This document shows, one piece after another, positions 1 to 64,000 of a stretch of 64,000 nt of DNA (the first letter of the stretch is position 1; every line of letters begins with the position of its first letter). This stretch comes from Pedobacter antarcticus. GTDB lineage: Bacteria; Bacteroidota; Bacteroidia; Sphingobacteriales; Sphingobacteriaceae. The notes under the pieces were generated by a model that was not told the DNA's origin, ran no database searches, and saw only the letters and a program-made list of their open reading frames with translations. Both the position numbers and the translations under genes were made by a program. The stretch is taken from positions 1-64,000 of the forward strand of contig NZ_FONS01000009.1 of assembly GCF_900112985.1 (NCBI RefSeq). Reading direction: 5' to 3'.

Positions 1-351
1 GTATGACCGAGAATGGAAGTCCTTATGAAAATGCCATTGCAGAAAGGGTAAACGGGATACTAAAATCAGAATTTGATTTGCATAGCTCAAAAGTTGGTTT
101 TAGGGAAACTACCCAAAAGATAAGAGAAAATATCCAAACCTATAATCAATTAAGGCCCCATGCTAGTTGTGATTATCTAACTCCAGAGCAGGCACACCTG
201 AAACACGGGCCATTGAAAAAAAGATGGAAACCTAAATGGTGCAAACCAAATGAAAAGCAACTTGTATAATTGATACAGGAATAACAAATTTGCGTGTATA
301 GTCTATCTAAAATTAATTCAGTAAACTGTATAGCCATTTCAGGATAAGACA
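1..351 (+). mobile_element. IS3-family insertion sequence, right end (runs off the window)
   Basis: The transposase C-terminus is followed by about 57 bases of non-coding DNA. This closes with a terminal-repeat-like sequence around 327-351 (starts TGTATAGCC, ends AAGACA), of the kind seen at IS3-group ends. The left end and most of the transposase lie outside the window, so neither terminal repeat pairing nor a target duplication can be checked. The outer boundary at about 351 is an estimate. Confidence 0.7.
3..269 (+). CDS. IS3-family transposase (OrfB / integrase core), C-terminal fragment
   Basis: This is the last 88 residues of a DDE transposase; the frame is open at the window edge, so the first ATG seen here is internal. 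The stretch TENGSPYENAIAERVNGILK carries the final catalytic Glu of the DDE triad (ENAIAE) and is highly characteristic of IS3-family OrfB (rve_3 domain). It is followed by the usual YNQLRPH motif and a basic tail. The enzyme would cut and join IS ends in the cytoplasm. The copy shows no frameshift, so it may belong to an intact element. Family assignment is firm; the subgroup is not. Confidence 0.9.
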   Translation: MTENGSPYENAIAERVNGILKSEFDLHSSKVGFRETTQKIRENIQTYNQLRPHASCDYLTPEQAHLKHGPLKKRWKPKWCKPNEKQLV

Positions 352-376
352 ATAGTTATATCATCTTTTGGTTTCA

Positions 377-462
377 TTCGGGTCTTGCTCGGGTTTGTTC
401 ACTAAGTACCCACACCATTGCAAATATCAGTAGGGTCTCGTGGGTAATGCATGTTAAATAGC
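377..462. repeat. Short CGGGT repeat pair with inverted flank
   Basis: Two 11-base units (377-387 and 388-398) share TCGGGT..TTG in exact 11-base phase. They are followed by TACCCAC and, further on, GTGGGTA in inverted orientation. It lies between the IS end and the next terminator and resembles, in miniature, the larger 11-bp array near 37.5 kb. The function is unknown. Confidence 0.35.
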
Positions 463-492
463 GTGTAATTATAAACCATAAGTCTATTAAAG

Positions 493-523
493 CAAAAAGC
501 CGGACTCTTTTAAAAGCCCGGCT
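493..523 (-). terminator. Terminator of the 2OG-Fe(II) oxygenase gene
   Basis: Read on the minus strand, AGCCGGGCTTTTAAAAGAGT is followed by CCGGCTTTTTGC. This is a GC-rich stem (AGCCGG/CCGGCT) with an AT-rich interior and a T run, 23 bases past the stop codon. Confidence 0.75.
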
Positions 524-545
524 CTAATATAGTTTAAGCAATTTT

Positions 546-1508
546 TTATTTTTTAAGTCCTATCTCTCTGAGTCTTTCATCAAGATATTCACCTGCAGTC
601 ATATCAGTATAAACCTTAGGATGTGCTTCGTCAATACATGAATCCAAACTGGTCAGATCCATATCTGAACGGGGATGCAAAAAGAATGGCACAGAAAAAC
701 GAGAAGTTTTCATAAGCTCACGCGGAGGATTAACCACACGGTGCGTCGTAGAACGCAACTTGTTATTAGTTAGGCGCTGCAGCATATCACCTACGTTAAC
801 CACGATATCGGAATGATGGGCTTTAATCGGCAACCATTCATTACTTCTTGTTAAAACTTCCAATCCATCTGCACTGGCACCGATTAACAACGTAATTAGA
901 TTGATATCTTCGTGTGCGCCTGCCCGAACTGCGTCAGGAGCAATTGCATCTGGATTCTCAATCGGAAAATAATGAATACCGCGGAGAATTGAATTTCCAT
1001 TATGTACATGCTGGTCAAAATAATCTACAGGCAGTTCCAAATAGGTTGCAATTGCAGAAAGCAGATGCTTACCGTTATCTTCCAGTTTTTTATAAATTTC
1101 CGTGGTAATTGAGTTAAATTCCGGGAGCTCTGCCAATACTTCGTTATCCGGATATTGAGCTTTTACCGGATCACCGTCAGTAACGGTCTGGCCAATTTGC
1201 CAGAATTCTTTCAAGTCTGCAGTTTTCGCACCTTTTGCAGTCTCCTTACCCGGGCTTGTATAACCCCGTTGTCCTGCAAGCTCCGGCTTTTCATATTGTG
1301 CTTTTTGCGCAGGCGACAAACTAAATGCAGCCTTAATCTGCTCATATAACTGATCAATCAGTTCCTGGCTTAGCCCATGGTTTGTAATGGTTACAAAACC
1401 AGAATCATTAAATGCCCGGCCAAGTTCGTCGGAAAAATTTTTACGCTCCTGCGATGTTCCGTTAATATAGGATCCCAGATCAAGGGTTGGAATATATGGT
1501 GTACTCAT
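546..1508 (-). CDS. Isopenicillin N synthase-like 2-oxoglutarate/Fe(II) oxygenase
   Basis: This 320-residue cytoplasmic enzyme has two regions: an N-terminal non-haem dioxygenase region (DIOX_N; about 5-120, with the SGFVTITNHG motif) and a 2OG-Fe(II) oxygenase core (about 170-275). The iron ligands are visible as His-x-Asp in AHEDINLITLL and a distal His in RSTTHRVVNP. The RFSVPFF motif supplies the Arg-x-Ser that binds 2-oxoglutarate. It would couple oxidative decarboxylation of 2-oxoglutarate to oxidation of an unknown small substrate. Family members in Bacteroidota are widespread and mostly uncharacterised. It stands alone, with its own terminator, so the context does not reveal the substrate. 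Confidence 0.88.
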   Translation of the reverse strand: MSTPYIPTLDLGSYINGTSQERKNFSDELGRAFNDSGFVTITNHGLSQELIDQLYEQIKAAFSLSPAQKAQYEKPELAGQRGYTSPGKETAKGAKTADLKEFWQIGQTVTDGDPVKAQYPDNEVLAELPEFNSITTEIYKKLEDNGKHLLSAIATYLELPVDYFDQHVHNGNSILRGIHYFPIENPDAIAPDAVRAGAHEDINLITLLIGASADGLEVLTRSNEWLPIKAHHSDIVVNVGDMLQRLTNNKLRSTTHRVVNPPRELMKTSRFSVPFFLHPRSDMDLTSLDSCIDEAHPKVYTDMTAGEYLDERLREIGLKK

Positions 1509-1750
1509 AGGTATGTTTTTGAATAGAAACGAAATTAAAAAAGAATTGTGGATAAATATCAGTTTTCAACATTAAAGTCCCGTATTTGATTTACAAACAG
1601 GAATTTAAGTTATTAACATTTCAACCACTAATTTTGATTTTATCAGGTAATTGTCAATTTAAGACGATTAAGCCATTCTAGGAAACCAGATGACGAATAT
1701 GTACGTATAAATCAGTAAAAATCGTTTATTATCGTATAACTCCTATTCAC

Positions 1751-2347
1751 ATGAAATATTTAGCCACCATGATTCTTATTCTCTTAGCTTTCGAAGGCGC
1801 AGATGCGCAGAGTAAAACACAGAAAGCCACTTTCGGCATGGGTTGTTTTTGGTGTTCGGAAGCTCTTTTTGATCGCCTCGACGGCGTGACTGCAGTACGT
1901 TCCGGTTATGAAGGGGGTGCTATACCAAACCCATCCTACGAAGATGTGTGCACTGGTACCACCGGACATGCGGAGGTAATCGAAGTAACTTTTAATCCGG
2001 CGAAAATCAAATATGATGAACTGCTCGAAATATTCTGGAAGAGCCATGATCCTACAACGCTAAACCGTCAGGGAGCAGATGTTGGTACACAATACCGTTC
2101 TGTAGTCTTCTATAACAGTCCTGAGCAAAAAGCAACTGCAGAAAAATACAAAGCAGAGCTAAACAAGACGATGGCATTTGGTAAACCTGTAGTTACTGAG
2201 ATCGCAAAGGCACAACCGTTTTATGTTGCGGAAAGCTATCATCAGGATTATTTCGCTAAGAACTCTAATCAACCTTACTGCCGTCTGGTTGTTCAGCCGA
2301 AAATAGAAAAGCTGGAAAAAATCTTCAAAGCAAAACTCAAAAAGTAA
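1751..2347 (+). CDS. msrA: Peptide-methionine (S)-S-oxide reductase MsrA, exported
   Basis: MsrA reduces methionine S-sulfoxide in proteins. The catalytic motif GMGCFWCSE is at about residues 29-37, with the nucleophilic Cys in GCFW. Downstream are the typical GHAEVIEVTFNP and YRSVVFY blocks, and a C-terminal Cys (PYCRLVV) can serve as a resolving residue. The first 19 residues (hydrophobic, ending ADAQ) form a signal peptide, so this copy should act in the periplasm. It is a single gene of normal length (198 aa) with no msrB domain. It ends just before a very strong bidirectional terminator. Confidence 0.96.
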   Translation: MKYLATMILILLAFEGADAQSKTQKATFGMGCFWCSEALFDRLDGVTAVRSGYEGGAIPNPSYEDVCTGTTGHAEVIEVTFNPAKIKYDELLEIFWKSHDPTTLNRQGADVGTQYRSVVFYNSPEQKATAEKYKAELNKTMAFGKPVVTEIAKAQPFYVAESYHQDYFAKNSNQPYCRLVVQPKIEKLEKIFKAKLKK

Positions 2348-2377
2348 GCCTTCGAACAACAATAAGCATATCATACA

Positions 2378-2423
2378 GACAATAAAAAAGAGGGCTTGCA
2401 TGCAAGCCCTCTTTTTTATTGTC
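2378..2423. terminator. 46-bp perfect palindrome, bidirectional terminator
   Basis: The arms 2378-2400 and 2401-2423 are exact reverse complements with no spacer, centred on GCTTGCATGCAAGC and flanked by A6/T6 runs. It sits between the convergent msrA and the lipoprotein esterase gene and can end transcription from both sides. Confidence 0.9.
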
Positions 2424-2443
2424 ATCTGTCAAAGATTTACAAA

Positions 2444-3748
2444 CTAAGGAAACTTAACTCCTCTGTATTTCGTTACATCAACAATCGGGATACCAGACGC
2501 ATAAGTTTTATTAATAGATCTTATAAATTCATTAGCTACGATCGCATAACCTAGTGGGGTTAGATGGATGCCATCCAGGGAGAAAATATTACCTGTAATA
2601 TAAGCAGCACTTACCTCTGCGCCATTTACCATTTTACCGGCAGCGTATTCTTTAAAGATCGCATAGGTATCAACAACCGCCAGCTGCTTGGCCGCAGCAA
2701 CAGATTTAATGGTTTGGTTATAGTAAGTAACATAATCGGCTACTTTAGCAGCTTCTGCCTCGTCCAGTACATATTGACTTTCTATTGGATTTAAAGGATG
2801 TAAACCATACGGAATACCCGATCCGTTTGGTTTCCCCAGAAGGCCTGCTGAAGAGAAGGGAAGAATGAAATAATCTTTAGCAGTTGCCGGCCTGACATCT
2901 CCTGCTCCCGTCTTAATATATAGAGATGTTACTGTCGGAGCACTCGCCTGTACACCTTTTAGCAAAGCAGCCAGTGTTACTGTTGTAAAATAAGGTGTGC
3001 TCAATACGTCTGGAATAGTTGCGACAACACCTTTTGCACCGTTTGCAGTCATTCTGCTGGCAGCTAAATTATATAGCGCAGTGAATGTTGCTTTATCGGT
3101 AGGCTGGTCTGCAGGTGAAGCACCACCCGTAGTCGCATAACCCAGGATATCGTTATTTCCAAGCCAAAGGCTAAAAAATGTAAATGGTTTTTCTGTTACG
3201 AAATCAATGTATGCTGTGTTATTAGTCGGAGAGTTTCCCGGAAGGAGGCGTTCGAAATATCCATTCAGGTTACCGTAAGGCTTATAAGTGATCTGGCCCA
3301 GTTTTATACCCGGAACCCCATAATTGTTAATTTCGCCGGAATACTTAGTCATCAGGGTGACCTTTCCAAAATCAGGAATAGTAATCACATCCCTAACGGC
3401 CTGAGCGGCTACATCTGTTATTACAGGATCGCCGGCTGCGGTAAAGGAAGACAACTTTTTATAACCTGTACCATCAGCCTGTGCGTCGGTAAAGAATGGT
3501 GTATAAAATTCTCCCCCGCCAACCGTTTTCATCTGTGTGGCTATCATGCCAGGAAACGAATTTTTCTGCCCATCCAGGTATAAGCCGCCGTCTGCAAATC
3601 CAGAAGTCAGAGAATTTCCCACGGCTATATAACGGCTGAAGTCCGCATTGCCCTGAGTTGGAGTAACCGTTTTCAATTCCGGTTTGCAGGATGCCAGCGA
3701 AAGCAGCGCTACTGCAAATATACTTTGATATATAATATTCGATTTCAT
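2444..3748 (-). CDS. SGNH/GDSL-family hydrolase lipoprotein
   Basis: This is a 434-residue lipoprotein. The N-terminus has a lipobox (LSLASC, Cys about 21), so the mature protein should be anchored in the outer membrane. Block I of the SGNH fold is AVGNSLTSGFADGG with the nucleophile Ser, block III is LGNND, and block V is DGIHLTPLG with the catalytic Asp and His. Such enzymes are esterases or lipases. It is followed 24 bases upstream in the same transcript by a FadL-type porin gene, a pairing common in Bacteroidota. This suggests hydrolysis of a hydrophobic ester at the surface and uptake of the product. The natural substrate cannot be read from the sequence. Confidence 0.87.
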   Translation of the reverse strand: MKSNIIYQSIFAVALLSLASCKPELKTVTPTQGNADFSRYIAVGNSLTSGFADGGLYLDGQKNSFPGMIATQMKTVGGGEFYTPFFTDAQADGTGYKKLSSFTAAGDPVITDVAAQAVRDVITIPDFGKVTLMTKYSGEINNYGVPGIKLGQITYKPYGNLNGYFERLLPGNSPTNNTAYIDFVTEKPFTFFSLWLGNNDILGYATTGGASPADQPTDKATFTALYNLAASRMTANGAKGVVATIPDVLSTPYFTTVTLAALLKGVQASAPTVTSLYIKTGAGDVRPATAKDYFILPFSSAGLLGKPNGSGIPYGLHPLNPIESQYVLDEAEAAKVADYVTYYNQTIKSVAAAKQLAVVDTYAIFKEYAAGKMVNGAEVSAAYITGNIFSLDGIHLTPLGYAIVANEFIRSINKTYASGIPIVDVTKYRGVKFP

Positions 3749-3772
3749 GTTATTTATTGCTGAAGAGATTAA

Positions 3773-4987
3773 CTACCATTTATAAGATAAAGAGATACCA
3801 GGGATATACGCGACTGTTTTAAATTCACCGCTTAAGCCTGTTTCAATGTTGGTTTCATTTCTTGCTTTCACGTTTTCATACAGGAAAGAAAAATCAATCT
3901 GGAATCTTTCAGACGCTTTATAACCCAGACCTGCACTCAGCAGAATACGGTTTGCATCCGGAACCTCCGGGGTGACATAACCCTTGCCTACCGGTGTAAA
4001 GGCATAACCTACACCCGCCCGTAATGCAAGTTTCGATGTCGCCTGATTTTCAATACCCACGCGAAGTGCGGCAGCATCATGATAGTTTCTCGGAGATACC
4101 GTGTTCTCGATTCTGTCATTATTATTATAGATAAAGGCGAGCTCTTTATATTTATTCCAGTGCACCCAGTTTGCATCGACAGCAATCGTTGTTTTCGCAG
4201 ACGGGTAAAATCCTAACCCGATTGAAGTTGTAGCTGGTAAAGGTAAGGCCGCACTGAACTTTGTCGGGAAAGATGACCGTAGTGCATCGGGTACGTTAAA
4301 AGTTGCATCACCGTCTTTCACATTCGCAGTAACCTGCGAACGGTGGGTTATACCAATAGAAACTCCAGAAATCGTTTTAATATAAATACCAGCGTTCCAG
4401 CCAAAATCATGGGAATCACCCTTTAATTTAACATCTCCCTGTCTACCGTCATTCAATGTCAGCGGAACTGCCCTACGCAAATCGACCTTTCCCATCGAAT
4501 AAACCAGACCACCACCAATACCGATCTGATCTGTAATTTTTATACTAATTGTAGGCTGCACGTAAATAGCCTGTAAATCCAAAGAGGTAATTGCGTATTT
4601 ACCCGTCCAGTCTTCCTTCCAGTGCATCGCACCACCAAATGGTGTGTAAATACCCAATCCAAACCTTATCCGGCCCTGAGGGTTACCAAACACAGCATAC
4701 CCCATGATCGGTGTAGCGATCTTATCCTTATTATACTCTGTTATATTAGAACCGTTTTCACGAAAGGCCGTTTTGAGATACAGCGGACTTATACCCGCCT
4801 GAACTCCATTTTTCTCCAGAAAGGAGACAGCCCCCGGATTAAAGAATACAGCTGCTTCGTCCATGGCGACGCCCGTTCCTGCCCCGCCCATTGCAGTTTG
4901 TTTCTGTCCCTGCAAGTTGACCTGAAAGGATTGTGCGAAACCCAAAACAGGTAGAACAAGCAGCACACTTAGTAGAATCTTTTTCAT
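3773..4987 (-). CDS. OmpP1/FadL-family outer membrane transport protein
   Basis: This 404-residue beta-barrel has a signal peptide (about 1-18, ending GFAQ) and the hallmark N-terminal segment AMGGAGTGVAMDEAAVFFNP, shared with FadL and the toluene porins TodX/XylN. The rest alternates amphipathic strands and ends in an aromatic C-terminal strand (ISLSYKW), as expected for BAM-dependent insertion. It should let hydrophobic molecules such as fatty acids cross the outer membrane. It is the first gene of a two-gene operon with the SGNH lipoprotein. Confidence 0.9.
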   Translation of the reverse strand: MKKILLSVLLVLPVLGFAQSFQVNLQGQKQTAMGGAGTGVAMDEAAVFFNPGAVSFLEKNGVQAGISPLYLKTAFRENGSNITEYNKDKIATPIMGYAVFGNPQGRIRFGLGIYTPFGGAMHWKEDWTGKYAITSLDLQAIYVQPTISIKITDQIGIGGGLVYSMGKVDLRRAVPLTLNDGRQGDVKLKGDSHDFGWNAGIYIKTISGVSIGITHRSQVTANVKDGDATFNVPDALRSSFPTKFSAALPLPATTSIGLGFYPSAKTTIAVDANWVHWNKYKELAFIYNNNDRIENTVSPRNYHDAAALRVGIENQATSKLALRAGVGYAFTPVGKGYVTPEVPDANRILLSAGLGYKASERFQIDFSFLYENVKARNETNIETGLSGEFKTVAYIPGISLSYKW

Positions 4988-5289
4988 ATTTGGTTAGAGT
5001 TAAAATGAATTGCTGATGATGTATAAAGCTAAAATTCAGCTGTTTTGTTTCATCAGAAACTTAAAAATGATTTTGCAAAGCCATCGTATACGTTATGCAT
5101 GCATAGTATTACGAGTTTAATAAAAAATCCTCCATGATCCAAATGTTCCATCACATTTATTTTTGGAACTATCATTAGAAAGTAAAATCAGAAAATGAAT
5201 TCTATCGATTAATATAACATGCATACATTTGTTAACACCGTTAGCTTAACAAGCCAAACTGCTACACTAGAACTCAAAAAATTATTAAT
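4988..5289. promoter_or_regulatory. Divergent regulatory region, fadL-like operon / nitroreductase
   Basis: This 302-base AT-rich gap separates divergent genes. It holds a 12-bp palindrome TATGCATGCATA (5094-5105), a further ATGCATA copy near 5219, and a clean -7 element TACATTTG (5224-5231) about 59 bases before the nitroreductase start. No good -33 TTTG is seen at the right spacing. No gene is visible here. Confidence 0.5.
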
Positions 5290-5925
5290 ATGACTACATT
5301 CTCAAACGCCCTTAACTGGCGTTATGCAACAAAAAAAATGAATGGCGAAAAAGTTAGCCAGGATAAGGTAGACCAGATTTTAGAAGCAGCTCACCTGGCT
5401 CCAACGTCTTCAGGTCTACAGCCGTTCCGCGTAATTGTTGTAACCAACCCTGCTCTGAAAGCTCAGATCCAGCCAATTGCATTTGGTCAGGCGCAAATTG
5501 TAGATTCTTCCCACCTGCTAATTTTCGCAGCATGGGATAATTATACAGAAGAGCGGATCCGTGGCGTATTCTCCCATGCCAACCAGGAACGTGGTTTACC
5601 CGATGAAACTCCTGGTGATTATGAGGTCATGCTAACTTCGACCTACACCGTCAGAACCCCGGAAGAGAATTTCCAGCATGCAGCGAGGCAGGCCTATATC
5701 GGATTCGGGATGGCCATTGCGCAAGCAGCTTTACTGGAAGTAGATGCAACACCAATGGAAGGATTTAATGGTCCGGAACTGGACAAGTTATTAGGTCTGG
5801 AGTCCAAAGGACTACGCAGTGTTACATTATTGCCATTAGGTTACCGCGATCCTGAAGGTGATTGGTTGGTAAAACTGAAAAAAGTACGTACGCCGATGGA
5901 AGATTTTGTAATTCATTTTTCTTAA
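5290..5925 (+). CDS. NAD(P)H-dependent nitroreductase-family oxidoreductase
   Basis: This 211-residue flavoenzyme belongs to the NfsB/NfnB type. The N-terminal RYATKKMNGEKV motif contacts FMN phosphate, and EAAHLAPTSSGLQPFRVIVV is the conserved FMN-binding stretch. IGFGMAIAQAALLEVDATPMEGF and LPLGYRDPEGD are the usual C-terminal dimer and flavin contacts. Members reduce quinones or nitro-compounds, or act in flavin-linked detoxification, in the cytoplasm as homodimers. It is a single gene with its own promoter and terminator, and the physiological substrate is unknown. Confidence 0.92.
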   Translation: MTTFSNALNWRYATKKMNGEKVSQDKVDQILEAAHLAPTSSGLQPFRVIVVTNPALKAQIQPIAFGQAQIVDSSHLLIFAAWDNYTEERIRGVFSHANQERGLPDETPGDYEVMLTSTYTVRTPEENFQHAARQAYIGFGMAIAQAALLEVDATPMEGFNGPELDKLLGLESKGLRSVTLLPLGYRDPEGDWLVKLKKVRTPMEDFVIHFS

Positions 5926-5983
5926 GCTAAAAGAATCCCAGCCTGGAAATACAATGGCATAATTCAGACGTTAATTGGAAAAG

Positions 5984-6013
5984 AGGAGCCTTTAAAGGGC
6001 TCCTTTTTCTTAT
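5984..6013 (+). terminator. Terminator of the nitroreductase gene
   Basis: The stem AGGAGCC / GGCTCCT has a 7-base loop and is followed by TTTTCTTATTT. Confidence 0.8.
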
Positions 6014-6122
6014 TTAAGGAATTTGTATATTGTAAAAATATGTTAAACATACCGGACTGATAAGGATGCTCTTACATTAATCAATATCTTAGTCCGGTTA
6101 AATCTGTATTATTAAGCCATTC

Positions 6123-8843
6123 ATGAAATACTTTAAAACCTCCTTTGCCTTATTTATACTTTTCCTTTCTCTCGGTTATCAGGCATCTGCACAGCAGGAT
6201 ACGACGATTCTAAAAAACATACTGGACAAGTCTAAAATGATTGCAGAGCAATATCCGGCAGAAAAGGTATACCTGCATTTTGATAAACCTTATTACAGCG
6301 TTGCAGATACCTTGTTCTTTAAAGCCTACCTTACTTTCGACCAGAACCTGCCATCAGCACTAAGTAAAATCGTTTATGTCGATGTATTGAATAGTCAGGA
6401 TTCACTGGTTAAATCTTTAAAGCTTCCGGTGAACAACAGCGTTGCATTCGGTAGCCTGGAGTTGGACATGACTAACTTTAAGCAGGGAAATTACTACGTC
6501 AGAGCTTATACACAATGGATGTATAACTCTAGTTCTGACTATTATTTTCATAAGACAATTCCTATAGGAGAAGCTATTGACAAAAAGGTGATTACACACT
6601 TTAATTATAAGTCAAGCCAGAGTGACAAGGGGCAGACTATAGATGCGCAGATTCAGTACAAAAATTTAGATAAAATTGCCATGGCCGGTAAACCTGTCAG
6701 CTGGTCAGTAACCTCCAATTATGAAGTTATCGGCAGAGGGCGGGGAGTTACAGACCAAAACGGTGTACTTAAGATCTCAATACCGGCTAAAAAGAACCAG
6801 GTTATTACGAAAGCTAATCTGGTTACCGATCTGAAAATTAACGATACAGACAATGCTTCTAACACATTTGTCATGAAACCCAAAACCGGGGCCAATGATA
6901 TTCAGTTTTTCCCTGAAGGCGGAGAACTTATAGAAGGTGTTCCCACACAAATGGCTTTTAAAGCCGTTAATCCAAATGGTCTGGGTATAGATGCCACAGG
7001 GATAGTAACTGATGAAAGTGGAAATCAACTCGCAACTTTTAACTCAACTCATCTGGGCATGGGGTCTTTTTATCTCAATACAGAAAAGGGAAGAACCTAT
7101 AAAGCCGCTATTACCTTTAAAGACGGCACTAAAAAAGTAGTAGAACTTCCAAAATCAAGTACATCAGGAATTACCCTGCAGGCTGTGAATACAAGTCCGG
7201 ATGTAGTCAATTTTAAAATTGTCGCCAACGATGCCTATTTCCAGGCAAACCAGGGAAAAGGGTTATATATAGTGGCTCAGAACGGAGGCCGTGTTTACTA
7301 TGCTGCACAATCTAAACTGCAAACACAGGTAACCGCAGCTAAAATTCCTGCTGAAAAATTCCCTTCAGGTATTATACAGCTAACCTTATTCTCCTCAACA
7401 GGCGACCCCATAAGCGAGCGAATGATTTTCATTCTGCATCAGAATGCGATGAAGCTTTCAATGAAATCTGATCTGCCTTCTTATAAAGTCAGACAAAAGG
7501 TAAAAATGACCATCTCAGCCAAAGATTCAACGCAGAACCTTGCCGGTGATTTCTCGCTGAGTGTAGTCGATCAGCAAAAAGTTCCTGTTGATGAAAATAC
7601 AGAAACCACTATTGTGAGTTCGTTATTACTTACCTCAGATCTCCAGGGGTTTGTTGAGCGCCCAAATTATTATTTTATAAAAACGGATGCAAAAAAACGG
7701 GCAGAGTTAGATATACTAATGCTAACACAAGGGTATCGCCGTTTCTCTTATAAAGATATCCTCGCCAATCGTTTTCCACAGACAACTTATCTTCCTGAGC
7801 AAGGTATAAACGTAAGTGGTATTTTAAGAGATAGAACTGGTATGCCTGTGAAAAAGGGTGCATTGAGATTAACGGGGCCGGGAAGAAGTGTCTCAGCAGA
7901 AACGTTAACTACTAATTCAGGTATATTTAATTTCAAAAACCTCGTTTTCGAGGATGGTCTGGAGTTACTCTTAAATGCCAAATACAGCGCCAATGGCAGT
8001 AATCTGATGATCATGCTGGACGAACAGGCTTTCCCGGAAGTGTCCGGCAATCCTGACGTGGCTACTGAAGTAATGAATATTGACAGTACATTATCAACCT
8101 ATCTGGATAATAGTAAAAAACAATATAGTAACCTGCGTACACTGAAAGAAGTTCAGATTACAGGCGCCACAGTTAAAAAACCAAGTCATTCAGATCACCC
8201 TGCATTAAGTGGTTTAAGCTCCGTTCCCGACCACCAGATTGACGGGGAAAGATTTAAAGACTGTAATGACCTGCTCACCTGTTTAAAAACAATGGCACTG
8301 GGCCTGACTTTTGACATAGACAAATTCTATGTTAACCGCGACTATCAGCAAGGAAACAGAACACCGGTTCAAATATTTATTAACGGTGCTCCTGTAGATG
8401 CCATTAACTTAAGCTCTGTAATGCCTGGTGAGGTAGAATCTGTCGAGATCTTTTTGAGAGACCAGTTGGGAATTACCTTTAAGAATTATAATGCCAATGG
8501 TATCCTGGTAATTAATACCAAGAAAGCCCCGAAATCTAATATGTCATTATCAGACTTGAAAAAAATGCTACCGGAAAACAATACCCTGAAGTTTATTCCA
8601 AGAGGTTACACCAAAGTGAGAGAGTTTTACGCACCGAAGTATACGACACAAACGAGTTCCTACACGGGTAATGATCTGAGAACAACTATTTACTGGAATC
8701 CTAAAATTCAGACCACCGAAGCTGGAGACACAGTAGTTGAATTCTATAATGCCGATGGTAAAGGTACTTACCGTGCAGTAATTGAAGGCCTGGATAAAAA
8801 TGGAAACCCTGGTAGATTTATCTACAGGTATACGGTTAAATAA
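6123..8843 (+). CDS. Large exported MG2-domain protein with TonB-plug-like C-terminus
   Basis: This is a 906-residue exported protein. A signal peptide (about 1-23, ending ASAQ) is followed by an alpha-2-macroglobulin MG2-type beta domain (about 45-140, with AEKVYLHFDKPYYSVADTLF). Further Ig-like repeats follow, then a carboxypeptidase-regulatory-like segment (about 560-640). The C-terminal region (about 690-800) resembles the TonB-receptor plug (VESVEIFLRDQLG, then ILVINTKK) but has no beta-barrel after it. Proteins of this build are frequent in Bacteroidota and are thought to sit at the cell surface; no activity is established. There is no thioester motif of the CxEQ type, so it is not a classic macroglobulin trap. 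It is a single gene with a good terminator. Confidence 0.8.
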   Translation: MKYFKTSFALFILFLSLGYQASAQQDTTILKNILDKSKMIAEQYPAEKVYLHFDKPYYSVADTLFFKAYLTFDQNLPSALSKIVYVDVLNSQDSLVKSLKLPVNNSVAFGSLELDMTNFKQGNYYVRAYTQWMYNSSSDYYFHKTIPIGEAIDKKVITHFNYKSSQSDKGQTIDAQIQYKNLDKIAMAGKPVSWSVTSNYEVIGRGRGVTDQNGVLKISIPAKKNQVITKANLVTDLKINDTDNASNTFVMKPKTGANDIQFFPEGGELIEGVPTQMAFKAVNPNGLGIDATGIVTDESGNQLATFNSTHLGMGSFYLNTEKGRTYKAAITFKDGTKKVVELPKSSTSGITLQAVNTSPDVVNFKIVANDAYFQANQGKGLYIVAQNGGRVYYAAQSKLQTQVTAAKIPAEKFPSGIIQLTLFSSTGDPISERMIFILHQNAMKLSMKSDLPSYKVRQKVKMTISAKDSTQNLAGDFSLSVVDQQKVPVDENTETTIVSSLLLTSDLQGFVERPNYYFIKTDAKKRAELDILMLTQGYRRFSYKDILANRFPQTTYLPEQGINVSGILRDRTGMPVKKGALRLTGPGRSVSAETLTTNSGIFNFKNLVFEDGLELLLNAKYSANGSNLMIMLDEQAFPEVSGNPDVATEVMNIDSTLSTYLDNSKKQYSNLRTLKEVQITGATVKKPSHSDHPALSGLSSVPDHQIDGERFKDCNDLLTCLKTMALGLTFDIDKFYVNRDYQQGNRTPVQIFINGAPVDAINLSSVMPGEVESVEIFLRDQLGITFKNYNANGILVINTKKAPKSNMSLSDLKKMLPENNTLKFIPRGYTKVREFYAPKYTTQTSSYTGNDLRTTIYWNPKIQTTEAGDTVVEFYNADGKGTYRAVIEGLDKNGNPGRFIYRYTVK

Positions 8844-8874
8844 GTAAGCCGGTAATAATAAAAGGCAGTTTCTG

Positions 8875-8918
8875 ATTACCCCCAAAAAGCTAAACACTTA
8901 TTGGGGGTAATTTTTTTT
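8875..8918 (+). terminator. Terminator after the MG2/plug protein
   Basis: The 11-bp stem ATTACCCCCAA / TTGGGGGTAAT has a 15-base loop and is followed by a run of T. Confidence 0.85.
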
Positions 8919-8937
8919 ATGGATAGAACAACATGAC

Positions 8938-10530
8938 TTAGTTCTGGCACCTCAACCCCTCAGCGGTGATTATACCTTTGTAATAATATTCAGTACCGGA
9001 ATGATCTTCATCGTCACGGCATTCCCATAAAGAATAATTACGGAGATAGCGATCCATTTCAGGATCTATTTTTACTCTTGTACCTTCCGGCAGACGCAAG
9101 ATCAATTCTACCTGTTGATCTCTCCAATTTGCTTTTTGCATTAACTGCAGTTCAGGACTAAATTGCAGCAGAGAGTCCTGCTGTGTAAAATCATAACGGA
9201 TCTGCTTAGCCAGGTTTAATGCCTGCTCGAAGCTCCTTCCCTTGGAGCTGTAATTCCGAATCAGCTCCGGCTTACCGCTTTCACTTCTTTCAATCGTTAA
9301 GGATACATTCTTTGGTAAAGTAAAAGGACTCTCTTCCAGACTTCTAACCACAGCTCCTGCTTTTTCGGTCGTATCCAGATGGTAACGTAAACTGTCTTCT
9401 TTGCTAAAAAACATGCGGGTGTCCATTTTCAAGGTAAATTCAGGATAGCTCTTCAACTCATAATTTCGGGTAAAAGCCGCAGTGTCCTTAAATTCTGTCG
9501 TGGTTCTGGCTACATAAAATATGGTGAAAGACAACCCGGCAAGCCAGATAATCAGCATTCCGAAGGAGAGTGCTTTAGGAATTGAAACGGTATTAAAAGC
9601 TACCCGTACCGCAAATAGAATCAGCGCCAGTAATGGAATGGCAATTACCACAAACACAGCCAGCAGTAAATTATTAATTTCAGCAGCATCAACTAAAGTA
9701 AAAGGAAAGAAGCTATTCAATCCAGTGTTCCAAAACCCCATAGATGCAGCCAGTGCCCCTATTGTCGCCAGAAAGGCAATTGAACTGAAAATCATAATCA
9801 AGATCGCAATAATCTGAAGTAATTTCTTTCCAGTACCTTTCAGGAAAATGTCCATGACCTCAATAAATTCGGTGATAAACGTACCCGAACGTTTAACCAT
9901 TGGCTGGATATGTGCATTGGCGTGTTGCAGATTATCCTTCAACTGGGCCATTTCCTGGTCAAAATTCCTTTTGAACCCTTTCAGATTAACGGCTTCACCT
10001 TTCATTGCCATTCTTTCCGATCGGCTATGTGCCTTAGGGATCGTAATCCAGAGAATCAGATAAGCTAATATGCCGGATCCTCCCATCAAAGCAGTGATCA
10101 CAGCGATTACCCTTAATATACTAACGTCTATTTTGAGATAATAACTTAAGCCGGAACAGACACCTGAAATCATCGCATCTTCTGTATCTCTATAGATCCT
10201 GCGTTCGCCAAAAACAGGTCTTTCTTCTTTGTCAGCAGTAAATACAGGTTGTTCTTCCTCTTCAGCATCTCCGAAATCACTTACGGACCCCATTAAACCA
10301 GTTACGACTTCGACGTCTTCTTTTTGAATAACTTGTTTGTGCTGTGCCTGCAAAATATCGGCAAACATTTCTGCGATTCTGTTCTCAATATCTTTTACAA
10401 TCTCAAAATCGTCAGCACTTTTCCCAAAATGCTGCTTAACAGCGATCAGATATTGTGTGAGTATTTCATAGGCATCCTCCTCGATGTGAATAATGGAGTT
10501 CCCTATATTAATATTTAATGTCTTCTTCAT
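8938..10530 (-). CDS. PspC-domain membrane protein
   Basis: This 530-residue protein has an N-terminal cytoplasmic segment (1-100), a PspC domain (about 108-168, RRIYRDTEDAMISGVCSGLS then a hydrophobic helix) and an amphipathic stretch. Three or four membrane helices (about 235-345) and a soluble C-terminal region rich in charged residues follow. PspC proteins sense or respond to envelope stress together with phage-shock or LiaF-like systems. It forms an operon with the padR gene 53 bases upstream, a pairing conserved in this phylum. This implies that PadR controls its own expression and that of this envelope protein. The ligand or trigger is unknown. Confidence 0.9.
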   Translation of the reverse strand: MKKTLNINIGNSIIHIEEDAYEILTQYLIAVKQHFGKSADDFEIVKDIENRIAEMFADILQAQHKQVIQKEDVEVVTGLMGSVSDFGDAEEEEQPVFTADKEERPVFGERRIYRDTEDAMISGVCSGLSYYLKIDVSILRVIAVITALMGGSGILAYLILWITIPKAHSRSERMAMKGEAVNLKGFKRNFDQEMAQLKDNLQHANAHIQPMVKRSGTFITEFIEVMDIFLKGTGKKLLQIIAILIMIFSSIAFLATIGALAASMGFWNTGLNSFFPFTLVDAAEINNLLLAVFVVIAIPLLALILFAVRVAFNTVSIPKALSFGMLIIWLAGLSFTIFYVARTTTEFKDTAAFTRNYELKSYPEFTLKMDTRMFFSKEDSLRYHLDTTEKAGAVVRSLEESPFTLPKNVSLTIERSESGKPELIRNYSSKGRSFEQALNLAKQIRYDFTQQDSLLQFSPELQLMQKANWRDQQVELILRLPEGTRVKIDPEMDRYLRNYSLWECRDDEDHSGTEYYYKGIITAEGLRCQN

Positions 10531-10583
10531 CGGAATATATTTGTTTATGTCTTATTAATGTTTAGCCTGTTATCTATGGGGGC

Positions 10584-10919
10584 TTAGGATAGTGAAGCAT
10601 TTTTTGCGTGATCAATAGCAAACGAGAGCTCCTGCCATGTCCCATCCAACTGCCCGAGTATTGCCGTGCCCTCGGGTGTTAGTACATAGTACTTTCTCGG
10701 AGGTCCGGAAGTCGATTCTACCCAGTTATAGCTGAGTAAGCCATTGTTTTTCAGTCGTGTTAATAATGGGTAAAGCGTTCCTTCCACAACCAACAGCTTG
10801 GCAGCTCTTAATTCTGCGATAATGTCCGAGGCGTATATCTCTCCTTTTGAGATAATCAGGAGCACACAATATTCAAGTATGCCCTTGCGCATTTGTGTTT
10901 GTGTATTTTCTGCAATCAT
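10584..10919 (-). CDS. PadR-family transcriptional regulator
   Basis: This is a winged-helix repressor of about 111 residues. The QMRKGILEYCVLLIISKGEI stretch and VVEGTLYPLLTRLKNNGLL (recognition helix and wing) are diagnostic of PadR, and PPRKYYVLTPEG is the conserved wing. I place the start at the ATG giving MIAENTQTQ; an upstream ATG would add 12 residues that run through the operator palindrome, so it is less likely. The gene is first in the padR-pspC transcript. Two palindromes immediately upstream suggest autorepression. Confidence 0.92.
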   Translation of the reverse strand: MIAENTQTQMRKGILEYCVLLIISKGEIYASDIIAELRAAKLLVVEGTLYPLLTRLKNNGLLSYNWVESTSGPPRKYYVLTPEGTAILGQLDGTWQELSFAIDHAKNASLS

Positions 10920-10920
10920 A

Positions 10921-10968
10921 ATACAAAGATATATGCTTTGTATAGTAATATGCAATACATAGTACTAT
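10921..10968. promoter_or_regulatory. Probable PadR operator (two palindromes)
   Basis: ATACAAAG (10921-10928) and CTTTGTAT (10936-10943) form a perfect inverted repeat with a 7-base spacer directly before the padR start. The 10-bp palindrome ATAGTACTAT (10959-10968) follows. Both lie where an autorepressor would block the promoter. Binding by PadR is an inference. Confidence 0.55.
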
Positions 10969-11257
10969 ATGAATACAAAATATAAATACAATTATTTGAT
11001 AATCAGTGAAATAAAATTTGAATCAATAACTCATTTGATTAAAAATCATGGAAATTACATTAGAAAAATCCTTTTTTTAAATCCGAATTAAGAAATATTA
11101 GAGAAAAATTACTGAATTGAAGAATGATATTTAAGGAAATTAAGAGCTGGAAATAACAGGAATGTCATAGAAAAATTTAAATATCAACATCTTAGCAGAT
11201 TCAAAGATTTTGGCGCACAGTTTGTTTATTCTTGATTGTACCTTTAAGAATTCGCTT
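10969..11257. other. Gene-free AT-rich stretch
   Basis: About 290 bases of very AT-rich DNA lie between padR and the next small gene. The region between 10970 and 11190 shows no recognisable gene, RNA or strong hairpin. A weak -7-like TACCTTTA lies at 11239-11246, close to the small membrane protein start. Confidence 0.4.
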
Positions 11258-11416
11258 ATGTTAGTGAAATTAAGTTTATTATTTCCCCCTTTAGCCAGAA
11301 AGGACCGATCAGCAGAAAAAGCTGCATTAACCAAGAAACAATGGATCAATGCAGACCGGATAGTTATGCTTCTATTATTCCTGGGAGTGATTGCCGGAGC
11401 CATTTTATTTTCCTGA
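11258..11416 (+). CDS. Small single-pass membrane protein, unknown function
   Basis: I do not recognise this 52-residue protein. The N-terminal half is basic (PLARKDRSAEKAALTKKQW), and the C-terminal 20 residues form one membrane helix (IVMLLLFLGVIAGAILFS). That suggests a tail-anchored inner-membrane peptide. The start is the ATG giving MLVKLSLLF; an in-frame ATG 48 bases upstream is possible but has no better context. A strong terminator 40 bases downstream supports this being a real transcription unit. Coding status is likely but not certain. Confidence 0.55.
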   Translation: MLVKLSLLFPPLARKDRSAEKAALTKKQWINADRIVMLLLFLGVIAGAILFS

Positions 11417-11456
11417 AACGGGACATAAGTCTTAAGATATAGTACTTATTTTTTTT

Positions 11457-11487
11457 AAGCGTTTGGAGACCCAAACGCTTTTTTTGT
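11457..11487 (+). terminator. Terminator after the small membrane protein
   Basis: The 10-bp stem AAGCGTTTGG / CCAAACGCTT has the tetraloop AGAC and is followed by T6. Confidence 0.88.
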
Positions 11488-11499
11488 GTCTTATTTTCA

Positions 11500-11520
11500 G
11501 TCCATTAAGATTAAATGGAC
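11500..11520 (-). terminator. Weak hairpin after the DACNV protein gene
   Basis: The 7-bp stem GTCCATT / AATGGAC lies 13 bases past the minus-strand stop, with only a broken T run. It may end that transcript. Confidence 0.4.
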
Positions 11521-11532
11521 ACAAAACATATT

Positions 11533-12675
11533 TTAAAGTAGTAACGTGTCAATACGATGTGCCTGAACGCGGCTCTGCAGGGTAGACCAGGAGTAAATGG
11601 TGAAGTGCCCATCCTGTGAAGCCACCAGCGCAATTGCACCATTCTGATCGTGAATAAACTGAGCGGCAGATAAATGTCTCGTTCCGCCAACTTTGGCTGG
11701 ATGAATAAGGACAGCATCACCGCCGGCAATTGGCTCCATAAAGGATAGTTCCTCCACTGGTTCCTTTCCTTTTGCCCGCCCGATTTTAGCACCAAACGCG
11801 AGCAGTTCATAATCCGAAGTAATCACTGTCGCGCCGTCTACTGCAGTAAGTCCTGCCAGATGTTCCACTTCTCTTTTAAGTGCCGTCTGCCAAAAGATCT
11901 GACTTGCTTCCTTACGATCCTGCCTCAGCAAGTTTGACAGTCCGCCAAAAGCCGGCTGAACCCCGTATTGGATTGGCTTGATGATAGATTGCAACCAATT
12001 ATTATTATCGCCCGGTACAACCAGTAAAGTGCCTCCACGCTGGTGCGACCTCATAGATACGGCGAGCTGGATCAATACATTAACGGTATCATTCCAATAC
12101 GATGGCGCAGTAAGGTCAAGCAGGGAGAGCAGCATAGGCGGGCTGTCCGGAACATTAGCAGAGTTAGTATCTACAATTTTAATCTGATCTCCTTTAAGTA
12201 CCGCAAGGTTCGTAAATTTACCGAATCCATATATTCTGCGGTGCTTAATAACCAGCAAAGCTGGTTCCGAAACGTCAAGAACAAAACAAAAATTAGGAAT
12301 ACTTGTGGTGGTTCCCCAGATGAATAACTCACCTTCTTCCTCCCAGATTCCAATATGGATACCAGCACGTTCCACTCCGGGTGCTATTTTAGTTAGTACC
12401 GCAGGATTAAGCGGAAGCCGCTGTTTAAACAACAAGGGATTTCCCGCCTGCGCGGGAGATAGAAAAGCAAGGGATATTTTAGGAGAATGTCCCTCTTCTT
12501 TCCGGATACTGGCCCAGAAAGTCACATCAATTATAGTCTCGACAATTTGTGCGGAGGGCAGCGGAGCCAGATCTTCTTCCCCGTTATCCCTGGCTTTCGC
12601 GAGGTGCTGCGCAAAAATAGCTTCTACTTTAGGAGCAATAATTCTGGCGGCCTGATACGTGGTTTTATCGAACAT
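11533..12675 (-). CDS. DACNV-type sensor protein with diadenylate-cyclase-like (DisA_N) domain
   Basis: This 380-residue soluble protein has an N-terminal region (about 1-200) that fits the DACNV sensor domain described next to DAC domains. Its C-terminal third carries the two signature motifs of diadenylate cyclases: DGA at about 280-282 (VDGATVITSDYELLAFG) and GTRH at about 331-334 (GGTRHLSAAQFI). DAC enzymes condense two ATP into c-di-AMP. The usual GTRHR reads GTRHL here, so activity is probable but unproven. It has no membrane anchor, unlike CdaA. It is divergent from a 102-aa unknown gene. Residue positions are counted by hand. Confidence 0.75.
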   Translation of the reverse strand: MFDKTTYQAARIIAPKVEAIFAQHLAKARDNGEEDLAPLPSAQIVETIIDVTFWASIRKEEGHSPKISLAFLSPAQAGNPLLFKQRLPLNPAVLTKIAPGVERAGIHIGIWEEEGELFIWGTTTSIPNFCFVLDVSEPALLVIKHRRIYGFGKFTNLAVLKGDQIKIVDTNSANVPDSPPMLLSLLDLTAPSYWNDTVNVLIQLAVSMRSHQRGGTLLVVPGDNNNWLQSIIKPIQYGVQPAFGGLSNLLRQDRKEASQIFWQTALKREVEHLAGLTAVDGATVITSDYELLAFGAKIGRAKGKEPVEELSFMEPIAGGDAVLIHPAKVGGTRHLSAAQFIHDQNGAIALVASQDGHFTIYSWSTLQSRVQAHRIDTLLL

Positions 12676-12754
12676 GGTTTAAAGTTAAGATATTAATTTG
12701 TGCTTCAAAATTTTTAGTTTTACCGGATCAGCAAGTCATTTCAGCATTATAAAC

Positions 12755-13063
12755 ATGATCTACGCCAATAAAAAAGTACAGGAGTCGCCTAATCAGGCCG
12801 CACAACATGCAAAAATCATCGATACTATGCTCCAGCTTCAGGAAAAGGAATTTGTGCGTATCGAAGGACAAACCGTTTGGCTCAGATCCAATCTGTGGAA
12901 GAACGTACTGCTTGCCCAAAACTGGATGAAATGTGCCCATATTTACTGTAACCTGATTCTGAAATATAATAAAAAATCCCCATTGGAGTTTAGGGATATT
13001 GAAACCGATGCAGTGATCGGTAAATTAAACGGAAAACAGGTGAAGGTATTACTCTTTCACTAA
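12755..13063 (+). CDS. Conserved-looking 102-residue protein, unknown function
   Basis: I do not recognise this family. The protein is soluble, basic and has two Cys (KCAHIYCNLIL) in a predicted helix. It has no signal peptide or membrane segment. I chose the ATG giving MIYANKKVQ; an upstream ATG 57 bases earlier adds a hydrophobic, unlikely leader. It is divergent from the DACNV gene. Its stop codon overlaps the stop of the convergent rlmF by 4 bases. The regular codon pattern and tight packing favour a real gene. Confidence 0.6.
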   Translation: MIYANKKVQESPNQAAQHAKIIDTMLQLQEKEFVRIEGQTVWLRSNLWKNVLLAQNWMKCAHIYCNLILKYNKKSPLEFRDIETDAVIGKLNGKQVKVLLFH

Positions 13064-14013
13064 CTTTTTTTAGTCAGCCTTTTTACACGCCAGTCCTCCA
13101 ATTCTGGATCGTTAAGAAATGTCCAGGCTATAAATCTGCTTTGTTTCTGCCCTTGTGACATCGAAACCGTTTCAACCCTTGTCGCCCCTGCTCTTTCCAA
13201 AGCGGCATATAAAGGTGGAAGGTTCGCGCTTTTTGACACCAGGGAACTAAACATACAGCACTGATTTGCGTATTCTTTGCTTTCGGTAATCATATTACGG
13301 ACAAATTCCAACTCACCGCCTTTGCACCAAAGTTCTGATTGCTGACCACCAAAATTTAATACAGGCACAGTTTTCTTGCCTTTACTCAGATTTTGCACCT
13401 TTCTTTTAGACCCCGCCAATGCTTCTTCTGCCGACGCGTGAAAAGGTGGATTACAAAGGGTAAGATCAAACAGTTCTCCAGGTTTAAAGATTCCCTTGAA
13501 GATAGCGGAAGGATAATGCTGCAGTCTGAAGTTTAAATCATGCTGCAATACTGGATTTAAAGCGGCAATATTTTCGGCTGAATGAATAGCTTTTTTATCT
13601 ATATCTGTTCCCGTAAATGACCATCCATACACTTGATGCCCAATGATAGGATAAATACAGTTCGCACCTGTACCGATATCCAATATTTTGATTTGTTTAC
13701 CGCGAGGGACTTCACCCCCATTTAGTGCAGCAAGCAGATCTGCCAGATAATGAATGTAATCGGCCCTTCCCGGAATCGGTGGACACAAATAGTTTGCAGG
13801 GATATCCCATTCCTGCAATCCATAAAAATGCATAAGCAAAGATTTGTTCAGCATTTTGACAGCTTCAGGATCAGAAAAATTTATAGATAGATCGCCATAA
13901 GGATTTTCTGAAACGTACTTCTCCAACTCAGGAGAGGTTTGAATTAATTCTGGAAAATCATACCTGGAACGGTGAAGATTTCTAGGATGGAGGGAGTTTT
14001 TTTCAATAGACAT
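13060..14013 (-). CDS. rlmF: 23S rRNA (adenine(1618)-N6)-methyltransferase
   Basis: RlmF methylates A1618 of 23S rRNA using S-adenosylmethionine. The SAM-binding loop is KILDIGTGANCIYPIIG, and the adenine-N6 methyltransferase signature is CNPPFHASAEEA. LHPRNLHRSRYDF near the N-terminus and the spacing match RlmF. I use the ATG giving MSIEKNS (317 aa). The longer form would need a TTG inside the terminator hairpin of the upstream SDR gene. That hairpin touches the ribosome entry site. Confidence 0.93.
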   Translation of the reverse strand: MSIEKNSLHPRNLHRSRYDFPELIQTSPELEKYVSENPYGDLSINFSDPEAVKMLNKSLLMHFYGLQEWDIPANYLCPPIPGRADYIHYLADLLAALNGGEVPRGKQIKILDIGTGANCIYPIIGHQVYGWSFTGTDIDKKAIHSAENIAALNPVLQHDLNFRLQHYPSAIFKGIFKPGELFDLTLCNPPFHASAEEALAGSKRKVQNLSKGKKTVPVLNFGGQQSELWCKGGELEFVRNMITESKEYANQCCMFSSLVSKSANLPPLYAALERAGATRVETVSMSQGQKQSRFIAWTFLNDPELEDWRVKRLTKKS

Positions 14014-14017
14014 AAAA

Positions 14018-14043
14018 TAACGCTTACCCAAAGGTAAGCGTTA
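14018..14043 (-). terminator. Terminator of the SDR gene, overlapping the rlmF leader
   Basis: The 11-bp perfect stem TAACGCTTACC / GGTAAGCGTTA has a 4-base loop. On the minus strand it is followed by TTTTATG, in which the ATG is the rlmF start codon. The distal arm (GGTAAG) is also the only Shine-Dalgarno-like sequence for rlmF. Confidence 0.7.
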
Positions 14044-14050
14044 ATCTTAT

Positions 14051-14803
14051 TTATTGGGCAAGATATCCGCCATCTGCTGCATAATAAGCTCCTGTAACGA
14101 AGGAAGCTTTATCTGAAGCAAGCCATAATACGAGCTCTGCAATTTCTTTGGATTCACCCAGGCGGCCAACCGGATGCAGCTGCACCAGATTATCCATTTG
14201 CTCCGGAGTGAGGTGTTTAGTGATTAATGGGGTCCGGATATATCCGGGGCCTACGGAGTTGACCCTGATATTCTGCTCTCCATATTCCAGCGCAGCAGAT
14301 TTTGTTAAACCTACAACTCCATGCTTGGCCGCTACATAGGCACCTGATAACTTGGTGCCCACCTGCCCTAAGATGGAAGCCATGTTAATGATACTTCCGC
14401 CTCCGTGCTCGAGCATTGCCGGAATCTGATATCTCAGGCCATAGAAGACGCCGGAGAGATTAATGGCAATTACCTTATCCCAGCCGTCAACCGGATACTC
14501 TCCTGTCCGGGCTGCAGGTCCACCGATACCGGCGTTGTTTACAGCGATATGTAATGCACCGAACTGTTCGATTGTAATTTTAACTAATTTTTCATTGTCT
14601 TCTGGCTTTGAGGTATCAGCCTGCACAAAAATTGCATCTGCCCCCTGCGACTTAAGTTCTGCGACAACGCGTTCTCCATTTTCCTGGTCGACATCAGATA
14701 CAACAACCTTGGCGCCAGCCTCAGCAAAAATATGGGCGACGGCTTCTCCGATACCGGAGGCAGCACCTGTAACTATAGCTACTTTATTCTCTAATAATTT
14801 CAT
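14051..14803 (-). CDS. Short-chain dehydrogenase/reductase (classical SDR)
   Basis: This 250-residue Rossmann enzyme has the cofactor motif TGAASGIGEAVA (about 12-23). An Asp ends beta-strand 2 (VVSDVD), suggesting NAD(H) preference. NNAGIGGPA is at about 89, the catalytic Ser is in NMASILGQVG, and the YVAAKHG motif carries Tyr and Lys at about 155-159. Its length and C-terminal GAYYAADGGYLAQ match glucose/3-oxoacyl-type SDRs. It lies between a sugar transporter and rlmF, which weakly suggests sugar oxidation, but the substrate cannot be told. Confidence 0.92.
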   Translation of the reverse strand: MKLLENKVAIVTGAASGIGEAVAHIFAEAGAKVVVSDVDQENGERVVAELKSQGADAIFVQADTSKPEDNEKLVKITIEQFGALHIAVNNAGIGGPAARTGEYPVDGWDKVIAINLSGVFYGLRYQIPAMLEHGGGSIINMASILGQVGTKLSGAYVAAKHGVVGLTKSAALEYGEQNIRVNSVGPGYIRTPLITKHLTPEQMDNLVQLHPVGRLGESKEIAELVLWLASDKASFVTGAYYAADGGYLAQ

Positions 14804-14867
14804 GGATCTTAATTATGATTGTATTCTAAAAGAATAACAAATTAGAGTTCGAAAGGTTCCATAAAAC

Positions 14868-14905
14868 AGAAGAGCCTGTTCAACTTTCATTGACCAGGCT
14901 CTTCT
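14868..14905 (-). terminator. Terminator after the sugar MFS transporter
   Basis: The 10-bp stem GAAGAGCCTG / CAGGCTCTTC has a 16-base loop. On the minus strand it is followed by TGTTTTAT. Confidence 0.7.
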
Positions 14906-14929
14906 CACGCGTTTCCGCTATATAACTTT

Positions 14930-16339
14930 TTAATGGTTTACATTCACTTTCAGATCGGGGTCTACTTTAACCTTTTTCATACAGTATAATCCAAAGATCA
15001 GGATGTAAATATAGCAGGCAACAGGAATAAAGAAGGAATCCTGTATACCGGCAGAATCGGCAAGACTTCCTTGTACCAAAGGTAAGATTGCACCACCTAA
15101 AATAGCCATTACCAGTAACGAAGATCCCTGACTCACATATTTACCTAATCCGGCAATAGAAAGGGTATAGATATTAGAGAACATAATCGAATTGAATAAT
15201 CCAATACCTAAAATTGGATACACTGCCATCTCACCTTTACTAAAAATAGAAACAAGTAGTAAGATCACGTTAACTACGGCAAACAACACCAATGTGCGTG
15301 CAGGTGCAGAGCGGCCTACAAAGAATGCCAGGATATTTAATACGATAAATACAAGGAAGAAACTCGTCTGTGCAAAAGTGAGGTCGACGATGCTAAAAAT
15401 AACCAGGTAAACTACCGCTGCCGCGACTATCATATAAAGTATCTTTTTAGCCTGTGCCAGATTACTTAATGAAATCGCGCCCAGGAAACGACCAATCATA
15501 GCACCCCCCCAGAATAAAGCGAGATAGTTTTTACTAACAACTTCTGGCAGGCCCATTGTATCGGGTTTCTCCATAAATGCAATTAATAAACTTCCGATAC
15601 CAACCTCGGCACCTACATAACAGAAGATACCTACGACACCTAATTTCAGTTGAGGGAATTTTAAAGCACCCAATCCTCTTTCTTCTTCTGCATCAGTACT
15701 GAACGAAGGCAATTTAACCTGGCTGATCACTATAGCTAGTAAAACCAGGATACCTGCGAAAATAAGGTAGGGAATTCGCGTAGAATCTGCAGTAACCTGT
15801 CCGTTCTGAGTGAACAGCGTAAAAATCAGGTGACCACCAAGTACCGGAGCGATTGTAGTTCCGAATGAATTGAAAGCTTGCGTAAGGTTTAATCTGCTGG
15901 ACGCACCTTCTTCATCTCCAAGAAGCGTAACATAAGCGTTTGCGGTAATCTGCAAAATAGTAAAGCCCAGTCCTAGAACGAACAAAGCCGTTAGAAAAAT
16001 ACCGTAAACAGAGAATGATGCCGCAGGGTAGAAAAGACAGCAACCTACTGCCGATAATAACACGCCGGCAATAATTCCTTTTTTATAACCTACTTTATTA
16101 ACAGGGTCACCTTTATAATAAGAGATCATAAAATAGATTACTGATCCGATAAAGTAAGCGCCAAAGAAAGCAAACTGAACCAGCATGGACTGCTGGAAAT
16201 TCAATTGAAACTGCTGTTTCAGATGCGGAATAAGTATATCATTCATGCAGGTAATAAATCCCCACATAAAGAACAGCAGGGTCATAGTAATCATTGGGAT
16301 AACAGAGCTTGGTTTTTTTTCGGCTAACTTACTTTCCAT
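14930..16339 (-). CDS. Sugar:H+ symporter of the FucP family (MFS)
   Basis: This 469-residue inner-membrane protein has about 12 membrane helices. The N-terminal MTLLFFMWGFITCMNDILIP and LTQAFNSFGTTIAPVLGG motifs are typical of the FucP/glucose-galactose transporter group of the major facilitator superfamily. The acidic and polar residues FxxWG..N-D that contact sugar and proton in FucP are present. It should import a hexose or deoxyhexose by proton symport. Its only neighbour in the same orientation is the SDR gene, separated by a terminator, so the specific sugar is unknown. Confidence 0.88.
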   Translation of the reverse strand: MESKLAEKKPSSVIPMITMTLLFFMWGFITCMNDILIPHLKQQFQLNFQQSMLVQFAFFGAYFIGSVIYFMISYYKGDPVNKVGYKKGIIAGVLLSAVGCCLFYPAASFSVYGIFLTALFVLGLGFTILQITANAYVTLLGDEEGASSRLNLTQAFNSFGTTIAPVLGGHLIFTLFTQNGQVTADSTRIPYLIFAGILVLLAIVISQVKLPSFSTDAEEERGLGALKFPQLKLGVVGIFCYVGAEVGIGSLLIAFMEKPDTMGLPEVVSKNYLALFWGGAMIGRFLGAISLSNLAQAKKILYMIVAAAVVYLVIFSIVDLTFAQTSFFLVFIVLNILAFFVGRSAPARTLVLFAVVNVILLLVSIFSKGEMAVYPILGIGLFNSIMFSNIYTLSIAGLGKYVSQGSSLLVMAILGGAILPLVQGSLADSAGIQDSFFIPVACYIYILIFGLYCMKKVKVDPDLKVNVNH

Positions 16340-16509
16340 ATTGGATTGAATCGTTGAAATTGATAATTATTTAATATTAATTAAGAAGAACGGAGCTTTC
16401 TAAACGTGCTTCAGGCTTCTATAATTGGAGGCACAAGGTACAAAATGACCTATTCATCTCATATAGCAAATATGCTTATTAATTTATATGTTTGACCAAT
16501 ATTTATGCT

Positions 16510-16869
16510 ATGCACAAATTCATCAAAGGTTTTGGCTATGCATTCTCCGGAATTGCTTATACCGTCCGCACCCAGCTTAACTTCAGATTTCATCTTTTTG
16601 CAGCAGCTGCAATTATTTTAGCTGGCTGGTTTCTGAAAATCAGTACGGCTGAATGGTTCTCGGTAATATTAGTAAGTGGCTTAGTACTCTGTACAGAACT
16701 CATGAACACAGCAATTGAGGTTCTGGTTAACCTGGTATCTCCGGATTACAACGAGAAAGCCGGGCGTGTAAAGGATATAGCTGCCGGCGCTGTACTGATA
16801 GCTGCTGTTATTGCAATCCTGACAGGTGCGGTTATTTTCATTCCAAAAATCATCTGCTATGTTGTATAA
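16510..16869 (+). CDS. dgkA: Diacylglycerol kinase-family membrane protein (DgkA type)
   Basis: This small integral membrane kinase (119 aa) has three helices. The family signature is ELMNTAIEVLVNLVSPDYNE, which holds the catalytic Glu and the metal- and ATP-binding Glu and Asn. RTQLNFRFHLF is the cytoplasmic N-terminal amphipathic helix. It phosphorylates diacylglycerol or undecaprenol using ATP. I start at the ATG giving MHKFIKGFGYAF; the frame extends to a TTG six codons earlier without support. Its end overlaps the start of recO by 11 bases, so the two are co-transcribed. Confidence 0.9.
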   Translation: MHKFIKGFGYAFSGIAYTVRTQLNFRFHLFAAAAIILAGWFLKISTAEWFSVILVSGLVLCTELMNTAIEVLVNLVSPDYNEKAGRVKDIAAGAVLIAAVIAILTGAVIFIPKIICYVV

Positions 16870-17584
16870 GACGCGTGGAATAGTACTAAAAACGACACTT
16901 TACAGCGAAACCAGTGTGGTGGTACAAATGTTCACGGAGAAATTCGGTATCCAGTCTTATATGATCAACGGCGTGAAAAAACCGAAAGCAAAGATCAGGA
17001 TGAATATGCTTCAATCTCTTCATCTGGCGGATCTGGTCGTGTACCATAAGCCCAATATCGGGATTCAGCGGATTTCAGAACTGCTGCCTACCCCGGTATT
17101 CCGCAGCATCCCTTATGATCTGATTAAAAGTGCAATGATCATATTCCTGAATGAAGTGCTGTATAAAAGTATCCGGCAACAGCATGCAGATGAGCATTTA
17201 TTTAATTACATCTTTAACTCATTGTGCTGGATTGATGAAACGGCACAGGCAAATCCGAGTTTTCACCTCGCTTTTTTATTGAAATTGACCAGGTTTCTTG
17301 GTTTCGCGCCAAGTATGGAGCATAAAACAGATCAAAGTTACTTCGACCTACAAGAAGGTGAATTTAAATCCCTCCCTCCTTTACACCCGTATTTTATTCA
17401 GAAAAAGGAGGCTTTACTGTTTATTCAGCTTTTCACAACCTCTTTCGAAAATTTAAATGAGATAAAAATAGATAATGCCACCCGGAGAATTATCCTTGAT
17501 AAAATACTGGTTTACTACAACTTACATACTGCTTCTTTTGGAGAAATTAAATCTCATCAAATCCTGGAAGATGTTCTCTCTTAA
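16859..17584 (+). CDS. recO: DNA repair protein RecO
   Basis: RecO loads RecA onto single-stranded DNA with RecR in the RecF pathway. The N-terminal OB fold begins MLYKTRGIVLKTTLYSETSV, typical of RecO, and includes the conserved VNGVKKPKAK-like basic loop (MINGVKKPKAKIRMN). The C-terminal helical domain lacks the four-Cys zinc site found in some RecO proteins, as is usual for this phylum. Length is 241 aa. The ATG chosen overlaps the dgkA stop. Confidence 0.95.
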   Translation: MLYKTRGIVLKTTLYSETSVVVQMFTEKFGIQSYMINGVKKPKAKIRMNMLQSLHLADLVVYHKPNIGIQRISELLPTPVFRSIPYDLIKSAMIIFLNEVLYKSIRQQHADEHLFNYIFNSLCWIDETAQANPSFHLAFLLKLTRFLGFAPSMEHKTDQSYFDLQEGEFKSLPPLHPYFIQKKEALLFIQLFTTSFENLNEIKIDNATRRIILDKILVYYNLHTASFGEIKSHQILEDVLS

Positions 17585-17599
17585 AAATATTAAAAAAGT

Positions 17600-17630
17600 T
17601 TTGGTGTTTTAAATTAGAGGTGTATATTTG
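17600..17630 (+). promoter_or_regulatory. Promoter of the tRNA-Val pair
   Basis: TTTG (17600-17603), a 19-base spacer and TATATTTG (17623-17630) match the Bacteroidota -33/-7 consensus exactly. Transcription would begin around 17637, about 55 bases before the first tRNA. Confidence 0.85.
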
Positions 17631-17692
17631 CACTCCCAACAACGGGGAATAGCTTGCTCAGCTAGCCAAAAGGCGCAAAGAGCAGAACCAAG

Positions 17693-17767
17693 GGGAGATT
17701 AGCTCAGCTGGTTCAGAGCACCTGCCTTACAAGCAGGGGGTCACTGGTTCGAACCCAGTATCTCCCA
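17693..17767 (+). tRNA. tRNA-Val (anticodon TAC), copy 1
   Basis: This is a 75-base cloverleaf. The acceptor stem is GGGAGAT / ATCTCCC, the D-arm is AGCTCAGCTGGTTCAGAGC, and the anticodon stem CCTGC / GCAGG has loop CTTACAA with anticodon TAC at 17728-17730. The T-loop is GGTTCGAACCC and the discriminator is A. The 3' CCA is encoded in the genome at 17768-17770. It is identical in its body to the second copy. Confidence 0.97.
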
Positions 17768-17839
17768 CCAAATAAATAACCGAAAGGTAATTATTTAAAT
17801 CAGGACAGCCGGTCCTGTATAATAAATGGCAGAACCAAA

Positions 17840-17914
17840 GGGAGATTAGCTCAGCTGGTTCAGAGCACCTGCCTTACAAGCAGGGGGTCACTGGTTCGAA
17901 CCCAGTATCTCCCA
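17840..17914 (+). tRNA. tRNA-Val (anticodon TAC), copy 2
   Basis: All 75 bases are identical to copy 1, with the anticodon TAC at 17875-17877. The bases after the discriminator A are CAA, so CCA is not encoded and must be added enzymatically. The spacer before it holds a GAAA-tetraloop hairpin (ACCGAAAGGT) and repeats the leader element GCAGAACCAA seen before copy 1. This indicates tandem duplication with the leader. Confidence 0.97.
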
Positions 17915-17920
17915 CAAAAA

Positions 17921-17949
17921 AACCTTTCAGAATCTGAAAGGTTTTTTTT
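17921..17949 (+). terminator. Terminator of the tRNA-Val operon
   Basis: The 10-bp stem AACCTTTCAG / CTGAAAGGTT has loop AAT and a T run, directly after copy 2. It can also serve the convergent M1 peptidase gene. Confidence 0.9.
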
Positions 17950-17960
17950 ATGCCTGGTTT

Positions 17961-19853
17961 TTATCTGGCCTCCCACATATTATCGAGCGGATTGACGTCG
18001 GCATCAAAATTATCACCCAGCACAATTCGTTTCAATTGCTTTTTTGCAGAGAAATTAAAAGTGACACTTCGCTTACCATCCTTCCAGCAGGCTATACTGG
18101 CATTAAGAATTTGGGTAGTTCCGTCTTTAAATAAAACAGTGAGATGTATGGGTATTGGTGATGTACCTACATTACCAACAACGACTTTATGACTGGCGCC
18201 CTTACTACTAACTTTACTAATAGCCAGGTCAGGAACTCCTTTTTCAAAATACCAGCTTTTCCAAAACCAGTCCAGATTTACGCCAGTACCGGTATTCATC
18301 GTATAGAAAAAATCATAAGGTGTCGGATGTTTTCCTGCCCACTCTTTAATATAGTGTCTCAGTCCTTTAAGGAATATTTTATCCCCGAGCATTTCCTTCA
18401 GATAATGGAGCCCCAGGGCTGGTTTCAGATCTTTGTCCATATACCTCGCCTTACCGGAAAGCTGAGAAGTAAGTGTCATTAGCGGCAGATCTTCCTCAGT
18501 GCCCGAATACTTATTGATATCACTGATATCGTGCTTAAACTGACCGGTATCAACCATAGGATAGAGCAGAAACTCAGATAGCGTAGCCCAGCCTTCGTCC
18601 ATAAAAGAATATTTTGTCTCGTTTACTCCGACATAAAAAGGGAACAGTGTGTGAAATATCTCATGCATAGTAAATTGAATGACTTCCTGTTTATCTTCAA
18701 AAGGCAAATTATTTACCATCATCGGATACTCCATGGCATCTAAACCTTCGAATATCGTAATATGGGGATAAGGGAAAGGCAGAGCCGGAAACTGATAGCT
18801 CATTGCAGCGACAGTTTTGTGGGCATAATTAATTACCGGTTCAAAAACTTTATGTTCTGGATTAAACACCGTATTCACGGTTGTACGTCTCTGCGTAACC
18901 GGGTCGACGACCAGGCTCGACGCTTTCCACACATAATGATTACTTATTGCAAATGCCAGATCAGTTACATGGCTGGCCTTAAACTTCCAGGTATTAGTCT
19001 TATTTTTTCTGGTCACCATACCGGATTTAAGATCCTGTACCGTAGTAATATCAAGAATTTCGCCGCTCTTTCCAGATTCGGCTATGCGTGCTGCAGTTTT
19101 CTCCGAATAAACGTCATTTGTATTCTGCAGCTCGCCTGTCGCCCATACCTGATAATCTCCGGGCACGGTAATCTCTGCATTGAAATTACAATAATCATTA
19201 TAAAACTCGACCCGCCCGGTATAGGGATATTCATTCCAGCCGTCTATATCATCATAAACTGCTATGCGCGGGAAAGAATAAGCGATAAAAAAGGCGCCCG
19301 GCTCAACTTGGCCTGTCCTGACAAAAGAGCCTTCGTTTAAAATATAGTTGTAATCAATTTCTACATGTACCTTTTCATGAGGAGGTATTTTCACACCCCG
19401 CACATACATATTTGTACTTCTGATACTCCGCTTTGTACTGTCCTGCGTCTGGTTATTAATCGTAACAGCATCGATCTTCACGCCACTGGTCAAATCTTTT
19501 GCAGAAACCGGAACGGTCCGCATCGCCTCTTTCTGATATAAATTCGGATAGAGTTTAAAAACCAGTTGCCGCAAGGTATCCGGACTATTATTCATATAAT
19601 CGATTTCTACTTTTCCTTTCAACAAACGGCTGGCTGGATCAAATTCAATCTTTAACTGATAATCTGCACTATTTTGCCAGTATTTTTTACCGGCGGCACC
19701 GGATAAATCTCTCGTGCCTTTTTTATAAGCTGAAGATATGTTTGGTGGAATAGGCAGTACAGTTTGGGAGACCGCGCCATAACCCGTAACAAAAAAGAGC
19801 AGCAACAACGGCAATCCGGCAACAAAAACACGACTCCTATTGCTGTTATTCAT
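17961..19853 (-). CDS. M1-family metallopeptidase, exported
   Basis: This is a 630-residue aminopeptidase-N-like protein with a signal peptide (about 1-29). The N-terminal saddle domain has the M1 fold, and a GAMEN-like exopeptidase motif appears as LDAMEYP (about 371-377). The zinc site is complete: HEIFH at about 397-401, with the third ligand Glu in FMDEGWA 18 residues further on. The C-terminal part is a beta domain. It should trim peptides in the periplasm or at the surface. It stands alone, convergent with the tRNA operon. Confidence 0.92.
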   Translation of the reverse strand: MNNSNRSRVFVAGLPLLLLFFVTGYGAVSQTVLPIPPNISSAYKKGTRDLSGAAGKKYWQNSADYQLKIEFDPASRLLKGKVEIDYMNNSPDTLRQLVFKLYPNLYQKEAMRTVPVSAKDLTSGVKIDAVTINNQTQDSTKRSIRSTNMYVRGVKIPPHEKVHVEIDYNYILNEGSFVRTGQVEPGAFFIAYSFPRIAVYDDIDGWNEYPYTGRVEFYNDYCNFNAEITVPGDYQVWATGELQNTNDVYSEKTAARIAESGKSGEILDITTVQDLKSGMVTRKNKTNTWKFKASHVTDLAFAISNHYVWKASSLVVDPVTQRRTTVNTVFNPEHKVFEPVINYAHKTVAAMSYQFPALPFPYPHITIFEGLDAMEYPMMVNNLPFEDKQEVIQFTMHEIFHTLFPFYVGVNETKYSFMDEGWATLSEFLLYPMVDTGQFKHDISDINKYSGTEEDLPLMTLTSQLSGKARYMDKDLKPALGLHYLKEMLGDKIFLKGLRHYIKEWAGKHPTPYDFFYTMNTGTGVNLDWFWKSWYFEKGVPDLAISKVSSKGASHKVVVGNVGTSPIPIHLTVLFKDGTTQILNASIACWKDGKRSVTFNFSAKKQLKRIVLGDNFDADVNPLDNMWEAR

Positions 19854-19989
19854 AATTCATAAGATTTTAATTGAACCTGGTATAAAACTAAACATTCAGC
19901 AGGATTATCCCGATAATAATGTTTTAGCTCTTTCACTGGTTTTTAAAAATTTGAAACACATCGAGATCATAAATGTTAAAAGAGTTATT

Positions 19990-20178
19990 ATGGAAGAAGA
20001 AAAGAACGCACAACAAAATCAGGAAGATGTGAACCCAACAAGTCAGTTTGATAAACTTGTTAAAGAACAGGCTGAAGAGGCTCTTCCAGATACAACAGGT
20101 ACAGGATCAAACAGAGAAGTGTTTAACGGAAGTTCCCTAATTATCAAAAAGGATGAGGAATCCGCTGATCAGGAATAA
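19990..20178 (+). CDS. Small acidic protein, unknown function
   Basis: I do not recognise this 62-residue, very acidic, hydrophilic protein with no Cys and no membrane segment (begins MEEEKNAQQNQED). It is likely disordered. The frame is open for 150 bases upstream, but the residues there look non-coding. The ATG used follows an AAAAGAGTTATT leader. Short acidic proteins of this sort are common in Sphingobacteriaceae. Coding status is probable. Confidence 0.5.
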   Translation: MEEEKNAQQNQEDVNPTSQFDKLVKEQAEEALPDTTGTGSNREVFNGSSLIIKKDEESADQE

Positions 20179-20297
20179 AACCTGATCAGCATCACTTATA
20201 TTACTGACAGAAATCAACAACAAACAAATGCTGTTTTATAACTTTATAGTATGGTAGCACGTCTCAGCGGATATGCACCTGCTAAAATACAGCAATC

Positions 20298-21173
20298 ATG
20301 AAAACATTGACCGTACTCACCGATTTCTCTCCAAGATCAGAAAATGCAGCAATCTACGCCTTGCATATGGCTGCTTCTATTCACGCGGATTTATTATTGT
20401 TTCATGCTTTTGAACTGCCGGTCGCAGAAAGCATGGGGATGCCGGTGGCCTGGCCGCCGGAAGTTTATGATGAATTCAGAGAAAGTGCTATCAGTGAACT
20501 TACTTTACAGGCGAAGAAACTGGAAACGTTGCTTACGCTGACTGACACCACCTATAAACCGAAAATCACTTACCAGTTCCAGGATGGCCCCCTGTTTCTT
20601 CAACTCGATAAATTATTCACAGACCGCAATAACCTGATGCTGGTAATGGGCAGTCACAAAAAAGGATTATCAGGCCTGATCGGGGGAAATCATATGGCGG
20701 CCGTAATGGAAGGCACCAACAGACCTGTGCTGATAGTGCCTGAGCATGCCGTTTATAGCAAACTTTGTAAAATCGGTTTTGCCACAGATTTAAGCCACAG
20801 TGATATTGCCGTAATTTCTTCCCTCGCGACATTGGCTACACATACTAAAGCAGAAATCATGCTGGCACACATTCATGCCCCTTTAACAGTAAACGCCAAA
20901 CCAGGTGAACAGGTGAGAAATTTTCTGGAAGAGGTAGCTACACATATCAATTATCCAAAAGTATACTACCGCAGTGTAGAAGAAGAGCATTTACAAGAAG
21001 GACTAAGCTGGTTATCTACAGAAGTAAGCTGCCATATTCTGGTGATGGTACATAGACAAAAAACTTTCCTGGAAAATCTCTTTGGAAAGAGCGACACCAG
21101 CAAATTTGCCAGCGAGACCAGGTTACCTTTATTAGTTTATCCAGACCCGGCAATTCATCTACCTGTTTTTTAA
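20298..21173 (+). CDS. Universal stress protein, tandem UspA domains
   Basis: This 291-residue cytoplasmic protein is made of two UspA folds (about 1-150 and 155-290). The first begins KTLTVLTDFSPRSENAAIYA, with the conserved Asp and Ser, and ends MGSHKKGLSGLIGGNHMAAV, which resembles the nucleotide-binding glycine loop. The second domain (KIGFATDLSHSD to HRQKTFLENLFGKSDTSKF) is more diverged and may not bind ATP. Such proteins respond to stress and starvation. It lies directly upstream of the metal efflux operon, though an independent promoter separates them. Confidence 0.9.
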   Translation: MKTLTVLTDFSPRSENAAIYALHMAASIHADLLLFHAFELPVAESMGMPVAWPPEVYDEFRESAISELTLQAKKLETLLTLTDTTYKPKITYQFQDGPLFLQLDKLFTDRNNLMLVMGSHKKGLSGLIGGNHMAAVMEGTNRPVLIVPEHAVYSKLCKIGFATDLSHSDIAVISSLATLATHTKAEIMLAHIHAPLTVNAKPGEQVRNFLEEVATHINYPKVYYRSVEEEHLQEGLSWLSTEVSCHILVMVHRQKTFLENLFGKSDTSKFASETRLPLLVYPDPAIHLPVF

Positions 21174-21241
21174 GTTAAAACAAAATACAGTATCTGACAG
21201 TTAAAAGACAATCGTATTTTAGCATTCCGGCTTAAATCAGA

Positions 21242-21249
21242 TATATTTG
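21242..21249 (+). promoter_or_regulatory. -7 promoter element of the metal efflux operon
   Basis: TATATTTG matches TAnnTTTG exactly and lies 36 bases before the first gene. The -33 region (TTTTAG, 21217-21222) is only a weak match. Confidence 0.55.
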
Positions 21250-21285
21250 TCGTGCTGAATATAAACAGCTCATAAATATTGTTTT

Positions 21286-21600
21286 ATGCGGATAATTGCA
21301 CTTTTCTGTTTAATGATGGTCAGCTTGCTGAATTTCGTGCCTTGTGCCGATGAGCAACCTGTACCCTCAGGCATAGAAGTAACCCTCAAGGTCGCTGTGC
21401 AAAACCATGAAAACGCCTTATCTGCAGATCACTGTTCTCCCTTTTGCAACTGCACCTGCTGTGCAACGTCCAGTATTGCGAAAATTATGAGCCTCACTTC
21501 TACTCCGGTGAAGGAACACCAGACTAATACACGTCCTTACCAGGCAGGAAAATATATCGAAATCAGTATGCCCGTCTGGCAGCCGCCGCAAATAGCCTAA
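21286..21600 (+). CDS. Exported Cys/His-rich small protein (DUF6660-like)
   Basis: This 104-residue protein has a signal peptide (about 1-20) and a central cluster of Cys and His (DHCSPFCNCTCCATSS). Proteins like it occur regularly just ahead of CzcA/CusA-type pumps in Bacteroidota. The cluster suggests periplasmic binding of a soft metal ion such as Cu, Zn or Cd. It is first in an operon with the RND pump and its adaptor. Family assignment is from memory of this context; the metal and role are inferred. Confidence 0.7.
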   Translation: MRIIALFCLMMVSLLNFVPCADEQPVPSGIEVTLKVAVQNHENALSADHCSPFCNCTCCATSSIAKIMSLTSTPVKEHQTNTRPYQAGKYIEISMPVWQPPQIA

Positions 21601-21683
21601 GCATCTAATCCAGCCAATTCATTGGCTTATCTTGTTATTTTTTGCTTATTGCAGCCCTTCTGGCTGCTATTATAACCATTTTT

Positions 21684-24600
21684 ATGTTTGACCGTATTAT
21701 CTCGTTCTCTATCAGGAACAAGGTAGCTATCGGGCTAATGACCTTTGGACTCATCCTTTGGGGCATTTATTCTATCTATCATTTACCGATAGATGCACAG
21801 CCGGATATTACCAATAACCAGGTACAGATTATATCCCAGGCACCAAGCCTGGGTGCACAGGAAGTAGAACAATATATTACCGCTCCTATCGAACTTTCCA
21901 TGGCCAATATTCCGGGCATACTGGAAAAAAGATCTGTTTCCCGCTCAGGAATCTCTGTAATCACCCTTGTTTTTAAGGATGAAACTGATATCTACTGGGC
22001 ACGTCAACAGGTCAATGAACAATTAAAAGAGGCGGAGGCCAATATTCCGCCAGCTCTCGCCAAGACCATCTTGGCTCCCATAACTACGGGATTGGGAGAG
22101 ATTTACCAATATGTCCTCCACACTAAAAAGGGCTACGAGGGAAAATATAGTGCGACCGATCTGCGTACCCTGCAGGATTGGCTGGTGAGAACCCAGCTGG
22201 CAGGAACACCGGGCGTAGCCGAAGTAAGCGGTTGGGGCGGCTTTGTGAAGCAATATGAAGTTGCGCTTGACAATGACAAGCTAAATGCAATGGGCCTGAC
22301 CATTCCAGAGATATTCACCGCACTGGAAAAGAACAACGAAAACACGGGCGGCTCCTATATTGAACAGCAGAATAATGTGTATTTCATCCGCGGCACCGGT
22401 CAGGTTGCTTCCCTGGAGGAAATCGGAAGTATTGTCGTCAGGAATATTGCCGGCAGGCCGGTTTTAATCCGTGATATTGCTAAAGTTCAGTTTGGAAGCG
22501 CCACCCGTTATGGCGCGGTTACCCGGAATGGGGAAGGTGAAGCAGTAGCAGGGGTTACTTTAATGCTGAAGGGTGAAAACTTTAATGATGTCATTAAGGC
22601 TGTAAAAACCCGTATGGCACAAATCCAGAAATCACTTCCCGAAGGTGTCGTTATTGAACCGATCATTGACCGGACGGAGTTAGTCGGCCGTGCCATGAGC
22701 ACCGTAAAAACCAATCTGATGGAGGGCGCGCTGATTGTGATCCTGGTTCTGGTTTTGTTATTGGGTAATCTGCGGGCAGGACTTGTAGTTGCCTCTGTTA
22801 TTCCGCTCGCCATGCTTTTTGCTTTCGCTATGATGCGGCTCTTCGGTGTATCCGGGAACCTGATGAGTCTTGGTGCTATAGATTTTGGGTTAATCGTGGA
22901 TGGCGCAGTCATTATCGTTGAAGCTATAGTCTTCCGTCTAAGCACCCGAAAAAATGAAAGCGGAAAAATCAGGCTTACACAAAAAGAAATGGATGAAGAG
23001 GTCTATCAGGCGTCTTCCAGAATAAGAACCAGCGCTTCTTTTGGTGAACTGATTATTCTGATTGTTTATCTGCCGCTATTTGCCCTGATGGGCATAGAAG
23101 GTAAAATGTTCCGTCCCATGGCTGAAACTGTCGTATTCGCCATTTTAGGAGCATTTATCCTCTCACTTACCTATGTACCAATGATGAGCGCCTTGTTTCT
23201 CAGCAAAAACACCGTACATAAGGAGAGCTGGTCTGATCGTATGATAGTCCATTTACAGCGGTATTACCACAACGCATTAGTTAAAGTTCTGCGTATCCGA
23301 ACCTTTATCGTTTCGATTACTTTAGTGCTTTTCGTCTTGTCAATCTGGTTTTTCAGCCGGATGGGCGGCGAATTTATTCCTGTTCTGGAAGAAGGCGATC
23401 TGACCGTAGAAATTTCGATGATGCAGGGTACCTCATTATCCGAAGTCGTAAGTACGTTTGGCAAAGCAGAGGCCTTACTGAAAGCTAAGTTCCCCGAGGT
23501 TAAACAAGCGGTTACCCGGATCGGAAGTTCGGAGATTCCGACAGATCCTATGCCACTGGAAAGGGGCGATATGATGTTGTCTATGCTACCTAAATCAGAT
23601 TGGACTTCTGCAAAGACGCGCAACGAGATGATGGAAAAGATGGAGGAAGAGCTTGAACTGATTCCTGGAATTCAAGTAGAAATTACTCAGCCAATGCAAA
23701 TGCGTTTTAACGAGCTCATGACTGGAATCCGCCAGGATGTTGCTATTAAAATTTTTGGGGAAGATCTGGATGTTCTGGCTGTCCAGGCAGAACAAATTTC
23801 TAAACTTATCGCACCTGTAAAAGGTGTATCAGAGCCTTATATCGAAAAAGTAAGTGGCCTGCCCCAGATTACGGTTAACTATAACCGGAATAAGATTGCC
23901 CAGTATGGATTGAATATCAGCGATGTGAATATGATCCTGCGAACTGCATTTGCCGGGAGCGTCTCCGGAGTTGTTTTTGAGGGGGAGAAAAGGTTTGATC
24001 TGGTCGTAAGGCTGCAAGAGGAACTCCGGAATAATATTACCGATGTAGAAAACCTGCTGATTCCGCTGCCCTCCGGACATCGCATCCCGCTAAGCCAGGT
24101 AGCAGATATCGGCTTCAAGGAAGCTCCGGCTCAAGTGAGTCGCGAGGATGGCAAACGCCGGATCTTCGTAGGTTTTAATATTAGTGGCCGGGATGTAGAG
24201 AGTACAGTGAAAGAAATTAGAACGCTGATTGATCAGAAAGTGAAGCTGCCAACTGGATACTTCATTACCTATGGTGGCCAGTTCCAAAACCTCCAGGCAG
24301 CCAAGCAAAAGTTATCACTTGCAGTTCCTGCCGCCTTGCTTTTAATTCTTGCCTTACTTTACCTGACTTTCCGTTCGGTGAAACAAAGTCTGCTGATTTT
24401 TACCGCCGTTCCTCTTGCCGCAATGGGCGGTATTGTTGCATTGCACCTGCGGGATATGCCTTTCAGCATCTCAGCAGGAGTTGGCTTTATCGCTCTTTTT
24501 GGCGTCGCAGTACTAAATGGAATTGTATTGATCGGTTCTTTCAACCAATTGAAAGCAGAGGGTGTAGCCGATATTTACGAGCGGGTATTGGAAGGTACGA

Positions 24601-26099
24601 AGATTCGACTTAGACCTGTCTTAATGACCGCAGCCGTAGCCTCGTTTGGCTTCCTGCCTATGGCTTTATCAGGTAGTGCAGGAGCAGAAGTACAACGCCC
24701 ACTGGCCACAGTAGTTATCGGAGGACTGTTAATGGCTACCTTTCTGACACTATTCGTTCTACCTTGCCTTTATATCCTGTTCAGCGGAAAAGACGAGAGT
24801 AAAGGGCTGGGTAAAACAGGTAAAACCCTGGCAGTATTATTTCTTGTGCTGGCAGGTACGGGCACAATTCAGGCACAGGATTTCCGCTCTAAACCTGTAC
24901 AGACAGAACTAGCTGCGGATACGCAGCTAAACCAGCTGCTGGAAGATGCCGCAACCGGTAACCGGCAGCTTAAGCAGGCCGGTTTAACCATTGAACAGGC
25001 CAAAGCCCTGCAAGGTTCCGGAACCGACCTCCCTAAAACTGTATTCACTCTCAGTCAAGACCCAACTGGCGGCGGAAACAATGACAATGCGATTAGCATC
25101 AGCCAGGAATTTTCATGGCCAGGATTATATACCAGTCAGCATAAACTATTGGAAAGTCAGACGGGTCTTGCTGTTAACGCCGGCAAAATGACGACAATGG
25201 AAGTGCGCAAAGCAATTACCCAGGCATATTACAGTCTGCTGCATGAGCTGGAAACTATCCGCTTGCTAAATTATCAGGATAGTATCTACCAGGATTTTCG
25301 GGAAAAGGCGGCTTCCAGATTTAAAACGGGTGAGACCTCCAGCCTGGAATTGATGACGGCAAAACAAAAATATCAGGAAATCCGATTGTTATTAATGAGA
25401 ACTATCGCTGCCAAAGATCAGCAGCAGCGTATTCTGGAACAGTTGACAGGCAAATCTTTATCAATCAGACTGCCGGCTGCAGGTTTACCTTTATTACAAT
25501 ACAAATCTGTCAGTAAGGAAGTCTTAAGCAATAATCCGCAGCTGCTGTATGCACAACAGCAGATTGAGGTCATATCTGGAAAAATAAAAGTAGAAAAGGC
25601 CAGGCTTATGCCCGATTTTAATGTCGGCTACAGCCAGCAAATGCTTATTTCAGGCTTTAACCCGGCTAATATATCCAGAACCTATTTTCCAGGGACCAGG
25701 ATAGCAGGCTTCCAGGCAGGAATTGCAGTCCCACTTTGGTTTAAAGCAGGCAAATCAAAGATTAGTAGTGAGAAAATTGCACTGCAGGTTGCCATGCAAA
25801 CACTGGAGCAAGACAGGTCGCTGCTGGAACTCAAATATGTACAGGAGCAGGAACAAGCCCAACTTTCTGCCAAAGAGCTGGCATGGTACTTATCTGAGGG
25901 CCTACTTCAGGCAGAGGAACAGCTGCGTATTGCCCAGGTATCTTTCCGTTTGGGAGAAATCGGATACATGGAATATGTGCAACATCTGTCTGCAGTGGTC
26001 CAGACAAGACTGTCTTATCTGGAAGCCGCAGACCGCAGCAATCAATCGGTTATTCAGTTACACTATTTAAAAGGAGAAAAAAATGAAGCATCTAATTAA
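21684..26099 (+). CDS. czcA: Heavy-metal RND efflux pump fused to a TolC-like outer-membrane factor (CzcA-CzcC)
   Basis: This protein of about 1471 residues has two parts. Residues 1-1032 are an HME-RND proton antiporter (FDRIISFSIRNKVAIGLMTF start; helix 4 FGLIVDGAVIIVEA with the essential acidic residues). The loop RFNELMTGIRQDVAIKIFG matches the CzcA type; CusA has a Met where this has Glu, which argues against a strict Cu/Ag pump. A hydrophobic segment (about 1046-1064, AVLFLVLAGTGTIQA) then resembles an embedded signal peptide, followed by a TolC/CzcC-type alpha-helical barrel (about 1065-1471). Start: ATG of MFDRII. The 3' end overlaps the adaptor gene by 17 bases. Confidence 0.93.
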   Translation: MFDRIISFSIRNKVAIGLMTFGLILWGIYSIYHLPIDAQPDITNNQVQIISQAPSLGAQEVEQYITAPIELSMANIPGILEKRSVSRSGISVITLVFKDETDIYWARQQVNEQLKEAEANIPPALAKTILAPITTGLGEIYQYVLHTKKGYEGKYSATDLRTLQDWLVRTQLAGTPGVAEVSGWGGFVKQYEVALDNDKLNAMGLTIPEIFTALEKNNENTGGSYIEQQNNVYFIRGTGQVASLEEIGSIVVRNIAGRPVLIRDIAKVQFGSATRYGAVTRNGEGEAVAGVTLMLKGENFNDVIKAVKTRMAQIQKSLPEGVVIEPIIDRTELVGRAMSTVKTNLMEGALIVILVLVLLLGNLRAGLVVASVIPLAMLFAFAMMRLFGVSGNLMSLGAIDFGLIVDGAVIIVEAIVFRLSTRKNESGKIRLTQKEMDEEVYQASSRIRTSASFGELIILIVYLPLFALMGIEGKMFRPMAETVVFAILGAFILSLTYVPMMSALFLSKNTVHKESWSDRMIVHLQRYYHNALVKVLRIRTFIVSITLVLFVLSIWFFSRMGGEFIPVLEEGDLTVEISMMQGTSLSEVVSTFGKAEALLKAKFPEVKQAVTRIGSSEIPTDPMPLERGDMMLSMLPKSDWTSAKTRNEMMEKMEEELELIPGIQVEITQPMQMRFNELMTGIRQDVAIKIFGEDLDVLAVQAEQISKLIAPVKGVSEPYIEKVSGLPQITVNYNRNKIAQYGLNISDVNMILRTAFAGSVSGVVFEGEKRFDLVVRLQEELRNNITDVENLLIPLPSGHRIPLSQVADIGFKEAPAQVSREDGKRRIFVGFNISGRDVESTVKEIRTLIDQKVKLPTGYFITYGGQFQNLQAAKQKLSLAVPAALLLILALLYLTFRSVKQSLLIFTAVPLAAMGGIVALHLRDMPFSISAGVGFIALFGVAVLNGIVLIGSFNQLKAEGVADIYERVLEGTKIRLRPVLMTAAVASFGFLPMALSGSAGAEVQRPLATVVIGGLLMATFLTLFVLPCLYILFSGKDESKGLGKTGKTLAVLFLVLAGTGTIQAQDFRSKPVQTELAADTQLNQLLEDAATGNRQLKQAGLTIEQAKALQGSGTDLPKTVFTLSQDPTGGGNNDNAISISQEFSWPGLYTSQHKLLESQTGLAVNAGKMTTMEVRKAITQAYYSLLHELETIRLLNYQDSIYQDFREKAASRFKTGETSSLELMTAKQKYQEIRLLLMRTIAAKDQQQRILEQLTGKSLSIRLPAAGLPLLQYKSVSKEVLSNNPQLLYAQQQIEVISGKIKVEKARLMPDFNVGYSQQMLISGFNPANISRTYFPGTRIAGFQAGIAVPLWFKAGKSKISSEKIALQVAMQTLEQDRSLLELKYVQEQEQAQLSAKELAWYLSEGLLQAEEQLRIAQVSFRLGEIGYMEYVQHLSAVVQTRLSYLEAADRSNQSVIQLHYLKGEKNEASN

Positions 26100-27297
26100 A
26101 GTCACCCTGCTCCTGCTTTTCGTTCCCTTCCTCTTACTGCAAAGCTGTCAACAGGGAAAAGGAGAAAATGCAGAAGCTTCTCATGAAGAACATGGGCATG
26201 AGGAAGAAGAAATAGCGCTGAATGAAGCGCAGATGAAAGCTGTTGGCATAAAACTAGGCACTGTGTCTATGAAAAACCTACATACCGTAGTCAAAGCGAA
26301 CGGACAGCTTGCAGTTCCGCCGCAAAACAGGGCAAATGTAAGTGTATTATCAGGTGGGATAATCAGTAATATCTCTGTGCTGGAAGGCGAACAAGTGCGT
26401 AAGGGACAGTTCCTTGCCAGTATTGAGAATCAAGACCTGCTAAAAATACAGCAGGACTACCTTTCTGCAAAAAACAGTTTTAGTTATACGTCTGCCGAAT
26501 ATGAGCGGCAAAAGCAGTTGCGTCAGGCTGGGGCGGGTACCGGCAAATTCTTTCAGTCTGCAGAAGCGGCCTACTTATCTGAAAAGTCTGGTATTGCTGC
26601 AATTGAAAATCAATTACGCCAGCTAGGTATTTCTCCGGGAGAGGTTTCTGCAGGAAAAATGAAACATGGTTTTCCACTGCGTTCTCCAATCTCGGGTACC
26701 ATCGGGAAGATCACTGCAAATACCGGCTCTTTTATTCAGCCTGGCACTTCAGTAATGGAAGTTGTTGATAATTCCAAGATTCATTGTGACCTGATTGTGT
26801 TCGAAAAGGATCTGATGAAAGTTAAAAATGGTCAGGAAGTAAACTTTCAGCTTACTAATCAGGATGATCAGCAGGTAACGGGTCGTATTACCGGTATCAA
26901 CAAATCTTTTGAAGATGAAAGTAAGGGCGTAACTGTCCATGCTGTTATAGATAATCAGGCAGGAAAGAATCTTATTCCGGGGATGTATGTAACCGCATTA
27001 ATTAATATCGGGCAAGAGCACACCACAGCCGTTCCACAGGATGCTGTAGTTAGATCGGCAGGACGTGAATATATTTTTGTAGTTGATAATCATCAGAAAG
27101 AGGATCAAGGTAAGCGCGAAACTAAAGCAGGTTCGAAAGAAGTTCATTTCAGAAAACTTGAAGTGAAAACGGGCACTGCCGAACTGGGCTTTATCCAGAT
27201 CAGTCCGCTTGAAACGCTTTCTGAAGATGCAAGGATCGCAACTAAAGGTGCATTTTATCTGCTTTCAAAAATTACCGGCGGCAGTGATTCTCACTAA
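26083..27297 (+). CDS. czcB: Metal RND efflux periplasmic adaptor lipoprotein (CzcB type)
   Basis: This 404-residue membrane fusion protein has a lipobox (LLLQSC, Cys about 22). A His/Glu-rich tail (EEHGHEEEEIA) likely binds metal. A lipoyl-like barrel (VSVLSGGIISNISVLEGEQV and SPISGTIGKI), a coiled-coil hairpin (about 120-190) and a beta-barrel region follow. It links the inner-membrane pump to the outer-membrane channel in the periplasm. Only this and the fused pump are needed for a full tripartite system. It is the last gene of the operon, with a strong terminator behind. Confidence 0.92.
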   Translation: MKHLIKVTLLLLFVPFLLLQSCQQGKGENAEASHEEHGHEEEEIALNEAQMKAVGIKLGTVSMKNLHTVVKANGQLAVPPQNRANVSVLSGGIISNISVLEGEQVRKGQFLASIENQDLLKIQQDYLSAKNSFSYTSAEYERQKQLRQAGAGTGKFFQSAEAAYLSEKSGIAAIENQLRQLGISPGEVSAGKMKHGFPLRSPISGTIGKITANTGSFIQPGTSVMEVVDNSKIHCDLIVFEKDLMKVKNGQEVNFQLTNQDDQQVTGRITGINKSFEDESKGVTVHAVIDNQAGKNLIPGMYVTALINIGQEHTTAVPQDAVVRSAGREYIFVVDNHQKEDQGKRETKAGSKEVHFRKLEVKTGTAELGFIQISPLETLSEDARIATKGAFYLLSKITGGSDSH

Positions 27298-27335
27298 TGG
27301 GTGAGGTAGCTATCTTAACAAAGATATATAATTAA

Positions 27336-27367
27336 AAAAGGCGCTGAGATTTTGTCTCAGCGCCTTT
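27336..27367. terminator. Bidirectional terminator, czcB / transketolase
   Basis: The stem AAAGGCGCTGAGA / TCTCAGCGCCTTT has a 5-base loop TTTTG, between convergent genes. Confidence 0.85.
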
Positions 27368-27384
27368 CACCTTATTACGAATGG

Positions 27385-29391
27385 TTAATCCAGCAGTGCT
27401 TTCGCTTTGTTGATCACATTCTCTTTTGTAAAACCAAATTCCTTATACAGATCCTCTGCCGGAGCAGATTCACCAAAGGTATGCATAGCCAGGATATCTC
27501 CTTCATCTGTAACATATTTATGCCAGCCTAAAGGGGAACCGGTCTCAACGGCGAGTCTTTTACGGATATTTTTCGGAAAAACGGACTCCCTATAAGCAGC
27601 ATCCTGCTTTTCAAATAACTCCCAGGAAGGCATGCTTACTACTCTAACAGGAATTCCGGCAGCTTCCAAATCTTGTTGTGCTTCCAATATAAGCGCAACT
27701 TCGGAACCTGTAGCAATCAGTATCAGTTTCGCCTCGGCAGATGCTTCAGAAAGAATATAAGCTCCTTTTTCCAATCCTTCTGCTTTTCCATATTTCTGCT
27801 GATCCAAGACGGGAAGACCCTGACGGGTTAAGACCAGTACCACCGGACCATCATTATGTTCCAGCGCAACCTTCCATGCTTGTGCAGTTTCATTTGCATC
27901 TGCAGGCCTGATTAAAGTAATATTGGGAATTGCTCGTAATGCGATTAATTGCTCAACAGGCTGGTGAGTTGTGCCATCCTCTCCTAAACCTATACTATCG
28001 TGTGTATAGATAAATATAGGTCTGATCTTCATAATGGCGGCCAGCCTGATCGGAGGACGCATATATTCAGAGAATATTAGAAATGTAGCTCCGTATGGAA
28101 TTACACCGTCGGTTAGTGCCATACCCACAAGTGCCGACCCCATAGCGTGCTCCCGGATTCCAAAATGAAGATTCCTCCCGCCCCTGTCTTCGCTGCTAAA
28201 GCTGGTGAATTTCTTCAATAATGTCTCAGTGGACGGTGCAAGATCAGCCGCGCCACCAATTAATCCCGGCAGCTTATCAGCAATCGCATTCAAAACTTTT
28301 CCTGAGGCTACACGGGTAGCCATTTTATCTTTGGATGGTTCAAATACAGGAAGCTGATCCTTCCAACCTTCCGGCAACTGTTTTTTTCTGGCAAGTGTAT
28401 ACTCAGCAGCCAGGTCGGGAAATTCCTGTTCATAGGCAGCAAAGAGTTCATCCCATTTCTGATTAGTCGTTTTACCTTTGTCTCCAGCTTTTTTATAAAA
28501 ATCTGCAACTTCAGCAGAAACTTCAAAAAAGGATTCAGGGTCAAAACCGAAACCTTCTTTGACCAGTTTAATTTCATCAGGACCAAGGGGCGAACCATGT
28601 GCTCCGGCAGTATTTACTTTATTCGGACTACCATAAGCGATCTGTGTACGGACTTTAATCAGGGATGGTTTCTGTGTCTCGAGTTGTGCATTACGAACCG
28701 CATTCTGAATAGCTGTCAGATCATTTCCATCCTCCACCACCTGAACATGCCAGTTATAAGCCTCAAATCTTTTAGCGACATCCTCATTAAAAGATATTGC
28801 TGTATCGCCTTCAATGGATATATGGTTGTCATCATACAGATAAATCAGGTTACCGAGCTCAAGATGCCCGGCAAGCGATGCTGCTTCCGAAGTTACTCCC
28901 TCCATCATATCTCCATCGCTGCAAATGGCGTATATTTTATAGTTAAAAATCGGGAAGCCTGGTTTATTATACCGGGCAGCCAAATGCTTCTGCGCAATGG
29001 CAAAACCGACTCCATTAGCAAACCCCTGCCCAAGCGGACCGGTCGTGACATCCACACCATCGATCAATCCATGTTCGGGGTGTCCGGCAGTTTTACTGTG
29101 CAGCTGCCTGAAATTTTTCAGATCATCTATGCTGACATCAAATCCGGTTAGGTGCAATAAGCTATACTGCAACATACAGCCATGACCAGCAGAAAGGATA
29201 AACCTATCCCTGTTTGCCCATTCAGGGTTTCCAGGATTATAATTCATCGTATGTGCATACAGCACATGACCCATTGGCGCAGCTCCCATAGGCATTCCGG
29301 GGTGACCGGAATTAGCCTTCTGCACTGCATCTATTGATAACACGCGAATCGTATCGACCGCTTGTTGTTCTAAGTTGTTTTCTGACTCCAT
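27385..29391 (-). CDS. tkt: Transketolase
   Basis: Transketolase moves two-carbon units between xylulose-5-phosphate and aldose phosphates, using thiamine diphosphate. The 668-residue chain holds the TPP-binding domain ([29 protein letters not shown] followed by NLIYLYDDN), the pyrimidine domain ([13 protein letters not shown], with the catalytic Glu) and the C-terminal domain. It lies beside arabinose genes whose final product is xylulose-5-phosphate, so it provides the next step. It follows the mutarotase gene in the same direction after about 59 bases. Operon membership is likely. Confidence 0.96.
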
Positions 29392-29450
29392 ATCAAATAA
29401 TTAGGTGTACAATTAAACAATCACATTCGCGCTGTTTTGTTTTCTAAGGT

Positions 29451-30629
29451 TTATTTTTTGACAGAAAACTTATAGACAGTTGTGGAATTAAGTGTTTTAC
29501 CTGGCTCTAAAATGGTAGAGGGAAATGATGCCTGATTCGGTGAATCCGGGAAATGCTGTGTTTCCAGACAGAAAGCAGAACGGTATCCGTAACGGCCTTT
29601 TCCTTTTCCATTATCTTTTTCACCCGTCATAAAGTTTCCGGTGTAGAACTGTACGCCTGGCTCGTCGGTAAGCACTTCCATTTCGATCCCTGTTTTTGGG
29701 CTGCTTACTATCGCGGCCTGCTTCAGACCTGCCCCTTTTCTCAATACAAAATTGTGATCATATCCTTTACCATTTTTAAGCTGAGCATCGTCTGCATCAA
29801 TCCGCTCTCCTATTGGCGTTGGTTTGGTGAAATCGAAAGGTGTACCCACAACTTTAGCCAGCTTGCCGGTTGGTATCAGAGCGGTATCAACAGGTGTATA
29901 TTCATCAGCATTTAATTGAACGATATGGTCCAATACCGATGGATCACCAGCGCCGTTCAGATTAAAAAAGGAATGATTAGTGAGATTAACTGGCGTGGCT
30001 TTATCTGTTTTTGCTTCATAAGCGATCTTTAAAGAATGATCATCCTGTAGCGTATAGGTAACTTTAACCTGTAAATTACCAGGATAACCGCCTTCGCCAT
30101 CTTTGGACGTATAACTAAGTTCCAGGGTTTGCGGATCTACCTGCACGCCGGTCCAAACTTTGGCCTGGTAACCATCAGTTCCACCATGCAATGAGTTTAA
30201 GCCATTATTTACCTGCAGCTGATAGCTCTTACCATTGAGGGTGAATTTCCCTTTTGCTATACGGTTCCCATATCTGCCGATCAGGGCGCCATAATAAGAT
30301 TCCGGTTGTTCCTGGTAAGGTCCGATAGCATCATGGCCCAGGACTACGTCGACGAGTTGATCTTTATTATCTTTTACAAGCAGCGACACTACCCGGCCAC
30401 CATAATTGGTAATTGCGGCTTCATCGCCACTTTTATTTTTTAATACGTATAAATGAGTTGCCTGTTCATTATATTTTCCCTGAAAAGCCAGCGAATCGGG
30501 CAGAGCTACTGCAGCAGAACTATGGTTCAGCGAGTCTACCGCTGATTGCTTAGCGGGTTCAGAAGTACAGGCAGTAGATAATCCTGCAAATAATACCACT
30601 GCAGGAAAGACGTAACGGTTCAATTTCAT
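29451..30629 (-). CDS. galM: Aldose 1-epimerase (mutarotase) lipoprotein
   Basis: This enzyme interconverts alpha and beta anomers of aldoses. It is a lipoprotein (lipobox LSTAC, Cys about 21), so it acts in the periplasm or at the outer membrane. The galactose mutarotase core shows GRYGNRIAKGKF, the substrate-binding NNGLNSLHGG, the catalytic His in LTNHSFFNLNG (about 219), and Glu in FCLETQHFPDSPNQ (about 355). The context (arabinose genes on both sides) suggests work on L-arabinose. It is divergent from araR, with a 12-bp inverted repeat between them. Confidence 0.94.
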   Translation of the reverse strand: MKLNRYVFPAVVLFAGLSTACTSEPAKQSAVDSLNHSSAAVALPDSLAFQGKYNEQATHLYVLKNKSGDEAAITNYGGRVVSLLVKDNKDQLVDVVLGHDAIGPYQEQPESYYGALIGRYGNRIAKGKFTLNGKSYQLQVNNGLNSLHGGTDGYQAKVWTGVQVDPQTLELSYTSKDGEGGYPGNLQVKVTYTLQDDHSLKIAYEAKTDKATPVNLTNHSFFNLNGAGDPSVLDHIVQLNADEYTPVDTALIPTGKLAKVVGTPFDFTKPTPIGERIDADDAQLKNGKGYDHNFVLRKGAGLKQAAIVSSPKTGIEMEVLTDEPGVQFYTGNFMTGEKDNGKGKGRYGYRSAFCLETQHFPDSPNQASFPSTILEPGKTLNSTTVYKFSVKK

Positions 30630-30666
30630 AATTACATGTTTATATTTAGCAAAAGCAAATTAGTCA

Positions 30667-30705
30667 AATTTATATTAACTGTCATAACAACAATTAATAT
30701 AAATT
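30667..30705. promoter_or_regulatory. 12-bp inverted repeat between galM and araR
   Basis: The arms AATTTATATTAA (30667-30678) and TTAATATAAATT (30694-30705) are exact reverse complements with a 15-base spacer. They sit in the divergent control region of galM-tkt and araR. It may be an operator for AraR or another regulator. Confidence 0.45.
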
Positions 30706-30776
30706 CTTCATATTTTGCGTAAAAATTATTAATATCAAATTTAGTCATTATATCTAATTAGCCTAAAACACCACTA

Positions 30777-31484
30777 ATGACCGACGCTACGAATAAAAAA
30801 CGCATACTTGTTGCTATAGATTGTATCATCTTCGGTTTCGATGGTGAACATTTAAAAATCCTGCTGATCAAAAGGGGCTTTGCACCCGAGCAAGATAAAT
30901 GGAGTCTGATGGGTGGTTTCATTAATCCCGACGAAGGCATGGATGAGGCAGCCAACAAGATTCTGCTTCAGTTGACCGGACTGGACGGAGTTTATCTGGA
31001 ACAACTACATGCTTTTGGCCGTCCAGACCGTGACCCGATGGAACGTGTAGTTTCTGTAGCCTATTTTGCTTTAATTGATATTCATAAATATGAGACACAA
31101 CTCAGTGACCAGTACCATGCCGAATGGTTTCTGATTAACGAAATGCCGAAGCTGATCTTTGATCATGATGAAATGGTGGAAATTGCCAAACAGAAAATCA
31201 GGTATAAAGCTGCACTCCACCCGCTGTTATTTGAGCTGTTACCGCGCAAATTCACTATCCCGCAGCTGCAAAGTTTATACGAAGGCGTATACAATACGAA
31301 AATTGACAACCGTAATTTTATACGTAAACTAACTTCTACAGGCCTGCTGATCAAGCTGGAAGAGAAAGATAAATCTAACTCTAAAAAAGGTGCTTTCTAT
31401 TTCAAACTAGACAAGAAAAAATATAAAGCCAAGTTCCAGGCTTTTCTGAATTTCATTCCTAATCCGGAAAACCTGATTAGTTAA
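30777..31484 (+). CDS. araR: Nudix-family transcriptional regulator, probable AraR
   Basis: This 235-residue regulator has two parts: an N-terminal Nudix fold (about 8-150; FGFDGEHLKILLIKRGFAPE) whose catalytic box is degenerate (no REUXEE), and a C-terminal winged helix (about 155-230; FTIPQLQSLYEGVYNTKIDN). This is the NrtR-like architecture of AraR in Bacteroides, which represses arabinose genes and is released by L-arabinose. The gene directly precedes araBDA and the transporter, supporting the name. Nucleotide hydrolysis is unlikely without the Nudix box. The effector has not been shown here. Confidence 0.88.
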   Translation: MTDATNKKRILVAIDCIIFGFDGEHLKILLIKRGFAPEQDKWSLMGGFINPDEGMDEAANKILLQLTGLDGVYLEQLHAFGRPDRDPMERVVSVAYFALIDIHKYETQLSDQYHAEWFLINEMPKLIFDHDEMVEIAKQKIRYKAALHPLLFELLPRKFTIPQLQSLYEGVYNTKIDNRNFIRKLTSTGLLIKLEEKDKSNSKKGAFYFKLDKKKYKAKFQAFLNFIPNPENLIS

Positions 31485-31638
31485 TCTTTATGGCCGGCAA
31501 TCGCCGGCCATTTCTTTTTTCGTCATTTCATCCCATAATCTTTCCTGAAACAGTAATCAGACAAGTTTTGATTACCAGTCCGCCGCATTTCTCTTGCGAC
31601 ACTGAAAAAAAATTATCTGCTTTTTTCTCAAATAATTT

Positions 31639-31659
31639 CGTTTACCAAATAAATAAACG
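31639..31659 (+). promoter_or_regulatory. Candidate AraR operator ahead of araB
   Basis: CGTTTA (31639-31644) and TAAACG (31654-31659) form a perfect inverted repeat with a 9-base AT-rich spacer, 21 bp in all, 59 bases before the araB start. A near-consensus -7 sequence TAATTTCG (31633-31640) overlaps its left edge, so occupancy would block the promoter. AraR binding is inferred from position. Confidence 0.6.
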
Positions 31660-31718
31660 TTAATTAGACATTTATAAATCTGATGGTATATCCATTAGCT
31701 AACCAAATTATAAAACTG

Positions 31719-33395
31719 ATGAAAACAGACCAATATGTTATCGGGGTTGACTACGGTTCAGATTCTGTCCGTTCCGTCCTGATCAACGCAACGAACGGAA
31801 AAGAAATTGCTTCTTCGGTATTCAACTATCCCCGCTGGAAACAGGGTTTATATTGTGACCCCTCCGGCAACCAGTTTCGCCAGCATCCGCTGGATTATAC
31901 GGAAGGACTCATCTATACGATAAAATCATGTCTGGCACAGGCGGAAGAAAAGGATATTGCCTCGGCCGTACGGGCTATTGCAGTAGATACAACCGGATCG
32001 ACACCCGTAGCAGTGAACGAAGCCGGGGTCCCACTCGCATTATTACCAGGATTTGAAGATAATCCTCATGCTATGTTCGTACTATGGAAAGACCATACTG
32101 CTGTTAAAGAAGCTGCACAAATCAATGCGCATGCAGTCAAATTTGATACAAATTACCTCTCCTATTGCGGCGGCATTTATTCCTCGGAATGGTTCTGGGC
32201 AAAACTGCTCCGTACCTTACGCGCAGACGCAGCGGTTCGTGAAGCTTGCTATTCCTGGGTAGAACATTGTGATTGGATCCCTTTTCTGCTAACCGGAGGA
32301 ACCAGCGTAACCAGCATGAAAAGAAGTCGCTGTGCTGCAGGACACAAAGCACTTTGGGCAGAGGAATTTGGGGGACTGCCACCTGAAGAATTTTTCAGTT
32401 CACTGGATCCCCTATTAAATGGCTTCACCTCAAGATTATTCAAAGAAACATATACTTCCGATATCTCTGCCGGTACCCTTTCAGAAGAATGGGCAGAAAA
32501 GCTAGGCCTGCACACTGCAGTTCAGGTCGGCGTAGGCGCTTTTGATGCACACATGGGTGCTGTTGGTGGGCAAATCGAACCTTATCATCTCAGTAAGGTA
32601 ATGGGTACATCAACCTGTGATATTCTTGTCGCCCCTGCGGCTGATATCAACGGTAAACTTATCCACGGTATCTGCGGCCAGGTCAATGGATCTGTGATTC
32701 CCGGAATGACAGGTCTGGAGGCAGGGCAATCGGCTTTCGGTGATACTTATGCCTGGTTCCGACAACTATTGTCATGGCCATTAAAAAACCTGCTTGCGCA
32801 ATCAACCTTGATCGATGCGGCAACTGCTGCTGCACTGGAACAGGAATTGACTGACCGGCTAATTCCTGAATTAAGCAGACAGGCTGCGCTACTGCCATTA
32901 TCTGCTGACGATGAGCTTGGTCTGGACTGGTTTAACGGAAGAAGGACACCAGATGCCAATCAGGAATTAAAAGGTGCACTGATTAACCTGGATCTGGGCA
33001 CCGATGCGCTCCGAATGTTCCGTGCACTAGCGGAAGCCACCTGTTTCGGTGCCAAAAACATTGTAGATCGTTTTACCAGCGAAGGTATCCCCGTAAAGGG
33101 AATTATAGGCATCGGCGGTGTGGCGAAGAAGTCACCTTATATTATGCAGATGATGGCTAATGTTCTCAATATGCCAATACGCATTCATCAGTTCGAACAT
33201 ACCTGCGCATTAGGCGCCGCCATATTTGCCGCAGTAGTTGCCGGGATTTATCCCACTGTGGAAGAGGCGATGAAGGGCATGGGAAGTGGATTCGACGCAG
33301 TCTATGAACCAGAACCAGAAAAGGTGGGGTATTATGAGTCCAGATTTGGTCAGTATCTGGCTTTGGGAAATTTTATTGAACAACATCAACCTTAA
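31719..33395 (+). CDS. araB: Ribulokinase
   Basis: AraB phosphorylates L-ribulose to L-ribulose-5-phosphate with ATP in the cytoplasm. It is a FGGY-family sugar kinase of about 558 residues. YVIGVDYGSDSVRSVLINA is the N-terminal phosphate loop, and AVDTTGSTP and GVGAFDAHMGAVGG (catalytic Asp) are conserved. GIIGIGGVAKKSPYIMQMMA is the ATP-binding adenosine motif. I start at the second ATG (MKTDQYVIG), as in homologues; an in-frame ATG lies 12 codons upstream. It is the first enzyme gene of the araBDA operon, 6 bases before araD. Confidence 0.95.
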   Translation: MKTDQYVIGVDYGSDSVRSVLINATNGKEIASSVFNYPRWKQGLYCDPSGNQFRQHPLDYTEGLIYTIKSCLAQAEEKDIASAVRAIAVDTTGSTPVAVNEAGVPLALLPGFEDNPHAMFVLWKDHTAVKEAAQINAHAVKFDTNYLSYCGGIYSSEWFWAKLLRTLRADAAVREACYSWVEHCDWIPFLLTGGTSVTSMKRSRCAAGHKALWAEEFGGLPPEEFFSSLDPLLNGFTSRLFKETYTSDISAGTLSEEWAEKLGLHTAVQVGVGAFDAHMGAVGGQIEPYHLSKVMGTSTCDILVAPAADINGKLIHGICGQVNGSVIPGMTGLEAGQSAFGDTYAWFRQLLSWPLKNLLAQSTLIDAATAAALEQELTDRLIPELSRQAALLPLSADDELGLDWFNGRRTPDANQELKGALINLDLGTDALRMFRALAEATCFGAKNIVDRFTSEGIPVKGIIGIGGVAKKSPYIMQMMANVLNMPIRIHQFEHTCALGAAIFAAVVAGIYPTVEEAMKGMGSGFDAVYEPEPEKVGYYESRFGQYLALGNFIEQHQP

Positions 33396-33400
33396 ATCAA

Positions 33401-34099
33401 ATGAATAACTACGAAGATATCAGGGAAGAGGCCTATGCAGCGAATATGCAGTTGCCAGCCTTTGGACTAGTACTTTTTACTTTTGGAAATGCCAGTGCCG
33501 CAGACCGGAAAAAAGGAGTTTTTGCGATTAAACCAAGCGGGGTTCCTTATTCAGAATTGTCACCGGAAAAAATGGTTATCGTAGATTTTGACGGTCAAAC
33601 TGTCGAAGGGAATCTACGTCCCTCTTCAGATACGCAGACACATGCCGTACTTTATAAGCACTGGTCGGAAGTAGGCGGAATTGTTCATACCCATTCTACT
33701 TACGGAACAGCCTGGGCCCAGGCATTGGAACCAATCCCGGTCTTTGGCACCACTCATGCTGACCACACGACACTTGCAGTACCCTGCGCGCCGCCGATGG
33801 ATGATAAAAAAATCAGTGGTAATTATGAATATGAGACTGGCTTCCAGATTATGGAACACCTGGAAATTTCAGGACTGAACTATAAGGAAACGGAAATGAT
33901 TCTAGTGGGTAACCACGCCCCTTTTACCTGGGGTAGCACTGTAGAGAAAGCCGTTTACAATAGCGCTGTTGTAGAAGAACTGGCCAGAATGGCTTTTCTC
34001 ACTATGCAGATAAACCCTGCTGTTCAGCCAATGAAAGCAGCATTAATTAAAAAACATTACGAAAGAAAACACGGCTCGGACTCATACTACGGCCAATAA
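33401..34099 (+). CDS. araD: L-ribulose-5-phosphate 4-epimerase
   Basis: AraD converts L-ribulose-5-phosphate to D-xylulose-5-phosphate by retro-aldol chemistry. It is a class II aldolase-fold protein of 232 residues. The zinc ligands are in [13 protein letters not shown] (two His), and a third His lies further on near the conserved GNHAPFTWG loop. [13 protein letters not shown] is the substrate phosphate loop. It lies between araB and araA with very short gaps (5 and 10 bases), so it is translated from the same message. Confidence 0.96.
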
Positions 34100-34109
34100 A
34101 AAAAATCAG

Positions 34110-35612
34110 ATGACTATAAATCTTAAACAATCAGAAGCCTGGTTCATTACAGGAAGCCAGCATTTATACGGTGAGGAAACACTGAGACAAGTTGCTGAAC
34201 ATTCCATGAAAATTGCAGCCGCGCTTAATGACGCATCGGAAATACCCGTAAAAATTGTGTTTAAACCAACTGTTAAGACACATGAGGAAATTTATGAGGT
34301 CTGTCAACAGGCCAATCAATCAGAAAACTGCATAGGCATTATTGCCTGGATGCATACATTTTCACCGGCTAAAATGTGGATAGGCGGGTTAAAAATATTG
34401 CAAAAACCACTTTTACACCTGCATACCCAGTTTAACCGTGATATTCCATGGAGCACGATGGATATGGACTTTATGAATCTGAATCAAAGTGCGCATGGAG
34501 ATCGCGAATTCGGTTTTATCATGTCCAGAATGCGCATTAACAGAAAAGTAGTTGCAGGTCACTGGGAAGATCCGGAATTACGGGCAGGTGTAGGTGCATG
34601 GCTTCGGGCTGCGGCTGGATGGGCAGACCTCCAGGGAGCAAAATTTGCACGTTTTGGTGATAACATGCGTAACGTTGCGGTAACTGAGGGCGATAAGGTT
34701 GAGGCAGAGATTAAGTTTGGCTACTCCGTAAATACTTATGGGATCGGCGATCTTGTTAAAGTTATAAACCAGACCTCAGATGCAGATATTGACCGTCTGG
34801 TTAAAGAATATGCCGACTCCTATGAACTGGCTGTAAACCTGCAAAAAGGAGCTGCACAGCATGCTTCTTTACGTGAAGCGGCCAAGATTGAAATAGGTCT
34901 GCGTAACTTCCTGCAAGACGGAAATTTCAAGGGATTCTCCGACACTTTCGAGGATTTGTATGGCATTAGCCAATTACCTGGAATTGCAGTACAGCGTTTA
35001 ATGAGTGAAGGTTATGGCTTTGCCGGTGAGGGAGACTGGAAAACGGCAGCACTAGTCAGAACCATGAAAGTAATGGGCAGTGGTCTTAAAGGTGCGAATG
35101 CTTTCATGGAAGATTACACTTACCATTTTGAACCCGGCAACTCTTTTGTCCTGGGCTCACACATGCTCGAAGTTGATGCTGCATTAGCTAAAGGACCGAT
35201 CAAATGTGAAGTTCATCCATTGGGGATAGGCGGGAAAGCAGATCCGGTAAGACTGATCTTTAACGCAGAGAATGGTCCGGCATTAAATGCTTCTATAGTA
35301 GATATGGGTAACAGGTTCCGAATGCTCGTAAATGTAGTTGATGGCGTCCAGCAGGAGCATGAATTGCCAAAACTGCCGGTTGCCAGAGTATTGTGGAAAC
35401 CACAACCCGATATGAAAACGGGGTGCGCAGCGTGGATTTACGCCGGAGGTGCACACCATACCTGCTATAGCGAAAACCTGACTGCAGAACACCTAACCGA
35501 TTTCGCGGGCATGGCGGGCATTGAATACGTTGGTATCGATAACCATACGCAAATTCAGCAACTGCAGAATGACCTTAGATGGAATGATGCCTATTACCAG
35601 TTAAACAGATAA
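34110..35612 (+). CDS. araA: L-arabinose isomerase
   Basis: AraA isomerises L-arabinose to L-ribulose, a Mn2+-dependent step in the cytoplasm. At 500 residues the length is normal. The family blocks are the N-terminal [18 protein letters not shown], the metal-site region with Glu (about 305, [18 protein letters not shown]) and Glu (about 331, [13 protein letters not shown]), and the two His ligands in GSHMLEVD and GGAHHTCYS. Although it acts first in the pathway, it is the third gene of the operon. Confidence 0.97.
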
Positions 35613-35642
35613 ATCCAGGAATTACCTAACCAAATATACTTT

Positions 35643-37328
35643 ATGAGCAATAGTTTAGTGACTGCAGATTATGTGGTCTTCATTATCTACTTTCTGGTTG
35701 TATCAGGATACGGCTACTCGATATACCATAAAAGGAAAAAAGATGAACAGGATGCGAAAGCATTCTTCCTGGCTGAAGGCACATTAACGTGGTGGGCTAT
35801 CGGAGCTTCACTAATAGCATCCAATATATCGGCTGAGCAATTCATCGGTATGAGTGGCGAAGGATTTTTCCTTGGTATTGCTGTAGCTGCCTATGAGTGG
35901 ATTGCAGCCATTGCCCTAATTATTGTGGCTGTCTGGTTTATCCCGGTCTACCTCAAAAATAAGATTTATACCATGCCACAATTTCTCCAGACCCGGTATA
36001 ATGAATCCGTAGCCTTAATTATGGCTATTTTCTGGTTATTTTTGTATGTCTTTGTTAACCTGACGTCCATTCTTTATCTCGGTGCAGTCGCCATTAATGG
36101 CCTGACAGGAGGAGGTTATCTGCATATCATTATGATTGCACTGGCTGTCTTCGCACTGTTTATTTCATTAGGAGGAATGAAAGTAGTGGCGTACACAGAC
36201 GTAATCCAGGTGGGCGTTCTGATTCTGGGCGGATTAGTTACCACTTATATCGCATTAACAGTAGTTGGTGAGAAATTCGGCGTGGGCAGCAATGCAATTG
36301 CTGGTTTTAATGTGCTGATGGAACAAGCTCCGGAGCATTTTAAAATGATTATTCCAAAGCCTACTGCAGAATCGACACAAAACGAGATCAGCAAATACCT
36401 GACGTTCCCCGGACTGGCTTCTTATGTTGCAGGAATCTGGATCATCAATCTAAATTACTGGGGCTGCAATCAGTATATTACACAACGCGCGCTGGGTGCC
36501 GATCTGCATACTGCAAGAACGGGAATTCTGTTCGCAGGGTTACTTAAATTATTAATGCCCTTAATAGTGATGCTTCCAGGTATAGCTGCATATGTTCTTT
36601 ACAAAGGCGGCCATCTCCCGCAGCTGATAGGCGGCAAGGACGGTGCATATTCTGCAGTACTCACGTTCCTCCCTACCGGACTGAAAGGACTGTCTGTGGC
36701 AGCACTTACAGCTGCTATCGTAGCTTCTCTTGCCGGAAAGGTAAACAGTATCTCAACCATCTTCACATTAGACGTATATTCAAAGTATTTCAAAAAAGAT
36801 GCGAATGAAAAAGAACTTGTATTGGTGGGAAGGACTACCGTATTTGCGGGGCTGATTCTGGCAATACTTTTCACTTGGAATGACGTCCTGGGCATTGGCG
36901 GTGTGGGTGGATTCACCTATATACAGAAATATACAGGATTTATCAGCCCAGGTGTATTTGCTATGTTCTTTTTAGGAATGTTCTGGAAAAGAACTACTGG
37001 TTCTGCGGCTATTGCCGGCGTCCTTGCGGGTTTCATTTTCTCTGTGTTTTTCAACGAGTTTGCCCCTGCGGTGATGGGTAATGAAAATATACTCTACACT
37101 GCATATCCGAATGGAAACGGCGGTTATGAAATTCCTTTTCACATCTGTATGGGATTATCGTTCGGCTTCACAATGCTGATTATGATTGTGATGAGTTTTG
37201 CAGGACCTAAAATTAATCCGAAAGCATTTGAACTGGACAAATCCATGTTTAAAGTTAAACCTTCAACCATGGCATTGATTATCCTTACGCTTTTAATCAT
37301 CACTGCCCTTTACGTAAAATTCTGGTAA
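35643..37328 (+). CDS. Sodium:solute symporter (SSS family), probable arabinose transporter
   Basis: This 561-residue inner-membrane protein has about 14 helices. The N-terminal FLAEGTLTWWAIGASLIASN, then ISAEQFIGMSGEGF, and the later GGMKVVAYTDVIQVGVLILG are characteristic of SGLT-type transporters (vSGLT fold) that couple sugar uptake to Na+. It is the last gene of the araBDA run, 30 bases after araA, so L-arabinose is the likely cargo, but the sequence alone does not fix this. No signal peptide. Confidence 0.9.
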   Translation: MSNSLVTADYVVFIIYFLVVSGYGYSIYHKRKKDEQDAKAFFLAEGTLTWWAIGASLIASNISAEQFIGMSGEGFFLGIAVAAYEWIAAIALIIVAVWFIPVYLKNKIYTMPQFLQTRYNESVALIMAIFWLFLYVFVNLTSILYLGAVAINGLTGGGYLHIIMIALAVFALFISLGGMKVVAYTDVIQVGVLILGGLVTTYIALTVVGEKFGVGSNAIAGFNVLMEQAPEHFKMIIPKPTAESTQNEISKYLTFPGLASYVAGIWIINLNYWGCNQYITQRALGADLHTARTGILFAGLLKLLMPLIVMLPGIAAYVLYKGGHLPQLIGGKDGAYSAVLTFLPTGLKGLSVAALTAAIVASLAGKVNSISTIFTLDVYSKYFKKDANEKELVLVGRTTVFAGLILAILFTWNDVLGIGGVGGFTYIQKYTGFISPGVFAMFFLGMFWKRTTGSAAIAGVLAGFIFSVFFNEFAPAVMGNENILYTAYPNGNGGYEIPFHICMGLSFGFTMLIMIVMSFAGPKINPKAFELDKSMFKVKPSTMALIILTLLIITALYVKFW

Positions 37329-37377
37329 AGGCTCAAACTGTCAAAATTTCAACGAAATAAAAAAGAGCCTGTATCAT

Positions 37378-37468
37378 TGAAGTAAACCCCAAAAGTTGGA
37401 CAGATTAGAAAATTAAGTTTTTTGTGCAAGAGCTCGGTATTCCACCGGGCTCTTTTTTATTTCGTTGA
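37378..37468 (-). pseudogene. Relic of an IS3-family element (transposase C-terminus and end)
   Basis: On the minus strand the frame ends in FLNEIKKSPVEYRALAQKT followed by a stop at 37413-37415, like the SPVQYR-type tail of IS150-group OrfB. Beyond it is a terminal-repeat-like sequence whose plus-strand form begins TGAAGTAAACCCCAAAAGTT at 37378. Nothing else of the element remains nearby, so it is a decayed fragment. Confidence 0.6.
37428..37460 (+). terminator. Probable terminator of the arabinose operon
   Basis: AAGAGCTCGGT / ACCGGGCTCTT form an 11-position stem with one G-T pair and loop ATTCC, followed by a T run. It is about 100 bases after the transporter stop and lies within the IS3 relic. 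Confidence 0.65.
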
Positions 37469-37513
37469 GAAAGTATGGAATCTGCATTCACATTCGGATA
37501 TCGTTAAAGGTTA

Positions 37514-37611
37514 AAACGGTGTTGATAGGGTATTGATACGGTGTTGAGTCGGTGTTGATATACCCAATTACCGACTGAATACCCTGTCAATACCGGCTCA
37601 ATAGCCTTTTA
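37514..37611. repeat. 11-bp-periodic repeat array in inverted halves
   Basis: Four direct 11-base units at 37516-37559 (consensus ACGGTGTTGAT; AGGGTATTGAT is the most diverged) are followed, after an 8-base centre, by about four units of the reverse-complement form (37566 onward: AATTACCGACT, GAATACCCTGT, CAATACCGGCT, CAATAGCC). Each half keeps exact 11-base phase. The halves can pair imperfectly into a long hairpin. It is not coding and is not a CRISPR array, because no spacers separate the units. The function is unknown. Confidence 0.7.
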
Positions 37612-37719
37612 GCGTAAAGCAAGCTAACCGGTATACTTATTTCAGGAATGAACAACATGGTTAAGGTTAGGCAGATCTTAAGTTCAAACATTGCTATGGC
37701 CTAAAGAACTAATTGTGAA

Positions 37720-37768
37720 AATTAAAAATAAAGGCTCCGGATTTATTCCGGAGCCTTTATTTTTAATT
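37720..37768. terminator. 22-bp-stem bidirectional terminator
   Basis: The arms 37720-37741 and 37747-37768 pair perfectly with a 5-base loop. The core is GGCTCCGGA / TCCGGAGCC, with AAATAAA / TTTATTT flanks giving U runs in both directions. It ends the small membrane protein transcript on the minus strand and any read-through on the plus strand. Confidence 0.9.
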
Positions 37769-37799
37769 GAAATTCTATATATTTTAGAACAGGTTTACA

Positions 37800-38057
37800 T
37801 TATTCTTGTAAATTCTGTTTTTCTTCAGCCTGTACCGGAACTTCAGGGTCAAGTTCCACACAGCCTTCTTTATCCTTACGTGAAAACAAGATTGGATAAA
37901 GAAAGAGGAACCCTCCTAGCATGAACAAAAAACCTGAAAGTTCAAGCAGGTATTTACTCCAGCTACTATCCTCATCGCTCATTAAATATGTCACAAGAGC
38001 CACAACAGCCAATAAAATAGCAATTAAAGCTTTTTGAAGTTTCATTGTTTTGATCAT
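37800..38057 (-). CDS. Small two-helix membrane protein, unknown function
   Basis: This protein of about 85 residues has two membrane helices (about 9-27 and 37-57) and an acidic cytoplasmic tail (ELDPEVPVQAEEKQN). I do not recognise a family. Two in-frame ATGs are possible, four codons apart (MIKTMKLQKAL); I list the longer, but the shorter (start 38045) is equally plausible. It is divergent from ileS, and a very strong terminator 32 bases downstream supports expression. Confidence 0.7.
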   Translation of the reverse strand: MIKTMKLQKALIAILLAVVALVTYLMSDEDSSWSKYLLELSGFLFMLGGFLFLYPILFSRKDKEGCVELDPEVPVQAEEKQNLQE

Positions 38058-38176
38058 GATGCAGGTGTTGAGGTTAATTTCTGGCAGTAAATATATATAT
38101 CAAAAATCAAACTAGCTGAAGAATCTGAGTTCCAATGTAATTCTTGACACTTCTACTATTTTTCATTCTTAATACG

Positions 38177-38184
38177 TAACTTTG
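38177..38184 (+). promoter_or_regulatory. -7 promoter element of ileS
   Basis: TAACTTTG matches TAnnTTTG, 30 bases before the ileS start. There is no good -33 TTTG at the ideal distance, but TTGACA occurs at 38144-38149. Confidence 0.5.
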
Positions 38185-38213
38185 CATCCTTATTTTTTTA
38201 AGATACTGGATTG

Positions 38214-41200
38214 ATGTATAGGGAATTTAAACAATTAGAACTGCCTAAAATAGGTAAAGAGATACTGGAATTTTGGAAAGCGGAAAATATCTTTGAGAAG
38301 AGTATTTCTACCCGCTCTAAAGCTAACCCATTTACTTTTTATGAAGGTCCGCCTTCCGCAAACGGCATGCCTGGTATCCACCACGTTATGGCCCGTGCTA
38401 TTAAAGATATCTTTTGCCGTTACAAGACCCTGAAAGGTTTCCAGGTGAAACGTAAAGGCGGATGGGATACGCATGGTTTACCAATCGAACTTGCTGTTGA
38501 AAAGAAACTAGGTATTACAAAGGTAGACATCGGTACTAAAATCACTGTGGAAGCTTATAACGCTGCCTGCCGTGAAGAAGTTATGCGTTATACAGATATC
38601 TGGAATGACCTGACTGAAAAGATGGGTTACTGGGTAGACCTGGAAAAACCATATATCACTTATGAAAATGAGTATATCGAATCACTGTGGTGGATCTTAA
38701 AGACATTTTACAATAAAGGACTGCTTTATAAAGGATATACCGTACAGCCTTATTCCCCGGCTGCAGGTACTGGCCTGAGCTCTCATGAGCTTAATCAGCC
38801 AGGAACCTACAAAATGTTGAAAGACACTTCGATCACGGCACAGTTCTTTATTAAAAAAGATCAGGAACATCCACTGATGTCAGTTCTGTTCAGTAATGAG
38901 CAGGAAGAAACAGCGATTATCGCCTGGACAACTACACCATGGACTTTACCATCCAACGGTGCACTGGCAGTAGGTGAGAAAATTGCTTATATTAAAGTGG
39001 CAACTTTCAACCCTTATACCTTCAAACCCGTTAGCCTGGTGCTCGCAAAAGATCTACTTGCCAAACATTTCAAAGCTGATGCGAAAGACCTTGATTTTAC
39101 GGCCTATAAAGGAGGCGATAAACTGATCCCCTGGACAGTTACAGCTGAATTTACGGGTAAAGATCTTTGTGGCCTGAAATATCATCAGTTACTGGATTAT
39201 GTAACTAATCCGGAACTGGAAGAAAAAGCATTCCGTGTAATTCCCGCAGATTATGTAACCACAGAAGACGGTACAGGTATCGTACACATTGCCTCTGTTT
39301 TCGGAGCAGACGATTTCCGGGTTGCCAAAGAGAATGGCGTACCGGCAGTTATGGTGAAAGACGAGCAAGGCAATGAACTTCCGTTAGTGAATAAACTAGG
39401 TAAATTCGTAGACGAAGTAACAGATTTCGCTGGGAAATATGTCAAGGAGGAATATTATACAGACGAAGAGCGTCAGGCATCCGATTTCAAACCGACCGAT
39501 GTATTAATCGCGATTAAGCTGAAAGAAGATAATAAAGCCTTCGACGTTAAAAAATACGAACACAGTTATCCACATTGCTGGAGAACTGATAAACCGATCC
39601 TCTATTATCCACTGGACAGCTGGTTTATTAAAACGACTGCGGTAAAGGAGAAAATGGTGGCATTGAATAAAACCATCAATTGGAAACCTGAAGCTACCGG
39701 TACAGGCCGTTTTGGGAACTGGCTGGAAAATTTGGTAGACTGGAACCTTTCCCGTTCACGCTACTGGGGTACACCGCTTCCAATATGGAGAACTCAGGAT
39801 GGAACGGAAGAGAAATGTATCGGTTCAATTGCAGAGCTGAATGCTGAAATTAAAATGGCTGTTGAGGCTGGGTTTATGGATGCCGCTTTTGAATTGAAAG
39901 ATATGCACCGTCCTTTTGTAGATGATGTGATCCTGAAATCAGAAAAAGGTGAACGTATGTTCCGTGAGGCAGACCTGATTGACGTTTGGTTTGACAGTGG
40001 AGCTATGCCTTATGCACAGTGGCATTATCCGTTTGAAAATGCAGAAGAGTTTGAAAATTCATATCCTGCAGATTTCATTGCAGAAGGTGTAGATCAAACG
40101 CGTGGTTGGTTCTTCACCTTACATGCTATAGCAGTGATGTTGAGCGAAACCAGTGAAGAAATTAAAGCCGTGAATGCTCGTGTGGGTAACGGTGGAATCG
40201 CGTATAAAAATGTTGTTTCTAACGGTCTCGTACTGGATAAAAACGGCAATAAAATGTCTAAACGTCTCGGCAATGGTGTAGATCCATTCCATACGATTGA
40301 CACTTACAGTGCAGATGCCACACGCTGGTATATGATCAGTAATGCTTCTCCCTGGGACAACCTGAAGTTTAACACAGAAGGCCTGGACGAAGTAAGAAGA
40401 AAATTCTTCGGTACTTTATATAACACCTATGCCTTCTTTGCACTGTATGCAAATATCGACAAATTCGAAATCGATCCGGAAAATGAGACACCTGTTCAAG
40501 ACCGTAGTGAATTAGATCGATGGATTCTTTCTCTACTGCAAAAGCTGATCAATGAAGTTGACGAGAGCTACGCAACATATGAACCAACAAGAGCAGCCAG
40601 AGCAATCCAGACTTTTGTAGATGAGCATTTGAGTAACTGGTATATCCGTTTATCACGCCGTCGTTTCTGGAAAGGTGAAATGACAGACGATAAGAAAGCA
40701 GCTTATGAAACGCTGTATACTTGTTTGGTACGCATTTCTCAGCTAATGTCTCCCGTAGCACCATTCTTTGCAGACTGGTTATACCAGAACCTATCAGTAG
40801 GTAAGGCTGTTACTGCAGAACAATCTGTTCATTTGAGCCTATGGGAATCTGGCAACACCACACTGATCGACCAGGACCTGAACGAAAGAATGGAACTTGC
40901 ACAACAGATCTCTTCAATGGTACTTTCATTGAGAAAGAAGATGAGTATTAACGTACGTCAACCATTAGCCAAGATCCTGATTCCTGTATTGGATAAAGGT
41001 TTTGAGCAAAAAGTTGAAAAGGTGAAAGATATCATTCTCTCCGAGACAAATATCAAAGACATTGAATTCATTACCGACACTGCCGGATTTATTAAAAAGA
41101 AGTTAAAACCAAATTTCAAGGCTTTAGGCCCGAAAGTTGGTAAGGATATGAAAACTGTAGCGGCTCTGCTAACTGCTTTGAGCCCGGAAGAACTGGCTGT

Positions 41201-41609
41201 CTTTGAAAAGGATGGCTTATTTAAAGTCCCTGGAACCAGCTATGAAATCCTGCTGGAAGACGTAGAAATTATCGCGGAGGATATTCCCGGATGGCAGGTA
41301 ACTAACCTGGGCAGCCTGACGGTTGCACTTGATGTTACCATTACCGGAGAGCTTAAAGAAGAAGGCTTGTCAAGGGAACTGATTAACAGAATTCAGAACC
41401 TGAGAAAAGAGCTTAATTTTGAAGTTACAGACCGCATTACAGTAAGTTTACAACAGCATTCATTGATAAGTACTGCAGTAGAAAAGAATAAAGACTACAT
41501 TTGCGCGGAAATTCTTGCCGATAACATTTCACTACAGACTGCTCTGGATGGAGGAAACAAAATAGTGATCGATGATGTTGAACTACAAATTTTGATTGCA
41601 AAACAATAA
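38214..41609 (+). CDS. ileS: Isoleucyl-tRNA synthetase
   Basis: IleRS charges tRNA-Ile and edits misactivated valine. At 1131 residues it is the long, class-2-like type. The HIGH-type motif is in PPSANGMPGIHHVM (about 45-58), and KMSKR (NKMSKRLGNG, about 682-686) is the second ATP motif. The editing domain lies between, with TTPWTLPSN and GTGIVHIA. The C-terminal anticodon-binding domain has no zinc cysteines, as expected for this type, which is often mupirocin-tolerant. I use the ATG after the in-frame TTG. It leads an operon with the dksA-like gene and lspA. Confidence 0.97.
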   Translation: MYREFKQLELPKIGKEILEFWKAENIFEKSISTRSKANPFTFYEGPPSANGMPGIHHVMARAIKDIFCRYKTLKGFQVKRKGGWDTHGLPIELAVEKKLGITKVDIGTKITVEAYNAACREEVMRYTDIWNDLTEKMGYWVDLEKPYITYENEYIESLWWILKTFYNKGLLYKGYTVQPYSPAAGTGLSSHELNQPGTYKMLKDTSITAQFFIKKDQEHPLMSVLFSNEQEETAIIAWTTTPWTLPSNGALAVGEKIAYIKVATFNPYTFKPVSLVLAKDLLAKHFKADAKDLDFTAYKGGDKLIPWTVTAEFTGKDLCGLKYHQLLDYVTNPELEEKAFRVIPADYVTTEDGTGIVHIASVFGADDFRVAKENGVPAVMVKDEQGNELPLVNKLGKFVDEVTDFAGKYVKEEYYTDEERQASDFKPTDVLIAIKLKEDNKAFDVKKYEHSYPHCWRTDKPILYYPLDSWFIKTTAVKEKMVALNKTINWKPEATGTGRFGNWLENLVDWNLSRSRYWGTPLPIWRTQDGTEEKCIGSIAELNAEIKMAVEAGFMDAAFELKDMHRPFVDDVILKSEKGERMFREADLIDVWFDSGAMPYAQWHYPFENAEEFENSYPADFIAEGVDQTRGWFFTLHAIAVMLSETSEEIKAVNARVGNGGIAYKNVVSNGLVLDKNGNKMSKRLGNGVDPFHTIDTYSADATRWYMISNASPWDNLKFNTEGLDEVRRKFFGTLYNTYAFFALYANIDKFEIDPENETPVQDRSELDRWILSLLQKLINEVDESYATYEPTRAARAIQTFVDEHLSNWYIRLSRRRFWKGEMTDDKKAAYETLYTCLVRISQLMSPVAPFFADWLYQNLSVGKAVTAEQSVHLSLWESGNTTLIDQDLNERMELAQQISSMVLSLRKKMSINVRQPLAKILIPVLDKGFEQKVEKVKDIILSETNIKDIEFITDTAGFIKKKLKPNFKALGPKVGKDMKTVAALLTALSPEELAVFEKDGLFKVPGTSYEILLEDVEIIAEDIPGWQVTNLGSLTVALDVTITGELKEEGLSRELINRIQNLRKELNFEVTDRITVSLQQHSLISTAVEKNKDYICAEILADNISLQTALDGGNKIVIDDVELQILIAKQ

Positions 41610-41614
41610 TTACT

Positions 41615-41998
41615 ATGGAAAAACCAACGAAAACACGCTACTCAGACCAGGAGCTTCAGGAGTTCAAAGAATTGATCCAGGAAAAATTACGCATGGCGAG
41701 GGAAGAATTCTTGTCTTTGACCAATTCCTTAAGCAGCCCTAATTCCAATGGAACTGAAGATACCTCTGGAACTTACAAAACGCTTGAAGATGGATCTGCT
41801 ACTTTAGAGAAAGAACAATTGAACCAGCTTGCTGCCCGTCAGAAAAAATTCATCGAGAATTTGGAAGCTGCATTGGTACGCATCGAGAATAAAACTTATG
41901 GTATTTGCCGCGAAACCGGCAAACTGATTCAGAAAGAAAGATTACGTGCAGTTCCACATGCAACTTTAAGTATGGAAGCTAAATTGAAACAAGCATAA
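41615..41998 (+). CDS. DksA/TraR-family protein lacking zinc cysteines
   Basis: This 127-residue protein has a long N-terminal coiled-coil (about 10-85) and a degenerate zinc-finger region ENKTYGICRETGKLIQKERL, matching the DksA/TraR family. Only one of the four cysteines remains. The fold may be held without metal, as in other Bacteroidota members. DksA proteins bind the RNA polymerase secondary channel and modulate transcription with ppGpp. It is encoded 5 bases after ileS, and its stop overlaps the lspA start by one base. Confidence 0.9.
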   Translation: MEKPTKTRYSDQELQEFKELIQEKLRMAREEFLSLTNSLSSPNSNGTEDTSGTYKTLEDGSATLEKEQLNQLAARQKKFIENLEAALVRIENKTYGICRETGKLIQKERLRAVPHATLSMEAKLKQA

Positions 41999-42600
41999 TG
42001 AAAGGCTATACTAAACCGATACTTCTGATATTACTTGTGGTTTTGATTGATCAGCTTTCAAAGACGTGGATTAAAACCAATATGTTTATCGGGCAGGAAT
42101 ATAAAATTCTCGGCAACTGGTTTATTATCCATTTCACAGAGAATAACGGTATGGCATTCGGTATGGAGTTTGGCGGGGAGTTCGGAAAACTTGCCTTGTC
42201 ACTCTTCCGTATTTTAGCCGTTGCAGGTATTGGTTACGGGCTTCATTATATGATTAAACATAAGTACCACAGAGGGCTCATCCTAAATGTGGCACTGATC
42301 TTTTCAGGTGCATTAGGCAACATTATAGATTCTGTGTTTTACGGAAGGATCTATGATTATGCTACACTATTCCACGGACGGGTAGTAGATATGCTCTACT
42401 TCCCCTTAATGGAGGGTGTATTTCCCAAATGGGTTCCAATCTGGGGAGGCGAAGAATACATCTTTTTCCGTCCGGTATTCAATATTGCTGATTCCGCCAT
42501 ATTTATTGGTGTAGTTACAATCCTGATTTTTCAAAAAACTTACTTCAAGGAAGAAGTCACAGAAGAAATTGGTCCTAACAACGAATTACTGGAAGACTAA
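41998..42600 (+). CDS. lspA: Lipoprotein signal peptidase (signal peptidase II)
   Basis: LspA cleaves lipoprotein signal peptides in the inner membrane. It has four membrane helices (200 aa). The catalytic Asp residues lie in the GALGNIIDSVFYGRIYDYAT block and in FNIADSAIFIG, and LLVVLIDQLSKTWIK is the conserved first-helix motif. The insertion between the catalytic blocks (GRVVDMLYFPLMEGVFPKWV) is longer than in E. coli, typical of Bacteroidota. It is the third gene of the ileS operon, needed for the many lipoproteins encoded here. Confidence 0.96.
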   Translation: MKGYTKPILLILLVVLIDQLSKTWIKTNMFIGQEYKILGNWFIIHFTENNGMAFGMEFGGEFGKLALSLFRILAVAGIGYGLHYMIKHKYHRGLILNVALIFSGALGNIIDSVFYGRIYDYATLFHGRVVDMLYFPLMEGVFPKWVPIWGGEEYIFFRPVFNIADSAIFIGVVTILIFQKTYFKEEVTEEIGPNNELLED

Positions 42601-42624
42601 ACACACTAAAAACACTTATAGACT

Positions 42625-42656
42625 AAAGCTATCCTCCTGTAGGATAGCTTTTTTTG
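42625..42656 (+). terminator. Terminator of the ileS-lspA operon
   Basis: The 11-bp stem AAAGCTATCCT / AGGATAGCTTT has loop CCTGT and is followed by a T run. Confidence 0.9.
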
Positions 42657-42729
42657 TGAATTTAAATCTAGTGTTATGGAAACGGCACGATTTTTACATC
42701 TATTCATTAAACACACAAAAATTAGTATC

Positions 42730-43437
42730 ATGAAAAAATTATTAACCCTGGCTATCGTTGCCCTTTTCAGTTTCAATGCTCTGGCGCAAGCCGATTTACG
42801 TAAGAAAATATCTGTCAACGGTACTGCTGAGACCGAAGTTACCCCGGATATCATCTACCTGAGCATCTCACTTAAGGAGTATCTTAAAGATGGAAACAGC
42901 AAGAAAAAAGTTGAAATTAACGAATTAGAAACACAGCTTTTTAATGCCGTACAAAAAGCGGGGATTCCATCGGAAAACCTGATGATCAATAATTTATCCA
43001 GCTATAACACAATTGCTGAGAAAAAGAAAAACCCTGACTTTTTAGTAAGTAAACAATACCGACTAAAAGTAACTGACCTGAACAAATGGAACCAGCTAAT
43101 GGCAGCGATTGACCCAAAAGGCATTGCTTATACTAACATTGAAAGCTTTGATTACTCCAAAATAGAAGCACTAAAAAAGGAATTAAAAATTAAAGCATTA
43201 CAGAACGCTAAGGAGAAAGCTCAATATCTGGTTGAAGCAATAGGTTCTCAGCTTGGTGCGCCACTAGACATCCAGGAGATCAATAATGAGTCATTTCCAC
43301 AGATGAACTACCGTTCAAGCCCAATGATGATGAAATCAATGGCTGAAGATTCTTCTGGTGGAATGGTATCCCCGGATATTGACTTCAAAAAAATCAAATT
43401 AAACTACCAGATGAATACTGTATTCGAAATTAAATAA
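42730..43437 (+). CDS. SIMPL-domain (DUF541) exported protein
   Basis: This 235-residue protein has a signal peptide (about 1-19, ending ALAQ) and one SIMPL domain, recognised by ISVNGTAETEVTPDIIYLSI at the mature N-terminus and the repeated KALQNAKEKAQYLVEAIGSQ helix. SIMPL proteins form large periplasmic oligomers; roles suggested for relatives include oxidative stress defence, but none is established here. I chose the ATG giving MKKLLTLAIV; an upstream frame adds 18 unlikely residues. It has its own terminator. Confidence 0.88.
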   Translation: MKKLLTLAIVALFSFNALAQADLRKKISVNGTAETEVTPDIIYLSISLKEYLKDGNSKKKVEINELETQLFNAVQKAGIPSENLMINNLSSYNTIAEKKKNPDFLVSKQYRLKVTDLNKWNQLMAAIDPKGIAYTNIESFDYSKIEALKKELKIKALQNAKEKAQYLVEAIGSQLGAPLDIQEINNESFPQMNYRSSPMMMKSMAEDSSGGMVSPDIDFKKIKLNYQMNTVFEIK

Positions 43438-43536
43438 TGCCTATTGTAAACTACACTCCCTTCAGATAAATCGGGGTTATAGTAGCAATAGAATCAGTAT
43501 AATGATTGAAAAAGGATGTTTATCACCCTTAAAAAG

Positions 43537-43566
43537 AACCTACCAGGAAATTGGTAGGTTTTTTGT
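43537..43566 (+). terminator. Terminator after the SIMPL gene
   Basis: The 9-bp stem AACCTACCA / TGGTAGGTT has loop GGAAAT and is followed by a T run. Confidence 0.85.
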
Positions 43567-43608
43567 TATCCAGAAATAACAATCATCTCCAATCAAAAAT
43601 TTAGAACT

Positions 43609-43917
43609 ATGAAAAAATTAATTTACTCCCTTACGCTGATTTTCATGTTAGGTATCAGTGTCAACACAGTTTCTGCTGCGACTACTAAAGATAAGGTAGA
43701 AATGACCGTCGAGCAGAAGGCAAAATTAGAAAGAATTACAAATCGTGTGGAAGAAATTAAATCCATGGATAAGTCTAATCTTTCCAAAGCAGAGAAAAAA
43801 GAACTGCGTAAAGAACTTAAGGAAATGAAACATCAGGCCCGTGCTTTAGGCGGAGGTGTTTATCTTTCTGTGGGTGCTATTATCATTATCATCCTGGTAC
43901 TGATCCTGGTTCTGTAA
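43609..43917 (+). CDS. Exported small coiled protein with C-terminal membrane helix
   Basis: This is a 102-residue protein with three parts: a signal peptide (about 1-23, ending VSAA), a highly charged helical middle (about 30-78, rich in Lys/Glu: KSMDKSNLSKAEKKELRKEL) and a C-terminal membrane helix (VYLSVGAIIIIILVLILVL). Proteins of this layout are common and unnamed in Bacteroidota. It may sit in the inner membrane with the charged helix in the periplasm. It forms a monocistronic unit with terminators on both sides. Confidence 0.75.
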   Translation: MKKLIYSLTLIFMLGISVNTVSAATTKDKVEMTVEQKAKLERITNRVEEIKSMDKSNLSKAEKKELRKELKEMKHQARALGGGVYLSVGAIIIIILVLILVL

Positions 43918-43937
43918 GAATCACCAAAAACTTATAA

Positions 43938-43968
43938 TAAAAGGCGTTCAGTTATTGAACGCCTTTTC
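43938..43968 (+). terminator. Terminator after the small coiled protein
   Basis: The stem AAAAGGCGTTCA / TGAACGCCTTTT has a short loop. Confidence 0.85.
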
Positions 43969-44115
43969 TATTTTACATCGAATATTAACGGACATCTATA
44001 TGTTCATTAATGAACACTTCAAGCGCAAAATCCGCATTTAAGAACCCCTGATAAGGGTATTCTATCATGGCATTTGGATTGGCATAGGCTCATCAAACAT
44101 TACAAAAACTTATCG

Positions 44116-44607
44116 ATGATGATCCGTAAAACCATTATGCTTGGCCTATTGACGCTTTGCGCACATGCAGGCTTTTCTCAACAGAATAAAACTGCAGAGA
44201 CCCCTTTATATCAGGAAATTTTTAAAGCAGACAGCCTGATGTTTCAGGCCTTCAATAACTGTGACAGCATTACATACCGGAAGTTTATAAAAGACGACCT
44301 GGAATTTTACCATGATCTGGGGGGCTTCACAAAAGGAGCTGCCAATGAAATGTTATCTATTAAAGAAATGTGTGAAAGAGGTAACCACATTCGCCGTGAG
44401 CTTATAAAAAGCAGTCTTGAAGTACACCCGCTAAAAGGATATGGAGCAGTTGAAATCGGCACCCATCGTTTTTACCATACCAATAAAGGCCAGGAGGAAA
44501 AGATCAGCGGAACATACAAATTTGTACAGGTTTGGGAATTTAAAGACGGTTTGTGGAAACTTGCCCGGGTAATCAGTTATGGCCATGAGAACGTCAGCAA
44601 TGATTAG
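44116..44607 (+). CDS. Exported NTF2-like (DUF4440-type) protein
   Basis: This 163-residue protein has a signal peptide (about 1-21, ending GFSQ) and a SnoaL/NTF2-like fold. LYQEIFKADSLMFQAFNNCD, the central DLEFYHDLGGFTKG and the ending FVQVWEFKDGLWKLARVISY are typical of DUF4440 domains. The cone-shaped fold can bind a ligand or act as an enzyme, but no function is implied. I use the ATG giving MMIRKTIML. It overlaps the start of the serine hydrolase gene by 8 bases, so the two are co-expressed. Confidence 0.83.
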   Translation: MMIRKTIMLGLLTLCAHAGFSQQNKTAETPLYQEIFKADSLMFQAFNNCDSITYRKFIKDDLEFYHDLGGFTKGAANEMLSIKEMCERGNHIRRELIKSSLEVHPLKGYGAVEIGTHRFYHTNKGQEEKISGTYKFVQVWEFKDGLWKLARVISYGHENVSND

Positions 44608-45757
44608 AACAGGTTTCACATTGATCCTTTTGCTCCTATTATGGACAAATGCTTACACGCAAATCAGAACATTAAATGGAACTTATGTTTCAGAGAAGGC
44701 AATGGATGAGTTTCTAAAACAACAAATAGATTCAGGCGCAGTTCCTGGCTTATCCATAGCAGTAATCAATGATGGGAAAATTGTATTTCACCGTGCAATT
44801 GGCAGCGCCAATTTGGCTAAACATACACGGATAAACAAATCATCCATTTTTGAGGCCGCGTCCTTATCTAAAACTATGTTCACATATTTTGTACTCAGAC
44901 TCGTAGATAAGGGCATTCTGAGTCTGGATACACCTTTACACACCTATCTGCCCTATCCTGATATTGCATACGACGAACGTTATAAATTAATCACGGCACG
45001 TATGGTATTGAGCCATACTGCAGGGTTTCCAAATTGGCGAACGCGCAATTTCGCCGATAGTAGCAGAAATATCCCAAAAGGGGACTTGTATTTAAAATTT
45101 AAACCGGGAACAGAGTTTTCTTATTCCGGAGAAGGCTATTATTATCTGGCCAAGGTTATTGCACAATTAACTAAAAATAGTCTGCAGACACTCGATAAAT
45201 TATTCCAGCGGGAAGTCTCGGCACCTATGGGTTTACCATATGCCTGGTTTAGCACCAACCCTTTCATTACCAAACACAAAGTTACAGGTTATGTCGATGA
45301 GAAGGCACGCGACAACTGGCCAGCTTCGATAGTCGGCCAGGACTCAACTTGGTTTGGTGCGGCCGGAGGTTTACATACAGAGGCCCTTACGTATGCTAAA
45401 TTTCTGACAGCACTCATGAATGACTCGGGCCTTTCCCGTCAAAGCATAGAAGAATTCTTTAAAGCTCAGGTCGTACTCTCTGATCCTGCAGATCATGACG
45501 GCGACACAGCCTGGTGTCTTGGTCTATCCGTCAGACCAGGTTTAACTACACCAGATAATAACCATCGCGGAGATAATGGAAATTTCCAATCCTATTACCG
45601 GATAAATATGGAGCGTAAAGACGGTTATGTATTTTTTGCTAATTCAAACCATGGTGGGGAATTCAACGAAAAACTTGAAGCTTTTTTCAAAAAAGGTGTT
45701 TATGCAGAATCCGCAGAACGCTTCGGTAATACCGGAAAGCTGGCGGTCTCTAAATAA
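44600..45757 (+). CDS. Serine hydrolase of the class C beta-lactamase / PBP-like family
   Basis: This protein of about 385 residues has a signal peptide (about 1-20). It has the beta-lactamase-like fold: the nucleophile motif Ser-x-x-Lys is in AASLSKTMFTYF, YSGEGYYYLAKVIAQ carries the Tyr motif (YxG rather than YxN), and a third KTG-like motif is not obvious (HRGDNGNFQSYY). Members include esterases, peptidases and beta-lactamases; hydrolysis of beta-lactams is not implied. I choose the ATG that lies 8 bases before the end of the upstream NTF2-like gene. Confidence 0.87.
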   Translation: MIRTGFTLILLLLLWTNAYTQIRTLNGTYVSEKAMDEFLKQQIDSGAVPGLSIAVINDGKIVFHRAIGSANLAKHTRINKSSIFEAASLSKTMFTYFVLRLVDKGILSLDTPLHTYLPYPDIAYDERYKLITARMVLSHTAGFPNWRTRNFADSSRNIPKGDLYLKFKPGTEFSYSGEGYYYLAKVIAQLTKNSLQTLDKLFQREVSAPMGLPYAWFSTNPFITKHKVTGYVDEKARDNWPASIVGQDSTWFGAAGGLHTEALTYAKFLTALMNDSGLSRQSIEEFFKAQVVLSDPADHDGDTAWCLGLSVRPGLTTPDNNHRGDNGNFQSYYRINMERKDGYVFFANSNHGGEFNEKLEAFFKKGVYAESAERFGNTGKLAVSK

Positions 45758-45793
45758 AAAAAGGGCATTCACCAAAAATGAATGCCCTTTAAA
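45757..45793. terminator. Bidirectional terminator, serine hydrolase / serS
   Basis: AAAGGGCATTCA / TGAATGCCCTTT has a 7-base loop, between convergent genes. Confidence 0.85.
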
Positions 45794-45806
45794 CTAGGAG
45801 TGATTA

Positions 45807-47078
45807 TTAATCAATTCTGTCGAATCCTGTATATGCAGCCAATACTTCCGGCAGTATGATACCTTCCGGTGTCTGACAGTTTTCCAGAATAGCAGCGACA
45901 ATACGTGGTAAAGCCAATGCACTTCCATTGAGCGTGTGTGCCAATTGAGTTTTACCCGTATGACCTTTATATCTCAACTTAAGTCTGTTCGTCTGATAAG
46001 TCTCAAAATTAGATACAGAAGAAACCTCAAGCCAGCGTTGCTGTGCAGCGCTCCACACTTCCATATCATAAGTCATAGCAGAAGTAAAGCCCATATCACC
46101 ACCACAAAGACGTAATACACGATAATGCAGTCCAAGCTCCTTTAATAAGGATTGCACATACAGGCTCATCTCTTCCAATACTGCGTAAGATTGCTCAGGA
46201 TGAACGATTTGTACCAGCTCCACCTTATCAAACTGGTGCAGCCTGTTTAATCCGCGCACATGTGCACCATAAGAACCAGCCTCTCTGCGGAAACATGGTG
46301 TATAAGCCGTGTTCTTGACTGGCAGATCTTCCTCTTTTAGAATAACGTCCCTGTACAAATTAGTGACAGGAACCTCCGCAGTAGGGATCAGGTACAGATT
46401 ATCTTCAGTTACGTGATACATCTGCCCCTCTTTGTCCGGTAATTGTCCGGTGCCGAAACCAGAAGCTTCGTTTACCATTAAAGGTACCTGCATTTCGCGG
46501 TATCCACTTTCCGTCGCGCGGTCCAGGAAGAAGTTAATCAGCGCTCTTTGCAGACGTGCTCCCTTTCCTTTATAAACCGGGAATCCTGCGCCGGCTATTT
46601 TAGTACCAAGTTCGAAATCTATAATATCATATTTAGCCGTCAGTTCCCAGTGCGGAACAGCACCTTCGTGTAATACAGCAGGGCTTCCGTGTGTATAAAC
46701 AACTTCATTTTCTTCCGGCGTAGTGCCTGCAGGCACAGCTTCAGCTGGAAGGTTAGGTAACTGAACCAGAGCCTGATGCAACTGCTGTTCGGCCGCTAAC
46801 AATTGCTCTGACAGCTGTTTAATCTGTTCCTTGTTAGCTGATGTAGTTTGTTTAATCGCTTCTGCCTCCTCTTTCTTACCATTACGCATCAGTTCACCAA
46901 TTTGTTTGGCGCTTGAATTTGCAATAGCAGATAGGTTATCCAGTGAAGTTTGAGTTTGTCTGCGTTCTTCATCAATTCTGATAATTTCATCAACCAGCTC
47001 TGGCTGTTTGAAATTACGCACGCTTAAGCGTTCTAAAACTTTCTCTCTATTTTCGCGGATATAGTTAACTTGCAGCAT
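45807..47078 (-). CDS. serS: Seryl-tRNA synthetase
   Basis: SerRS charges tRNA-Ser (and tRNA-Sec where present). The N-terminal coiled-coil arm that grips the tRNA covers about 1-110 (MLQVNYIRENREKVLERLSV start). The class II catalytic core shows motif 2 (YTPCFRREAGSYG) and motif 3 (NGSALALPRIVAAILENCQ). The normal length is 423 aa. It is divergent from rsmI with only 31 bases between them; a -7 element sits inside that gap. Confidence 0.97.
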   Translation of the reverse strand: MLQVNYIRENREKVLERLSVRNFKQPELVDEIIRIDEERRQTQTSLDNLSAIANSSAKQIGELMRNGKKEEAEAIKQTTSANKEQIKQLSEQLLAAEQQLHQALVQLPNLPAEAVPAGTTPEENEVVYTHGSPAVLHEGAVPHWELTAKYDIIDFELGTKIAGAGFPVYKGKGARLQRALINFFLDRATESGYREMQVPLMVNEASGFGTGQLPDKEGQMYHVTEDNLYLIPTAEVPVTNLYRDVILKEEDLPVKNTAYTPCFRREAGSYGAHVRGLNRLHQFDKVELVQIVHPEQSYAVLEEMSLYVQSLLKELGLHYRVLRLCGGDMGFTSAMTYDMEVWSAAQQRWLEVSSVSNFETYQTNRLKLRYKGHTGKTQLAHTLNGSALALPRIVAAILENCQTPEGIILPEVLAAYTGFDRID

Positions 47079-47094
47079 TATTTATTTTTTTCAG

Positions 47095-47102
47095 CAAATA
47101 TA
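47095..47102 (-). promoter_or_regulatory. -7 promoter element of serS
   Basis: On the minus strand this reads TATATTTG, an exact TAnnTTTG, 17 bases before the serS start codon. The leader would be about ten bases. The -33 region must lie inside the rsmI coding start. Confidence 0.6.
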
Positions 47103-47109
47103 ACAAGTT

Positions 47110-47853
47110 TTGGAGAATACCACAGGCGGCAAACTATTTCTGGTACCGACACCGATCGGGAACCTGGAAGACATGACATTCAGAGCAATACGTATCCTGA
47201 AAGAAGCTGATGTGATCCTGGCAGAAGACACCAGGACAAGCGCACCACTGCTAAAACATTTCGGAATAGACAAGAAAGCCTACTCCCATCATCAGCACAA
47301 TGAACACCAGGCTACTGCTGAAATTATACGTTTTCTGAAGGAAGGTAAACAAGTAGCCCTGATCTCAGATGCGGGGACGCCGGCAATCTCTGATCCCGGT
47401 TTTTTCCTCGTACGGGAAGTTCTCAAGCACGATTTACCAATAGAATGCCTGCCTGGCGCAACAGCATTCGTCCCTGCACTGGTTAATTCAGGCCTGCCGA
47501 CTGATTCCTTTGTTTTTGAAGGGTTCCTGCCAGTTAAAAAAGGAAGACAAACTAAACTGACTAAACTCGCTGCAGAAGAAAGGACTATCATCTTATACGA
47601 AAGCCCGCACCGCCTGCTAAAGACTCTGGAAGAATTCTGTACTTATTTTGGTGAAGACCGCCAGGCATCCGTGAGCCGGGAACTGACAAAAATGTATGAA
47701 GAAACAGTAAGAGGTACGATTCTTGAAATAAAATCACATTTCGAAAACAATATCTTAAAGGGTGAATTCGTAATTTGTGTCGCTGGCAGGGAGCCTCAGA
47801 AAAAGGAGAAAAGAAGTTACCGTAAAGATCAGCCCGAAGAAGACGAAGATTAA
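47110..47853 (+). CDS. rsmI: 16S rRNA (cytidine(1402)-2'-O)-methyltransferase
   Basis: RsmI adds the 2'-O-methyl group of m4Cm1402 in the ribosomal P site, using SAM. The tetrapyrrole-methylase fold starts GGKLFLVPTPIGNLEDMTFR; AEDTRTSAPLLKHF and ISDAGTPAISDPGF are the conserved SAM and active-site loops. There is no ATG near the family start, so translation appears to begin at TTG, giving MENTTGGKLF. The tail is acidic and basic (KKEKRSYRKDQPEEDED). Length is 247 aa. Confidence 0.94.
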   Translation: MENTTGGKLFLVPTPIGNLEDMTFRAIRILKEADVILAEDTRTSAPLLKHFGIDKKAYSHHQHNEHQATAEIIRFLKEGKQVALISDAGTPAISDPGFFLVREVLKHDLPIECLPGATAFVPALVNSGLPTDSFVFEGFLPVKKGRQTKLTKLAAEERTIILYESPHRLLKTLEEFCTYFGEDRQASVSRELTKMYEETVRGTILEIKSHFENNILKGEFVICVAGREPQKKEKRSYRKDQPEEDED

Positions 47854-47957
47854 GATCCAGAAAAGCCTTTGCAGAGAATTCCCTGAAGAATCAAATTTCC
47901 GAATGGGACAACAGGTAAACAAATTAAAAACAGGGTAAACAGATAAAAAGGTATAAA

Positions 47958-48614
47958 ATGAATATAACCGAAAGATTTTTAAATGATGAGCAAGATCCTA
48001 AAGCTGTTGAAAAAGTATTAGGCAAACTGAGTGATATGCTGGTTACCGGCGAAGAACTTCTTTATCTGGCTGTACAGAAAAAACCAGCAGTAAACTTGCT
48101 TCCCGACTGCATCGTAGTAAGTAATAAAAGGATCTTTTATTGTGAACCAGCTAATTTCGGTATCACTATGAACTTCAAGGATATTTCCTGGAAAAGCATT
48201 AAAGAAGTGTCCTTTAAAGAAGAACTCTTCGGTTCTAAGTTCATTTGTGTACCGCAGCACGGAGAGAATATCATTACAGAATACATCCCAAAAGTACAGG
48301 CACGTAAACTTTACCAGGCCGCCTACGAGCAGCTTGAGGCTTTTAAAGAACAGCAGCGAAATACAGAACTGGAAGAAAGACGTGCCGCACAGCAGCAGCA
48401 ACCACAGCAACCGCTGGTTATCACAGAAATTCCGGTACAGGAAAGTATTCCGGAACCAGAACCCGTAGTTTACATCCCAGCTCCTGAACCTGCCCCGGAA
48501 CCAGAAGATGAAACCACGCTGAAACTCCGAAAACTCAAAACACTTTACGATAAACAACTGATCACCCAGGAAGAATACGAAGCCAAGAAAGCAAGTATTT
48601 TAGCTGATCTATAG
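47958..48614 (+). CDS. PH-like / SHOCT domain protein
   Basis: This 218-residue soluble protein has an N-terminal bacterial PH-like domain (about 20-115; DCIVVSNKRIFYCEPANFGI), a Gln/Pro/Glu-rich linker (about 130-180, EPEPVVYIPAPEPAPEPED) and a C-terminal SHOCT motif (about 187-218, LKTLYDKQLITQEEYEAKK). SHOCT segments are short helical hairpins thought to mediate oligomerisation or nucleic-acid contact. The role is unknown. It is encoded 6 bases before lnt, and the two may be co-transcribed. Confidence 0.85.
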   Translation: MNITERFLNDEQDPKAVEKVLGKLSDMLVTGEELLYLAVQKKPAVNLLPDCIVVSNKRIFYCEPANFGITMNFKDISWKSIKEVSFKEELFGSKFICVPQHGENIITEYIPKVQARKLYQAAYEQLEAFKEQQRNTELEERRAAQQQQPQQPLVITEIPVQESIPEPEPVVYIPAPEPAPEPEDETTLKLRKLKTLYDKQLITQEEYEAKKASILADL

Positions 48615-48620
48615 TCTCTG

Positions 48621-50246
48621 ATGAAGATAAAATCAAATTATGCACTGGCACTATCCAGTGCTTTTCTACTTTGGCTGGCCTGGCCACCAATTCCCTACAC
48701 GACCCCTTTATTATTAGTTGCCCTGGTTCCCCTGTTTATAGCAATCAGCAGGATTATGTCAGAACCAGGCCCGAAAAAAGGAAAGCAGGTTTTCCTGACA
48801 GCAGGATTAACTTTTCTGGTTTGGAATACAGCCTGCATTTACTGGGTATATAACGCCATAAGTGCTTATAACAATCCTGTGGTAGCCCTTCTGGTGTCAC
48901 TCATTCCCTATGGTTTGGGTGCCCTATTGATGACCTTTGCCTTTTGGTTGTTCTACCGCCTTAAATTAGTTACAGCCAGCCCAAAACTAGCATATTTCGG
49001 GTTGGTCAGCTTTTGGGTAAGTATGGAATATCTCCATGCATCCTGGGACCTTGCCTTCCCCTGGATGACTCTGGGTAATGGACTCGCAGGAATGCATCAG
49101 CTTGCACAATGGTATGAAACTACCGGTGTGTATGGCGGTTCCGTATGGATCATTCTGAGTAATATTCTCGCTTTTGAAGCCTGGAAAAGTTATCAGCAAA
49201 ATACCGGTTACCTGAAAATCAGGACTGGACTTGGCTGGTTGCTGCTCGTATTAATCCCAGTAGGAATTTCACTGGCCAAATATTACAATTACCAGGAAAA
49301 ACCGATGCCGGTCAATGTTGTTGTGGTACAACCCAATATAGACCCCTATGAGAAAATGGGTGGTATGTCCACGGCCAACCAGCTAGATATCTTAACTAAA
49401 TTATCCGATTCAGTTGCGCAGGTCAATACAGAATATTTCATCTGGCCAGAGACGGCACTCCCTAGCTATGTTGACGAAGAGAAGATCAGAGACAGCCGTG
49501 AGTTCCACAGCTTACAGCAGTTTCTAAACCGGTATAAAAACGGTACCCTGATAACCGGGATGGAAACCATGCGTTTTTATAACGAGCAAAAAACTATTTC
49601 ATCATCCCTGGATCCAAACAGCGGACGTTATTACGATCATTTTAATACTGCTGTACAGTTAGAGAATTCCCCGAATGTGCAGTTTTATCATAAATCCAAA
49701 TTGGTTCCTGGTGTTGAGAAAATGCCTTTCCCTAAATTATTATCGTTCCTTTCCCCTGTATTCGCAGGCCTGGGCGGGACAGTATCCGGCTGGGGATGGC
49801 AGGACGATCCTGGCGTTTTTTATTCACAGAGTGGCGTAGGCGTAAGCCCTGTTATCTGTTATGAATCACTTTGGGGTAGCTGGATCGGTCAATCCGTTAA
49901 AGACGGTGCGCAGCTTATTGCGATTATCACTAATGATGGCTGGTGGGGAAATACTTCCGGAAAAGATCAGCATTTCCTGTATGCCAAACTAAGAGCGATA
50001 GAAACCCGCCGCTGGGTAGTCCGCTCTGCTAACACTGGTATTTCAGGTTTTATTGATCAGCGCGGGGACGTTGTTAAACAATCAGGATGGTGGAAAAGAG
50101 ATGCGCTGAAGATGGATGTGAATCTGAACGACCAGCTCACCTTTTATACCAAAAGCGGAGATATCATCGCTCAGCTGCTCAGCCTTTGCGGCATCGGGCT
50201 GGCACTATTGATTCCCTTGAAAGCATTCAGTAGAAAAAAAGCATAA
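48621..50246 (+). CDS. lnt: Apolipoprotein N-acyltransferase
   Basis: Lnt transfers the third acyl chain to the N-terminal Cys of lipoproteins in the inner membrane. About seven helices (1-230) precede a nitrilase-like domain. The catalytic triad is visible: Glu about 277 (FIWPETALPSY), Lys about 360 (FYHKSKLVPGVEKMPF) and Cys about 413 (VSPVICYESLWG). Length is 541 aa. The many lipoproteins encoded in the window are its natural substrates. Confidence 0.95.
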   Translation: MKIKSNYALALSSAFLLWLAWPPIPYTTPLLLVALVPLFIAISRIMSEPGPKKGKQVFLTAGLTFLVWNTACIYWVYNAISAYNNPVVALLVSLIPYGLGALLMTFAFWLFYRLKLVTASPKLAYFGLVSFWVSMEYLHASWDLAFPWMTLGNGLAGMHQLAQWYETTGVYGGSVWIILSNILAFEAWKSYQQNTGYLKIRTGLGWLLLVLIPVGISLAKYYNYQEKPMPVNVVVVQPNIDPYEKMGGMSTANQLDILTKLSDSVAQVNTEYFIWPETALPSYVDEEKIRDSREFHSLQQFLNRYKNGTLITGMETMRFYNEQKTISSSLDPNSGRYYDHFNTAVQLENSPNVQFYHKSKLVPGVEKMPFPKLLSFLSPVFAGLGGTVSGWGWQDDPGVFYSQSGVGVSPVICYESLWGSWIGQSVKDGAQLIAIITNDGWWGNTSGKDQHFLYAKLRAIETRRWVVRSANTGISGFIDQRGDVVKQSGWWKRDALKMDVNLNDQLTFYTKSGDIIAQLLSLCGIGLALLIPLKAFSRKKA

Positions 50247-50260
50247 AACACCCTTAATAA

Positions 50261-50308
50261 GAAAAGCTCATCGACATTCCATAATGGTTTGCTGATGAGC
50301 TTTTTTCG
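50261..50308 (+). terminator. Terminator after lnt
   Basis: The stem AAAAGCTCATC / GATGAGCTTTT has a loop of about 22 bases and is followed by T6. Confidence 0.75.
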
Positions 50309-50324
50309 TAAATTTAATTCCGGT

Positions 50325-51965
50325 TTAAGGAAGATATTTCCCGACAAGAGGCATTCTTCTGCCTTGTCCGAAAGCCTTTGGAGACACCCTTAAGATGGGT
50401 GGGGTCTGGTAGCGTTTAAACTCTGCACCATTTACCATTTTTATAACCTTTCTGACCAATTCTGCGTCATACCCCTGTTCAATAATTGCGGCAGACGTCT
50501 TACGCAGTTCAATAAACTGATAAAGGATCGCATCCAGCGTATCATAATCAGGGAGACTATCTGAATCCTTCTGATCAGGTCTAAGCTCAGCAGAAGGCGG
50601 CTTAACTATCGTATTTTCAGGAATAAACTCCCTATCCTTATTAATATAACGGGCCAGCTCAAAGATTTGCGTTTTATAAACATCACCGATGACACCAATT
50701 GCGCCGCACATGTCACCATATAGAGTACCATAGCCAACTGCACATTCACTTTTATTAGATGTATTCAGCAGGATATAACCAAACTTGTTAGACATAGCCA
50801 TTACGACTACACCTCTGGTTCTGGCCTGGATATTTTCTTCCGTCAGGTTAAAAGGTAAACCCTGAAAAGCAGGTGCCAGCATTAGGTCGAATGCGTCGGC
50901 TGCCTCCTTAATCGGAATGATCTGGTGCATACACCCAAAGTTTTCTACCAGATCCAGCGCATCTTTAATCGAATGATCCGTAGAATATTTAGAAGGCATT
51001 AAAACAGCCATTACATTTTCGGGTCCCAGTGCCCTGCAGGCTAGCGCACATACGATCGCAGAATCAATTCCACCAGAAAGACCCAGTACTGCTTTACTGA
51101 AACCAGATTTGCGGAAATAATCCTGAATACCAATTACCAGCGCATCATGGATTTGTGCAATATCACTTACAGGCTGGTGTGCTACCGGTTTTAAATCAGG
51201 AAAACCTTTTCCGTCAAAACGGTAAGTTCGGGAAGCAGTTTCAAAATAAGGCATTTCATCCAGCAATTGCCCCTGACTGTCATAGGCCATAGAACCGCCG
51301 TCAAAAATCAGCTCTGTCTGTGCACCCACCTGGTTGACGTATAACAGCGGCAATTTATACCTTGCTGCATTATCTGACAGTACCTGCCTTCTTTCCTCAT
51401 CGTGAAGATAAGAGAACGGAGAAGCTGCAATATTAATCATTAGGTCTGGCTGTTGTAGAATCAGCTCATCCATCGGATTAGAGATATATAAAGGATTATT
51501 ATTAATATTCCAGAGATCTTCACAAATCGTAAGCGCTATTCTGTAACCTTTGTATTCGATACAGTCAAATTCAGTAGCCGGCTCAAAATACCGGTATTCA
51601 TCAAAAACATCGTAATTAGGCAGCAAAGCCTTTTTAACAATAGCTTTAACCTTGCCATCTTCAATAAAATAAGCTGCATTATAAAGATCCTTACCAGCAG
51701 GCTGCACATTCTTAACCGGCAATCCAATAATGCAGGCAATCCCCATACACTCAGCGGCTATTTGCGTAGCTGCAGCTTCACAAAGACTAATAAATTCCTC
51801 GAATTCAAGGAAATCCCGGGGCGGGTAACCGCAAACAGCAAGTTCCGCAAAAACAACCAGGTCTGAACCCTCTGCTTTAGCAGCGCTGATCTGCTCTATA
51901 ATTGATTTTGTATTCTGCTCAAAATTACCAATGTGGTAGTTGAGCTGTGCAAGGGTAATATTCAT
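50325..51965 (-). CDS. nadE: NAD+ synthase, glutamine-dependent
   Basis: NadE makes NAD+ from deamido-NAD+ using ATP and glutamine. The N-terminal nitrilase-type glutaminase domain (about 1-255) has the Glu (VVFAELAVCGYPP), Lys (VKKALLPNYDVFDEYRYF) and Cys (ALTICEDLWN) triad. The synthetase domain begins about 290 with the P-loop-like LGLSGGIDSAIVCALA and continues NTSNKSECAVGYGTLYGD. Length is 546 aa. It follows the outer-membrane barrel gene by 10 bases. Confidence 0.96.
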   Translation of the reverse strand: MNITLAQLNYHIGNFEQNTKSIIEQISAAKAEGSDLVVFAELAVCGYPPRDFLEFEEFISLCEAAATQIAAECMGIACIIGLPVKNVQPAGKDLYNAAYFIEDGKVKAIVKKALLPNYDVFDEYRYFEPATEFDCIEYKGYRIALTICEDLWNINNNPLYISNPMDELILQQPDLMINIAASPFSYLHDEERRQVLSDNAARYKLPLLYVNQVGAQTELIFDGGSMAYDSQGQLLDEMPYFETASRTYRFDGKGFPDLKPVAHQPVSDIAQIHDALVIGIQDYFRKSGFSKAVLGLSGGIDSAIVCALACRALGPENVMAVLMPSKYSTDHSIKDALDLVENFGCMHQIIPIKEAADAFDLMLAPAFQGLPFNLTEENIQARTRGVVVMAMSNKFGYILLNTSNKSECAVGYGTLYGDMCGAIGVIGDVYKTQIFELARYINKDREFIPENTIVKPPSAELRPDQKDSDSLPDYDTLDAILYQFIELRKTSAAIIEQGYDAELVRKVIKMVNGAEFKRYQTPPILRVSPKAFGQGRRMPLVGKYLP

Positions 51966-51975
51966 GATTTGCTAC

Positions 51976-52638
51976 TTAGAAAAACATCCCTAAATTAAGT
52001 CCGAAATAATGGTTCTTTACAGAACGGTTACTGTCAGAAGTTATATTCGTAAATCCGTTATTAAAAGTTAATCCGATCACGACGCTCGTATGGTTTGCGA
52101 TATCATATTCCAAACCACCACCAATGATTAAACCAGCACGGTAGAATTTTGTTCCCTGATTTATTTCTCTTTTATCGACAGGATCCGGTCTGGTATCCAT
52201 GCGGGATTTAGTTTTAAAATCGTTCGACAAACCAAACTGTCCATACCAGCGTGACTCTCCCATTTTATCAGTTTTTAATTTAACTGTCAACGGAACCTCC
52301 ACATACTGCATCATATATTTCAGGTCGAATAACCTGTTTTGAGAACCGTCGGCAAAAGCGGTGTTTCTCCCAACTTCCGTTGTCCTGCCGTTGATTGTGG
52401 TTATTGTAATACCGGTAGCGATACTATAATTCTCTGCAAAATTGAAGTCGGCCATCATACCGTAGGCAAACCCTACATTAACCCCGTTACTTTTACCAGT
52501 TTCTGGCTTATACCAGCCGAAATTCGGGTGGGCAGTAAGACCTAAACGGAAACCATAATCCGGACCCGTAAAATTTTGTGCAAATACGCCGCTACCAAGA
52601 AGGGAAAATAAAAGGATAGTCAGTAATTTTTTCATCAT
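51976..52638 (-). CDS. Outer-membrane beta-barrel protein (porin-like)
   Basis: This 220-residue protein has a signal peptide (about 1-21, ending VFAQ) and eight to ten predicted amphipathic strands. It ends NHYFGLNLGMFF, with the aromatic C-terminus expected for outer-membrane insertion. It belongs to the small beta-barrel group (PorT/OMP_b-brl_2) that is abundant in this phylum. There is no evident ligand. It is co-directional with and immediately upstream of nadE, probably co-transcribed. Confidence 0.82.
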   Translation of the reverse strand: MMKKLLTILLFSLLGSGVFAQNFTGPDYGFRLGLTAHPNFGWYKPETGKSNGVNVGFAYGMMADFNFAENYSIATGITITTINGRTTEVGRNTAFADGSQNRLFDLKYMMQYVEVPLTVKLKTDKMGESRWYGQFGLSNDFKTKSRMDTRPDPVDKREINQGTKFYRAGLIIGGGLEYDIANHTSVVIGLTFNNGFTNITSDSNRSVKNHYFGLNLGMFF

Positions 52639-52731
52639 GTGTAATTTACAATATTTAAGATTTTGTAATAATCAGGATGCGGATGCTTACATTTTAGCCG
52701 GATGCTATTGAGGTTTCCGCAACGTTCTGAT

Positions 52732-52739
52732 TATATTTG
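52732..52739 (+). promoter_or_regulatory. -7 promoter element upstream of the patatin gene
   Basis: TATATTTG is an exact TAnnTTTG; TTG at 52708-52710 is 21 bases upstream and may be the -33 core. Transcription would start close to 52746, an ATG. Confidence 0.6.
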
Positions 52740-52745
52740 TTAGTC

Positions 52746-52859
52746 ATGAATAACGTTAATAGAGTTCAAATCTATCTATTTTTTCTATTTGTCCTGTCAT
52801 TTATTTCGGGCAGACGGGGGAATAAACCAGTTACAAACATTATTCCGTGTCATAAATAG
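52746..52859 (+). CDS. Possible 37-residue leaderless micro-protein
   Basis: The frame begins at the predicted transcription start (MNNVNRVQIYLFFLFVLSF) and encodes a hydrophobic segment followed by a basic tail (ISGRRGNKPVTNIIPCHK). It could be a small membrane peptide, a leader peptide for the patatin gene, or chance. There is no homologue I recognise, and no independent evidence of translation. Confidence 0.25.
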   Translation: MNNVNRVQIYLFFLFVLSFISGRRGNKPVTNIIPCHK

Positions 52860-52957
52860 CTTACTAATGAAAATCAGGATACACCATTGACAATAGCAGT
52901 ATCCTGATAGTAATGAAGAATTAACAAGAATAAAAGCAGCAAGAAAAGAGAGCAGAT

Positions 52958-53761
52958 ATGACTAAAGTAGGAATTGTATTATCCGGAGGAGGTATCAGGG
53001 GAATTGCCCATCTCGGTGTATTAAAAGCATTAATTAATTCGGGCATTACCTTCAGCCATATCAGCGGCACGAGTGCAGGTTCTATAGTAGGTGCATTTTA
53101 TGCGGCAGGCATAGACCCCGAAGAAGCACTTTATATCTTTATGGAAACCAAATTACTGCGCTTTATTCGCCCCGCTTTAACATTAGGGACACTCGGACTG
53201 ATTAATATTGAACATACCTCTGAGCTGCTCAAAACATTTTTTCCCGAAGACCGGATAGAGAAATTAAAGATTCCGCTGACTATTGCCACAACCAATTTCA
53301 GCGAAGGTAAACTCGTATATTTTAGTGAAGGCCCTTTAATTCGTGCAATTCAAGCTTCCAGCTGTATTCCGGGGATTTTTAAACCAATTATGATTGATGG
53401 ACAGATGTACGTGGATGGTGCGATATTAAATAACTTTCCTGTGGAACCCCTGCTCGAAGATTGTGACTTTATTATTGGCTCTTCCTGCAACCACCTTAAA
53501 CCAGTCGGTGAGATTACCAATCTGCGTAAACTCATGACCAGAACCGGTATGATGTCTGTCAATAAAGATATGGAGCGCAAAGCAGGATATTGTGACCTCA
53601 TGATTGAGCCCAAAGGAATGGGCGAAATCAGCACTTTCGATATGAAAAAAGCAGAAACTATTTACTGGCTCGCCTATGAAGAAACGCTAAAGACCATTCA
53701 GCAGGACCTGGGTTTCAAGCAGCTGCTTAATAATATGAATAGAAGTAAAACGAAGAATTAG
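52958..53761 (+). CDS. Patatin-like phospholipase
   Basis: This 267-residue cytoplasmic lipid acyl hydrolase has the oxyanion-hole glycine motif LSGGGIRGIAHLGV (about 8-21), the nucleophile elbow GTSAGS (about 41-46) and the catalytic Asp in MYVDGAILNNFPVEPL (about 149). This gives the complete Ser-Asp dyad of the RssA/YchK group. It probably acts on membrane phospholipids. It overlaps the convergent comB stop codon by 4 bases. Confidence 0.93.
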   Translation: MTKVGIVLSGGGIRGIAHLGVLKALINSGITFSHISGTSAGSIVGAFYAAGIDPEEALYIFMETKLLRFIRPALTLGTLGLINIEHTSELLKTFFPEDRIEKLKIPLTIATTNFSEGKLVYFSEGPLIRAIQASSCIPGIFKPIMIDGQMYVDGAILNNFPVEPLLEDCDFIIGSSCNHLKPVGEITNLRKLMTRTGMMSVNKDMERKAGYCDLMIEPKGMGEISTFDMKKAETIYWLAYEETLKTIQQDLGFKQLLNNMNRSKTKN

Positions 53762-54477
53762 ACCGTTTTCAACCGCACCAGACGCTCACCTTCCAGTACA
53801 GGTATTGCCTGGCAGGTATTCAGCTGAAGGCAGAACGCTACGTCCTTTTCTATATTTAAGGCTGCCATTCTGTGAGAATGGGACGATTTCCCAATAAAGG
53901 CTCTCAAATCGTCCTTAGCTAACTGATAAAGATCTGCTGCTGCAACACTTGCATCATCTGCCATGCTGAAAGTGTCCCTTAATGCACTAACCACTGCACC
54001 AGCAAAAACAGTATCCTCTAAATTAAACTGATCTTTCCATCCCGCGCATAGCAAAAGCACGTTTTTATCCTGTGTTTTTAGCCATTCGCACAGCGCATCC
54101 AGGTTCAGGAAGGCTCCGATAACCACCTGACTCGCATTCGGCCGGGCAAGTTGCAGAGCTTTGGTACCATTAGTTGTCGTTAAGACAACAGTTTTACCGG
54201 ATACTTTTTCTGCAGTATAGGAAAACGGAGAATTGCCAAAGTCGTAACCCGGGACAACTTCTCCGTTTCGCTCCGCTGCCAATAAATAGCCTTGATCTGC
54301 ATAACTCAGACATTCCTCCACCTGGGCCACCGGAATAATGGAGGTGGCACCATTTTCGATCCCATAGACAATCGAAGAGGTAGCTCTTAAAATGTCAATC
54401 ACCACAACTATACTTTCTGTGATATCATATAGACCGATCAGGGCAGGTGTCAGGCAGACTTCAATATTTCTTTGCAT
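53758..54477 (-). CDS. comB: 2-phosphosulfolactate phosphatase-like protein (ComB family)
   Basis: This 239-residue Mg2+-dependent phosphatase-fold protein has the ComB signature VVVIDILRATSSIVYGIENG (about 24-43), then LLAAERNGEVVPGYDFGNSP and LTTTNGTKAL. ComB hydrolyses 2-phosphosulfolactate in coenzyme M synthesis, but homologues are common in bacteria that lack that pathway, so the true substrate here is uncertain. It follows gcvT by 33 bases on the same strand. A shared transcript is likely. Confidence 0.85.
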   Translation of the reverse strand: MQRNIEVCLTPALIGLYDITESIVVVIDILRATSSIVYGIENGATSIIPVAQVEECLSYADQGYLLAAERNGEVVPGYDFGNSPFSYTAEKVSGKTVVLTTTNGTKALQLARPNASQVVIGAFLNLDALCEWLKTQDKNVLLLCAGWKDQFNLEDTVFAGAVVSALRDTFSMADDASVAAADLYQLAKDDLRAFIGKSSHSHRMAALNIEKDVAFCLQLNTCQAIPVLEGERLVRLKTV

Positions 54478-54510
54478 AAAAAGAGGGAGGCAGCTATTTG
54501 CAATAATTAA

Positions 54511-55590
54511 TTATTTATAAAAAGGGAATTTTACAACTTTGGCTTTAATCGCATTATTTCTGATGCTGATAAAAATCTCATTGCCTTCTTTCGCCTGATC
54601 TTTATTTACGTAACCAATACCGATTGCTTTTTGCAGGGATGGAGATTGCGTACCGGAAGTTACCTTACCGATTACATTTCCCTGTGCATCAACAATCTCA
54701 TAGTCATGACGCGGAATACCACGGTCAATCATTTCAAAACCAATTAGCTTGCGTTTAACACCAGCTTCTTTTTCAGCTTTAAGCGCAGCAGAATTTGTAA
54801 ATTCTTTCGTGAATTTAGTTACCCAGCCTAAACCAGCTTCAATTGGCGAAGTTGTGTCATCAATATCATTACCATATAAACAGAAACCCATTTCCAGACG
54901 CAATGTATCCCTCGCACCTAAACCAATAGGTTTAATCTGGTAATCGGCACCAGCTTGGAATACAGCATCCCAAACTGCTTCCGCATGCTCGTTATCGCAG
55001 TAAATTTCAAAACCACCTGCACCAGTATAACCTGTAGCAGAAACGACCACATTATCAACACCTGCAAACTTTCCTTTGGTAAAAGTATAATACTCCATAG
55101 AGGCCAGGTCAATTTCAGTCAGTGACTGTAAAGCCTCAGCAGCTTTCGGACCTTGTACCGCCAATAAAGATGTTTTTTCAGAGATATTGTGCATTTCCAC
55201 CCCGTCAGTATTGAACTTCTGGATCCAGTTCCAGTCTTTTTCAATATTCGAAGCATTCACAACCAGCATATAAGTCTTCTCGTCGATTCTGTAAACCAGT
55301 AAATCATCTACGATACCGCCATTTTCATTCGGAAGGTAAGCATATTGCACTTTACCGTCATATAATTTAGAAGCATCATTGCTGACAACTCTTTGGATCA
55401 GATCCAGCGCATTGTCACCTTTAATAATGAATTCACCCATATGACTTACGTCAAATACGCCTACGCTTTTTCTGACTGTAGCATGTTCTGCATTGATGCC
55501 CTCGTATTGAACGGGCATATTGTATCCTGCAAATGGAACCATTTTGGCTCCTAATGAAATGTGTTTATCTGTTAATGCGGTGTTTTTCAT
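54511..55590 (-). CDS. gcvT: Glycine cleavage system T protein (aminomethyltransferase)
   Basis: GcvT transfers the methylene group from the H-protein-bound aminomethyl to tetrahydrofolate, releasing ammonia. This 359-residue chain shows the family blocks [42 protein letters not shown] (folate-binding region with Glu) and [20 protein letters not shown]. The C-terminal barrel carries GIPRHDYEI. The other glycine cleavage genes are not in the window. A -7 element lies about 27 bases upstream of the start. Confidence 0.97.
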
Positions 55591-55616
55591 GCGCTTTTAC
55601 TCTTAAAAATTGAGGG

Positions 55617-55624
55617 CAAAAGTA
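55617..55624 (-). promoter_or_regulatory. -7 promoter element of gcvT
   Basis: On the minus strand this is TACTTTTG, matching TAnnTTTG, 27 bases before the gcvT start. Confidence 0.5.
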
Positions 55625-55632
55625 CATAATTT

Positions 55633-56835
55633 TTATCCATTTACTAATTGAGTGTAGACATTCAGCATCCTTTTGGAAATACCCCGCAGATCATGATCAC
55701 GCTCTACAGTTTTTCGTGCATTTTCACCCAGCTCCCGCCAGCGGTTGGGCCGGGTCAGACATTGCAGAATACAACGGTAGAATTCATCGGGCGTATCGGC
55801 AATCAGGATGTCATAACCATTTTTACAATTGAGCCCTTCTGCGGCGAAACTGGTTGCGATAATACATTTCTTCATGGCCATTCCCTCGATGATCTTTACC
55901 CGCATCCCACTTCCCGAGAGCAAAGGCACAATCATAATTGCTTTGGAATTCATGAATTCAACGGCATCGAAGACCTCACCCTCTATCACCAGATTTTCGG
56001 AATCATATTCATAGAAATGCCGCTGTATCCGCTTTCCGGCAATATAAAACCGGAGCTCAGAATTCAGTTTTTCTATATCGGGCCAGATCTCTTCGATGAA
56101 CCACTCCAATCCTTCTTTGTTTGGCCGCCAGTCCATCGCCCCAATATGGAATAATGTTGGAAAGCTCGTTTTGGATATATCAATAAGGTATTTTTCAAAG
56201 TCAAGTGCAACCGGGAAAACATCTATGGGTATTTCACAACCAAACTGCAGAATATTATGCCGGTCGGGTTCACTGATTGCAAAAATACGGTGGAAGCGGT
56301 TAAACTGTTCAGTTTCGTAAGTTTTGAGACGGCGGGCAAGAAATTGCAGGTATCGGCGCCGGGGTGTAAACCGCTCGCTGTTTGCCAGTCTTTCCCAGAC
56401 ATCAAAAACTATATTATGTGCCCGGTAAATCAGTTTGGCATTGCTATATTGCTTAACAGTATCCAGGTAAGGTACAACAAAGAGCCCCTCAAACTGTATT
56501 ACATCAAACTCAGTTTCCCGGAGCAGATTCTCTAACATCTTAGCTGCATCGTCATCATAAAACCGGGAAACATTATAAGAATCGTTACTGAAAATATTGA
56601 AAAACGCGTCCCAGAGATTAACCTCCGTATCCAGTTCAAAAGAATGAAATTTGATCTGTTCAAACACCGGATCATAAATATCATCCACATCTACACGGTG
56701 AGAATTTGGGTTGATACAGAACAAAGTAATCTCTGCCCCCAAATTTAATAAGCCTTTCATTGTGTTGTAAACAACGATAGGATAACCACTGGTTGGAGGA
56801 AAAGGAACCCTGTTACTGAGAATTAGTGCTTTCAA
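55633..56835 (-). CDS. Glycosyltransferase, GT4/GT-B family
   Basis: This protein of about 400 residues starts with KALILSNRVPFPPTSGYPIV and has a GT-B two-lobe fold. The C-terminal lobe has LFHIGAMDWRPNKEGLEWFI and the nucleotide-sugar motif MNSKAIMIVPLLSGSGMRVK...EGMAMKKCIIAT with the EX7E-like Glu pair. It adds a sugar to an unknown glycan. No ATG is near; the start is a TTG (56835, family-like MKALIL) or an in-frame TTG three codons earlier at 56844. A duplicated rnhB 3' end lies just before the start. Confidence 0.9.
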   Translation of the reverse strand: MKALILSNRVPFPPTSGYPIVVYNTMKGLLNLGAEITLFCINPNSHRVDVDDIYDPVFEQIKFHSFELDTEVNLWDAFFNIFSNDSYNVSRFYDDDAAKMLENLLRETEFDVIQFEGLFVVPYLDTVKQYSNAKLIYRAHNIVFDVWERLANSERFTPRRRYLQFLARRLKTYETEQFNRFHRIFAISEPDRHNILQFGCEIPIDVFPVALDFEKYLIDISKTSFPTLFHIGAMDWRPNKEGLEWFIEEIWPDIEKLNSELRFYIAGKRIQRHFYEYDSENLVIEGEVFDAVEFMNSKAIMIVPLLSGSGMRVKIIEGMAMKKCIIATSFAAEGLNCKNGYDILIADTPDEFYRCILQCLTRPNRWRELGENARKTVERDHDLRGISKRMLNVYTQLVNG

Positions 56836-56852
56836 TCCGATCAAAATACAAA

Positions 56853-56925
56853 TTATCTGTCGTTTTCGGAAAAGCTAAAGAAGTCTGGTGAAGAAATAGT
56901 AAATGTCTGACGGTGATATGGTGTA
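56853..56925 (-). pseudogene. rnhB: Orphan 3' end of rnhB (second copy)
   Basis: On the minus strand this reads the last 24 codons or so of rnhB ([20 protein letters not shown]) and ends NDR plus TAA, with no upstream gene. It matches the end of the intact rnhB in 63 of 66 bases. The three differences all fall at third codon positions. It is the left-hand direct repeat of the toxin-antitoxin insert. Confidence 0.85.
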
Positions 56926-56998
56926 TTTTACAACGATAACCATCTTGTTTATGCCAATTTAGGTTGACATCACGTAAAACTTCCGATAAACTCTGAAC

Positions 56999-57454
56999 TT
57001 AAAGAAACAATCCAAAAGTTTTCTTGATGGCCGGAGTGATAGTTCGAGCAGCCTTAATTTTTTCTCTTATCTCTTTTAGGTCAAACCCGGAGACTTCTCC
57101 AATAATTTTTGTTGGATCTTCACCGATAATAGTTAATAGCCAATCTGCATCTCGTTTATATATACTTGAGCAATCTGCATAAGAATCGTGAGATAGATAA
57201 GGCCTGTCCTTCGCAGTTAATTCTAAGTTTAAATCTCTAAGCTCCTGAGTAGGAAATACATTTGGATTTATTTCGGAATTTATAAAAATGGCTGCAAAAA
57301 TTAATTTGTCGTAAGACTGTCCAACTAAGACAAAACGTTTCTGTTTTGGAGGATTAGTATCCCTGACATATAAACGGATAACTGAACCAATTTTAAGATT
57401 CCTCTGAACAAATTCTTGTCTAAAATTTGCTGGGAAAGAGTCAGAAAGCGACAT
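56999..57454 (-). CDS. Candidate toxin of a Panacea toxin-antitoxin pair
   Basis: I do not place this 151-residue protein in a family with certainty. The region KIGSVIRLYVRDTNPPKQKR to AAIFINSEINPNV and then YLSHDSYADCSSIYKRDAD resembles the SH3-like barrel of PemK/MazF-type mRNA interferases. The tail is basic (IKAARTITPAIKKTFGLFL). Its ATG overlaps the antitoxin stop by one base (TAATG), so translation is coupled. The order antitoxin-toxin and the Panacea partner support a toxin role, which is inferred. It is last in the insert. Confidence 0.6.
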   Translation of the reverse strand: MSLSDSFPANFRQEFVQRNLKIGSVIRLYVRDTNPPKQKRFVLVGQSYDKLIFAAIFINSEINPNVFPTQELRDLNLELTAKDRPYLSHDSYADCSSIYKRDADWLLTIIGEDPTKIIGEVSGFDLKEIREKIKAARTITPAIKKTFGLFL

Positions 57455-58014
57455 TAAGAAACTCTAAGATTATTATTCTCAGCATTGAGCAAAATATAAC
57501 GAAGCATTTCTGGCGCAGTCTCAACAGATTCTGCAATATCTAAATAAGACATTTCTGTTTCACTGGATTTTTCCGCCTTAGCCCATGCCGAATCATGAGA
57601 TTTATCGGTAATCTCTCTAAAACTCAACTGCTGATTCTCATCAATTGAGGTTAAAATCGCATCAATATTGGATTCTGATAATTCATCAATATCAGGTTCG
57701 CGATTGGGTGTGACGTAAGGAATTTTTTCATTGCGGGTTACAGTGAAAGCTTTTGACAACTCCAATGCCTCATGGAATGGTGAACTCTGATTTTCTGAAG
57801 CTTTAAAAATATCATAAAGAAACGACGGAACGGGACCGTAAGGCATCGCCTGATAAACGTCACCAGTTAACGGCTGACCATAATTCTTTAGATGTTGCTG
57901 TTCAGCAAAATACAAGATTTTAAAAACCCTATGGTAATCTGCCTTACCAAGTTTATTTAGAATAAGGAGCGCAGCGTTAAGCGTTTTCTCTTTATCTACA
58001 TTAAATGCCTGCAT
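57454..58014 (-). CDS. Panacea-domain (DUF4065) antitoxin-like protein
   Basis: This 186-residue protein has the Panacea/SocA-like fold. KTLNAALLILNKLGKADYHR, then VFKILYFAEQQHLKNYGQPL, and GDVYQAMPYGPVPSFLYDIF (about 50-70) are the diagnostic motifs. Panacea antitoxins neutralise many unrelated toxins encoded beside them. The C-terminal half (about 85-186) is acidic and probably meets the toxin. A -7 element TAACTTTG on this strand (58019-58026) would start transcription at about the ATG, so the message may be leaderless. Confidence 0.85.
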   Translation of the reverse strand: MQAFNVDKEKTLNAALLILNKLGKADYHRVFKILYFAEQQHLKNYGQPLTGDVYQAMPYGPVPSFLYDIFKASENQSSPFHEALELSKAFTVTRNEKIPYVTPNREPDIDELSESNIDAILTSIDENQQLSFREITDKSHDSAWAKAEKSSETEMSYLDIAESVETAPEMLRYILLNAENNNLRVS

Positions 58015-58018
58015 AATA

Positions 58019-58026
58019 CAAAGTTA
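58019..58026 (-). promoter_or_regulatory. -7 promoter element of the toxin-antitoxin pair
   Basis: It reads TAACTTTG on the minus strand, 4 bases before the antitoxin ATG, which implies a leaderless or nearly leaderless transcript. Confidence 0.5.
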
Positions 58027-58139
58027 ATTAATATTTCCGAATAAAAATACTAAACTAATTAGCAAATACTTTTATCGTAAGTCAATCGGAAATACTGTTT
58101 ATCAGGTCTTAACCAATATTTCATGCACCATTCTGTTTA

Positions 58140-58751
58140 TTACCCATCGTTATCGGAAAAGCTAAAGAAGTCTGGTGAAGAAATAGTAAATGTTTGACGG
58201 TGATATGGCGTAAGCCCGTGTTCCAGAGCTGCAGAGCGGTGTACTCTGGTGGGGTAACCTTTATTTTGTTTCCAGTCATAAATCGGATATTCCAGATGCA
58301 GCTTTTCCATGTATTCGTCGCGGTGGGTTTTGGCCAGTACAGAAGCAGCAGCAATATTTAAATATTTGCCGTCTCCCTTTACAATACAACTATGCGGAAT
58401 TTGTGGAAATGATTTAAAACGGTTACCATCAATGCTTAAATAGCCAGGTCTGAGCTGAAGCTTTTCGATAGCCCGGTGCATGGCCAGAAACGAGGCATTG
58501 AGTATATTGATCTCATCGATCTCGATATTGTCTACAGAAGCAACCGCCCAGGCTAATGCTTCTCTTTCGATTAAGGGACGAAGCGCAGCCCTTTGTGCAT
58601 GCGTGAGTTTTTTGGAGTCATTCAGTTGTCCGGCAATAAAATCGGCTGGTAGAATAACTGCAGCTGCAAAAACAGGTCCGGCAAGACAACCTCTGCCTGC
58701 TTCATCACAACCGGCTTCCAGGTGTTCTATTTGAAAACAATTCAATAACAT
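58140..58751 (-). CDS. rnhB: Ribonuclease HII
   Basis: RNase HII nicks DNA next to misincorporated ribonucleotides and degrades RNA in RNA/DNA hybrids. The active-site block [20 protein letters not shown] (Asp, Glu) is at about 15-33; a third Asp is in [11 protein letters not shown] (about 99), and a fourth is in AKTHRDEYM (about 142). It has a normal length of 203 aa. The last 22 codons or so lie within the right-hand repeat of the toxin-antitoxin insert, so its current C-terminus (FSDNDG) was probably supplied by the insertion. Confidence 0.96.
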
Positions 58752-58755
58752 GTTG

Positions 58756-58763
58756 CAAATTTA
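58756..58763 (-). promoter_or_regulatory. -7-like element immediately before rnhB
   Basis: It reads TAAATTTG on the minus strand, 4 bases from the rnhB ATG. If used, the transcript would be leaderless. It lies in the 18-base gap after the GT2 gene, so rnhB could also be read from the upstream operon. Confidence 0.35.
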
Positions 58764-58769
58764 AAAATA

Positions 58770-59906
58770 TCAGCGGACAATCCTGCTTTTCCACTCGTAC
58801 TTACCCGAGTTACCAGCAATACCGATGTAAATGATATATAGAATATGGAACAAATTGAGGACCGGTAATAATTTAAGTAAAGACGTCCTGCCTGCAAAAG
58901 CAGTGACACTCCGCAGGAAATAATATTCTATTCCAATCTTCAGGAGCAGCTGGCAGACCAGTACCGGCCAGAACTCCGGCATGAACAGTGCAGTAATCAG
59001 GTTAATCAGAATGCTGAGATTGAACAGCCATACAAATACGCCAAGCACAATAATAGACTTATTCTTATAACGGGTACTTTTAGATGCCCAGCGTTTACGC
59101 TGCTGCAGAAATTCCCGCAGATTAGGTTTGGCATGGGTATAGACAATTGCGTCCTTATTTTTAAGGAACCCTATTGAACTATCATCAGCAGCGGCCATTT
59201 TATGCAGCAACAGCTCATCATCACCAGAAGCCAGGTCATCTATCCCCTGAAAGCCGCCAACGGCATAGAACGCTTCTTTTTCATAGGCCAGGTTAGCACC
59301 ATTACAAGTCGAAGGTTTTTTATTACCGATCGTGGAAGCACCCAACCCGATCAGGTAGAGGAACTCCAGGCTTTGTGCACGTTCGAAGAAACTACGCTCC
59401 TCATCATAGACCACCGGAGAAGATATCATTTTATAACCTTTTTCTTCATAGCACGCTACTACAGTACTCAACCAGCGGCTACCCATCCGGCAGTCCGCAT
59501 CAGTAGTGATAATCAATGTACCACTTGCCTGCCCTATAGCAGTCTGGATAGCTTTTTTCTTATAAGAATTTGTCGCAGCATCAGCTTTCAGGGAAATTAA
59601 CTTTACGCCACGGGAAGCATAAGACAAGACCACCTCTGCCGTACGATCTGTAGAATGGTCATCAATAAAAATGAGCTCCGTTAACGCCGGATCGTAATCC
59701 TGTGCCAGCAAGCATTCTATAGTTCGTTTAATACCGCCGGCTTCATTACGCGCAGCGATTATTACCGAAACCATTGTGCGGGCTTTTATACCCGCCGGTT
59801 TAAAACTGATCAGCTTGCCCCAGCCCCGGATAAATCCAAAGACAACGACCAGATAAACCAGCGTTAAAATAACAGATATCGTATTAATTACGTTTAAGAG
59901 TTCCAA
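58770..59906 (-). CDS. Glycosyltransferase family 2, membrane-bound
   Basis: This 378-residue protein has one N-terminal membrane helix (about 5-27), a GT-A domain and C-terminal helices (about 285-365). The GT2 motifs are VSVIIAARNEAGGIKRTIEC, LIFIDDHSTDRTAEVV, TDADCRMGS (the DXD) and the QQRKRWASKSTRY (Q/RXXRW) motif of processive enzymes. It adds sugars to a lipid or polysaccharide on the cytoplasmic side of the membrane. The start is TTG (MELLNVINTI); no ATG fits. It overlaps the flippase gene by 23 bases. Confidence 0.88.
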   Translation of the reverse strand: MELLNVINTISVILTLVYLVVVFGFIRGWGKLISFKPAGIKARTMVSVIIAARNEAGGIKRTIECLLAQDYDPALTELIFIDDHSTDRTAEVVLSYASRGVKLISLKADAATNSYKKKAIQTAIGQASGTLIITTDADCRMGSRWLSTVVACYEEKGYKMISSPVVYDEERSFFERAQSLEFLYLIGLGASTIGNKKPSTCNGANLAYEKEAFYAVGGFQGIDDLASGDDELLLHKMAAADDSSIGFLKNKDAIVYTHAKPNLREFLQQRKRWASKSTRYKNKSIIVLGVFVWLFNLSILINLITALFMPEFWPVLVCQLLLKIGIEYYFLRSVTAFAGRTSLLKLLPVLNLFHILYIIYIGIAGNSGKYEWKSRIVR

Positions 59907-60861
59907 AAAAGTTCAGTTTAAAAACAAAATAAGAGCCTAATATAGCAGGAATAATAATATTGATGAGCCAGATACTTGCCGTGCAGGCAATCACAGCTAC
60001 ATCCTGATCTGTGACATAGCTAAAGAAATAAGATGCCGTTACACTTCTGACACCAATATCAAACAAGTCCAATGAAGGCAAAGTACTTTGCACGAAGAAC
60101 AAGATACAGGTCATCATCAGAATATCCATATAATACAAATCAGGAATCAGCCAGAAGAAAAGAATAAAATATTGCGTGCTAAATACCAAATAACGAGCCA
60201 CGCAAAACAACAGAATCTTAAACAGCTCCTTTTTCTGATAACGCCCCAGGATACTGTAAAACTTCTTGTATTTACGGGTAAACCGCATAGACAGCAGAAT
60301 ACCATTTAGCCAGCGGATATTAAAATAAAAGATAATAAAAAACAGGCAAAACATGGTAGATAGCGCTATTAGCGCATATTCAAGCCGATAATCCAGATCT
60401 GCAAAACGATAGAGGAATATACAGATTGCAATGGCACCGAAGATATTGGTAAGTACCATCTGACCAATATTGCCAACGGCCATAGCCACTACCCCGATAA
60501 TCCGGCGTTTAGGTGAGAGAAAAAACACCCTCCCTCCATACTCCCCGATCCTGTTCGGCGTAAACACCGCCCAGGTGAGTCCGCAGAATACAGATTCCAG
60601 CGACCTCCAAAGGCTAAGCTTTTCGATCGGCCGTACTAGCCGGCGCCATTTCAAAGCTTCCAGTCCCCAGTTAACGAGCATCAAAAAGACAACGATACCC
60701 AAAACCATCGTAATTTCCGGCTGCGGTATGGCTTCAATCAATTTTCTGAAGTCTTTCAGGTTACTGTTTGAACTTAGTTTGGTATAGATCATCCAGAACG
60801 CCAGGGTGACAATACTAACTTTGAGCAGTGTGGAGACTATGGTTTTATACTTAGATATCAA
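59884..60861 (-). CDS. Flippase-like membrane protein (UPF0104 / LPG-synthase TM family)
   Basis: This 325-residue inner-membrane protein has about seven helices. LEALKWRRLVRPIEKLSLWR and FCGLTWAVFTPNRIGEYGGR match the conserved N-terminal blocks of the MprF-like transmembrane (DUF2029/UPF0104) family. Members flip or move lipid-linked sugars or phospholipids. The overlap with the GT2 gene implies they work on the same lipid-linked substrate. The start appears to be TTG (MISKYKTIVS). The exact lipid is unknown. Confidence 0.82.
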   Translation of the reverse strand: MISKYKTIVSTLLKVSIVTLAFWMIYTKLSSNSNLKDFRKLIEAIPQPEITMVLGIVVFLMLVNWGLEALKWRRLVRPIEKLSLWRSLESVFCGLTWAVFTPNRIGEYGGRVFFLSPKRRIIGVVAMAVGNIGQMVLTNIFGAIAICIFLYRFADLDYRLEYALIALSTMFCLFFIIFYFNIRWLNGILLSMRFTRKYKKFYSILGRYQKKELFKILLFCVARYLVFSTQYFILFFWLIPDLYYMDILMMTCILFFVQSTLPSLDLFDIGVRSVTASYFFSYVTDQDVAVIACTASIWLINIIIPAILGSYFVFKLNFFGTLKRN

Positions 60862-60904
60862 ATTGCTTTAAATTATATTATGCAAATATGCTTAATATTG
60901 CGGT

Positions 60905-61468
60905 ATGTTGGTTGGAAAAAAGGAAAGGGTAATCATGGGGATCGATCCGGGTACTTCGGTAATGGGGTACGGCGTGATCCTGGAGAAGGGGAGCAAAATA
61001 GAACTGATCAGTATGGGAATTGTACGGATGGACCATCTGGACGACCATTTCCTTAAATTACAAAGGATCTTTGCCAAAACTGTAGGACTTGTAGAACAAT
61101 ACAAACCAGATGTTATGGCACTGGAAGCACCCTTCTACGGGAAGAATATCCAGGTTATGCTTAAACTCGGACGTGCACAAGGTATTGCTATGGCGGCAGG
61201 GCTATCCAAAGACATTCCAATCTTCGAATACGCACCCAGAAAAATTAAACAGTCCATTACCGGAAATGGAAATGCCGGTAAAGAGCAGGTCGCTGCAATG
61301 CTGCAGACACTACTCAAGTTCAAGGAGACACCAGAATTCCTGGATGCAACCGACGGACTTGCAGTTGCAGTCTGTCATTCCTTTCAGCGAGTGAGTACTA
61401 GCGGCAGCGGAAAATCCTATTCCGGCTGGGAAGCTTTTGCAAAAGACAATCAGAAAAGAGTTAAATAA
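60905..61468 (+). CDS. ruvC: Crossover junction endodeoxyribonuclease RuvC
   Basis: RuvC resolves Holliday junctions with RuvAB. The RNase-H-like fold has catalytic Asp in IMGIDPGTSVMGYGVI (about 14), Glu in ALEAPFYGKN (about 73), and Asp residues in DATDGLAVAVCHSF (about 148-151). Length is 187 aa, with a short basic tail. It is divergent from the flippase gene with 43 bases between them. Confidence 0.96.
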   Translation: MLVGKKERVIMGIDPGTSVMGYGVILEKGSKIELISMGIVRMDHLDDHFLKLQRIFAKTVGLVEQYKPDVMALEAPFYGKNIQVMLKLGRAQGIAMAAGLSKDIPIFEYAPRKIKQSITGNGNAGKEQVAAMLQTLLKFKETPEFLDATDGLAVAVCHSFQRVSTSGSGKSYSGWEAFAKDNQKRVK

Positions 61469-61472
61469 TTCA

Positions 61473-61550
61473 GCGTTTAAGCAGGTAATCATTAATGGAT
61501 TACCTGCTTAAACGCAAAAAGCCCCTGAACGAGTACGATCAGGGGCTTTT
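61473..61550. terminator. Tandem terminators after ruvC
   Basis: The first hairpin has an 18-bp perfect stem (61473-61490 / 61498-61515) with a 7-base loop. The second (61517-61550) has stem AAAAGCCCCTGA / TCAGGGGCTTTT followed by TCTTATA. Two strong hairpins in a row isolate ruvC from the convergent small gene. Confidence 0.85.
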
Positions 61551-61592
61551 CTTATAAATATAAAGACCGGAATTATAAACCGGTATTTTGTC

Positions 61593-61808
61593 TTAAGAAT
61601 TCAGAATTTTAAATACCGCTTTGAAGCAGATAAAAGCACCAAGGAATAAAATTATCCAGGAAACCAAAGATAGTATTGTAGAATCCATTGCAAAACGCAG
61701 ATAAACTCCCACGATGCTGACAACGATACCGACTATCAATAATTTATATATTGAAGTTTCATTTGCATTTTGCATGCTTTTAGTATTGTGTTTTGGCGTT
61801 TGCTCCAT
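61593..61808 (-). CDS. Small two-helix membrane protein, unknown function
   Basis: This 71-residue protein has two membrane helices (about 23-41 and 47-66; KLLIVGIVVSIVGVYLRF and LSLVSWIILFLGAFI). I do not recognise a named family, though similar small proteins occur across Bacteroidota. A second in-frame ATG gives a 60-residue form (MQNANETSIY, start 61775). A strong terminator downstream and the separate upstream region support a real gene. Confidence 0.7.
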   Translation of the reverse strand: MEQTPKHNTKSMQNANETSIYKLLIVGIVVSIVGVYLRFAMDSTILSLVSWIILFLGAFICFKAVFKILNS

Positions 61809-61878
61809 TTTTGTGTGTTTTATAATTTGCTAGCAAAATTAAGATTATTTCTTTTAAAACGGCATGATTAAAAGAGAA

Positions 61879-62673
61879 TTATTTAATTTCATACCCCTTC
61901 AAACCCTGCACACGCTGTGCGGATCTTTCTTCCTCTGTTAACCCCGAACCTTTATAAAGAATTTTCTCCCAGTCACCGTACATCGGATTCGGTAAAACGA
62001 TAAAATGATTACCAAACTCCTGCCATGCAGCATCTACCTGTTCCCGGGTATCCTTGCCCTCGCGGTAAAACGCATTACTAAAGTCACTCAGATTGTCACC
62101 ACAAAGCAGTAAAATATTATAATCTTTCAGCACGATCTGTCTGCGGGGCTCTTTATCTGAAGTTGCAGTGTTCAACAGCAAATGCGCTTCATCTGCATTA
62201 GGAAAACCCAGTCTCTGGAGATTTTTTAGGGTACCTGCATGCTCAGCTGCTGTACGGTTACTGATATAGAATGTTTCCACCTGTTTGTCCGCTGCAAATT
62301 TCAGGAAGCTTAAAGCCCCCGGAATAGTATCTGCCGCCCCCAGGCTGGTCCATTCACCCCAGTCTTTCAAATTGTAACTAATCCCTTTTTGTATTTCGTG
62401 ACCTTGAAAAGGTGAATTATCGAGTACGGTTTCATCTATATCTACAATGACACAATTCTTTTTAGCCGGATCGGCCGATGTCAGTCTGTTTACCAGCGAT
62501 AACCTTGCAAAGTTAAATGCCTGAAAAGACAAGGCCCTGAACTCACCTGAGTGCTGTTGCCAGGCCACGGCAATTGCATAATCATTAGCGGGCGAAGCAA
62601 CTGTTGTTTGTTGCGCTGCCAGTGTTAAAGGAAAAAAGCAGGCAAGTGCTGCCATTCTAAGCATTTGTTTCAT
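61879..62673 (-). CDS. HAD-family acid phosphatase (lipoprotein e(P4)-like 5'-nucleotidase)
   Basis: This 264-residue exported phosphatase has a signal peptide (about 1-20, ending LAAQ). The HAD subfamily IIIB nucleophile motif is VIVDIDETVLDNSPF (about 75-89), with both Asp. The second motif is FYISNRTAAE (about 136-145), and the acidic motif is LLCGDNLSDFSNAF (about 190-203). Members remove phosphate from nucleotides in the periplasm so that nucleosides can be taken up. A lipobox is not clear here, unlike e(P4). It is a single gene. Confidence 0.92.
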   Translation of the reverse strand: MKQMLRMAALACFFPLTLAAQQTTVASPANDYAIAVAWQQHSGEFRALSFQAFNFARLSLVNRLTSADPAKKNCVIVDIDETVLDNSPFQGHEIQKGISYNLKDWGEWTSLGAADTIPGALSFLKFAADKQVETFYISNRTAAEHAGTLKNLQRLGFPNADEAHLLLNTATSDKEPRRQIVLKDYNILLLCGDNLSDFSNAFYREGKDTREQVDAAWQEFGNHFIVLPNPMYGDWEKILYKGSGLTEEERSAQRVQGLKGYEIK

Positions 62674-62721
62674 ATTGTAATTCTTTTACCGGTGCAAAAA
62701 TAAAGAAATTATACGGGCACA

Positions 62722-62751
62722 AAAAAAGGGCTCCATAAAGAAGCCCTTTTT
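62722..62751 (-). terminator. Terminator at the end of the atp operon segment
   Basis: AAAAGGGCT / AGCCCTTTT pair with a 9-base loop, just past the atpG stop. The plus-strand T run also serves the other direction. Confidence 0.8.
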
Positions 62752-62771
62752 CCAAAATATGTTTACGGTTA

Positions 62772-63659
62772 TTATCCGTTCAGTGCTGCTGCACCACTGA
62801 CAATTTCTGTCAGCTCTGTTGTAATTGCAGCCTGACGAGCCTGGTTGTAAGAAAGCTTTAACGCTTTCAACAGGTCTCCCGCATTCTCAGTTGCTTTATC
62901 CATTGAGGTCATCCTTGCACCATGCTCAGAAGCATGAGAATCAAGAACAGCTTTATATAACTGGATTTTAATTGATTTAGGAATTAACTCCTTCACAATT
63001 TCTTCCTGAGAAGGTTCCAGTATATAATCTACTTGGTGGTGTACATTTGTTTGTACAACAGGCTGCTCATTTTTAGGTAAAGGCAACAATTGTTCTGTGG
63101 TTAAAATTTGAACGGCAGCGTTTTTAAAGCGGTTATAAACCAATTCTACACGATCATATTTGCCTTGTTTGAAGCCGTCCATAATCATATCGGTGATTTT
63201 GGTTACGTTCTCAAAAGTAAGGGCTGCGTAAACCTCATTGTGGTTACCGATCACTTTGTAGTTACGTTTCTCGTAAAAATCCTGAGTCTTTTTACCAATA
63301 GCTACAATGCTTACATTACCATTCTGAAATTGTTTACTGTATTTCTCAGCTATCAGGTTGTTGGTTGTTTTGATAACATTCATGTTGAATGCACCAGCCA
63401 GTCCCCTGTTAGATGAAACAGCAACGATCAGTACTTTGTTCGGCTCACGTTCTTCAATAAAAGGCGATGAAGATCCTTCCAGGTTGGCAGAAAGATTTCC
63501 TAAGATTTCCTTAAGCTTGGTCGCATAAGGACGTAACTGTATAATCGCATTAGTAGCCCTTTTCAGTTTTGCTGCCGAAACCATTTTCATGGCTTTGGTA
63601 ATCTGCTGGGTAGACTGTACCGATGATATACGAATTCTTACTTCTTTTAAATTAGCCAT
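62772..63659 (-). CDS. atpG: ATP synthase F1 subunit gamma
   Basis: The gamma subunit is the rotating shaft of F1 and couples proton flow to ATP synthesis. At 295 residues, the N-terminal helix (ANLKEVRIRISSVQSTQQIT) and the conserved KAMKMVSAAKLKRA are diagnostic; the C-terminal helix ends LTEIVSGAAALN. A Bacteroidota-type insertion is present in the middle (about 195-215). It is the last gene of this operon segment, 27 bases after atpA. Confidence 0.97.
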   Translation of the reverse strand: MANLKEVRIRISSVQSTQQITKAMKMVSAAKLKRATNAIIQLRPYATKLKEILGNLSANLEGSSSPFIEEREPNKVLIVAVSSNRGLAGAFNMNVIKTTNNLIAEKYSKQFQNGNVSIVAIGKKTQDFYEKRNYKVIGNHNEVYAALTFENVTKITDMIMDGFKQGKYDRVELVYNRFKNAAVQILTTEQLLPLPKNEQPVVQTNVHHQVDYILEPSQEEIVKELIPKSIKIQLYKAVLDSHASEHGARMTSMDKATENAGDLLKALKLSYNQARQAAITTELTEIVSGAAALNG

Positions 63660-63686
63660 TCTTTTTTAATCTTCTTCCTTTTGTTA

Positions 63687-64000
63687 TTAGTAATTAGGTG
63701 AAAGTTCTTTAGCTACGGTCTCCAATACAGATGTAATAGTATCATCCAGTTTACCAGCTTTTAAAGCAGCTAATGTTTGTGGGTGACGTTGTTCCAGTTG
63801 TTGCAGGTATTCTGCTTCAAAAGCTCTGATTTTGTTAACCGGTACAGAACGCATCAGGTTTTTAGTACCAATATAAATGATAGCGACTTGTTTCTCTACA
63901 GTCATTGGAGAGAATTGTCCCTGTTTTAAAATCTCCACGTTTCTTGAACCTTTATCCAGTACAGATTTGGTTGCAGCATCTAAATCAGATCCGAATTTAG
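63687..64000 (-). CDS. atpA: ATP synthase F1 subunit alpha, C-terminal part (runs off the window)
   Basis: The visible 103 or so residues include the alpha-subunit C-terminal helical domain (FGSDLDAATKSVLDKGSRNV, then ILKQGQFSPMTVEKQVAIIY). The frame continues past the window edge. The alpha subunit forms the catalytic hexamer with beta. The catalytic core and Walker motifs lie outside, so only the family and position in the atpA-atpG order are shown. Confidence 0.95.
   Translation of the reverse strand, partial: KFGSDLDAATKSVLDKGSRNVEILKQGQFSPMTVEKQVAIIYIGTKNLMRSVPVNKIRAFEAEYLQQLEQRHPQTLAALKAGKLDDTITSVLETVAKELSPNY

Follow-up and report, generated by a model that had tools for sequence, protein, structure and literature searches.

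Helix-phased repeat arrays in Pedobacter genomes and their pairing with genes of the DUF6266 family

Is a run of near-identical 11-base units in an intergenic region of a bacterial chromosome a local accident, or does it belong to a family of repeats with a partner in the cell? This question is raised by a 98-base array in a stretch of 64,000 nucleotides from Pedobacter antarcticus, which is referred to below as the window. In this work, we first examine the array itself and its relatives in Pedobacter, and then describe its association with genes for an uncharacterised protein family, DUF6266 (PF19781). The array belongs to a large family of such arrays scattered through Pedobacter genomes, and similar arrays sit just upstream of many DUF6266 genes, which suggests a new partnership between a protein and a DNA repeat. 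Genomes are denoted by G numbers (G000 is the host genome, 4.57 Mb in 25 contigs, and G044 is its sister genome), contigs of the host genome by C numbers, and individual loci carrying arrays or DUF6266 genes by L numbers.

The array and its dispersed family

A preliminary description, made from the sequence alone, reported four 11-base units in phase, followed by about four reverse-complement-type units in the same phase around an 8-base centre, in an intergenic region next to an IS relic. We confirm this observation, with the amendment that the centre is one 11-base period rather than 8 bases, so that the phase runs unbroken through it. The coordinates are collected in Table 1; a fourth unit of the right half is recognised only by eye, in decayed form. 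Tandem Repeats Finder reports both halves with period 11. When the window was scanned at different lags, the best 44-base stretch at lag 11 had 30/44 matches and was this array, whereas the maxima at the other lags from 5 to 24 were 23-27, the 27s being lag 9 elsewhere and lag 22 at this same array. The array lies between the end of a sodium-solute symporter-like gene and a small convergent gene next to ileS. As the preliminary description stated, it is not a CRISPR, since the gaps between the conserved cores are 3 bases and there are no unique spacers of similar length to the repeats. No Rfam family exceeded its gathering score in window positions 37000-38300.

Table 1. Features of the array and its surroundings (positions in the window unless a contig is named)
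Position	Strand	Feature	Remarks
37514-37611		whole array	98 bases
37518-37561	+	left half	four 11-bp units of the GGTRTTGANNN type
37518-37528		unit of left half	GGTGTTGATAG
37529-37539		unit of left half	GGTATTGATAC
37540-37550		unit of left half	GGTGTTGAGTC
37551-37561		unit of left half	GGTGTTGATAT
37562-37572		centre	ACCCAATTACC; one 11-bp period long, in phase; best dyad at 37561.5
37573-37605	-	right half	three clear reverse-complement units, in the same phase
37573-37583		unit of right half	GACTGAATACC
37584-37594		unit of right half	CTGTCAATACC
37595-37605		unit of right half	GGCTCAATAGC
37452-37671	+	body of the dispersed element (subfamily A)	shared in whole or part, at 75-91% identity, with seven other G000 copies; G000:C3 matches it end to end; three G000 copies and one G044 copy end at the same right point
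37353-37719		stretch absent from the orthologous site of G044
37382-37455		IS end relic beside the element	not counted as part of it; matches G000:C12:148449-148519
37349-37369 and 37448-37468		perfect 21-nt inverted repeat around an IS end relic	perhaps a terminator; part of it recurs at the L006 copy
37720-37768		perfect 22-bp hairpin with A and T runs	likely bidirectional terminator; a similar hairpin stands at the G044 site
C17:99849-99954		array upstream of the DUF6266 gene of contig C17	same unit as the window's array
C17: about 100078-100725		DUF6266 gene

The host genome contains 13 arrays of this unit. Eight of them, the window's array included, share more than the array, over up to about 220 bp, at unrelated places, while the other five share only the array. 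The IS relic seems incidental, because no other copy of the element matched across it. In the sister genome, four other copies look orthologous and filled, judged by neighbours or flanks (L018/L063, L011/L060, L010/L053 and L008/L161). By contrast, at the site of L002, G044 keeps the left flank without the array, so that absence may be due to deletion there, and at the site of L003 it has other DNA and no array. The lack of a second copy in the genome or its relatives and of a conserved phase, which had been set beforehand as the outcome that would speak against the array, was checked for and did not materialise.

Arrays with species-specific units but the same grammar (GG--TTG every 11 bases, often in two inverted halves) occur elsewhere in the genus. 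When the unit was loosened to SGGNNTTGNNN, three in a row, 18 of 145 Pedobacter genomes matched exactly, whereas the reversed control gave one hit, in G051. Together with G044 and G130, which were found in a separate search, 20 genomes thus carry this unit type. Examples of the units are CGGGTTTGAWR in G041, CGGGGTTGAWR in G068, GGGTGTTGGTA in G111 and GGGCCTTGCTG in G039. The phase continues outside the clear units: information per unit is 4.49 bits in units 0-4 from the dyad, 0.52 in units 5-7, 0.11 in units 8-11 and about 0.03 beyond, although the inner units were selected by pattern and arrays differ in unit number. In 121 non-redundant halves (of 145, from 73 arrays), the phase-locked alternation of A/T and G/C at 55-88 bp from the dyad exceeds all of 2000 phase shuffles, while at 88-132 bp p = 0.06.

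Outside this set, the search yielded little. A scan of named genomes with the exact three-unit pattern gave 24 stretches, one of them in Pedobacter, and a scan of viral sequences gave 6; a check of the rest for DUF6266 found none, and we take them as chance. In a sample of the family, 8 of 301 genomes match, and the five hits in other genera (G205, G314, G349, G352 and G354) look unrelated, three of them seen in context and two only as the matched letters. In G314, locus L110 is a long array of short ACAACGCCCT-like repeats of uneven length, possibly unrelated. A sequence-agnostic scan of 400 kb in G068 and G055, requiring 25/44 matches and an inverted partner of 23/33, found lag 11 no commoner than other lags; it flagged one known array (L147), while two others known there (L143 and L155) fell short of the partner threshold.

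Association with DUF6266 genes

To ask whether the arrays have a partner gene, we clustered 622 open frames near 73 arrays. One family recurs right beside arrays: DUF6266, at 10 loci in 10 species, with 14 members within 1.5 kb, against at most five for any other among the 22 clusters shown. In every case the array is upstream of the first gene, which is transcribed away from it, and the dyad is 104-249 nt from the start of the gene apart from one over-extended frame; the Pfam assignment was made for three of them. Three further genomes were added, namely G068, and G016 and G135 from coordinates and a scan of upstream regions, which makes 13 of the 20 genomes with this unit type. In the other seven no adjacent DUF6266 gene was seen in a partial coverage of arrays and DUF6266 matches, with arrays examined from six of them and none from G140. 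Note that genes were defined here as longest open frames rather than by a gene finder. Of the 73 arrays, two fell inside such frames (L253, apparently an over-extended start, and L276, a 113-aa frame) and two had no frame on one side; these four are left out of the count of gene contexts. Among the remaining 69, 33 lie in tandem, 21 in divergent and 15 in convergent gaps, against 109, 82 and 32 background gaps, so the dispersed arrays show no clear preference for promoters.

The association is broader than the unit. Many DUF6266 genes collected by family alone have strong arrays upstream with other sequences, such as AACAGGGNNNN, CTAACTATATG, TACCCTTGCNA and GGWCAATNNC (10 bp). Of 47 such genes (loci L280-L305 and L330-L353; L306-L309 were inadvertently left out), 29 have a strong array within 330 nt upstream, 20 at lag 11 and 9 at lag 10, none being best at 9 or 12, whereas 18 do not reach the threshold. 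Among 74 neighbouring genes, there is 1 at lag 11, 5 at lag 10, and one each at lags 8, 9, 13, 14 and 16; the 10-base class is therefore only modestly above the control and is weaker evidence. The array ends a median 124 nt before the start codon, and the Bacteroidota -7 motif between array and start codon is only mildly enriched (18 of 58, 9.8 expected). Arrays of 10-bp units precede a subgroup of DUF6266 genes (L304, L303, L306, L292 and L324), and in L292, L303, L304 and L306 a promoter-like TATACTTTYG motif follows the array. DUF6266 genes often come in pairs, and the second genes of close pairs lack arrays (L056, L229, L235, L265, L271, L318-L320 and L322). Arrays also precede DUF6266 genes outside the genus, for example L337 in the same family, and L345 and L346 in other families.

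If the units beside genes are addresses, they should also occur as dispersed arrays. This prediction held for one unit, AACAGGGNNNN: AACAGGG units, taken from L284, L289 and L290, form arrays in 30 of 145 genomes with one mismatch allowed, often at several places per genome, whereas the reversed control gave 0. In addition, when a threshold of 28/44 was used and no inverted partner was required, positions 1-400000 of contig C17 of the host genome held 6 places at lag 11, against 0-2 for each other lag from 5 to 25, the two at lag 22 lying on lag-11 arrays. By eye, five of the six carry units of DUF6266 genes of this genome: 99842 and 370385 have the window's unit, the former beside the only DUF6266 gene of that stretch, 52459 and 196315 have that of the gene at C24:439225, and 255823 has that of C6:239743. 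The sixth, at 349322 (TTTAAT type, score 28), was not assigned to a DUF6266 gene, nor was a weaker array at 116934 (TTAGAA type, score 27), while 310785 (score 26, not among the six) resembles the unit of C13:153197. Three Pedobacter genomes without a DUF6266 match (G045, G099 and G145) have no array of either pattern. However, DUF6266 alone does not predict the window's unit type: 9 of 10 genomes picked without it also have DUF6266 genes, and many genomes with DUF6266 lack both patterns, as expected if units vary.

Protein identity and unit similarity are correlated over 39 proteins below 60% identity (Mantel r = 0.375, p = 0.0002), but this set includes loci chosen by unit pattern. Without them, 32 proteins give r = 0.164 and p = 0.016, and this correlation rests on six pairs at 40-60% identity. 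If the link is real, specificity turns over fast. The proteins themselves, of about 210 aa, show no recognised DNA-binding domain, no PDB relative and no other clear Pfam match. Among 21 members, only ten families were hit up to E = 1; a single weak hit in one member (fn3, E = 0.043) and the look of the sequence hint at a fibronectin-III-like sandwich in the C-terminal half. Searches of plasmid and phage collections with one query protein, of viral contigs with another, and of NCBIfam and PHROGs with four proteins returned nothing.

Interpretation of the arrays

The interpretation offered in the preliminary description, which proposed a cooperative protein-binding site on one face of the helix, a structured RNA or cruciform, or a small dispersed repeat family, is partly supported: the dispersed family and the phased protein-binding array hold together, although binding is inferred, while structured RNA or cruciform is not supported. 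We favour, with moderate confidence, the view that the array is a multi-site recognition sequence for a DUF6266 protein, with one site of about 8 bases per turn of B-DNA, so that protomers would line up on one face of the helix from a central dyad. In the host genome the cognate protein would be that of the C17 gene (Table 1). Its upstream array would be an operator or nucleation site for that gene, and the dispersed arrays would be further sites for the same protein, spread by copying of a short element (about 220 bp in subfamily A) into intergenic DNA. DUF6266 paralogues with different units coexist, so that several independent protein-array pairs can share one genome. Unit lengths of 10 and 11 bracket the 10.5-bp turn of B-DNA and argue, by inference, for a DNA rather than an A-form RNA readout. 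The array family, its phase, its dispersal, its linkage to the upstream side of DUF6266 genes and the presence of several unit types in one genome were shown by computation, whereas physical binding, autoregulation, the way in which copies spread and any benefit to the cell are inferred. The lack of a clear promoter preference speaks against a plain regulator, and the dispersed arrays do not look like ordinary operators.

Other explanations seem unlikely to us. The inverted halves might be selected to pair as a long hairpin in RNA or single-stranded DNA, and the predicted fold is indeed strong (-52.3 kcal/mol, z -7.0 on the + strand; -36.0, z -3.65 on the other), but this follows from both arms being built of one unit. 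When a copy's own arms were compared with arms of other copies in the same genome, leaving out homologous arm pairs, they matched no better (mean difference -0.11 matches, n = 59, Wilcoxon p = 0.50); an earlier permutation test with uncorrected orientations gave p = 0.75. By genome, the difference is negative in G000, G041, G046 and G068, near zero or slightly positive in G039, G044 and G111, and clearly positive (+5.1) only in G055, which holds several unit types. Moreover, the outer arms lose complementarity but keep phase out to about 88 bp, an inverted half was detected in only 29 of 58 gene-side arrays, and, by eye, an 11-nt unit is missing from one arm only in an ortholog (L063 against L018). 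A result in favour of pairing, an excess of G-U over A-C mismatches by 19 to 6 in the eight oriented subfamily A copies, comes from related copies. A type III toxin-antitoxin-like pair, in which the array is transcribed as a repeat RNA that neutralises the protein and gene-less arrays are orphan antitoxins, would fit tandem repeats upstream of a protein of this size with the unit following the protein clade. However, the repeats are of 10-11 bases only, the array ends well before the start codon, and no ToxN-type match was found by sequence alone, among the ten Pfam families that were hit.

A DNA-wrapping or bending site for a general factor such as gyrase, with the link to DUF6266 being secondary, is suggested by the dyad symmetry and the phase-locked base alternation. 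It is doubtful because the inner units are strand-specific in sequence (CAA and CC in one direction) and differ between coexisting types, and because a general factor does not explain the place upstream of DUF6266 genes. A plain MITE, whose internal repeats bind an unidentified transposase, would account for the roughly 220 bp shared at unrelated sites and for the absence of the window's copy in G044. However, no terminal inverted repeat or target duplication was evident by eye at ends that are not sharply defined, five G000 copies share only the array and not the body, some absences may be deletions, and the DUF6266 link is left unexplained.

A further reading, which we regard as possible but tentative, is that DUF6266 is a family of array-reading proteins in which each paralogue polymerises along its own helix-phased DNA address, and that the gene, its operator array and its dispersed arrays form independent, coexisting repeat-protein populations in one chromosome. 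This would be an independent counterpart of RAYT-REPIN with a new protein family and a new, helically coded repeat. No paper mentioning DUF6266 or listing such a repeat family was found in a literature search, which covered open-access papers only and does not prove that nothing is in print. The pairing would give a first functional lead for DUF6266 and a new class of dispersed bacterial repeat with a named partner gene. Because paralogues with different units coexist (1 to 23 DUF6266 genes in the 20 genomes with this unit type, and 35 in G141), it offers a natural set of protein-DNA specificities to decode, and a second case besides REPINs in which to ask how repeat populations persist in compact genomes.

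Comparison with known systems

In its genomic organisation, the family resembles REPIN and RAYT, the REP sequences with their REP-associated tyrosine transposase: the repeats are dispersed, intergenic and in inverted pairs, a cluster lies beside a single-copy gene of matching type, there are several types per genome, and the repeat differs by lineage (PMC3116915). However, the protein is DUF6266, none of 21 members of which matches a Y1 transposase model, and the repeat is a run of 10-11 bp units in helical phase rather than a pair of short palindromes. In the proposed mode of binding, the parallel is ParR on the parC centromeres of plasmids, where direct repeats of 10 or 11 bp upstream of the operon (11 bp in R1, 10 bp in pB171) are bound only by the cognate protein (PMC9426499). 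The DUF6266 arrays likewise are 10-11 bp repeats upstream of the gene of an inferred binder, but they are chromosomal, in many copies and often with inverted halves, and no ribbon-helix-helix match was found in the 21 members. By these sequence tests, the family belongs to neither system.

Type III toxin-antitoxin systems (ToxIN) also pair repeats with a small protein gene (PMC8860590), and the repeats lie upstream of it. Here, the units are much shorter than ToxI repeats, gene-less arrays are dispersed, and there is no ToxN match by sequence. The closest physical parallel for long symmetric phasing is the gyrase motif (PMC6379681; PMC12393610). In E. coli this motif is 130 bp long and symmetric, with 10.75-bp GC periodicity, and BIME-2 repeats hold gyrase sites (PMC6379681). 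Strong gyrase sites and the arrays thus share a symmetric base composition with a period of about 11 bp over more than 100 bp, but the gyrase motif has a 36-bp central part between its periodic regions, whereas the arrays have sequence-specific units, a phase that runs through the centre, and a linked gene family.
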